Source: Phormidium tanganyikae FI6-MK23 (GTDB taxonomy: Bacteria; Cyanobacteriota; Cyanobacteriia; Leptolyngbyales; Leptolyngbyaceae). From it: DNA of 35,161 nucleotides. Each line of letters opens with the position of its first letter. Within the stretch, counting starts at the first letter, position 1. The stretch lies in the NCBI GenBank assembly GCA_019359175.1, contig JAHHHU010000035.1, forward strand, positions 1 through 35,161, written 5' to 3'. Made by a program: the position numbers and the translations under genes. Shown here one piece after another: positions 1 to 35,161 of the stretch. The notes under the pieces were generated by a model that searched no databases, was not told the DNA's origin, and saw only the letters and a list, made by a program, of their open reading frames with translations.

Positions 1-114
1 GCCAACGATTTGAGGATTGGCGAGAGGTTGCTTGCCTAAACTCTGCCGCGTAAATTAGACAAATCGTGATCGTAGCGGAACGATTGTACTTAATTCTGGG
101 TTTTTCTCATTAAG

Positions 115-1028
115 TTGACAGTACCTTTTGATGTCATCATTGTCGGTGGCGGCCCAGCAGGTTTGACTGCTGCTTTGATGCTCGGACGAGCCTGCAAACG
201 GGTCTTGGTTTGTGATGCTGGAAAGCCACGCAATCAAGTTGCTCATGCTGCCCATGGTTTCTTTTCTAGAGATGGAATTTCACCTGCACAACTGCTGCAA
301 ATTGGACGAGAGCAATTGCGTTCTTATGAGGGTGTTGAAATTTAGATGGGTGAAGTGGTCGACGCTCAAAAATTGGGCGATCGCTTTCAAGTGGCTCTGA
401 GTGATGGCAACCAATTTGTCGGTCGCAAACTACTGTTAGCCACGGGTATGAAAGATTCACTTCCGGCAATTGATGGATTCGTAGAACTCTGGGGTAGCAG
501 CATTTTTCACTGTCCTTACTGCCGTGGTTGGGAAGTGCGAGATCAACCTTTAGCAATTTATGGCAAAGGTGAGATAGGGCTTGAAATGACATTCATGCTG
601 ACCGGCTGGAGCCGCAATTTAGTGCTCTGTTCAGATGGTTCTGCCGAATTAACTCATGAGCAATGACAGCAGTTATCAAATTGGGGAGTTCAGCTACGCG
701 AAGAAAAAATTGCCCGACTCGAATATCAAGACGACAAACTAACAGGGATCGTCTTTACGAACAATAAAGTGCTGCCCCGTTGCGGTATATTGCTGCGCCC
801 TCCATCGTATCAGCACAGCCATCTAGCCACAAAGTTAGGTTGTAAGCTTGGCAGCGATGACATGTACAAGTGGATGAGAGTAAGCAAACCTCGCTTCCTG
901 GACTCTATGCGGTGGGCAACGTGTCTAGCCCTTATTCACAGATTGCCGTAGCAGTCGCGAGTGGGACGCTCGCTGCTGTTTCCATCAATCACACTTTGAC
1001 TGAAGAAAATCTGGCTCAGCTTAGGTAA
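115..1028 (+). pseudogene. Broken thioredoxin-reductase-like FAD/NAD(P) oxidoreductase
   Basis: One reading frame from a TTG at 115 starts with a classic FAD-binding motif (VIIVGGGPAGLTAA) and carries a CPYC redox motif (FHCPYCRGWEV, near 510-540). This is the pattern of the thioredoxin-reductase-like flavoproteins found beside small accessory genes in cyanobacteria and Bacillus. The frame is cut by TAG at 343-345 and TGA at 664-666. Around 861-864 it is also shifted: past that point the expected C-terminus (VQVDESKQTSLPGLYAVGN, then a SSPYSQIAVAVASG segment) is readable only in the next frame, as if one G were lost after GACATG. The shifted frame ends at TAA 1026-1028. An intact protein would be about 300 residues, normal for the family. 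Three independent lesions make a functional product unlikely. Family assignment is firm; the substrate is unknown. Confidence 0.88.
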
Positions 1029-1052
1029 ATCAGCAATAAGGAGCTATGAATC

Positions 1053-1841
1053 ATGTTAAAGTCAGAGACTTTTGCATCAAATCAAGAATTTATTAATGCT
1101 TGGAGTTACTTTGCTAGGGCATGTCCTAAAAGAGAAGTTTTAGAAGTGAATGAATTAGCCATCACCTAGAGCGGGACAGACAGTTTCTTTATCAATGCTG
1201 TCTTTCTTACTAAATTTGTTCGTGACGAGGCTGAGCTAGAAACAAAAATAGAAGTGGCTTGTGATTATGCTAAAAAGCGCAATCAGCCCTGGTGGATAAT
1301 AGTTTCTGAAGACTCGGTACCAGAGTTCCTTAGTCCTCAGCTCGATGAAGTCTTTGCTCGACAGGGGCTTGTTCCCTTACTCAGGATGGCTGGTATGGCT
1401 ACTGAGCAACTGCTTCTTTCGACAAGACATAACTCGAAATTAAACTGTGTTAGCGTGAATAACTTGGAGATGAGACGAGCTGTCGCTAACATTAATGCGA
1501 TTAGTTCTAATCTTCCTCCTGCACCTTTTCGCGAAGTTTTAGAACTTGATAGATTTTGGCAAGAGACGGTGTTCAGTACACTGGGTTTTGTGAAAAATCA
1601 ACCCGTATCAACGGCGATAACGTTTCTGATAAACGATGAATTTCATCTAGGATTGGTTGCAACGTTACCGGATTACAGAAATCAGGGTTATGCTGAAGCC
1701 GTTATTCGGCACTCTCTAGAACAAGCAACGCAACGCTATGGCAAAAAACGTACTGCTTTGCATGTAACTCCTGCTGGCTTTCCGGTGTATTAAGGAATGG
1801 GCTATCAACCAACTGCTTATTTTAGGACTTATACCTGTTGA
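1053..1841 (+). pseudogene. Broken GNAT-family N-acetyltransferase
   Basis: An ATG at 1053, preceded by AAGGAG about 10 bases upstream, opens a frame that runs to TGA at 1839-1841 apart from two in-frame stops: TAG at 1167-1169 and TAA at 1791-1793. The longest uninterrupted piece (1170-1793) contains a GNAT acetyl-CoA-binding motif, DYRNQGYAEAVIRHSLEQA, preceded by the beta-strand FHLGLVATL. After the second stop the conserved-looking tail GMGYQPTAYFRTY continues in the same frame, so the stop is a point lesion and not the natural end. The gene would encode about 260 residues. It starts 25 bases after the broken oxidoreductase on the same strand, so the two were probably co-transcribed and decayed together. 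The acceptor substrate cannot be told. Confidence 0.85.
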
Positions 1842-1933
1842 AGTGAAAGGTTGATAATTGCCTTGATTTCACCCCGATTACGACAATTAGGAGCTTTACA
1901 CAAGGCAGAAGTCAATCAGTGACATCAAGATGA

Positions 1934-2176
1934 GTTCTGAAAGGCATTTTTGGCAAGCTGTTTGACAAGATTCTACTGGGAAAGCGCTCGAACATTGAGT
2001 CAGTGAATGACCAACTGAAGAACATTTGCCAGATTGAGCATTCGCGGCATCGCAGTTGCTGGAATTTCCTCGTCAATCTGATGGCAGGGCTGATTGCTTA
2101 CACCTATCAGCCCAAGTTCCCTTCGCTCGGCTTGCAACCGAAAGGTCTGCCTGCCCTGCCTCCTGCGATTTTTTAA
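1934..2176 (+). pseudogene. IS982-family transposase C-terminal remnant
   Basis: After a TGA at 1931-1933 a frame of 80 codons reads [18 protein letters not shown], then [12 protein letters not shown] and [20 protein letters not shown], ending in TAA 2174-2176. The N-D-Q-L-K-N and I-E-H-S-R-H-R signature with the closing [16 protein letters not shown] is typical of the last quarter of IS982-type DDE transposases. The N-terminal three quarters, including most of the catalytic core, are missing. The join [12 protein letters not shown] suggests an internal deletion, because the family normally has about 30 residues between these blocks (inference). Terminal inverted repeats could not be identified with confidence. 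This is a dead mobile-element fragment next to two decayed genes. Confidence 0.82.
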
Positions 2177-2329
2177 TCTGTCGAACTCACGTTAAGCTGA
2201 AGACTTAGTCAAGGTTTTCCAGAATGCGATCGCGAAATTCCACGATTCATCAAACTTCACTGATTGTTAAATAGACGATCGCGTTTTTGTGCCCGCCATT
2301 CGTTTGTAACCTCGATTGGATCGCCCTTT

Positions 2330-3190
2330 TCAGTTTACCGCTTCTAGTTCAGTCGGCTTACGGCTCGTTAACGTAATCACAGTGACTTCAGGCGGACAGA
2401 ACAATCGACCTGGAAAATAAGTTCCTAACCCGCGATTTACATAAAGTCGATTGTTTCCGACTTGATGAAATCCTTTCACCCATTCCCAATGTTTCATCAC
2501 TCGATAACAGGCTGCTAACACTGGAATTTTGTACTTAATCTTTCCAGGTAAAGTTCGATAGAGATAAGCACAAGTCGCAGAGACATTCAAAATTCTTGGA
2601 ATAAGCATCTGTCCTCCGTGGCTATGCCCCGAAAGCTGTAAATCAACGCGATACTGTTGTAGCGGTTCAGCACAGTCGGGATTATGTGCAAGAACAATGC
2701 GCGGCAGATCAGCAGGAAGTTGCTCGATCAATGCACCGGATTGTTTGTACGCCGATGACCAAAAATCTGCTAAACCGACCAGTGCAAGCCCTTCCCCGAC
2801 TGGATAAACAATCTCGTTCCACAAGACTTGGATATCGACTTGTGAGAGTGCATCAATGATGATTTGTTTGCTATCTCGACGACACAGATCATGATTGCCC
2901 AGAATTCCATAAATCCCTGCTTTGCATTCCACCTGTTTCAATCGCTTTGCTAACTCATAGATCGGCTTTGGATTGTCGGTGACAAAATCGCCTGTAATCA
3001 CGACGAAATCCGCTTCGGCTTGATTGGTTGCCTCGATCGCTTGATTCAAAACTTCTTCAGATAAAAGCTCTCCGTCATAATGCAAATCGGAAAGTTGAAC
3101 AATCTTTGTGCCATTCAAGTGAGCGGGGAGATTGTCGATCGCTAAATTGAGAGTTTCGACCTTCAGGGATTGATTGAATAGGGGCTGCAT
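2330..3190 (-). CDS. Calcineurin-like metallophosphoesterase (YaeI-like)
   Basis: This 286-residue protein has the full metallophosphoesterase signature in order: QLSDLHYD (first metal Asp and His), VVITGDFV (GD), LGNHD (GNH), VLAHNPD (His) and LSGHSHGGQ (GHSH). These place two metal ions in a soluble alpha/beta fold. The closest general pattern is the YaeI/YkuE group, some of which act on lipid-linked phosphates, but the true substrate is not visible. No signal peptide or membrane helix is obvious at the N-terminus, although some relatives carry one. The start is the ATG at 3190; the next gene upstream starts or ends about 70 bases away on the same strand. Family certain, substrate unknown. 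Confidence 0.9.
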   Translation of the reverse strand: MQPLFNQSLKVETLNLAIDNLPAHLNGTKIVQLSDLHYDGELLSEEVLNQAIEATNQAEADFVVITGDFVTDNPKPIYELAKRLKQVECKAGIYGILGNHDLCRRDSKQIIIDALSQVDIQVLWNEIVYPVGEGLALVGLADFWSSAYKQSGALIEQLPADLPRIVLAHNPDCAEPLQQYRVDLQLSGHSHGGQMLIPRILNVSATCAYLYRTLPGKIKYKIPVLAACYRVMKHWEWVKGFHQVGNNRLYVNRGLGTYFPGRLFCPPEVTVITLTSRKPTELEAVN

Positions 3191-3263
3191 ATCGTCTTGC
3201 TGTAACGCGCTCTCAGCTTAACAAAACCCAGCCAAACTCGACGGTGAAAGCTTGGTGAATCTA

Positions 3264-4757
3264 TTACGAAAATTTGGTCAATACTCCTAGAAGTTTCCGG
3301 CTTGTTGGAGTAAGCAGAGTTTTTCGATAGGTATCCGCTGCTTTTCTAATCGCTTCGGCTTGAGTCGGATAAGGATGAATCACACTGGATAAGGTATTTA
3401 AGCCGCCTTTCCCCACGATCGCTAATGTAATTTCGCTGATCATTTCGCCTGCATGACTCGCGACGATCGTAGCTCCAAGGATTTGACTTTTTTTGTGCAG
3501 AATTTTGACGAATCCGTTAGTTTCTCCATCCGCGATCGCGCGATCGATTTTTTCAAGCGGAATTTTGATCGTTTCCGCATCCAAAGCGTTATGCTGTCCA
3601 ACTTGGGCGATTTCTGGATCGGTGTAAATTGCAGAAGGCATGACTAAACTACTGAGCTTCGATCGACCGAATCCAAACGGCGAAAAGAGCGCATTCTTGA
3701 TCACGATTCTTGCTGCTGCGTCCGCTGCATGAGTGTATTTCCAATTCATGCAAATATCGCCTGCTGCAAAAATTTTGGGATTTGAGGTCTGTAAGTGATC
3801 GTTGATTTTCACGCCTTTTTTATCGTATTCAACGCCAGCCGCTTCGAGATTTAATCGTTCTACATTGGGTGATCGACCTGCTCCGACTAGAATTTTATCG
3901 ACTGTGATTTGTTGTGAATTGAAGTGAATCTCCTTACCGTTGTTAGTTTGTTCCACTTTGTCGATCGGACTATTGAAAATTAGTTGAATTCCTTCTTTCA
4001 GAAAGACCTGTTTCAGAATTTCAGCGGCTTCTGGATCTTCTCGATCGAGCAATCGCTTTTTGTTGTGAAATAGCGTCACTTCACAGCCTAATCGTCGAAA
4101 CGTTTGCGCCATCTCACAGCCGATCGAACCGCCTCCGATCACTGCCAATCGATTCGGTCGCTCAGTTAATGAAAAAACGGTTTCATTGGTTAAAAATCCG
4201 GCTTCTGCGAGTCCTGGAATCTCTGGACGACTGGCACGCGCTCCGGTTGCGATCGCGGCTTTTTTGAACTTCAAAACCTGATCGCCCACTGCAATACGAT
4301 CGCGATCCAAAAACTTCCCTTCTCCCAAAAACACATCGATTCCAAGCGCCTGAAACCGTTGAGCCGAATCATTTTCGCTGATTCCTGCTCGCACTCGTCG
4401 CATCCGTTCCATTACCGCTGGAAAATCGACTTCGATCTGATCAGGGGGAATCACTCCAAACGATCGAGCTTGCTGCATCTCTCCTACAACGCGCGACGAT
4501 CGAATCATTGTTTTTGAAGGAACACATCCCACATTAAGACAATCGCCGCCCATTAAATGCTTTTCAATAATCGCAACTTTCAAGCCAATTCCCAGTCCCG
4601 CCGCTCCCGCTGCCACAACTAATCCTGCCGTTCCCGCACCGATTACAACCAAGTCATATTGCTCTCGCGGTTGCGGATTGACCCAATCGATCGGATGAAC
4701 GTGAGAAATTAGTAACTCATTGTGAACATCAAGCGGAGAAATCAGAGAATCTTTCAT
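3264..4757 (-). CDS. MerA-like FAD-dependent pyridine nucleotide-disulfide oxidoreductase
   Basis: A 497-residue flavoprotein of the dihydrolipoamide dehydrogenase/mercuric reductase superfamily. Visible motifs are an FAD fold (LVVIGAGTAGLVVAAGAA), the redox-active disulfide GGDCLNVGCVPSK, an NAD(P) fold (RLAVIGGGSIGCEMA) and a second FAD site (IFAAGDI). The dimerisation end reads HPYPTQAEA. The catalytic His of lipoamide dehydrogenases (HxHPT) is a Tyr here, as in MerA. However, the protein lacks both the N-terminal HMA domain and the vicinal Cys pair at the MerA C-terminus (it ends VLTKFS), so mercury reduction is not supported. Its ATG overlaps by four bases the stop of a TVP38/TMEM64 membrane protein gene, so the two are translated as one operon. 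This pairing is common in cyanobacteria, where the electron acceptor remains unclear. Confidence 0.9.
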   Translation of the reverse strand: MKDSLISPLDVHNELLISHVHPIDWVNPQPREQYDLVVIGAGTAGLVVAAGAAGLGIGLKVAIIEKHLMGGDCLNVGCVPSKTMIRSSRVVGEMQQARSFGVIPPDQIEVDFPAVMERMRRVRAGISENDSAQRFQALGIDVFLGEGKFLDRDRIAVGDQVLKFKKAAIATGARASRPEIPGLAEAGFLTNETVFSLTERPNRLAVIGGGSIGCEMAQTFRRLGCEVTLFHNKKRLLDREDPEAAEILKQVFLKEGIQLIFNSPIDKVEQTNNGKEIHFNSQQITVDKILVGAGRSPNVERLNLEAAGVEYDKKGVKINDHLQTSNPKIFAAGDICMNWKYTHAADAAARIVIKNALFSPFGFGRSKLSSLVMPSAIYTDPEIAQVGQHNALDAETIKIPLEKIDRAIADGETNGFVKILHKKSQILGATIVASHAGEMISEITLAIVGKGGLNTLSSVIHPYPTQAEAIRKAADTYRKTLLTPTSRKLLGVLTKFS

Positions 4758-5365
4758 TTTTGTTCTAAACCATTATCTTGAAGAGCTTGTTTAGCAATTC
4801 GAGTTACATACACCGTTACGATCACTGTAGCGACTAATCCAACGATGCGAATTCCCCATTGTGCGTATTGTGCTTCTCGATTCAATTCCGTTGTTCCAAT
4901 CGTTGCCAAATTTCCCGCCAACGAACCGATATACACATACATTACGATTCCAGGAATCATGCCGACACAGCCGAGCGCATAATCTTTCAACGCTACCTGT
5001 GTCACTCCAAACGCATAATTTAAGAACGTGAACGGAAATACAGGCGACAACCGAGTCAAAATCACAACCTTCAATCCTTCTTTCGACACAGCTTCGTCGA
5101 TCGCTTTAAATTTGTCGTTTCCCTCAATCCGTTTCTCCACCCAATCCCGCGCTAAGTACCGCCCGACTAGGAAAGCTGCGATCGCACCCAATGTTGCGCC
5201 CACAAACACATAAACTGATCCGAGAACGATACCAAACACTGCTCCCGCGCCTAAAGTCAAAATCGATCCGGGAATGAAAAGAATGGCAGCAAAAATATAA
5301 AGAGCGATGAATGCGATCGCGCCCAACGAACCGAGATTCTGAATCCAACTAAGAACTTCTTGCAT
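4754..5365 (-). CDS. TVP38/TMEM64-family (SNARE-associated) membrane protein
   Basis: A 203-residue integral membrane protein with about five hydrophobic segments. It carries the family's core features: FIPGSILTLGAGAVFG near residues 30-45, the re-entrant region LVGRYLARDWVEKRI, and the FPFTFLNYAFGVT segment with LTRLSPVFP just before it. These proteins belong to the VTT/DedA superfamily, some members of which scramble or flip lipids; the substrate of this one is not known. It is the first gene of a two-gene operon with the MerA-like flavoprotein (ATGA overlap at 4754-4757), which suggests a membrane-linked redox role, but that is inference. The ATG at 5365 is the first Met after the preceding stop. 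Confidence 0.88.
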   Translation of the reverse strand: MQEVLSWIQNLGSLGAIAFIALYIFAAILFIPGSILTLGAGAVFGIVLGSVYVFVGATLGAIAAFLVGRYLARDWVEKRIEGNDKFKAIDEAVSKEGLKVVILTRLSPVFPFTFLNYAFGVTQVALKDYALGCVGMIPGIVMYVYIGSLAGNLATIGTTELNREAQYAQWGIRIVGLVATVIVTVYVTRIAKQALQDNGLEQK

Positions 5366-5608
5366 GAGCTAGAGAAAAAAGAAACGAGTTGGACATCCAC
5401 CGCACGTAAGAATTTGTAATAAAAACGCTCATCAAATCGGAATACCTTAATAAATAGCGCAACAAGGTGATTCTGACATTTGCGGTACGATTCCGGGTTC
5501 AAAGCCTCCATTTGAGCCGAAATTAGGGATTTAATCTAGAATTTGGGATCGAAGCGCGGAAGTTACACGCCAGCGAACCACTTAATTTACAGTGTTGGGA
5601 AGTTTAGA
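5366..5608. promoter_or_regulatory. Divergent intergenic region between the TVP38 operon and heme oxygenase
   Basis: These 243 bases separate two divergently transcribed units, so both promoters must lie here. I see no clear repeat, tRNA or small gene. An NtcA or Fur palindrome was not recognised by eye. The reading frames that cross it are unrelated to known families. Confidence 0.4.
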
Positions 5609-6325
5609 ATGAGCAGCAATTTAGCAACAAAACTTCGCGAAGGAACCAAGAAAGCTCACACGATGGCTGAGAACACAGGCTTCATCGCGTGTTTTCTAAA
5701 AGGTACGGTTGAAAAAGAATCTTACCGTAAGCTCGTTGCAAACTTTTACTTTGTCTATTCGGCAATGGAAGAGGAAATGCGCCGCCTCAAAGATCATCCG
5801 ATCTTGTCGCAGGTGTATTTTCCAGAACTCGAACGCAAAGAAACGCTAGAGCAAGATCTAGCCTATTATTTCGGCAAAAACTGGCGGGATCAAATCGCTC
5901 CCTCTGATGCAACTCAGGCTTACGTCGCCCGCATTCACCAAGTCGCGAACAGCAATCCCGAACTCTTGATTGCTCATTCCTACACGCGCTACATCGGTGA
6001 CTTGTCCGGTGGTCAAATCCTCAAAAAAATTGCCCAAAACGGCATGAATCTCAGCGAAGGCGAAGGCACAAGCTTCTATGAGTTCAAGCACATTTCTGAT
6101 GAGAAAGCCTTCAAAAAAGAGTACCGCGCCCGCTTGGATGCGCTACCGATCGATGATGCCACCGCCGATCGCATTGTAGAAGAAGCAAACGATGCGTTTG
6201 GCATGAATATGTATGTGTTCAAAGAACTCGAAGGTAATCTGATCAAAGCGATCGGGATGGCAGTGTTCAACGCGCTCACCCGCAGACGCGGACGGGGCAG
6301 CACGGAACTGGCAACCGCGGAATAA
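5609..6325 (+). CDS. ho1: Heme oxygenase (biliverdin-producing)
   Basis: This 238-residue protein opens heme to biliverdin IX-alpha, CO and iron using ferredoxin, the first step to phycobilins. It has the proximal heme ligand His17 in the N-terminal helix (LREGTKKAHTMAENT) and the distal helix GDLSGGQILKK that is diagnostic for the family. Its length matches cyanobacterial HO1. I chose the ATG at 5609 over the longer frame from 5543: it has a GGGAAG ribosome site seven bases upstream, and the family begins with MSxNLAxxLRxGTKKAH. A short R-rich tail (TRRRGRGSTELATAE) follows the fold. The gene stands alone, facing away from the TVP38 operon and followed by a palindromic dispersed repeat. Confidence 0.96.
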   Translation: MSSNLATKLREGTKKAHTMAENTGFIACFLKGTVEKESYRKLVANFYFVYSAMEEEMRRLKDHPILSQVYFPELERKETLEQDLAYYFGKNWRDQIAPSDATQAYVARIHQVANSNPELLIAHSYTRYIGDLSGGQILKKIAQNGMNLSEGEGTSFYEFKHISDEKAFKKEYRARLDALPIDDATADRIVEEANDAFGMNMYVFKELEGNLIKAIGMAVFNALTRRRGRGSTELATAE

Positions 6326-6453
6326 AACCCAATCAATTCTTGAATCCTGGGAACTTGGTGAAGAAAATCATCGAGTTTTCAGGATTCATCGTTTGGACTT
6401 GGTATGATTAGCCTCGGTTCGACGGTTTTTTACTTCGTTTTGGGCGGATAGCT

Positions 6454-6538
6454 GCCCCCTAAATCCCCCATTCTGGGGGACTTTGAAAGAATTAAACTTC
6501 CTTGGTTTGAAGTCCCCAGAATGGGGGATTTAGGGGGC
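6454..6538. repeat. Palindromic dispersed repeat (CCCCC/GGGGG type), copy 1
   Basis: The left arm (6454-6483, starting GCCCCCTAAATCCCCCATTC) is the reverse complement of the right arm (6510-6538, ending GGGGGATTTAGGGGGC) with a single-base indel over 30 positions. About 26 AT-rich bases separate them. RNA from either strand would form a very strong hairpin. The right arm is repeated almost exactly at 34277-34306. Such arms recur in many cyanobacterial genomes as short non-coding dispersed repeats. It fills most of the gap between the heme oxygenase stop (6325) and the CobW-type start (6616) and may also end heme oxygenase transcription. Confidence 0.9.
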
Positions 6539-6615
6539 GAACCGAATATCCAATCGAAGCGAACCCCTCGATCGGACTGACGTTGTGATTAACGCGATCG
6601 CTTTAACAAAAACTT

Positions 6616-7650
6616 ATGGCTGCAAAGATTCCGGTTACTGTCATTACTGGCTTTTTAGGAAGTGGAAAAACGACGCTCGTTCGTCACCTGCTGCAAAATA
6701 ATCAGGGTCGGCGGATTGCGGTGCTGGTGAATGAGTTCGGGGAGTTGGGGATTGATGGAGAATTACTTCGATCGTGTCAAGTTTGCCCCGAAGACGAAAC
6801 CAGTAATATCGTTGAACTCACAAACGGCTGTCTCTGCTGCACTGTGCAAGAGGAATTCCTGCCGACGATGTTGGAATTGCTCAAGCGTCGGGATAGCTTG
6901 GATTGCATCGTGATCGAAACTTCTGGTTTAGCATTGCCAAAACCATTGATCAAAGCATTTCGCTGGCATGAGATTCGCAATGCGGCGACCGTTGATGGAG
7001 TGATTACCGTTGTCGATTGCGAAGCCGTTTCGACCGGAACTTTAGCCGCGGATCTCCAAGCCGTTGAAACTCAAAGACAAGCCGATCCGAATCTCGATCA
7101 CGAAACTCCGCTACAAGAGCTTTTTGAGGATCAGCTTGCCTGCGCGGATCTCGTGATTTTGAATAAAACTGATCTTGTCGATTTGGAAACTCAGGAAAAA
7201 GTTCGATCGCTGGTTGAACAAGAACTTCCCAGAGCCGTCAAAATTGTCGAAAATGGACGCAACGATCGAGAAATTGATCCGAACTTGCTGCTTGGTTTCA
7301 ATGCTGCGGTTGAGGATAACTTAGCTTCTCGCCCAAGTCATCACGACGATGAAGAAGAACATGATCACGATGATGACATTCAATCGACGCATTTGATCTT
7401 GGACAAATCGTTTGATCCAAATCAACTGCGATCGCGCTTAGAAAAACTCGTTCAAGAGCAGGAAATTTACCGTGTGAAGGGATTTGTGGCGGTTCCTGAT
7501 AAACCAATGCGGTTAGTTGTTCAAGGCGTAGGTTCGCGATTTGAGCATTTCTACGATCGACCTTGGCGCTCGGATGAATTGCGGCAGACTCGATTGGTCT
7601 TCATCGGCAAAGATCTTGACTCGACCCAGTTAGCAGCAAAATTCGCTTAA
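6616..7650 (+). CDS. CobW/COG0523-family metal-handling GTPase
   Basis: The 344-residue protein belongs to the G3E GTPase family that delivers metals (zinc, cobalt or others) to client enzymes. Visible features are Walker A at residues 12-19 (GFLGSGKT), Walker B/switch region (IVIETSGLALP), the family's metal-binding GCLCC at 71-75, the guanine motif ILNKTDLVD, and a His/Asp/Glu-rich linker near residue 240 (HHDDEEEHDHDDD) before the CobW C-terminal domain. The His-rich linker is typical of zinc-related members. No cobalamin gene lies nearby, so calling it cobW proper would overreach. The start ATG at 6616 fits the family N-terminus. Its stop overlaps by four bases the stop of the converging Mo-nitro_C gene. 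Confidence 0.92.
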   Translation: MAAKIPVTVITGFLGSGKTTLVRHLLQNNQGRRIAVLVNEFGELGIDGELLRSCQVCPEDETSNIVELTNGCLCCTVQEEFLPTMLELLKRRDSLDCIVIETSGLALPKPLIKAFRWHEIRNAATVDGVITVVDCEAVSTGTLAADLQAVETQRQADPNLDHETPLQELFEDQLACADLVILNKTDLVDLETQEKVRSLVEQELPRAVKIVENGRNDREIDPNLLLGFNAAVEDNLASRPSHHDDEEEHDHDDDIQSTHLILDKSFDPNQLRSRLEKLVQEQEIYRVKGFVAVPDKPMRLVVQGVGSRFEHFYDRPWRSDELRQTRLVFIGKDLDSTQLAAKFA

Positions 7651-7955
7651 GCGACCATCTCGCCACATTCATCGACCAAATAGCACAAGGCGCGGAACCG
7701 CAACCCGACAAACTGATCGTAGAGCGGATTCAGCTTGCACATCGGTGGAATGTGAACGATCGTGCGTCCAAACATCTTGATCTCGCGCTCGAACGGGCAT
7801 TGTGCTGGGATCAGCTTGCAGACAAGATGAGCGGACTTACGATCGCGGACATCGATCGAATCTAACCAATTGCGAATCGGCTTAAACAAGTCAAATTTGG
7901 AGCGAGATTGACCAGAAGAAAGCGGGAAATCAAACGTAAATTGTGACTCAGACAT
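7647..7955 (-). CDS. Mo-dependent nitrogenase C-terminal domain family protein
   Basis: A 102-residue protein matching the cyanobacterial Mo-nitro_C family: IRNWLDSIDVRD, HLVCKLIPAQCPFE, HIPPMCKLNPLYDQ and FRALCYLVDECGE in order, with four conserved Cys. Despite the family name, most copies are stand-alone and occur also in cyanobacteria that do not fix nitrogen; the function is unknown and no nif gene is present here. I chose ATG 7955 (MSESQFTF) over the upstream frame starting at 8000, because a GGGAAGG ribosome site lies seven bases before it. The gene converges on the CobW-type GTPase. Confidence 0.85.
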   Translation of the reverse strand: MSESQFTFDFPLSSGQSRSKFDLFKPIRNWLDSIDVRDRKSAHLVCKLIPAQCPFEREIKMFGRTIVHIPPMCKLNPLYDQFVGLRFRALCYLVDECGEMVA

Positions 7956-8476
7956 GACGACCTTCCCAAAGAGATAAGAGAGAGTTTTGCTCTGTTTCAA
8001 GGCTGAGGAATTGTTTCTTTTCTCACTACAAGATACACAATGAATTTTGAATTTCCGTAAGTTTCAGAAGAGAGAAAGAACAAGCCTTGATTAAGGTTGA
8101 GTGAAACAATTTGGGCGAATTGGTAACTTAGATTTCAGGCTCAACATACCCATGTCTACGTCGCAACCCTTCAACTTATGCAGAAATATCGCTTGAATTG
8201 TTCCTATTTTTTCCCAGAGTTATTTCCATTAAAGTGATCCCCAAAATCAGTGCCCAGCATCCTAAAGAGTAACTTTTTCTTTACGATTCGATAAATCTAC
8301 CTCTGCCGATATTCGTCTCTAGACATAAAGATAAATCCTGGAGCCAATTTCGCAGAACTGTAGTTTTTATTACCTTGTTAACTTCTGATTATCAAAAGCT
8401 TTTCTTAATCCTCGATCGCTCGTATTTTCTGAGAGCGATTTGATAAATTAAATACACTTTGCAAGCGAGCTTATCT
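7956..8476. other. Gene-free region upstream of the tocopherol cluster
   Basis: About 520 bases between the divergent Mo-nitro_C and tocopherol genes. It is AT-rich, especially 8340-8460, and must contain both promoters. No conserved small protein, tRNA, repeat or known RNA was recognised. A TTTGATAAATTAAATAC stretch just before the tocopherol methyltransferase start could hold a -10 element, but this is weak. Confidence 0.4.
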
Positions 8477-9337
8477 ATGACTTCAACGCTGTCTGAGCAA
8501 ATCCAGCAATTTTACGATGCGTCTTCTGGGCTGTGGGAGCAAGTTTGGGGCGAACATATGCACCATGGCTACTACGGCGCAGATGGAAAAATCCGAAAAG
8601 ACCGACGACAAGCGCAAATCGACTTGATCGAAGAATTGCTGAAATGGGCAAACGTGACCGAGGCGCAGCAAATTCTCGATGTCGGGTGCGGGATCGGTGG
8701 AAGTTCGCTTTATTTGGCTGAGAAATTTGGCGCAGCGGCAACGGGGATCACGCTCAGTCCGGTACAAGCCAATCGAGCCACAGAACGGGCACGAACACTA
8801 CGTGCAGCAAAGCTAGCGAGCAATATCAACGCCCAGTTTCAAGTTGCAGACGCGCTAAATATGCCATTCCCTGACAACTCCTTTGATCTCGTATGGTCGC
8901 TCGAAAGCGGCGAACATATGCCCGACAAAGTGAAGTTTTTACAAGAATGCGATCGTGTTCTGAAACCGGGCGGTACTTTTCTCATGGCAACTTGGTGTCA
9001 CCGACCAACCGATAAAGTGCCGCTGACGGTAGACGATCGCAAACGCCTTGCTGAAATTTATCGAGTGTACTGTTTGCCGTATGTGATCTCGCTGCCGGAA
9101 TATGAAGCGATCGCGCGAAATCTTGGACTACAAGACATTCAGACCGCAGATTGGTCAACCTCAGTCGCGCCGTTTTGGGATGTCGTGATCGATTCTGCTT
9201 TTACTCCGAGCGCGATTTTCGGCTTGCTCACGTCGGGTTGGACAACAATCCAAGCAGCGCTGTCACTCGGAACTATGCAGCAGGGTTACAAGCGCGGATT
9301 AATTAAATTTGGATTACTCTGCGGCAAGAAAGCCTAG
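8477..9337 (+). CDS. Gamma-tocopherol methyltransferase
   Basis: The 286-residue class I SAM methyltransferase closely fits cyanobacterial gamma-tocopherol methyltransferase (the VTE4/slr0089 type), which adds the last methyl group to make alpha-tocopherol. Landmarks are FYDASSGLWEQVWGEHMHHG near the N-terminus, the SAM loop ILDVGCGIGG at 66-75, SLESGEHMPDK, and the long YCLPYVISLPEYE segment, all characteristic of this subfamily. Unlike the Synechocystis protein it has no N-terminal signal-like extension. I start at ATG 8477 because it gives the family N-terminus; the TTG at 8459 would add six residues. The homogentisate phytyltransferase gene follows 40 bases later on the same strand, which supports a tocopherol role over the alternative MPBQ/MSBQ methyltransferase call. 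Confidence 0.9.
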   Translation: MTSTLSEQIQQFYDASSGLWEQVWGEHMHHGYYGADGKIRKDRRQAQIDLIEELLKWANVTEAQQILDVGCGIGGSSLYLAEKFGAAATGITLSPVQANRATERARTLRAAKLASNINAQFQVADALNMPFPDNSFDLVWSLESGEHMPDKVKFLQECDRVLKPGGTFLMATWCHRPTDKVPLTVDDRKRLAEIYRVYCLPYVISLPEYEAIARNLGLQDIQTADWSTSVAPFWDVVIDSAFTPSAIFGLLTSGWTTIQAALSLGTMQQGYKRGLIKFGLLCGKKA

Positions 9338-9377
9338 AACCACGGTAGGGTGAGAAAGTCAGGACTCCAGAACGCAC

Positions 9378-10304
9378 ATGAACCGAATTTCGCCGCGACA
9401 TTCCAATCCCATTCAACGCTATGCCCCTTGGCTCTATGCTTTCTGGAAGTTCTCCCGCCCACACACGATTATCGGAACGACGTTGAGCGTTCTGGGGCTT
9501 TATCTCATCGTTCTCGGCAGCAATCGCCAGCTTTTACCGCATCCCACTTTATTAATCGCGCCTTGGATCGCTTGTATCTGCGGCAATATCTACATCGTTG
9601 GCTTAAATCAACTTGAAGATATCGCGATCGACAAAATTAATAAGCCTCATCTGCCTCTCGCTTCTGGCGAATTCTCGATCTGGCAAGGACGCACGATCGT
9701 CTTTCTTACCGGAATGATTGCGATCGCCGTTGCGATTTCACAAAGTCCTTATCTGTTTGCAATGGTGGGATTGAGTTTAGCGATCGGGACGCTCTATTCT
9801 CTGCCGCCTGTGCGGTTGAAGCGATTTCCGTTTTGGGCATCGCTGTGCATCTTTACGGTGAGAGGCGCGATCGTCAATCTAGGACTCTTCCTGCATTTCA
9901 ATCAAGGCTTTCCGATTCCTGCAAAAGTTTGGGCATTAACCATCTTTATTCTGGTGTTTACGTTTGCGATCGCGATCTTCAAAGATATGCCGGATACCGA
10001 AGGCGATCGACAGTACAACATTCGGACATTGACGCTCAAATTGGGGCAACGTCCGGTGTTCAACTTGGCTCGTGCGGTTTTGACCGTGTGTTATTTGTCG
10101 ATCGTTGCGATCGCGTTCTTTCTACCTGGAGTGAATGCACCTTTTTTGGTACTCAGTCACCTTATGGCGCTAAGTTCTATGTGGCTCCGCAGCTACAAAA
10201 TTGATTTAAAAGACAAATCAGAAGTTACGCGATTTTATCAATTTATTTGGAAACTGTTTTTCTTAGAGTATTTAATTTTTCCGGCAGCGTGTTTCTTAGG
10301 TTAA
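9378..10304 (+). CDS. hpt: Homogentisate phytyltransferase (UbiA family)
   Basis: The 308-residue membrane prenyltransferase joins phytyl diphosphate to homogentisate, the committed step of tocopherol synthesis. It has the two UbiA aspartate motifs: NQLEDIAIDKINKP (first, with the following HLPLASGE typical of Hpt/VTE2) and KDMPDTEGDRQ (second). About eight to nine hydrophobic helices alternate with these loops. The N-terminal WKFSRPHTIIGT is characteristic of the homogentisate group as opposed to chlorophyll or heme prenyltransferases. The gene follows the tocopherol methyltransferase by 40 bases, so the committed and final steps of one pathway are likely co-transcribed. Confidence 0.94.
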   Translation: MNRISPRHSNPIQRYAPWLYAFWKFSRPHTIIGTTLSVLGLYLIVLGSNRQLLPHPTLLIAPWIACICGNIYIVGLNQLEDIAIDKINKPHLPLASGEFSIWQGRTIVFLTGMIAIAVAISQSPYLFAMVGLSLAIGTLYSLPPVRLKRFPFWASLCIFTVRGAIVNLGLFLHFNQGFPIPAKVWALTIFILVFTFAIAIFKDMPDTEGDRQYNIRTLTLKLGQRPVFNLARAVLTVCYLSIVAIAFFLPGVNAPFLVLSHLMALSSMWLRSYKIDLKDKSEVTRFYQFIWKLFFLEYLIFPAACFLG

Positions 10305-10451
10305 CCGTCGAGATTTGCGGACTCTTGCTAACTCCGATTCGTACTCTGAAGCAACCCACACCGAAACACCTAAAACGATAAAGTAGCTAATTGCAGCAAT
10401 GGGATTAAATATTTTATTTAAACCGATCAGGTGATTTATACTCGCGAGCAT
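10296..10451 (-). CDS. Small single-span membrane protein (hypothetical)
   Basis: A 51-residue frame from ATG 10451 reads as a membrane microprotein: a short polar start (MLASINHLIGLNKI), one hydrophobic helix (IAAISYFIVLGVSVWVA) and a charged tail (SEYESELARVRKSRRLT). The composition is much more protein-like than other frames in this gap. The upstream part of the same open frame is not protein-like and overlaps tatC, so only this segment is proposed. Its stop codon lies nine bases inside the convergent hpt gene. No clear ribosome site is visible. The family is not recognised; a real but uncharacterised small protein is the best reading. Confidence 0.45.
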   Translation of the reverse strand: MLASINHLIGLNKIFNPIAAISYFIVLGVSVWVASEYESELARVRKSRRLT

Positions 10452-10598
10452 AAACCGCCGTATATTACATCGTTTCTCTGGGATCGCTTGGAATCTCTGG
10501 ATAGACCTTAAATACGATCGCAATCTTCCTGATAACCTTGTCTCGTCGCCTGTCCTCGATACAATAGTTACAACCCATCGGACAGAAAGCCAGAATCC

Positions 10599-11411
10599 AT
10601 GACTGCTCCCTCGGAACTCGAAACCTCTTCTATCCCAACCCTCGCGGACGATTCCCCTAGCGAATTGGCTCCCGCAGAACCCGCAACGCTTGAAGATGAC
10701 GGCAATGTTATCGATGATGTTGAAATGTCGCTGTTCGACCATTTAGAGGAATTGCGACAGCGAATTTTTTATTCGTTAATCGCGATCGTCCTTTGCATTG
10801 TGGGGTGCTTTGTTTATGTCAGACCGCTGGTGCAATTTCTTGAAGTGCCTGCGGTGGGCGTGAAGTTTCTTCAGCTTGCACCTGGAGAGTATTTCTTTGT
10901 TTCGATGAAGGTTGCAGGCTACAGTGGCTTAATCTTAGCTGCGCCGTTTATTTTGTATCAGATTGTAGCGTTTGTGCTGCCCGGATTGACGCGGCGAGAA
11001 AAACGATTTCTAGCACCTGTTGTTTTAGGATCGAGCGTTTTGTTTCTGGGAGGATTGGCGTTTTCGTATGCGTTGTTGATTCCCGCTGCGTTGAACTTCT
11101 TTATCTCTTACGGTGCGGAAGTTGTTGAGCAAGCTTGGTCAATCGACCGTTATTTTGAGTTTGTTTTACTGTTGATGTTTAGCACCGGATTGGCGTTTCA
11201 AATTCCGATCGTTCAAGCCTTGTTAGGATTTTTGGGGATTGTTTCATCGAAAACAATGCTCTCAGGCTGGAAATATGTGCTGTTAGGTTCTGCAATTCTG
11301 GGAGCAGTGATCACTCCGTCTACCGATCCGTTGACGCAAAGCCTTTTAGGGGGTGCAGTGCTAGGACTCTACTTTGCTGGAGTGGGGATTGTGAAACTGT
11401 TAGGGAAGTAG
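10599..11411 (+). CDS. tatC: Sec-independent twin-arginine translocase subunit TatC
   Basis: This 270-residue polytopic protein is the receptor component of the Tat pathway that moves folded proteins across the thylakoid and plasma membranes. It has a long acidic N-terminal extension of about 45 residues, common in cyanobacteria, then the canonical [14 protein letters not shown] cytoplasmic start, six membrane helices, the first periplasmic loop with [13 protein letters not shown], and [19 protein letters not shown], matching the signal-peptide-binding region of E. coli TatC. The end contains the conserved [12 protein letters not shown]. No tatA gene is next to it, as is usual in cyanobacteria. 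It converges with hemJ. Confidence 0.95.
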
Positions 11412-11414
11412 AGC

Positions 11415-11438
11415 GCGATCGCCAAACACGACGATCGC
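11415..11438. terminator. Possible bidirectional hairpin between tatC and hemJ
   Basis: GCGATCG (11415-11421) and CGATCGC (11432-11438) form a perfect seven-base stem around a ten-base loop, followed by AAAATCTTAG. It lies just past the tatC stop in a convergent gap of 72 bases. The arms are HIP1 half-sites, so this may simply be HIP1 abundance. There is no strong T-run on either strand. Confidence 0.3.
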
Positions 11439-11483
11439 AAAATCTTAGTTAGAACGTCTTCATCGGAGATGTAGAGCAATTAA

Positions 11484-12059
11484 TTATGCGCTCACTTCTG
11501 TTGCTGAAGTGGCTAGCTGTTCTTTGGCTAACCGTCGCTTACGGGCATAAAGCTGAATGAATGCTGCCATGGCGATCGACATTCCAAAAATTCCCCAAGC
11601 GGTTGCACTGGTTGGAATATCATTCTTGAACACAGCTAACATCACGATAATTACAAACAAAACCGTCGGGAATTCATTAAACCAGCGGAATTGCTGACCT
11701 GTCATCTTACAAGTATCAGCGGCAAGGCTTTTCATAATCCTCAAGCACGCATGATCATAGATGATCAACAGTGCAACACACGCCAGTTTGACATGGAGCC
11801 AAGGCTGTTTGAGAACATCAGGTTCCGTATAGACAAGCCCGATCGCCATTGCGATCGTCAACACTAATGCAGGAGTCATGATGATGCGATACAGCCGCTT
11901 CTCCATGATTTGATATTGGTTTCTAAGAATGCTGCGGGCGGGTTCTGCTTGCTCATTTGCTTCCGCGTGATAAACAAACAAGCGAGGCAGGTAAAACAAC
12001 CCCGCAAACCAGCAGACAATTCCCACGATATGAAATGCCTTAAACCACTGATATGCCAT
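11484..12059 (-). CDS. hemJ: Protoporphyrinogen oxidase HemJ
   Basis: The 191-residue membrane protein is the cyanobacterial-type protoporphyrinogen IX oxidase, needed for heme and chlorophyll. It begins YQWFKAFHIVGIVCWFAGLF with the conserved His that is important in HemJ, has the RLFVYHAE segment, KRLYRIIMTPALVLT, WLHVKLACV and RWFNEFPTVLFVIIV, and four to five membrane helices. I chose ATG 12059 (MAYQWFK) because this matches the family length of about 190 residues; the frame upstream runs into the neighbouring DUF2811 gene. That gene ends eight bases before this start, so the two form an operon. Together with heme oxygenase at 5609 the window holds both a heme-making and a heme-opening step. 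Confidence 0.95.
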   Translation of the reverse strand: MAYQWFKAFHIVGIVCWFAGLFYLPRLFVYHAEANEQAEPARSILRNQYQIMEKRLYRIIMTPALVLTIAMAIGLVYTEPDVLKQPWLHVKLACVALLIIYDHACLRIMKSLAADTCKMTGQQFRWFNEFPTVLFVIIVMLAVFKNDIPTSATAWGIFGMSIAMAAFIQLYARKRRLAKEQLATSATEVSA

Positions 12060-12067
12060 AAGAATCG

Positions 12068-12268
12068 TTATGCAGAATGTTTCAAAAGCGTATCGAGACA
12101 AACCGAAGTCGTTTGTCGATCGCATTCTCCATTCTGCAATAAAAACAGGCTCAATGCGGCAGTCAAAACCTGATCTTGATCCCAGTCGGGATGTTGTTCA
12201 AGATAGTGCGCTAGAGAAATGTGAAGGGCTTCGGGAAGTTCGGTCAAGATGCTGACGATTGGGTACAT
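12068..12268 (-). CDS. DUF2811 family small protein
   Basis: A 66-residue protein with the compact DUF2811 pattern: VSILTELPEALHISLAHYLE, then HPDWDQDQVLTAALSLFLLQ and NG. The family is restricted mainly to cyanobacteria, is 55-70 residues long and has no known function; its layout resembles a short helical, ribbon-helix-helix-like protein, but this is only an impression. It ends eight bases before the hemJ start on the same strand and is therefore the first gene of a two-gene operon. A gene-free region with several DnaA boxes lies directly upstream. Confidence 0.85.
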   Translation of the reverse strand: MYPIVSILTELPEALHISLAHYLEQHPDWDQDQVLTAALSLFLLQNGECDRQTTSVCLDTLLKHSA

Positions 12269-12731
12269 AGAATTAACGTCTCAAACTGAATTTCGAGGAT
12301 ATGAACAGTCGAGCCTAGTTTTTCAACAGGCTGTGGAAAACGTCAACTTTTACAGAAAGATTTAATCTGCCGACTCAGGTGCAAACTCGCACCATCGAGA
12401 CGGCTAGGATGTAGCATTTGTAGTTGTTTCAGCCGTTTTTTTGCATAGGCTGTTTGAACCGTTTTATTGTCAATGAAAAGAGTAATTTCTGTCAATGCCA
12501 AAAAATGTATCGCGGGGGATCAGTTTGAGGGCGATCCAACGGTGGAATGCGGGTTTCAGCGATTTCACTTTCTATATTCTGAACACTGATGACGCAGACG
12601 ATACATATTCTGATGAATCTTTCAGTGGTTACACGGTTTATCCACAGGTTTAACTTTTTTGCTGTGGAAAAGCAGGCGAGTCTGTGGAAAACTCGCGCAA
12701 AACTGGGGAAAACGAGGGCGAATTCGTTTCC
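12269..12731. other. DnaA-box cluster; candidate replication origin or DnaA-binding locus
   Basis: No gene is visible in these 463 bases. Four exact DnaA boxes occur: TGTGGAAAA (reverse complement of TTTTCCACA) at 12332-12340, 12663-12671 and 12683-12691, and TTATCCACA at 12638-12646. Near-matches include TTTTTCAACAG at 12319-12329 and TGGGGAAAA at 12704-12712. Three exact boxes and a near one fall within about 75 bases (12638-12712) beside a short T-run. TTTTCCACA is the box type reported for cyanobacterial origins. The region also includes the promoter of DUF2811-hemJ. No dnaA or dnaN gene is in the window. Other possibilities are a DnaA-titration site or DnaA control of the hemJ operon. 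Confidence 0.55.
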
Positions 12732-14234
12732 TTAATCTTGTTTTTGGTTTTGGTGCCAAGTTTTAGCGTGCGATCGAATCTCGGTGAGTTCTTGCGGGGT
12801 CATTTTGTCGAGATTTGCCAAAATAAAGCTCATGCGCCCCTGACTCGTCAGCTTTTCGCGATGTCGATCGAGAAAGTCCCAGTAGAAAAAATTAAACGGA
12901 CACGCCTTATCGCCGATTCGAGTCTTCGGATTGTAGCAGCACTTCGTACAGTAGTCACTCATTTTGTTGACATAGTTTGCAGAGGAAGCGTAAGGCTTCG
13001 ATGCGAGGATACCACCGTCCGCAAACTGTCCCATTCCAATCACATTCGTTTGCATCACCCAGTCGTAAGCATCAATGAATGCTGCATGAAACCAGTTCTC
13101 GATTGCTTGCGGCGAAATGCCCGAAATCAGCGCGAAGTTACTCAGAATCATTAATCGCTGGATGTGATGCCCGTAGCCTGTGCGCTCGACTTGTGAGAGG
13201 CTTTGGCGAAGACAGTTCATTTCGGTCTGAGTAGAGTCCCAGAAGAAGGCGGGAAGGGGCTGAGTGTGGTTAAACCAATTGCGCGTAGGGTAGTCGTCTT
13301 CAGTAGAGAGGTAGATGCCGCGCATATATTCCCGCCATCCGAGAACTTGCCGGATAAAACCTTCGACGCTGTTAAGGCTGAGATTTTCAAGGTGATAGGC
13401 GCGTTCTGCCCATCGCACAATTTCCAGTGGATTCAATAGTCCGATGTTCAGATAAGGCGAAATCAGCGCGTGCCACATTGTTTCTTCGCCTGTAACCATT
13501 GCATCTTGATAAGGGCCAAAGGTTGGAAGTCGCGTTTTGATAAATGTTTCCAAGACTTGTAAAGCTTGATCGCGAGTCACTGCCCAAAGAAACGGCGTTG
13601 CACTTCCATAGGTAGGAAAGTTGATCGATTCAACTTTTTTGATTACAGCCGTTGTCATTTCGTCGGGTTCAAACCAGAGCGGCTCTGGGGTGATGAACTC
13701 TTTTCTTGGCGGCTTGCGGTTTTCTTGATCAAAATTCCAGCGATCGCCAATCGGTTTATCTCCGTTCATCAAAATGCCAAACCGTTTGCGCCCTTCTCGA
13801 TAGAAATCCTCCATCAGCATTCGCTTTCGAGGTTTTGCCCAGTTGAGAAAATCTGTCTCAGTCCAAAGAAAATGATTGTTCGGAACGATCGTAATGTCAC
13901 ACGGTAAGTTCAATGATTCGATCAACTTCGCGAAAGGTCGATCGATCGGTGACATCACTCGTAGTTCTGTGATGCTGTTGGCTTGAATCCAATCTATCAG
14001 CGGGGCTTCAAACGTTTCGGATTCGATGTAAGTAACGGATCTTTTCGTCGATCGTAGTTCTTGAGCAAAGTGCCGCATCGCAGACCAAATGAGAATCAGC
14101 TTTTGTTTGTGATACTGACGTTCATGTACGTGATTCAGCGATTCGATCAAGATAACGGGCGCATTGTCGATCGCCTTTAGCGCAGCTTGATCCTGTGAAA
14201 GCTGATCGCCTAACACCCAAATTCCGACAGTCAT
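12732..14234 (-). CDS. Bacterial FeS-type cryptochrome/(6-4) photolyase (FeS-BCP)
   Basis: The 500-residue protein belongs to the FeS-BCP group (PhrB of Agrobacterium, CryB of Rhodobacter), which repairs (6-4) photoproducts or acts in blue-light signalling. It starts with WVLGDQLS of the antenna-binding domain. Four cysteines for a [4Fe-4S] cluster are at 341, 429, 432 and 445; their spacing (88, 3 and 13) equals that of PhrB Cys350/438/441/454. The FAD domain shows FGPYQDAM, GWREYMRGIY, GYGHHIQRLMILSNFAL and VMQTNVIGMGQFADGG. I start at ATG 14234 since the longer frame would run into the divergent antitoxin gene. Antenna is expected to be a lumazine in this group. Enzyme versus sensor role cannot be decided from sequence. 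Confidence 0.93.
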   Translation of the reverse strand: MTVGIWVLGDQLSQDQAALKAIDNAPVILIESLNHVHERQYHKQKLILIWSAMRHFAQELRSTKRSVTYIESETFEAPLIDWIQANSITELRVMSPIDRPFAKLIESLNLPCDITIVPNNHFLWTETDFLNWAKPRKRMLMEDFYREGRKRFGILMNGDKPIGDRWNFDQENRKPPRKEFITPEPLWFEPDEMTTAVIKKVESINFPTYGSATPFLWAVTRDQALQVLETFIKTRLPTFGPYQDAMVTGEETMWHALISPYLNIGLLNPLEIVRWAERAYHLENLSLNSVEGFIRQVLGWREYMRGIYLSTEDDYPTRNWFNHTQPLPAFFWDSTQTEMNCLRQSLSQVERTGYGHHIQRLMILSNFALISGISPQAIENWFHAAFIDAYDWVMQTNVIGMGQFADGGILASKPYASSANYVNKMSDYCTKCCYNPKTRIGDKACPFNFFYWDFLDRHREKLTSQGRMSFILANLDKMTPQELTEIRSHAKTWHQNQKQD

Positions 14235-14314
14235 AGAGAAAAGCTTTACTGAGAGGCTCTGTATCTTACCGCAAAACCGAAATAGGATAGTGAAATATCT
14301 AGGTAGACATAAAG

Positions 14315-14551
14315 ATGATTCCAATTCACGAGGCTCAGCAACAGTTGCAGGATTTAATTGATTCAGTGAATCAGTCTCACCAACCCGTTGTGATTGCGGG
14401 AGAGGGCAGCAATGCAGTATTACTGTCCGAAGCAGACTGGGCATCTGTGCAGGAAACGCTCTATCTTTTGTCAATGCCGGGAATGCGAGAATCGATTCGA
14501 GAAGGACTCGCAACACCGATCGAGGAATGCGATCGCGAATTAGAGTGGTGA
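14315..14551 (+). CDS. Type II antitoxin, Phd/YefM family
   Basis: The 78-residue protein has the Phd/YefM antitoxin layout: an N-terminal DNA-binding part (IHEAQQQLQDLIDSVNQSHQPVVIAGEGSNAVLLSEADW) and a C-terminal toxin-wrapping tail (ETLYLLSMPGMRESIREGL). The N-terminus is slightly atypical, with PIHEAQ instead of the usual ISxSEAR. The frame is intact. Its TGA overlaps the GTG start of a YoeB/Txe toxin gene by three bases, the usual coupled arrangement. The toxin is interrupted by a stop, so this antitoxin may be an orphan. Divergent from the photolyase gene. Confidence 0.85.
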   Translation: MIPIHEAQQQLQDLIDSVNQSHQPVVIAGEGSNAVLLSEADWASVQETLYLLSMPGMRESIREGLATPIEECDRELEW

Positions 14552-14811
14552 GTTGGAATCTGGTCTATACCAAACAAGCTCAGAAAGATGCGAAGAAGCT
14601 ATCTTCTAGCAATTTGTGAGAGAAAGCCCAAGCTTTACTTGACATTCTTCAAACTGATCCATTTCAGAATCCTCCACCCTATGAAAAGTTGGTAGGAGAT
14701 TTAGAAGGTGCCTATTCGCGCCGCATCAGCATTCAGCATCGTCTCGTGTACGAAGTGATTGAGTCCGAGAATACCGTAAAAATTTTGCGGATGTGGACAC
14801 ATTACGAGTAG
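14548..14811 (+). pseudogene. Txe/YoeB-family toxin gene with an internal stop
   Basis: From the GTG at 14548 the frame reads SWNLVYTKQAQKDAKKLSSS, then NL, TGA (14617-14619), then EKAQALLDILQTDP, YEKLVGDLEGAYSRRIS, QHRLVYEV and ends LRMWTHYE at TAG 14809-14811. Apart from codon 24 this is a complete 87-residue YoeB/Txe-type mRNA endonuclease: YSRRI, the HRLVY segment and the C-terminal THYE correspond to the conserved Glu/Arg/His region of YoeB. A CGA to TGA change would explain the lesion, since related toxins have Arg there. No good in-frame start follows the stop, so an active toxin is unlikely. It is coupled to an intact antitoxin. Confidence 0.85.
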
Positions 14812-14817
14812 CAGTAT

Positions 14818-15132
14818 TCAATCTGAAGAACTTTGCTCTTTTTCAGGCTTACGAAATAGCAATTGAATTCCTAAGCCAGCTAATCCAAATGTTGCAAGCC
14901 CAAAAATCCCGGTTCCCATTGCGCTCATGCCGATCACCAAAGTTCTCACAGCTGAAGAGATGCGCCGAACGGTGAAACTATCCGTAGAAATTGGTTTTGT
15001 TGCAAACGAAAGCCCAATCGCACTGGTCATGTTGTAAAGTGCATAAGCGAGTAAACCCGCCAAGATCGCACCAATAAAACAGCGTAAAGGACTCGGCATC
15101 TGAGGCGTTTCGGGCTTCGGTGAATTTGTCAT
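14818..15132 (-). CDS. DUF3082 family membrane protein
   Basis: A 104-residue protein with two hydrophobic helices, CFIGAILAGLLAYALYNMTSA and LVIGMSAMGTGIFGLATFGLA, separated by a loop with RRISSAVRT. This matches the cyanobacterial/plastid-lineage DUF3082 family, whose function is unknown. It follows ispE by ten bases on the same strand, an arrangement that is widespread in cyanobacteria, so it is probably co-transcribed with ispE. Its stop lies six bases from the stop of the converging toxin remnant. Confidence 0.85.
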   Translation of the reverse strand: MTNSPKPETPQMPSPLRCFIGAILAGLLAYALYNMTSAIGLSFATKPISTDSFTVRRISSAVRTLVIGMSAMGTGIFGLATFGLAGLGIQLLFRKPEKEQSSSD

Positions 15133-15142
15133 AGTTTTCCTT

Positions 15143-16084
15143 CTAATGGTTTGCTAAATGAACGCCGCACTGACTTAATTTTGTCACCCAAAGTTCGAGA
15201 TCAGCATCGGGGATGTTCGATCGCATTGTGGTTCTAATTTCCTCAGCCTGCGATCGCGATTCTGCTAATGCAAATACGGTCGATCCTGAGCCTGACATCA
15301 TTGTGCCGATTGGATTGAGTCGCGCAAACTGATCGCGTAGCTGTTGCACCTTTTCAAATTCAGGTAAAACAACTTGTTCTAAATCGTTGTGCAACTGTTG
15401 CCCGATTTGTTTAAAGTCATGGTGTGCGATCGCAGTTAGAATCTCTTTCGATCTGGCTTTTTTTGCTTCAATTTCTTGTGTCGTTTTCGGATAAGCTTGA
15501 CCAAATTTCTGTCGATAAGTCTTGTAAGCCCAAGGGGTTGAAACAGGCAGATCTCGATACTTCGCTAACACTACAAACAGACTATCCAAACCCGCTAGAG
15601 GTGCAAGTTTTTCACCCCGTCCGGTTGCAAGTGCGGTTCCTCCCGAAATGCAAAAAGGAATGTCTGATCCAAGCTCCGCGCCCAAGTCTTGTAGCTCTGA
15701 ATGAGTTAATCCTAAATTCCACATCAAATCAATTCCAACGAGAACCGCAGCGGCATTACTCGAACCGCCTGCTAATCCTGCACCCATTGGAATTCGTTTT
15801 TGCAAATCAATTTCGATGCCGCCAAACTTCGCATACGTTTCGGGAAATTCGCGCATCATCAGTTCTGCGGCACGGTATGCCAAATTCGTCTGATCGACCG
15901 GAACCGCAGGATTATCACAATGCACGCGAACACCTTCAACACTGCGCGATCTCACAATCACACGATCAGCAAGTTCGATACTTTGCAGCACCATGATCAG
16001 TTCATGGAAGCCATCAGGACGATCACCCACGATTTGTAGATAGAGATTGATTTTGGCAGGCGCAATTAAAGAATACGATCGCAT
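15143..16084 (-). CDS. ispE: 4-diphosphocytidyl-2-C-methyl-D-erythritol kinase
   Basis: The 313-residue GHMP kinase phosphorylates CDP-methylerythritol in the MEP pathway, which supplies isoprenoids for carotenoids, chlorophyll tails and tocopherol. It shows the IspE start SLIAPAKINLYLQIVGDRPDGFHEL, the ATP-binding P-loop PMGAGLAGGSSNAAA (residues 99-113), and the third GHMP motif GTMMSGSGSTVFAL. The start ATG at 16084 fits the family. Downstream is DUF3082. In many cyanobacteria rsmA lies directly upstream; here an unrelated secreted-protein gene on the other strand separates ispE from rsmA. Confidence 0.96.
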   Translation of the reverse strand: MRSYSLIAPAKINLYLQIVGDRPDGFHELIMVLQSIELADRVIVRSRSVEGVRVHCDNPAVPVDQTNLAYRAAELMMREFPETYAKFGGIEIDLQKRIPMGAGLAGGSSNAAAVLVGIDLMWNLGLTHSELQDLGAELGSDIPFCISGGTALATGRGEKLAPLAGLDSLFVVLAKYRDLPVSTPWAYKTYRQKFGQAYPKTTQEIEAKKARSKEILTAIAHHDFKQIGQQLHNDLEQVVLPEFEKVQQLRDQFARLNPIGTMMSGSGSTVFALAESRSQAEEIRTTMRSNIPDADLELWVTKLSQCGVHLANH

Positions 16085-16240
16085 AACTCAGCCTATTTCG
16101 ACCTCTTCCATTATCAGGGACGGCTGAGACAAATTTTTCTATAATTTTTTGAGAAAGTTGCGTGATGTGGGGAACTTCAAGTGAAGAAAAATGAATCGGA
16201 TTGAAATAGCACGTCCGCTTGATTCACCTCGACAAGAACA

Positions 16241-16855
16241 ATGAAAACGACAGCGCTCAAGAAAATTTTAAGCTTAATCGGATTGACGATCATTTCGCTA
16301 ATGGTTGCAGTCACGACAGGGCACGCACAAGAGATACCGCTTGTCGGATTTCTTCTAGGAGGACGGGCTGTGGGAGATTCCACGCAGACACCAGTTTCTC
16401 TGGTCGGAATTCGGTTTACGGGCGAGTGTCCAGGCGAACAAGTTGCATCCACAAGAGCGCGATTTTTCTCGAAGTCTACTCGTCCTGCACCAGAGCTACG
16501 CGCGATCGTCAAAAATGTAACGTTTGGGTTTGCAGGTGAACAGAAACCCTTTACTGATCGCGAATACTTCGGCGGTGATGTTTCTGAAAGATTTGAGGTG
16601 CGATTTGGCGATCGACATCAAGGAAAATTTCTTGCAGTTCAACCCGGTGAAAATCAGTTTGAATATGAAATTAAGCGCGGAAATCAATCGATCGAAACTG
16701 GCAAGTTTTCCGCATCTTTTGAGGAACAAACTCTTGAGCGAGACCGAGGCTCAAAATTAGTTTGGCGCGAAACAAAGCGCTGCCGAAGATACAAAGAGAA
16801 GCGCTGTGTCGATGAAGAAGTTAGTGGATATTATGAGCGGGTGTGTCAGGGTTAA
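16241..16855 (+). CDS. Unknown secreted protein
   Basis: The 204-residue protein starts with a clear signal peptide (MKTTALKKILSLIGLTIISL, then MVAVTTGHAQ, probable cleavage after HAQ). The mature part is unrecognised: it has LVGFLLGGRAVGDS and GIRFTGECPGEQ near its start, a central region predicted to be mostly beta, and a basic Cys-containing tail (ETKRCRRYKEKRCVDEE, ending YERVCQG). Four cysteines in the mature part could form two disulfides. It lies between ispE and rsmA, divergent from ispE, and its last 35 bases overlap the 3' end of the convergent rsmA gene. This interrupts a commonly conserved rsmA-ispE neighbourhood. No function is proposed. Confidence 0.8.
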   Translation: MKTTALKKILSLIGLTIISLMVAVTTGHAQEIPLVGFLLGGRAVGDSTQTPVSLVGIRFTGECPGEQVASTRARFFSKSTRPAPELRAIVKNVTFGFAGEQKPFTDREYFGGDVSERFEVRFGDRHQGKFLAVQPGENQFEYEIKRGNQSIETGKFSASFEEQTLERDRGSKLVWRETKRCRRYKEKRCVDEEVSGYYERVCQG

Positions 16856-17657
16856 AGGCATTACTGAGGGCGATCCATTCTTTTACGCTCAAATCTTCAG
16901 CCCTTGCTTGCGGATTGATATTTAATGATTCGAGTAAAGCGTTTAAGGGTTCAAGCTCGATCGCGCTTTTCAAATTATTTCTCAGCATTTTCCGCCGACT
17001 CGAAAAGCCAAGCTTGATCAAAGTTTCCAATTTCCTCGGATCGTTGGCAGGATGTTCGATCGCTCTTGGTTTCAACCGAATGATTGCAGAATCGACTTTC
17101 GGAGGCGGCGAAAATGCTTTTGCTGCAACATCACTGATAAATTCTGCATCTGCTAAATACTGAACTCGAATCGACAATGCACCGTAATGGGATGAATTGG
17201 AATTCGCGCAGATTCGCAATGCTACTTCTTTCTGTAACAGCAGTACGATCGAGTCAAGTGGCTTCGGGTTTGGATCAGAGATCGTGCCCAGCAGCTTCTC
17301 TAAAATTGGACCTGTAATGTTGTAGGGAATATTCGCCACAACTTTTCGAGGATTTTGAAACGCTGGAAAAGGTGCCAATAAATCATCGAGTTCTATTGTC
17401 AGAAAATCACCTTGAAGTAATAGAAAATTCTCGTATTTCCCAAACTTTTGAACCAAAATTGGGCACAAATCTCGATCGATTTCTACTGCTACAACTGCTT
17501 GAGCTTGCGAAATCAATTGTCGCGTTAAAATTCCCGTCCCTGCACCAATTTCTAAAACACGATCGCTTTCTGTCAATTCCGCAGAACTGACAATCCTGTT
17601 CAAAGCTTTCTCGCTTTTTAACCAATGCTGACCAAACTGTTTTCTTGCTTTTGGCAC
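16821..17657 (-). CDS. rsmA: 16S rRNA A1518/A1519 dimethyltransferase
   Basis: The 278-residue KsgA/Dim1 enzyme dimethylates two adjacent adenines near the 3' end of 16S rRNA. It begins ARKQFGQHWLKSEKALNRIV, has the SAM motif VLEIGAGTGILTRQL, the catalytic NIPYNIT (NxPY), and the C-terminal FSSRRKMLRNNLK. The start is GTG at 17657, directly after the purM stop (TAA at 17658-17660 on this strand), so translation is likely coupled. The last 35 bases overlap a convergent secreted-protein gene. Confidence 0.95.
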   Translation of the reverse strand: MPKARKQFGQHWLKSEKALNRIVSSAELTESDRVLEIGAGTGILTRQLISQAQAVVAVEIDRDLCPILVQKFGKYENFLLLQGDFLTIELDDLLAPFPAFQNPRKVVANIPYNITGPILEKLLGTISDPNPKPLDSIVLLLQKEVALRICANSNSSHYGALSIRVQYLADAEFISDVAAKAFSPPPKVDSAIIRLKPRAIEHPANDPRKLETLIKLGFSSRRKMLRNNLKSAIELEPLNALLESLNINPQARAEDLSVKEWIALSNAFNPDTPAHNIH

Positions 17658-18686
17658 TTATTCAGGCAATCCTAATAATTCACCAGATCCTGGAATCACG
17701 GTTCCAATTTGAGAAGCCTTTAGCCCTTCAGAATTGAAAAATTCCAAAGTTCGATCGACGCTCTCACCCGGAACGATCACAACAAATCCAACTCCCATAT
17801 TAAAGGTATTAAACATCGCATTCGGCTCGACTTTCCCTTCGCTAGCCAACCAATGGAAAATCGGTAAAATTTCCCAGCCGTTCGGATCAATTTCGATCGT
17901 TTGATTCGCACCTAAACATCGGGGCAAATTCTCCGGCAAGCCGCCACCCGTAATATGAGCCATTCCGTGGATTTCGATTCCGGCTTTCAGCGCTGCAAGA
18001 ATCGGCTTTACATAAATCTGAGTCGGTGTAAGTAAAACTTCTCCGAGCGTTGCGCCACCCAGTCCAGTCGGTCGATCGCTCCAATCAAATCCTCGATCGA
18101 TCACAATCTTCCGCACCAAGCTAAATCCATTGCTGTGAACACCCGAACTTGCAAGCGCGATCGCGACATCGCCAACCTTGACCTGCGATCCGTTCAGAAT
18201 TCGGCTCTTCTCAACAATTCCAACGCAAAAACCCGCCAAATCATACTCATTCTGCTGATAGAATCCCGGCATTTCCGCCGTTTCGCCACCAAGCAGCGCA
18301 CACCCCGAAGCCTCACATCCTTCCGCAATTCCTTCAACAACAGAAGCAAGCTGTCCCGGTAACAATTTTCCCGTGGCTACATAGTCCAGGAAAAACAGCG
18401 GCTCCGCGCCACAAGTCAAAACATCATTCACACACATCGCCACCAAATCGATTCCGACCGTATTGTGAATGTCTAATTGATGTGCCAATTTTAACTTTGT
18501 CCCAACCCCATCGGTTCCCGACACCAATACAGGTTCTTGATACCCAGATGGCAACTGAAACAAACCACTGAATCCACCTAACCCACCCAAAACCTCAGAA
18601 CGATGTGTACGCTTGACAGAATCGCGAATGCGATCGACAAACGCCCGTCCCGCTTCAACATCAACTCCCGCTTCCCGATAATCCAT
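17658..18686 (-). CDS. purM: Phosphoribosylformylglycinamidine cyclo-ligase
   Basis: The 342-residue AIR synthetase makes aminoimidazole ribonucleotide in purine synthesis. It begins [20 protein letters not shown], contains [14 protein letters not shown] (ATP-binding loop), [13 protein letters not shown], and ends with the [12 protein letters not shown] and [11 protein letters not shown] segments typical of PurM. I chose ATG 18686, which gives the standard family N-terminus; a GTG at 18725 would add 13 non-conserved residues. rsmA follows with no gap. The upstream region is shared with rlpA, transcribed the other way. Confidence 0.95.
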
Positions 18687-19028
18687 GCCCGCAAATTGAA
18701 TCTGCAAAACATCAGCATACCTCACAAGATGTATGAAGCTAATGCAAAGTTCTGATGAAGCTGAAAAAAGTGCATTTTGAGAATTCCCTGGAGAAAGTGC
18801 CTGATAGAGACCGTTTCAGCCCATGTCTAAATTTGAAGATACTGTGAAGTTTTATTTCGCACAGGCACTACCCTGATCCCCTGGGTAAAAACTTCATGCT
18901 AGTCTGTTGCAGTTCTGAACTCAGGAGTGAACACGGAGCGAGTACGAGTTAGCACAGCTTAAGTTGTGTCAGTTGGCAGACCGCCACATCTCGGACTCAA
19001 AGTTGGAAATGAATCTCACAAAGGACGT
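18687..19028. promoter_or_regulatory. Divergent purM/rlpA region with a long rlpA leader
   Basis: This 342-base gap has to hold both promoters. The part next to rlpA (about 18840-19028) can fold: TACCC/GGGTA around 18870-18886 and GCACAGC/GTTGTGT at 18951-18968 are small stems. In other cyanobacteria rlpA genes are often preceded by a c-di-AMP (ydaO) riboswitch; I could not match its conserved boxes here with confidence, so only a structured leader is claimed. Confidence 0.35.
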
Positions 19029-20081
19029 ATGAACCAGAAATTGATTAGCGGTTTGACTGCCGCTCTACTGTGTACCAGTACCATCGGTGCGACTTCTGCC
19101 CTCGCAGAGTCCACCCCGGCAGCCAGCCAAGGATCTACGGAGTCCGAAACTCCCCGATCGTCTTCCCCGCAGTCTCGTGACGTGGTAAAGCTCGGTCAAC
19201 AGCAAACCCCCGAAACAGAAGACTCGATCGCGAAAATCCATTCGCACGAGATCTCTGGGCGCAAAGCCGCCACCCTTTATGTCCGCAATATCCCGGTTGT
19301 TACATTTCTCGGTCAATCTCGCAACTCATCCACCGAAGTGAAAGTCGGTGAAGTGCAAGTAACCTCTTCTCAAGCCGCGAAGCTCAAATACGGTGCCACT
19401 ACCCCGGTCGAATCTCGCACCCAGCCGCGCCAGAATTCTTCAAACTCCGCTGACCCGATCGCTAGAGCAACCGCGATCGCAGCCCGACTAAATCAACTCG
19501 ATCGTAATGGACTCGATGCCAGCCAAATCACGGTGAGATGGAACCAAACGAAGTCCGGCGATCAATTCTTGATCGAGGCAAACAAAAAGACGATCGTTGC
19601 AGTCGATCCAGAGACGATGCTTCCCGGTAGCACCCGTGATCCTGAACAAGATGCGCTGCAAGTCGCAAACCGTCTGCGTCGCTTACTCGGTAACGCTCAA
19701 CCCCTGCGCGAAGTCGCGAATCGCCCGAAACGTGCCCCTCAGCAGATTGCTTTAGGCCCAATTCGATTTCGGGCGAGCGGTATGGCATCCTGGTACGGTC
19801 CTGGATTCCACGGCAACATGAGCGCCAGCGGTGAACGTTTTAATCAAAATGCGCTTACTGCGGCTCACAGAACGTTGCCGTTTGGCACGATCGTACAAGT
19901 GACTAATCTCGATAACGGTCGCACAGTTTCAGTTCGGATTAACGATCGTGGCCCTTTTTCGGGCGATCGCCTGATTGACTTATCCGCAGGTGCAGCGAGT
20001 GTTCTCGGTTTGATTCAAAGCGGCGTTGCTCCCGTTCGCCTTGAAATCCGAGACCGAAGACAAGCGGCAACCGGAAACTAG
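19029..20081 (+). CDS. rlpA: RlpA-like double-psi beta-barrel protein
   Basis: The 350-residue exported protein has a signal peptide ([20 protein letters not shown] with cleavage near ALAES), a long Ser/Thr/Pro/Gln-rich stretch, a middle domain with two short helices, and a C-terminal double-psi beta-barrel (about residues 245-345). The barrel carries [29 protein letters not shown] and VRINDRGPF, the RlpA signature, including the catalytic Asp of the NDRGP loop. Some RlpA proteins are lytic transglycosylases on naked peptidoglycan; there is no SPOR domain here. ATG 19029 is preferred over GTG 18966 because it begins the signal peptide and has AAAGGA five bases upstream. Confidence 0.9.
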
Positions 20082-20093
20082 CAACAGATTGGT

Positions 20094-20155
20094 GAATGAT
20101 GCAGCGATCGTTTAAATTGTTCACTCCTTTTTAAATCAAATCCGCTGCGTCATTC
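20094..20155. terminator. Inverted repeat between rlpA and the MidA-like gene
   Basis: GAATGATGCAGCG (20094-20106) and CGCTGCGTCATTC (20143-20155) pair at 12 of 13 positions around a 36-base AT-rich loop, in a convergent gap of 54 bases. The right arm includes the last codons of the minus-strand methyltransferase. It could serve as a weak bidirectional terminator; the loop is longer than usual. Confidence 0.35.
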
Positions 20156-21332
20156 CCTTTAATTGAATGTCTTGACTCAAGTTTTTACTTTGAATCAGAA
20201 CACCAAAACCACCTAGCCCCATCGGGTTCATCAACTGATGCAATGCGTCGCGGCGTTGCAATCGGTTTTGTAAATCCTGGGTGCTGGTGGTTTCCGTTTG
20301 CGTAATCTGCGTGAGTCGATCGCCCAATCCCAACGACATTAAAAATAGTCCCTGCTGCGTGAATCCCACGGTTTGCAGTCCAGACTGTTCTCCCTGTAAT
20401 TGCAGTGCGGTGAAATCGACGTGAGCGGTGATATCTTGTTCACCCACATATATATAAGGATCGTTGTGATGACTGTGCTGGTAGTAGCACTGCAATGTGC
20501 CTCCAGATCGCATCGGATTGTAGTATCGCGTTGCTGGATAGCCATAGTCGATCGTTAAAACAAATCCTCGATCTAACTTTGATGCGATCGTACTCATCCA
20601 GTCCAACGCAGCTAGATTCACCTCAGTCCGATAGCCATCAGCGTAATGAGAAATATCAACGCCAACGAACTTAAAATAATCCACCAATTTCTCGGTTGAA
20701 AGATCGCCAATCGTTTCAGCAAAGCGATTTTCTTCAAGGCAAACGTAAACTTCTTTGAGAACGTTCTCTTGAATCGTGACTAAATGCACTGGAAACGCAT
20801 CGATCAACTCATTTGAGAAGATACAGCCTGCGATCGAATAATCAGGAATTTCCTCGATCGATGTCCATTCAATCCGCACCCCTGCCTCAGTCCAACGCCG
20901 CAATCGATAACGCTGTTCGACAATATGCGCGGCAGCCTTTTCAACAATCAAATAAGTTAGGCAATTAAAACAATCGGCATGATGTCGATCGAGATACCGC
21001 AACACATCCGCAGCGAGTAGTCCCTGCCCCGCACCCAGTTCGACAACTGTAAACGGCTCAGGCTGTCCGAGAACCTGCCACATCTCCGCCAACTGTTCTG
21101 CTATCAATTCACCAAAATCAAACGATAAATGGGGCGAGGTGAAAAAATCACCCTGCGCCCCAATTTTCTCGCGGGGTCTAGCGTAGTAGCCCAACTGGGG
21201 ACAATACAACGCTAAATCCATAAATTCTGCAAACGTGATCCGCGATCGTTCGCGAATCTGCTGAGATATGAAATTGTAGAGTGGACCCGAAGCATCCACA
21301 AACTGATTTTCTTGAGCAAACACAGAACTCAC
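20136..21332 (-). CDS. MidA/NDUFAF7-family SAM-dependent methyltransferase
   Basis: The 398-residue protein is a COG1565 methyltransferase. It shows the family start ITFAEFMDLALYCPQLGYY, then GAQGDFFTSPHLSFDFGELIA, the SAM loop VVELGAGQG (residues 96-104), and FSNELIDAFPVH, LTIDYGYPA and TAHVDFTAL, all typical. Its mitochondrial relative NDUFAF7 dimethylates an arginine of the complex I 49-kDa subunit; ndhH, the cyanobacterial homologue of that subunit, lies 1.2 kb upstream on the same strand. NdhH as substrate is inference. A small conserved gene at 21592-21792 lies between. Confidence 0.92.
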   Translation of the reverse strand: MSSVFAQENQFVDASGPLYNFISQQIRERSRITFAEFMDLALYCPQLGYYARPREKIGAQGDFFTSPHLSFDFGELIAEQLAEMWQVLGQPEPFTVVELGAGQGLLAADVLRYLDRHHADCFNCLTYLIVEKAAAHIVEQRYRLRRWTEAGVRIEWTSIEEIPDYSIAGCIFSNELIDAFPVHLVTIQENVLKEVYVCLEENRFAETIGDLSTEKLVDYFKFVGVDISHYADGYRTEVNLAALDWMSTIASKLDRGFVLTIDYGYPATRYYNPMRSGGTLQCYYQHSHHNDPYIYVGEQDITAHVDFTALQLQGEQSGLQTVGFTQQGLFLMSLGLGDRLTQITQTETTSTQDLQNRLQRRDALHQLMNPMGLGGFGVLIQSKNLSQDIQLKGMTQRI

Positions 21333-21591
21333 CTGAACACTAGAAACGATCGTTTCTAATCTATTGCATTTTTCAGTTAGTCAGAATAGAGTATCTGTAC
21401 TAAACTGAAACTTAGCTGGAGAGAATAAACCGAAATCAAGTCATTTCACCGAAGCGCACTTCACAAACCGTTGGCGAACTCTGGGGTCGCGGTTAGTCTA
21501 GTGTTCAGGAAACAAAGCAATGCGTAAACTGAAATCGTACTTCGATCAACCGTATGTCGATCGCACACCACTGTCCACCTAACCGCTCAGA

Positions 21592-21792
21592 TTAGACAAG
21601 TGCTGCTGGTTGAGCCGCGACCGGAGGTGCATCAAAGGCAACGACAAACTGGGCACTCGGACGAGTCTGAGTCAACACTTTCAGATAAGAATCTGCATCG
21701 TTGCGGCGGCGAAACCGAATCACAACTTGGCGTTGCAAGTCTGAGGTGATTTGATAGACAACCCAGGGAGTTAGCTGCTCTTGGTATTTCAT
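21592..21792 (-). CDS. Small conserved cyanobacterial protein
   Basis: This 66-residue protein starts MKYQEQLTPWVVYQITSDLQ and continues with an Arg-rich segment (VVIRFRRRNDADSYLKVL), then FVVAFDAPP. The pattern of a compact beta-beta-alpha-beta fold and the RFRRRNDA box look like a conserved short family I have seen in cyanobacteria, but I cannot name it and no function is known. GTGGAGG... style ribosome site (TCCTCC on the plus strand is not seen; CCACGG-like only) is weak. It sits between ndhH and the MidA-like gene on the same strand. Confidence 0.65.
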   Translation of the reverse strand: MKYQEQLTPWVVYQITSDLQRQVVIRFRRRNDADSYLKVLTQTRPSAQFVVAFDAPPVAAQPAALV

Positions 21793-22472
21793 AATTCAAC
21801 CGTGGAGGATAGTGGAGTGACACGAAATGGATAAGCACTCAAACCGTTTTGAGGGTGAAACGCTACAGCTAGAGCCCGCGCTTCAGTTCACCTACTATTG
21901 ATAGCGTCTAACTTAGAAAAAGTCAATCTTTTTCTGCAAGAGTGTTTGTTCGTGCATTCACTCAGTGTTTTTGCTGAAACTTCAGCGTCAGAGCGCAAAT
22001 AAGCCAAAACTGACTCACGCCCGCACCTTCTCCAGTCGGAAATCCTACTTTAGGCGGATAGTCATCCACCGCCACAGAAGCTTAGATTGTTAAGTCAGAC
22101 ACCATCAATAACCCGGAACCGCCTCAAGCAAATTTCAGCGCTTAATGTCGTCGTGATTCAGGTCGCATCGCCCGGGAGATTCACACCTGAAGGCTCTCAT
22201 CGCCTATACAGCTGAGTGGCACATCAGCAGGAATATCCGTAAGCTGACGATAACAAAAATCACGTCGATGAATGAGACTCAGTTCTACTTTTCGTTGGAA
22301 CCGAGCCTAAATCTGCTCTGCATTAACTCTGCATTAACGATGGAGCCAGATTAAAAAAAGTTTATTGAATGCTTAAATTTGACCGCAATTCATACTAACG
22401 CAAAATGTGTCGATCGCGTGTCACCGTCTTGTAATTTATCGAACCCGTTACACTTGAAACAAACTTGCATAT
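21793..22472. other. Gene-free region downstream of ndhH
   Basis: About 680 bases without a supported gene. It contains an ndhH terminator at its right edge and a 37-codon GTG frame on the minus strand at 21962-22075 with a protein-like composition (VAVDDYPPKVGFPTGEGAG). Several short inverted repeats are present, none strong. No known non-coding RNA could be matched by eye. Confidence 0.4.
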
Positions 22473-22500
22473 AAAAAAGGCAGGCTCGTTACACCTGCCC
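22473..22500 (-). terminator. Intrinsic terminator after ndhH
   Basis: Read on the minus strand, GGGCAGG and CCTGCC pair around an eight- to nine-base loop and are followed directly by TTTTTT. It starts about 27 bases after the ndhH stop. The bases just before the hairpin (TTCACTCCTCACA) recur before another terminator in this window. Confidence 0.85.
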
Positions 22501-22526
22501 GATTGTGAGGAGTGAAGGAAAGAAAT

Positions 22527-23711
22527 TTAGCGATCGACTGATCCCATAATGATGTCGATACTACCGAGGATCGTCACAATGTCTGCTACTTTCATTCCCT
22601 TGACTAAATAAGGGAGAATTTGAACATTATTGAAGTCCGCTGCTCGAACTTTGAAGCGCCAAGGGAAAACATTATCATCTCCGATGATATAAACTCCCAA
22701 TTCGCCTTTACCGCTTTCTAGACGAACGTAATGTTCACCTTTGGGGATTTTGAAGGTTGGCGCAATCTTCTTGCCGATGAACTGATAATCAAAGCTGTTC
22801 CATTCAGATTTCGGCCCTTCTGCCATCCGTTTTGCTTCGAGATTCTCAAACGGGCCGCCCGGCAGTCCTTTGATCGCCTGCCTGATAATCTTGACTGATT
22901 CTCGCATTTCACGGATTCGCACCACGTAACGTGCGTAGCAATCGCCCGCCGTTTCCCACTGCACATCCCAATCGAAATCGTCGTAGCTTTCGTAGTGGTC
23001 AACCTTACGTAAATCCCAGTTCACGCCCGATGCCCGCAACATTGGGCCAGATAAGCCCCAATTGATAGCATCATCGCGAGTGATCACACCAATACCATCG
23101 ACACGACGACGGAAAATCGGATTGTCAGTGATCAACCGCTCATATTCATCGACTTTCGGCAAGAAATAATCGCAGAAGTCTAAGCACTTATCGATCCAGC
23201 CGTAGGGCAAATCAGCAGCGACTCCGCCAATGCGGAAATAGTTGTGATTGATCATGCGGTAGCCAGCGACGGCTTCCCACAGGTCGTAGATCAATTCGCG
23301 TTCGCGGAAGATGTAGAAGAAAGGTGTTTGTGCGCCGACATCCGCCATGAATGGGCCAAGCCACAGGAGATGATTGGCGATGCGGTTAAGTTCCAGCATG
23401 ATCACGCGGATATAGCTGGCGCGTTTCGGAACTGCGATCCCCGCTAATTTTTCGGGAGCATTCACCGTGATTGCTTCGTTGAACATTCCTGCTGCGTAGT
23501 CCCAACGGCTGACGTAGGGAACGAACATAATGTTGGTGCGGTTTTCGGCGATTTTCTCCATGCCTCGGTGGAGATAGCCAATCACAGGTTCACAATCGAC
23601 CACGTTCTCGCCGTCGAGCGTGACGATTAGGCGCATCACCCCGTGCATCGAGGGATGGTGCGGACCCATGTTGAGTACCATGGGTTCTGTCTTGGTTTCG
23701 ATCATTGCCAT
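22527..23711 (-). CDS. ndhH: NAD(P)H-quinone oxidoreductase (NDH-1) subunit H
   Basis: This 394-residue protein is the 49-kDa-type subunit of photosynthetic complex I (NDH-1), located in the thylakoid membrane arm junction near cluster N2 and the plastoquinone site. It shows [41 protein letters not shown]-like FREREL and the invariant end [13 protein letters not shown] chose ATG 23711 ([10 protein letters not shown]): it gives the usual 394 residues with GAGAGG upstream, whereas GTG 23735 adds eight. It diverges from rsmH. The LHRG arginine lies where the mitochondrial subunit is methylated, or close to it, which matters because of the nearby MidA-like gene. Confidence 0.97.
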
Positions 23712-23911
23712 CGGTGTTGGTGCCTCTCGATTCACGATTTGCGGGCAAGCTCTGTGGAATAAGGCTTTGTGGGCACTTGTTGCACTTTTTTAATTATAGA
23801 GAATCATGCCTGATCACGCGGGTTGGAATCAATTTGGTCAGGATTCAATTTACACTTAGACGCGAATAGAATTAAGTCAATAGTGTTACTAGGCACGATC
23901 GCGAAATCATC

Positions 23912-24763
23912 ATGAGTTCTGAGTTTTTCCACATTCCTGTTTTGAGTCGCGAAGTCGTTGAAGGATTGGCGATTCGCAGCGGCGGAGAGTATCTCGATGC
24001 GACGGTGGGCGGTGGCGGTCACAGTGAGCTAATTCTAGCAGCGGCTCCTGATGTGATGTTGACCGCGATCGATCAAGATGAATTCGCGCTCTCTGCGGCA
24101 CGAGAGAAGTTAGGCGATCGAGTCACATTCCATCACACCAATTTTGCTGAGTTTGATCCAGGGGAGACAAAATTCGACGGAATTCTGGCGGATTTGGGCG
24201 TGAGTTCGGCTCAGTTTGATATTGCCGATCGAGGGTTTAGTTTCCGGCAAGAAGCAGCGTTAGATATGCGAATGGATCAGCGGCAAGAGCTGACCGCTGC
24301 CGAGATGATTAATCACTGGGAAGAGCCGAAGCTAGCAGATATTTTTTACACCTACGGGGAAGAACGATTATCGCGCCGAATTGCAAGACGGATTGTGGAG
24401 CGGCGACCGTTTAAGACCACGACAGAATTAGCAGATGCGATCGCGGGATCAGTACCCAAACAATATCGCTACGGTCGAATTCATCCGGCAACGCGCGTGT
24501 TTCAAGGTTTAAGAATTGCAGTAAATCGCGAACTTGAGGTTTTAGAGCAATTTATCGAAAAAGCACCGACTTGGCTAAAACCGGGCGGACGGATCGTGAT
24601 TATCAGTTTTCATAGTTTGGAAGATCGAATCGTGAAACATCGACTGAAAGAATCTGAGATTTTGACGGTGATTACAAAAAAGCCGATCGTGGCTCAAGAA
24701 GATGAGATTCAAGAAAATGTAAGATCGCGATCGGCAAAATTGCGAATTGCAGAACGGAAATAA
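23912..24763 (+). CDS. rsmH: 16S rRNA C1402 N4-methyltransferase
   Basis: The 283-residue RsmH (MraW) adds the N4-methyl group to C1402 in the 16S decoding centre. It has [13 protein letters not shown] at the start, the SAM loop [46 protein letters not shown] and the C-terminal [13 protein letters not shown], all diagnostic. As in most cyanobacteria it is not in a division-and-cell-wall cluster but diverges from ndhH. The ATG at 23912 matches the family. Confidence 0.96.
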
Positions 24764-24776
24764 GAAGCGATCTACT

Positions 24777-25607
24777 TTACTCGATCGCTTCTTGCTCTAC
24801 TACGGCTTTTAACTTGGTGTGAAATTCCGATCCCGTTGGAGCTGGCATAAATTGATGAATTGGCGGATGCACATCTTCAGAAAGGTCTGGAGATAAATCT
24901 GAGGAAACATCGATGCTGACATCGCGCTCCGTGTTCACTTCGGATGAAGCTTCTTTGTTTTCTTCTGCTTGTAACTTCGTTTTCATCGCCTCAGTAGAGG
25001 CATTCAAACTTGAAGTCGCTTGTTCGATCAAGGCTTCTACTCCGGCTTGAAGTCGCGCTACTCGATCAAGCAAAATTTCCGGCGGCTCTAAATGGCTCAC
25101 ATTCAATGGCGCGATCGCAGCATTCTGATTCAGTTCAGCGAGTTCATTTTCTTGCTGGATCTGTTCTGCGAGGGCAACCCAGGGCGGCGGTTCTGCAACG
25201 GAAGGAACGATTGATCGACTTGGTGCAGGAAGATCGGGGAGAATAGTGGTGTCAGGTGGAGATTTCGATCGTGGAGTCTGCGCTAGATTGCGGGGAAACT
25301 TGTGGCAAACAAGCCGCTCAAACTCGTAGTTAAAGTGATAGCAAGGCTGTTGCCGTCGTTGCCAAAGCTGCAAAATCTGCTCAACCGAAACCGCTTTATA
25401 CCGTCCTTGGTACAGCGCTTCGATCACTGCCCATCGCACCCAGCTTTCAGAATACTTAGACTGCCAGCGATCGATTAACTGCCGCGCATTATTTCCGCCC
25501 AAATCAAAGCCGTAGTGAGTTAATAAATCCACTACGTGAGTTGTCGCCTCATGCCACAGAGACGCACTGGAATCACCAGAAGAACCTTTTGCCGGATCTG
25601 TCATCAT
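24777..25607 (-). CDS. Conserved cyanobacterial protein of unknown function
   Basis: A 276-residue soluble protein. Residues about 18-105 form a conserved-looking helical domain (VDLLTHYGFDLGGNNARQLI, YSESWVRWAVIEALYQGRY, QILQLWQRRQQPCYHFNYEF) that vaguely recalls winged-helix/DnaD-type modules. The rest is low-complexity and Ser/Glu/Pro-rich with a short coiled-coil-like stretch (LLDRVARLQAGVEALIEQAT) near residue 180. I do not recognise a named family. It converges with rsmH (13 bases apart). Confidence 0.75.
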   Translation of the reverse strand: MMTDPAKGSSGDSSASLWHEATTHVVDLLTHYGFDLGGNNARQLIDRWQSKYSESWVRWAVIEALYQGRYKAVSVEQILQLWQRRQQPCYHFNYEFERLVCHKFPRNLAQTPRSKSPPDTTILPDLPAPSRSIVPSVAEPPPWVALAEQIQQENELAELNQNAAIAPLNVSHLEPPEILLDRVARLQAGVEALIEQATSSLNASTEAMKTKLQAEENKEASSEVNTERDVSIDVSSDLSPDLSEDVHPPIHQFMPAPTGSEFHTKLKAVVEQEAIE

Positions 25608-25731
25608 AACCCGCTATTCTAGGGCAAAACAGGAATTCATTTCCTTTACCCAAAACCATTCTTTCTAGAATAGACATACGATCGCTCGTAATTCGAGTCT
25701 AACCGCATTTGCACGATCGACTTTGCTCAGT

Positions 25732-26832
25732 TTACTTCCGTTCGGGATGTGCCGACACTTCAGGCGGCGGATTACCTAACATATTAATCGCTGCAATCAG
25801 TTGATACAGCTTACCTAAATCGCGCTGATTAAAATTCAGCATCAAGCGAGGTAATTGATACGTTTCGTCGTGCGCTTCTTGAGGAAGTGGTTTCGTTTTC
25901 TCGATTCTGCCTGTGACGATGATTTCTTTAAAGCGATCGTTCAATTCATGGACTGCCGCATCGCTCAATTCAGTTTTCAACCGCAGGACTAACTGACTGC
26001 CGACATAGCGACTAGAGTGATACACCTGATAGAAGTTAGAAATCGCAGCGCACGCGACATCAATATCATCTGTAATTGTGTACAAACTCGGATCGTCTGG
26101 GCTGATCAAACCGCGTTTCATCAACTGTTTATCGATGTACTCCGCCCAGTCATCCCAGTATCTTCCACCGGGTTTGTCGATGAGTACCAACGGCACCGGA
26201 GCCGATTTTCCGGTTTGCGTCAGCGTCAAGCATTCAAACGCTTCGTCCTGAGTGCCAAATCCGCCGGGAAAAAGCGCTAACGCATCGCTTTCTCTTAAGA
26301 AAAATACTTTTCGAGTGAAAAAGTACTTAAACGGAATCAGCTTCGGATCGCCTTCGATAAAGGGATTCGCGCCCTGCTCAAACGGCAATTGAATATTCAG
26401 CCCAAATGACTTTTCCGCCCCTGCGCCCTCGTTCCCCGCCTCCATGATGCCGCCACCCGCACCCGTGATCACCATGTAGCCCTGCTGCGTTACACATTGT
26501 GCAAACTCTTTGGCGATCTGATACTCTTCGGTATTCGCCTTGATTCGAGCAGAGCCGAAAATTGCGATCTTCCGCACATGGCGATAGGGATAAAACACGG
26601 TAAACGCTCGCTCCATATCTTGCAGCGACGCATTGAGAATTTTCCAATCTAAGCGATCGATTTCACTCCCAGACATTCCTACGATCAGATTCAGCGCTTG
26701 AGCAATCAGCGCCCCGTGTTGCAGATTCGGCAACTGATCGAGGAGATCATTCAGCGTCGATCGTAAGGGTTCGACATTCAACACTGATCGAGTGGATTGG
26801 GGAAATTCGGACGGAGACGGGTCTGCAGACAT
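25732..26832 (-). CDS. LOG-family (Rossmann-fold) protein
   Basis: The 366-residue protein has the lysine-decarboxylase-like/LOG fold: IAIFGSARI, ITGAGGGIMEAGNEGA, FFTRKVFF and PGGFGTQDEAFE (the PGGxGTxxE phosphoribosyl-hydrolase motif). LOG proteins release free cytokinin-type bases from nucleotides; this longer cyanobacterial form has about 80 extra N-terminal and 90 C-terminal residues, and its substrate is unknown. Its start is ATG 26832; trxA lies upstream on the same strand, separated by a terminator. Confidence 0.88.
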   Translation of the reverse strand: MSADPSPSEFPQSTRSVLNVEPLRSTLNDLLDQLPNLQHGALIAQALNLIVGMSGSEIDRLDWKILNASLQDMERAFTVFYPYRHVRKIAIFGSARIKANTEEYQIAKEFAQCVTQQGYMVITGAGGGIMEAGNEGAGAEKSFGLNIQLPFEQGANPFIEGDPKLIPFKYFFTRKVFFLRESDALALFPGGFGTQDEAFECLTLTQTGKSAPVPLVLIDKPGGRYWDDWAEYIDKQLMKRGLISPDDPSLYTITDDIDVACAAISNFYQVYHSSRYVGSQLVLRLKTELSDAAVHELNDRFKEIIVTGRIEKTKPLPQEAHDETYQLPRLMLNFNQRDLGKLYQLIAAINMLGNPPPEVSAHPERK

Positions 26833-26901
26833 GAACGCTTCCTCACAAGGGCATTCTATTGTAACGAGATTGGGCAGGATGCGAAGCCCGCATCGATGCT
26901 G

Positions 26902-26931
26902 AAAAACGCCCCAGCAGTAAACTCTGGAGCG
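26902..26931 (-). terminator. Intrinsic terminator after trxA
   Basis: On the minus strand CGCTCCAG pairs with CTGGGGCG (eight pairs, one G-T) around a nine-base loop and is followed by TTTTT. It begins 58 bases past the trxA stop and separates trxA from the LOG-family gene. Confidence 0.85.
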
Positions 26932-26988
26932 TCATCAGCAGTGTGAAAAATAAATTTAGCAAATGAGACGAATCCAGGGGGGGTAATC

Positions 26989-27312
26989 TTAAAGATGCTT
27001 GTCGAGCGTATTGGAAAGCGTAGATTTGGGGACAGCACCGACCACCATATCGACGCGCTGACCGCCTTTGAAAATCATCAGCGTGGGAATACTGCGAATT
27101 CCAAACTTGCTGGCGACACCAGGATTTTCATCGGTGTTGAGTTTGACCACTTTGATTTTGCCTTCGTATTGCGCTGCAATCTCATCGACAACAGGCGCAA
27201 CCATCCGACACGGCCCACACCAAGGTGCCCAGAAATCCACAAGAACTGGGACTTCACTCTGAAGCACTTCCTGATCAAACGAAGAATCCGTAACTTGTGC
27301 GGTTGCTGACAT
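26989..27312 (-). CDS. trxA: Thioredoxin
   Basis: A 107-residue classical m-type thioredoxin with the WCGPC active site at residues 31-35, [14 protein letters not shown], the cis-Pro loop [10 protein letters not shown], and KLNTDENP. It reduces disulfides in target proteins with electrons from ferredoxin- or NADPH-thioredoxin reductase. I chose ATG 27312 (MSATAQVTD); the longer open frame upstream carries a terminator hairpin and is not coding. AAGGA lies 11 bases before the start. Confidence 0.96.
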
Positions 27313-27648
27313 TCCTGAAAATCCTTGCCTTTGTTTCATTTGACGAAATTCTAACATAGCAAAAATGGCAGGATTCATTCTCAGCCCAGACATAATTAGA
27401 TACAAACTCGCGGGCCAAAGCAGTTTAAAAATAAGGAACCGCCTAAACCGAAGTCCAGGCGGAGTGTGGTGTGAGGAGTGAACGGAAACATACGTCTCCG
27501 CTTTCTCTATTCTAGACGACGGATTTCGTTTTACCAGGCAATCTTGCAAGTCCTGCAAAACTCTTAACCATTCGATGAAAAGATTATTTCGCGATCGCAA
27601 TCTGTAAAAGAAAGAGAATGCGATCGCAGAATATAGAGCGATCGAGAA
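27313..27648 (-). promoter_or_regulatory. guaB3-trxA intergenic region with a hairpin
   Basis: In these 336 bases CCGCCT (27439-27444) and AGGCGG (27457-27462) form a six-base stem, followed on the minus strand by TTCCTTATTTTT, a moderate terminator for guaB3. The trxA promoter should lie between the hairpin and 27312. Just upstream of the hairpin (minus strand) is TTCACTCCTCACAC, as at the ndhH terminator. Confidence 0.55.
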
Positions 27649-28812
27649 CTATTTACCCATGCCTAGCTGCTGCGCTTTTTGATAGACTTTGCCTTCTGTC
27701 AACAAGGACGGAGCAATCACGACATCGACTCGCTGCATTTCTTTGATGTCTTTTGCACCGAGCGTTCCCATGCTCGTTTGCAGGGCACCCAGTAAGTTAT
27801 GCGTTCCATCGTCTAATTGAGCCGGCCCGCGTAAGATTTGTTCCAGCGTTCCTGTTGTTCCGACTCGAATTCGGGTTCCTCTCGGTAGGACTGGGCTAGG
27901 GGTTGCCATGCCCCAATGAAATCCACGACCCGGTGCTTCTTTGGCGCGGGCAAACGGCGATCCGATCATGACTGCATCAGCACCACAGGCAATACATTTA
28001 CAGATATCGCCGCCTGTGATCAGTCCGCCATCTGCAATCACGGGAACATACCGCCCTGTTTCACGCTGGTAGTCGTCGCGGGCAGCGGCACAGTCGGCAA
28101 CGGCTGTCGCTTGCGGAACTCCTACGCCCAGAACGCCTCTGGAAGTACAAGCTGCACCCGGCCCGATTCCAACGAGAACAGCAGCGGCTCCAGCTTTCAT
28201 TAGATTGAGGGTGACTTCGTAAGTAACGCAGTTTCCGAGAATCACGGGAATCGGCATTTCTTCGCAGAATTTCGCTAAATCTAAAGGTGCGATCGATTCC
28301 GGCGATAAGTGCGCGGTCGAAACAACCGTTGCTTGAATAAAGAACAAATCGGCTCCAGCTTTTGCGGCAATCTGTCCAAATTGACTTGCACCCGCCGGAG
28401 TCGCACTCACTGCCGCGATTCCACCTTGGGATTTGATTTCTCGAATGCGCTTTTCGACCAGTTCAGGTTTAATCGGCTGCGCGTAAAGTTCTTGCATCAA
28501 CGGCACGTATTCCGTTGTTCCGACTTCGGCAATGCGATCGAGAATCGGATTTGGATCTTCGTAACGAGTTTGAATCCCTTCGATATTCAGCACGCCTAAT
28601 GCTCCCAACTGTGAGAGCTTCACCGCCATGCCAACATCCACCACGCCATCCATTGCGGAGGCGATGATTGGAATTTCGCGATCGATGCCGCCGATCGTCC
28701 AGCGCGTATCTGCCAGTTTCGGATCGAGTGTCCGCTGTCCTGGAGAAAGCGCAATTTCATCGAAACCATATGCTCTTCGAGCCGTTTTGCCCCTGCCGAT
28801 TTGAATATCCAC
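27649..28812 (-). CDS. guaB3: GuaB3-type IMP dehydrogenase/GMP reductase family protein
   Basis: The 387-residue TIM-barrel protein is the short, CBS-less GuaB3 form. It begins [20 protein letters not shown] and has the catalytic loop [18 protein letters not shown] with its Cys, then [13 protein letters not shown]. GuaB3 from a cyanobacterium has been described as a GMP reductase; from sequence alone IMPDH-type activity cannot be excluded. I chose GTG 28812 because GGGGA lies eight bases upstream and it gives the usual 387 residues; a TTG at 28827 would add five. It is followed by trxA. Confidence 0.9.
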
Positions 28813-29085
28813 GCCAATGTTCCCCAAGAACTAATTGGATAAGAGTATCAAATTTCAATCCAACTTGTGTGAGAAAACCAAGGGGTTTCATCTGAGGTCT
28901 GATGATTTTGACCCAGTGTTAGGCAGACAACAACACAGGCAATTTATAGGGGTCAGCTTTGTTATGATGTGGTGAGCAAGTATCGCAATAAATTCTAGAG
29001 TTGCTTGCTTGGGATGTATCATATCGGACAAGAGAATTGGAGCCGGAACGATGACGCTGGATCAGTCTCTCATTGCCCAACACTT

Positions 29086-29970
29086 TTATTGATGAAGTGA
29101 TCGCTTCTTCGGATCGGTTTCGCCCATTTTTGAATACAGTTTCGTCACTGCAAATACAAGCAGAAATAAACAAAATTGAACGAGAACAATACTTGGGCCT
29201 GACGGAAAGTTGAACACGCCAGAAACAAGCATTCCAGCAATGCTACTCAGTCCCCCGATCGCAACTGACCAGCTTAGATACGGTTTAAATTGGTGACTCA
29301 AGAGTTTCGCTGTTGCAGCAGGAATTACCAGAAACGCATTGACTAAAAGAATGCCGATCGCTTTAATTGCTACTGCGACCGTTAGCGATAAAAGCACCAC
29401 AAACAAATAACGATGAAACTGAATCGAAACGCCTTGAACTTTCGCAACGGCTTGATTGAGAGTCAGCAGAATTTGCTGGCGCAACGTTGCAAGCAGAATC
29501 GAAACGCTCACGATTAACAGCAATGCGGTAAGCGAAATATCTGTCCAAGTGACAGCGAGAATGTCACCAAACAGAATATTCATCAAATTGCCGCGATAGC
29601 CTTGAATGAATGTGGTGAGAATCACCCCGATCGCTAATGCGCCCGACAACACAATATTGAGGACGCTATCGCTCCACAAATCGGTTTGATCAATTAAATA
29701 GAGAACCGCAACTCCAAACAGCAGCGTGAATGGGAGCAGCGTCCAGGTCGGATCGACTTGAATCAGAACGCCGATCGCAATTCCCACGAGTGCCGCGTGT
29801 CCGACCGCATGAGAGAAGAACGACAACTGCCGCAACGCCACGAAGCTGCCCAAAAAACCGCACAGCAATCCCATCAGAACGCCTGCCACGATCGCACGTT
29901 GCATAAAAGGATATTGCAGCAGATTGATTAAATTAGTGCTGATGTCGGTAACGGCTAAAACCAGATCCAT
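29086..29970 (-). CDS. znuB: Zinc ABC transporter permease ZnuB
   Basis: The roughly 294-residue polytopic protein of the ABC-3 (zinc/manganese permease) family has about eight to nine helices, with the conserved GLLCGFLGSFVALRQLSFFS near the start, HAALVGIAIG, and LLVNAFLVIPAATAKLL. It forms the membrane channel for ZnuA-delivered metal. The start is uncertain: ATG 29970 is proposed (overlapping znuC by 38 bases), while ATG 29904 is also possible and 30003 seems too far upstream. It is last in the operon. Confidence 0.9.
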   Translation of the reverse strand: MDLVLAVTDISTNLINLLQYPFMQRAIVAGVLMGLLCGFLGSFVALRQLSFFSHAVGHAALVGIAIGVLIQVDPTWTLLPFTLLFGVAVLYLIDQTDLWSDSVLNIVLSGALAIGVILTTFIQGYRGNLMNILFGDILAVTWTDISLTALLLIVSVSILLATLRQQILLTLNQAVAKVQGVSIQFHRYLFVVLLSLTVAVAIKAIGILLVNAFLVIPAATAKLLSHQFKPYLSWSVAIGGLSSIAGMLVSGVFNFPSGPSIVLVQFCLFLLVFAVTKLYSKMGETDPKKRSLHQ

Positions 29971-30655
29971 AAGTTTGAAGCAGATTATCGCGGGATAAAG
30001 CAATCTCCGGTTTGCCTGTGCAAATCAGCGATCGATTAAGGCACAAGACGTAATTGCAGTGTCGATTGACCATATCAAGATCGTGAGAAACCTGCAAGAC
30101 TGTCCAGCTTTCTTCGCGCTGTAGTTCGTTGAGCAAGCTGAAAAATTCTGCTTCACCTTGAACATCGACTTCTGCAAAGGCTTCATCGAGAACGAGTAAT
30201 TTCCGAGGTGTGACCAGACAATATGCCAACAGAACGCGCTTGAGTTCACCACCGCTCAACGTGCCGATCGCTTGATCGCGCAGATGCAGCGCGTTCACTC
30301 GCTGTAAGGCTTGCACGATCGCGGCTTTTTTATGCCCGTCGCTCTGACCCAGCGCAACTAATTCACCGACCGAAATCGGGAAACTGCGATCGAAGATGAA
30401 ATTTTGCGGCATATAGCCGATTTGCGATCGCAGATTTCCTAAGCGGCGAATTGGGCGACCGAAAAGCTCGATCGAACCAGAAGCTTTCGGGAGAAGATCT
30501 AAAACGGCTTGAACGAGCGTACTTTTTCCAGAACCGTTTGGGCCTACGATCGCAGCGGAACTGCCAGCGGGAAGTTCAAATGAGACATTTTCGAGTGCGG
30601 TGTACCGTCCCCGCAGAACGGTCAACCCTTCGACTTTGAGAATTGGGCTAATCAC
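29933..30655 (-). CDS. znuC: Zinc ABC transporter ATP-binding protein ZnuC
   Basis: A 240-residue ABC ATPase with Walker A (GPNGSGKST), Q-loop region IGYMPQN, signature LSGGELKR and Walker B (LLVLDEAFAE). It powers ZnuB. The GTG start at 30655 overlaps the znuA stop by four bases (GTGA), indicating coupled translation, and its 3' end overlaps znuB. Confidence 0.93.
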   Translation of the reverse strand: MISPILKVEGLTVLRGRYTALENVSFELPAGSSAAIVGPNGSGKSTLVQAVLDLLPKASGSIELFGRPIRRLGNLRSQIGYMPQNFIFDRSFPISVGELVALGQSDGHKKAAIVQALQRVNALHLRDQAIGTLSGGELKRVLLAYCLVTPRKLLVLDEAFAEVDVQGEAEFFSLLNELQREESWTVLQVSHDLDMVNRHCNYVLCLNRSLICTGKPEIALSRDNLLQTYGSGFSRYRHQH

Positions 30656-31638
30656 TTGAACGCGGCTTCTAAAGTTTGCAAATTCGATCTCATTGCTGTG
30701 AAGTAATGCTGTGGATCAGTTTGTCCGGCTTCTAGGGAGTCTAGAGGGCGCAGTTTGAGGTTGAGATCTTTAGAAAGACCGTCGAGGAGTTTGTTATCGA
30801 CTCCAGGTTCGCTAAAGAGCGCTTTTGCCTGAAATTGTTTTACGGTATCGATCGTTTCTTTTACATCTGCTGGAGAGAGTTGATCTTCGGGAAGTTCGAC
30901 GACTGCAACTTGTTTAAGTTGATATCGCTTTGCAAGATAAGGAAAAGCATCATGGAACGTGATGAATGTACGATCGCGAAATTTGCCTAATCCTTGCTCA
31001 AACTCGGTGTTTAAGGCTGTTAGTTGTTGGAGATACGCGATCGCGTTTGCTTCGTATTTCGCTTTGTTCGGTGGATCAGCAGCGATCAATCCATCACGAA
31101 TATTTTCAACTTGTTGCTTTGCCAAAACGGGGTCAAGCCAAACGTGAGGATTTCCAGCGGCGTGATCGTGACCCTGTTCTTTTCCGGTGTGAACGACTTG
31201 CGAGAGTTGATCGATCGCTTGAATTCCTTGGCTCGCATCGACGACCTTGAGTTTTGAGTTTTGTGCGCTTTTGAGGGTGCTGTCTAAAAATTCTTCGATT
31301 CCTAGTCCGTTTTTGACCACGACATCGCTCTGCGCTAGGGTCTGCACGTCCGCAGGCGTGGATTGATATTCATGCACCTCCGTTCCGGGCTTGATCAACA
31401 TATCAACTTGGGCAGCATCTCCCGCAACGGCTTTGGTGAAGAGATAAACCGGGAGAAAGGTCGCGACAACGCGCAGTTTTTTCTCTGTGTTGGCAGCGGG
31501 AGAAGTTTGTGCTGTTCCGCTGGCTTGCGGAGGGGCGGATTGACTACAGCTTACAAGCAGTCCGGAGGCAGTCCCCGACAGCAAAAGCGAAGTGATGAGG
31601 AGTTTAGCAAGCGGGGGGCGACTTAGAATCCTTTTCAT
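30652..31638 (-). CDS. znuA: Zinc-binding lipoprotein ZnuA
   Basis: The 328-residue substrate-binding lipoprotein of the A-I cluster (zinc/manganese) family has a lipoprotein signal with lipobox LLVSC (Cys31). Likely metal ligands are His in GTEVHEYQ, His in NPHVWLDP and His in ITFHDAFPY; three His rather than two His plus Glu points to zinc. A short flexible loop with GHDHAAG replaces the long His-rich loop of E. coli ZnuA. It is the first gene of znuA-znuC-znuB. Confidence 0.93.
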   Translation of the reverse strand: MKRILSRPPLAKLLITSLLLSGTASGLLVSCSQSAPPQASGTAQTSPAANTEKKLRVVATFLPVYLFTKAVAGDAAQVDMLIKPGTEVHEYQSTPADVQTLAQSDVVVKNGLGIEEFLDSTLKSAQNSKLKVVDASQGIQAIDQLSQVVHTGKEQGHDHAAGNPHVWLDPVLAKQQVENIRDGLIAADPPNKAKYEANAIAYLQQLTALNTEFEQGLGKFRDRTFITFHDAFPYLAKRYQLKQVAVVELPEDQLSPADVKETIDTVKQFQAKALFSEPGVDNKLLDGLSKDLNLKLRPLDSLEAGQTDPQHYFTAMRSNLQTLEAAFK

Positions 31639-31684
31639 CTGAAAAATGTGCCTACTGGGAAGACCCTTTTCATCCTACATTGAG

Positions 31685-31697
31685 AATGAGTCTCATT
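31685..31697. promoter_or_regulatory. Candidate Zur/Fur-type operator upstream of znuA
   Basis: AATGAGTCTCATT is a perfect palindrome 47 bases upstream of the znuA start, in the context GAGAATGAGTCTCATTTTAA and followed by an AT-rich stretch (ATTATTCATGATATTG) that may hold the promoter. Fur-family operators are AT-rich inverted repeats of this length, and zinc-uptake operons are usually repressed by Zur. The centre differs from the textbook TGATAATNATTATCA, so the assignment is tentative. Confidence 0.5.
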
Positions 31698-31756
31698 TTA
31701 ATTATTCATGATATTGTAACCTCAGTCCGATGAGCTTGTCGCTTCGATTGTGTCTC

Positions 31757-31880
31757 GCCCGTGAATGGAATTCCGGGCTAACTGAACAAAGTCCCCTTCA
31801 GTGGACTGCAACCCTCAAACCCGCTCTTAGTCCTCGAAGGAGGACTTCGCACCGTTAGCCCCGAATTCTATTCCGGGGCG
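31757..31880. repeat. Structured dispersed repeat between znuA and rqcH
   Basis: An outer inverted repeat (31757-31783 with 31854-31880, 23 of 27 paired; core GAATTC and GGGCTAAC) encloses two hairpins: AGTCC...GGACT at 31790-31807 and AGTCCTCGAAGGAGGACT at 31829-31846. The shape is a cruciform with two inner arms. Short sequences of this type (a pair of AGTCC hairpins inside GGGCTAAC arms) look like a family of small dispersed elements seen in cyanobacterial genomes. It contains no gene. Confidence 0.75.
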
Positions 31881-32286
31881 GATGAGCAACGAAGCGCAAA
31901 GACTTGTCGAATCGGCGTTATTTCAACGTTGTCGATCGAGTATTAATTCTCACAATATTTACGCAGCTTATCGAACCGTTCACGAGTTCTATCTGTTCTG
32001 CACTCGATCAAACGAATTTCTGCCTGTTCGATAAACTACAATTCTTCTTATCAAATACTGATAAAAATAAAGAGCCAACTTGTAGAAAAGCTGGCTCAAG
32101 ATCAACCTGTTGTCGTTTCACATTGGAGAAAACCCATTCTGCGCGTTTCCCAACTTGCAGCGGGCTTCATAGAGTAATAATCCCTATCTGCTGAACATTG
32201 TAACAACAAACACAAAAAATTCGTGACGAAACTTCATGGTTTCCGGACATATCTCCCCCTGATGGTAGATTCGGTCAGGCAGAAGT
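31881..32286. other. Gene-free stretch downstream of rqcH with a hairpin
   Basis: No convincing gene. The plus-strand frame at 31904-32194 is low in protein-like features. GAGCCA (32072-32077) and TGGCTC (32092-32097) form a hairpin; on the minus strand it is followed by TTTATTTTTATC and may end rqcH transcription, about 190 bases after its stop. Confidence 0.45.
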
Positions 32287-34029
32287 TTAACTGATGGGTT
32301 TAGCTTCGATTGCGATTTCTTTCCCTTGCTGCGGTTGTCCCCAAATCACCCGCTCTTGTTTGTAGATAACGGTCCCAGGCTTTGCGCCCTTGGGCTTGTA
32401 AACGTGCTTCGGCTCTGTGTAAATCACTGGAACTTGCTCACTTTGCCGTGCGCGACTGTGATAAGCCGCTAAATTTGCCGTGAATTGCAGATCTTTTTCG
32501 TCTGCGATCGCTCCCGGTTCGAGGCGTAACAGAACGTGGCTCCCCGGAATTTCCTGAGTGTGGAACCACAAATCGTATTCGGTGGCGGTTCGGAAGGTGA
32601 GCTGATCGTTTTGGCGATTGTTGCGACCGATGAGGAGTTCAAACCCGCTCGGCGTTTTGTAGCGGTGGGGCTGAATTGCAGAATCCTGCTGAGTGACTGC
32701 TTTGCGATATTCGGAGCCTTCGAGGTAGCCTTCTTGCACCAGTTCGTCTCGGATTTCTTCGAGTCCTTTGAGATCGTCGGGCGTTTCGTACTTCTCGAAT
32801 TGAGCGATCGCGGTTTCGATCTCTTCTAAATAGGAAATTTCCGTTTGCACCGCTTCGAGTAAGGGTTCGATCGCGGCACGAGTTCGTTTTAATTTCTGAT
32901 GTTGCTTGTAAAGGGCTTGAGCGTTTGAGACTGCATTTTTTTCAGGATCGAGCGGGATTTTTACAGGCTCCTCGGTTTCAAAGTCGAGAAGCTCGATCGA
33001 TTTCATTCCCGGTTCCCACTGGTGCAGATTCGCCATTAATAAATCGGCTTGCTGTTTGGCTTGGTCGGCACGATCCGACCGATCTAATCGACTTTCAAAA
33101 CCTGCCGCTTTGACCCGCAGTTTGTTGAGAACATTGTTGAGCTTTTGAGTAATTTGATGACGAAGCTGCGTGAATTCTTGCTGATTGAGTTGGTCGCGAT
33201 AATAGCGATCGATCATTTGCTGGACGCTGATCGAATCACTTCCCCAAATCACCGTATATCCTTGCGGAGTGAATCCAGGGTGAAATCGATTGTTGTCGAT
33301 CGCATTGAGCCAAAAATGCCAGCACTCAAATAAGCGTTGCCATTCTGTATCGGTCAGTGTTTCCGTCGATCGATCTGGATCAAGTTCTGCTGCTTGCAAC
33401 ATCGATAAAACGAGCGCAGAACTTAGACCGCGATAAGCTTTGACTAGATTTTTGCGAATTGCACCCGGAACAAGACTGATGCGCGATCGCCATCGATCGA
33501 TTCCCTCTGCCAAACTGGGAGCCGGATCGAGTCGAGCGGGGGGAAGCTCATACGGCTGACCTGTTTGAATCGGGCGCACGCTCGATTGATTAGAACTCAC
33601 TTGATGGGCTGCAGTGACGATCGCATTGTCTTGATTCACCAGAATCGCATTGCTATATTGACCCATAACCTCAACATAGAGATGTGCCGATGCGGGTTCG
33701 CCTGGACGTTGAGCAAACTGTAGATCGATCGCTCTTTCCCAAGGTGACACAGGCTCGATCGCAACGAGCGCCAATCCGCTCAATTGATGCCGCAACTGCT
33801 GACTAAACGTAAAGGTATCAGGATCACGAGATGGCGGATCGCTGATATGAATTCGGGCGGCTTGGGGATGCCAAGAAAGCGTCAACCATCCACGTTTTTT
33901 CAACGTCCGCAACGCGACTAAAACGGTAAAGCGATCGCGTTGATACGCCTGTTCAAATCGGGCGGGAAGCCACTGCGATCGTAGTTCCGCACAACTTGCC
34001 ATCAGCGCTGTGAAATCAACTGGTTGCAT
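32287..34029 (-). CDS. rqcH: RqcH/NFACT-family ribosome-associated quality-control protein
   Basis: The 580-residue protein has the NFACT-N domain (MQPVDFTALMASCAELRSQW onward, with HLYVEVMGQYSNAILVN), a central coiled-coil (about 280-420, e.g. KHQKLKRTRAAIEPLLEAV) and a C-terminal NFACT-R domain (YDLWFHTQEIPGSHVLL, HVYKPKGAKPGTVIY). RqcH binds stalled 50S subunits with peptidyl-tRNA and adds C-terminal alanine tails. At the position of the Asp-Arg pair needed for tailing in B. subtilis (D97-R98) this protein has Glu98-Arg99 in PWERAIDL. The gene is monocistronic. Confidence 0.92.
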   Translation of the reverse strand: MQPVDFTALMASCAELRSQWLPARFEQAYQRDRFTVLVALRTLKKRGWLTLSWHPQAARIHISDPPSRDPDTFTFSQQLRHQLSGLALVAIEPVSPWERAIDLQFAQRPGEPASAHLYVEVMGQYSNAILVNQDNAIVTAAHQVSSNQSSVRPIQTGQPYELPPARLDPAPSLAEGIDRWRSRISLVPGAIRKNLVKAYRGLSSALVLSMLQAAELDPDRSTETLTDTEWQRLFECWHFWLNAIDNNRFHPGFTPQGYTVIWGSDSISVQQMIDRYYRDQLNQQEFTQLRHQITQKLNNVLNKLRVKAAGFESRLDRSDRADQAKQQADLLMANLHQWEPGMKSIELLDFETEEPVKIPLDPEKNAVSNAQALYKQHQKLKRTRAAIEPLLEAVQTEISYLEEIETAIAQFEKYETPDDLKGLEEIRDELVQEGYLEGSEYRKAVTQQDSAIQPHRYKTPSGFELLIGRNNRQNDQLTFRTATEYDLWFHTQEIPGSHVLLRLEPGAIADEKDLQFTANLAAYHSRARQSEQVPVIYTEPKHVYKPKGAKPGTVIYKQERVIWGQPQQGKEIAIEAKPIS

Positions 34030-34431
34030 ACCTTCACTCCCTTGTTATTCGCAATTTTGCGGTCGAGTGCAGGCCCAAACCGAATGTCACTATAGCAATT
34101 CTAATGAACTTGTGAGACGCATGAATTCTGCCCTCACCCTAAATCTCTCTCCCCAAGGGAGCTAGCGTGTACACACAAGTTGCTTGTCACTTCGTTTCAG
34201 TCGGCTTCTGTCCCCCAAATTTGGGGGACTTTGAAACTGAGAAATTCCTCAGTGTTCTAGAAATTCCTTTTGCTCAAAGTCCCCCAGAATGGGGGATTTA
34301 GGGGGCGAGAGGTCTAGGCAATAACAGACCAATCGACTTTGTGTGTACACAGTAGCCCCAAGGAAGAGGGACTTTGAATCTGTTCTTACCATACAAGGAG
34401 GTGGAAATAAGGGCAGACATCTTTGGGCTAG
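34030..34431. repeat. Nested repeat region: inverted-repeat element inside a second repeat
   Basis: A roughly 190-base element has ends CTAGCGTGTACACACAAG (34162-34179) and the reverse complement of CTACTGTGTACACACAAAG (34337-34355). It is flanked by imperfect direct repeats CCCCAAGGGAG (34151-34161) and CCCCAAGGAAG (34356-34366), and it could also be read as bounded by TA dinucleotides at 34163 and 34353. Within it a CCCCC/GGGGG palindrome (34211-34236 with 34275-34306) has the right arm AAGTCCCCCAGAATGGGGG that recurs at 6510-6538. The flanks look like a CCCTCACCCTAAA...GGGACTTTGAA repeat that was split by the insertion. No coding capacity. Confidence 0.7.
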
Positions 34432-35040
34432 TCAATTCGGAGAGTTTTGATTCCAAGCTCGATCGAACAATTGATAAGTCATTCACTCTGAGCAATACCA
34501 AAGGACTTTATAAATCTCGGATTGCTCAGAGAATTCTTTTAATCGATCGATGACTTCTGGTAATTGTTCTTCCAATAAAACGTCTCTCAGGTTCTCACTA
34601 ACTCGTTTGTGCAATGTAGGTAGGGGTTTGAGTAGTAAAGAGAAAAGGACTCCGATCGCGATTGGGTGTCCAGGTGAAAGGGTTGCCAATCGGTACGCAA
34701 GGCGACGCTGATTGATCGGATCAGTCGCTTCAGCTAATCGATTCTCTAAAGTTGCGATCGTACGTTCAAGCTGCAATGCCCCGGACTTTGAGGGTTTGGT
34801 GCTGGTGGGCTTAGTTTTCGTGGGTAGAGCAGTGAGAACTGAAAGCGCGATCGTATTCGTTGGATCAAGTGCGCTTAGATTTTCTGCGACTTGTAGTCGT
34901 AGTGTTAAATTTTCTGTTGAATTGATCAATCGCTCTAGCGTTGAGATTGCTTGTTTCGTATCGAGTTTATTTTTTCCTAGAATGTACGCCGCTTGCGCTG
35001 AAATGTTTCTGATTCGGTTGTGATTAAGATTGATTGTATA
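34432..35040 (-). pseudogene. HEAT-repeat (NACHT/STAND-type) protein remnant
   Basis: Read on the minus strand the frame has HEAT-like repeats: AAYILGKNKLDTKQAISTLE, LQVAENLSALDPTNTIA and LAYRLATLSPGHPIAIGVLF. It then reaches VLWYCSE, TGA at 34483-34485, and continues MTYQLFDRAWNQNSPN to TGA 34432-34434. Cyanobacterial NACHT-HEAT NTPases end with a CAQNMTYPxFYxAWH motif, which fits this tail, so the first TGA is a nonsense lesion. At the other side the frame ends at about 35040, where an IS630-type element begins (TATAGCGCTACC), leaving no start codon or NTPase domain. The 5' part was cut off by the insertion (inference). The intact gene would be a STAND-type signalling or defence NTPase. Confidence 0.7.
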
Positions 35041-35091
35041 GCGCTACCAAAGCGTATTAGGACGTATATTAGAGGGGTAGTGTTGTGAAGC

Positions 35092-35161
35092 ATGGCTATG
35101 GCTGCCCCCTACAGCGAAGATATGCGCTCCAAAGCAATTGCTGCGGTGAAACGTGGTGAAC
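35092..35161 (+). CDS. IS630-family transposase, N-terminal part (runs off the window)
   Basis: From ATG 35092 the frame reads MAMAAPYSEDMRSKAIAAVK, then RGE, to the window edge. The APYSxDxRxKAIAAVxRGE start is typical of the helix-turn-helix domain of cyanobacterial IS630-type transposases. The element's left end is probably near 35037-35050, next to TA dinucleotides (IS630 duplicates TA). Completeness cannot be judged. Confidence 0.8.
   Translation, partial: MAMAAPYSEDMRSKAIAAVKRGE

Follow-up and report, generated by a model that had tools for sequence, protein, structure and literature searches.

What would DnaA do in a gap between two genes that lies on neither the dnaA nor the dnaN contig? 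The stretch of DNA analysed here (the window, 35,161 nucleotides, contig C31 of a genome of 5.74 Mb in 77 contigs) carries a cluster of DnaA boxes in such a gap. The original prediction was that it could be an origin placed away from dnaA, a titration locus, or a site of DnaA-linked regulation of hemJ. With the exact box defined as TTWTCCACA, the positions of the four exact boxes (three on the minus strand, one on the plus strand) and of two boxes with one mismatch were borne out, and four of the six lie within 12638-12712, the 75 bases said to hold most of them (Table 1). The gap is indeed free of genes: we found no gene-like frame between the photolyase-related gene, whose stop is at 12732, and DUF2811 (neighbour genes in the window were named by Pfam). 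The claim that the density exceeds chance also holds: under a Poisson model, four boxes within 360 bases would be expected about 5e-6 times. The sequence TTTTCCACA is the published cyanobacterial DnaA box, according to the accessible text of PMC4674748. A search of the whole window with Rfam at gathering thresholds gave no RNA family at the box cluster, the only match being the cyanobacterial small RNA Yfr1 elsewhere (27437-27501, RF01116, 53.6 bits). The mid-gap motif at 12402-12434 is strongly conserved within the genus, and its ends could pair (GGCT/AGCC). It was rejected as a universal part of the arrangement, since matches at 12 or more of its 14 positions are confined to the genus and a few relatives.

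Table 1. Features of the box cluster and of the genes behind it (positions in the window)
Feature	Position	Strand	Remark
DnaA box, one mismatch, TTTTCCCCA	12704..12712	-	distal end of the tandem row
DnaA box, exact, TTTTCCACA	12683..12691	-	member of the tandem row; in a conserved block (family alignments)
DnaA box, exact, TTTTCCACA	12663..12671	-	promoter-proximal member of the row, 20 bp from its neighbour; in a conserved block (family alignments)
DnaA box, exact, TTATCCACA	12638..12646	+	inverted, 25 bp to the promoter side of the row
Putative -35 region, GCATTGACA	12490..12498	-	164 bp downstream of the proximal box; predicted promoter activity
Putative -10 element, GACAAT	12466..12471	-	18-bp spacer; predicted by reading the sequence
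Lineage-specific conserved motif, GGCTGAAA..TACAAATG..TAGCC	12402..12434	-	presumed leader
DnaA box, exact	12332..12340	-	in the presumed leader, some 64 bp ahead of DUF2811; conserved among aligned relatives
DnaA box, one mismatch, TTTTCAACA	12320..12328	+	
DUF2811 gene (PF10929, 66 aa)	12068..12268	-	main partner of the box row
hemJ (UPF0093, PF03653)	11484..12059	-	starts 8 bp after DUF2811; adjoins it in only part of the class

If the cluster were a chromosome origin, it would be expected to adjoin dnaN, which according to the accessible parts of PMC7198777 and PMC4674748 is the usual place of oriC in cyanobacteria. The whole genome contains 107 exact boxes, against 48 for the reversed pattern, and at least four box clusters: one directly before dnaN (C5:104910-105257), one on the 3' side of guaA (C10:109918-109967), and two before DUF2811 genes (the window and C50:339820-339904). 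The window cluster does not adjoin dnaN, which has its own box cluster on contig C5, and the dnaA locus on contig C8 shows scattered one-mismatch boxes only. The C5 cluster is at the canonical place of oriC; it holds more boxes than the window cluster, on both strands, and the reading of the window as a chromosome origin is therefore not favoured. In the complete relative G020 the GC skew was flat, with no origin-like pattern at any cluster (20 samples of 20 kb; permutation p 0.91), and it speaks neither for nor against an origin. That the window cluster is a second or alternative origin is very improbable. Its several boxes in an intergenic gap and an AT-rich stretch resembling that of the dnaN gap would suit such a role, and multiple origins are described for some cyanobacteria in the accessible text of PMC7198777. 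Against it stand the richer, two-stranded cluster at dnaN, the relatives that carry both kinds of cluster, and the largely one-sided orientation and promoter geometry of the window row, which match transcription better.

The genes that accompany such rows in other genomes are more informative. Phased box pairs occur in 55 of 58 genomes (our own included), and the reversed control gave none except single matches in three genomes. Sixty loci, from 20 relatives, were chosen among the matches listed for the phased-pair pattern and were compared with the neighbours of the clusters in our own genome: 22 precede a DUF2811 gene, 17 adjoin dnaN, 13 adjoin guaA, and 8 fall elsewhere. The context of DUF2811 (PF10929) itself varies, the gene being found beside hemJ, beside a PD-(D/E)XK gene, or without either.

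We then defined a strict row as at least two boxes on the same strand, with at most one mismatch each and at least one exact, 20-23 bp apart and within 700 bp. Both DUF2811 copies of our own genome are preceded by one, the second copy being that behind the C50 cluster. To avoid any bias towards boxes, further loci were retrieved by DUF2811 alone, in sets of 30 (L208-237) and 20 (L238-257); two loci of the latter set come from dnaA-less genomes, and L238 was too short upstream to enter the strict count, although it shows four exact boxes there. A strict row lies upstream of DUF2811 in 44 of the 47 dnaA-bearing loci (29/30 and 15/17), and a row was found at all 21 DUF2811 loci among the named hemJ loci (best 80 of 587). 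The pooled dnaA-bearing set, which is partly box-selected and spans 78 genomes, has strict rows upstream in 82 of 86 loci, compared with 0/86 downstream, 0/86 for the reversed motif, and 0/1720 in mononucleotide shuffles. All 82 rows were scored on the strand of the DUF2811 gene, which the script examined first; single boxes in the 47 DUF2811-fetched loci also favour that strand, by 150 to 23. Boxes on the same strand are most often separated by 11 or 21-22 bp, which corresponds to one or two helical turns. In some other loci an inverted box, like that of the window, is found to the promoter side of the row at 44-45 bp.

The strict test failed in four of the 86 loci (L232, L253, L257, L036), and weaker boxes persist in each. 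Rows were recognised by eye in three more dnaA-bearing loci (L286, where the DUF2811 frame is present, L287, and L288), among them that of the very divergent DUF2811 of G155. Overall, the data support DUF2811, and not hemJ, as the main partner of the row across the class. Among the papers listed in literature searches on DnaA-box clusters, datA/DARS, and DnaA ChIP-seq in cyanobacteria, which mostly leave out subscription papers, no report of this linkage came up. Among minor observations, small-genome members of family f2 have two to five DUF2811 matches each, and of four f2 copies two have strict rows (L236, L252) and two have weaker boxes (L232, L253). A contig labelled Chloroflexaceae (L108, JAAUTE010000181.1) carries a cyanobacterial-type hemJ, DUF2811, and a box row, and is probably a misassigned bin.

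What lies between the row and the gene? An upstream alignment of 17 loci of family f28, which we take to be Nostocales, shows a conserved block, GCATTGACA..GCACAATGATGCG. With at most one mismatch the GCATTGACA motif is present in 41 of the 47 DUF2811-fetched loci (controls: other strand 3, reversed motif 2, shuffles 29/235) and in 15 of the 21 named loci. In most loci TTGACA is followed at 18-19 bp by an xAxAAT element, and we infer that GCATTGACA belongs to a promoter. The distance from the proximal exact box to the motif is 168-173 bp in 32 of the 39 DUF2811-fetched loci that have both; 2,000 permutations of the motif positions gave a mean of 2.7 such loci and at most 9. The distance from the motif to the start of the gene ranges from 66 to 357 bp. 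The remaining spacings are 140, 149, 160, 161, 163, 184, and 190 bp, of which those from 140 to 161 bp are about one to three helical turns short and the other three match less well. Among the named loci the spacing is 168-173 bp in 11 of 15, those outside this range having 163, 164, 191, and 276 bp. The window, with 164 bp, shares its spacing with its closest relatives and is 7 bp off the general value; most loci outside the genus have 170-172 bp.

The pair of motif and box is missing from 8 of the 47 loci, and the second DUF2811 copy of our own genome (L003) has no good promoter motif, its best match having two mismatches and lying 38 bp from the start. As judged from the DNA sequence, the boxes occupy a conserved place relative to a promoter-like element, as at DnaA-regulated promoters. 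At 164-172 bp, direct contact with RNA polymerase would be a long reach, and a loop or another factor has to be assumed.

The gene that the original prediction had placed under DnaA control was hemJ, which in the window may share the transcript of DUF2811. Of 110 hemJ loci, 107 offered the required minimum of 600 bp of upstream sequence and were examined. The row is present together with DUF2811 in 44, the row alone in 5, DUF2811 alone in 2, and neither in 56. The cluster thus recurs beside hemJ in relatives, with or without DUF2811, and is missing together with DUF2811 from just over half of the hemJ loci; DnaA-linked regulation as such is supported, with DUF2811 taking the place of hemJ as the main partner. 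The loci with a row only are L014 (G014), L018 (G025), L020 (G027), L025 (G011), and L068, a named contig that is apparently the same stretch as L014. In L012 (G005) and L013 (G007) the row is kept and DUF2811 is reduced to its last 31-32 residues; the 86 and the 44 include both of them as loci with DUF2811. The six G genomes with a row and an absent or truncated DUF2811 before hemJ all belong to the family of the window. At least two of them carry DUF2811 elsewhere, G014 at L201 with a row and G025 with two matches, and the copy at hemJ was therefore lost there while the row stayed. The row can thus outlive the adjoining DUF2811 gene, and its persistence before hemJ could mean that the loss is recent, that hemJ plays a part, or that the row has a function of its own.

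Because these seven hemJ loci have a row and no intact DUF2811, we kept as a rival the possibility that DnaA-linked regulation is aimed at hemJ, and hence at haem synthesis, with DUF2811 as a passenger. The five row-only loci and the two with truncated DUF2811 keep a hemJ role open within the family of the window, where the start of hemJ 8 bp after DUF2811 also makes co-transcription likely. As the general explanation it has a slim chance. It would have to accommodate the 56 of 107 hemJ loci with neither row nor DUF2811, the row with DUF2811 and no hemJ nearby in G039, G052, G055, G053, and G049, and the weak promoter motif (two to three mismatches) behind the row in three of the five row-only loci; it also leaves unexplained the loss of DUF2811 together with dnaA, described below.

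The phylogenetic distribution of dnaA provides additional information on the partner of the row. We searched the same 386 genomes of the phylum for DUF2811, for DnaA, and, as a control, for DUF3082, a small family encoded next door in the window. The class, which we infer to be Cyanobacteriia, was counted as 186 genomes, taking as outside it the genomes without a match and unlisted, in lists ordered by kinship. Within the class DUF2811 is present in 173 genomes, dnaA in 167, and DUF3082 in 184. Both dnaA and DUF2811 are found in 167 genomes and neither in 13; six have DUF2811 without dnaA, and none has dnaA without DUF2811. Fisher tests of the association with dnaA, which ignore kinship, gave 8e-16 for DUF2811, 0.19 for DUF3082, and 1e-4 for the row. 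The genomes lacking DUF2811, all of them dnaA-less, are G103, G108, G158, G168, G180, G194, G198, G200, G204, G233, G278, G300, and G307. In the dnaA-bearing G155 the DUF2811 match is weak (E 4e-6). Synechococcus elongatus, included as a control genome, also gave a DUF2811 match. DUF3082 was kept in 18 of the 19 dnaA-less genomes, being missing only from G103 (dnaA-less) and G155 (dnaA-bearing).

Related genomes with dnaA retain DUF2811: G192 (g78), G170, G369, and G411 (g52), G206 (g81), and seven of nine in g50. Counted by taxonomy and not on a tree, there are at least five lineages of joint loss (f31, f38, g51, within g50, and within g81). Two of the six dnaA-less genomes that carry DUF2811 have internal stops in it (G349, G196) and four have an open frame. 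Their upstream regions are also degraded to different degrees: G417 and G106 have no boxes, G313 has one exact and one one-mismatch box without the tandem spacing, and G230 has part of a row, which still satisfies the strict definition, while the promoter-like motif is retained in four of the six. A strict row in 1/6 of these carriers, compared with 44/47 in dnaA-bearing loci, points to an evolutionary dependence of the row on dnaA.

Outside the class (200 genomes of the phylum), DnaA was matched in 195 and DUF2811, at the borderline, in one (G156). Weak profile matches of DUF2811 in the dnaA-less G158, G168, and G233 (E 0.014-0.028) were rejected, being antitoxin-like frames without box rows. 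In genome G012 the DnaA domain was matched twenty times, in nineteen cases within frames of 183-333 aa that are presumably transposon helpers, and counts of PF00308 therefore need an E-value limit.

The sequence of DUF2811 gives hints as to its nature. The protein of the window matches the PF10929 profile with 85.8 bits (gathering cut-off 26.6) and is acidic by hand count, with 9 D/E and 2 K/R in 66 aa. P12-E13, Y22-L23, and D30 are invariant in 22 DUF2811 sequences, whose pattern, VSIxxEIPEELHxxLxxYLExHPxWDxDRVxxAALxxFL, hints at a ribbon-helix-helix sequence lacking the basic strand residues; the weak profile matches to antitoxin-like frames hint at the same fold. Two AlphaFold2 models, with mean pLDDT of 60.8 and 73.6, contain no strand. 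Fold searches gave as best matches unrelated helical proteins (Foldseek E 1.6, VIA-align Z 6.0); no ribbon-helix-helix protein is among the matches listed for these models of low to moderate confidence, which excludes nothing. Sequence searches found nothing below E 0.49 among PDB sequences, a best match of E 0.0083 in PHROGs (phrog_14216, unknown function), no match in NCBIfam, and in Pfam only DUF2811 above the cut-off. DUF2811 is not named in the literature searched, which mostly leaves out subscription papers.

The fixed spacing to the promoter-like element and the loss of the protein with dnaA are needed neither by an origin nor by a pure titration site, which makes a DnaA-controlled DUF2811 promoter the economical reading. 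On the evidence of conserved sequence, the cluster probably controls, from upstream, a DnaA-responsive promoter that drives the gene of a small protein of the DnaA pathway, DUF2811. DnaA would assemble on the tandem boxes, which face the same way and are spaced by one or two helical turns, and the row would act on a weak-looking promoter 164 bp downstream (TTGACA, a long spacer of 18-19 bp, and a CACAAT-like -10). Transcription of DUF2811, here probably with hemJ behind it, would be switched by the level or the ATP state of DnaA, and DUF2811 would itself belong to the DnaA pathway, its likeliest role being feedback control of DnaA or of initiation. The observations are the boxes with their phasing and orientation, the distance that they keep from the promoter-like element, their linkage to DUF2811 across the class, and the joint loss of DUF2811 and dnaA; DnaA binding, promoter activity, the sign of regulation, and the action of DUF2811 are predictions from them. 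Two further facts count against this DnaA-controlled promoter: four dnaA-less genomes keep an open DUF2811 frame, and dnaA is dispensable in some cyanobacteria that retain it, according to the accessible text of PMC7198777.

A further step, which we put forward tentatively and hold to have somewhat less than an even chance, is that DUF2811 may be an unrecognised DnaA regulator found across the Cyanobacteriia, a functional counterpart of SirA, YabA, or Hda. Expressed from a DnaA-switched promoter, it would close a feedback loop by which polyploid cyanobacteria limit their replication, and the lineages that dropped DnaA-dependent replication would have dropped the loop as well.

The titration of DnaA, also suggested in the original prediction, is possible and yet on its own leaves the fixed spacing to the promoter-like element unexplained. 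The row would then buffer or recycle DnaA, like datA, DARS, or the DnaA-box clusters of Bacillus subtilis, and DUF2811 would be incidental. Clusters outside oriC that affect initiation are known (PMC5295017, accessible part), a further one lies 3' of guaA in our genome and its relatives, and in some hemJ loci the row has remained although DUF2811 is absent or truncated. We nevertheless regard this as rather unlikely, since the row is oriented towards DUF2811, its spacing is fixed to the promoter-like element and not to the gene, and it is the DUF2811 protein itself that is lost with dnaA. Moreover, the distance from the dnaN cluster seems to vary in the few complete relatives compared, unlike the conserved relative distances of the Escherichia coli sites (as given in the accessible text of PMC5010248): by hand comparison of three complete relatives, the row is nearly opposite the dnaN cluster in G003 and G020 and close to it in G001. 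The sites might also bind another protein sharing the TTTTCCACA sequence. This is highly unlikely, as the motif is the published cyanobacterial DnaA box and recurs with similar phasing at the dnaN origin, and as rows are mostly missing from the dnaA-less carriers of DUF2811.

The DnaA-controlled DUF2811 promoter can be compared with known systems. DnaA acts as a transcription factor, for example in B. subtilis (PMC4447404, accessible part), and DnaA-regulated promoters likewise have clustered boxes upstream of a promoter-like element. Here, by contrast, the boxes go with a single target family throughout a class and at a rigid spacing, and the target protein is uncharacterised and lost with dnaA. 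The window cluster, with several DnaA boxes outside oriC, resembles the B. subtilis clusters, E. coli datA, and DARS1/2, as far as these are described in the accessible text of PMC5295017. It differs from them in having a mostly one-sided row that is linked to both a protein and a promoter-like element, and in that its distance from the origin is not conserved in the few genomes compared. The oriC at dnaN has the same box sequence and the same 11/21-bp phasing (accessible text of PMC4674748 and PMC7198777); its boxes are more numerous and on both strands, whereas the window row is mostly one-sided and faces the promoter-like element. Like YabA and SirA (PMC5295017, accessible part), DUF2811 is a small, lineage-restricted protein that accompanies DnaA.

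Hda and DiaA are further small regulators of DnaA. DUF2811 differs from all four in that its gene carries DnaA boxes and that its role as a regulator is predicted from sequence. To our knowledge, the regulation of DnaA in Cyanobacteriia is an open question. The gene dnaA is essential in Synechococcus elongatus, dispensable in other cyanobacteria, and absent from a few, according to the accessible part of PMC7198777. Present in 167 of the 167 dnaA-bearing genomes sampled in the class, absent or broken in 15 of the 19 without dnaA, and usually behind a phased row, DUF2811 is a directly testable candidate for the missing regulator, and the row would allow DnaA-linked control to be recognised from genome sequences.

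The clusters at guaA form a second recurrent site of DnaA boxes outside oriC, being found in 13 of the 60 fetched cluster loci. In our own genome (C10:109918-109967, equivalent to L002:3919-3968) three exact boxes, 20-21 bp apart, lie immediately 3' of guaA; this gene, TerC, and the CDF gene at C10 bear names that we presumed from reading their sequences. Triple boxes 3' of hemJ in L106, L111, L115, and L141 precede the CDF gene of the guaA neighbourhood, and guaA itself was matched in L106 and L141. The clusters of L160, L164, L169, L175, L182, L190, L192, and L207 adjoin none of the three recurrent gene classes; those of L164, L169, and L190 resemble the guaA-type triple.
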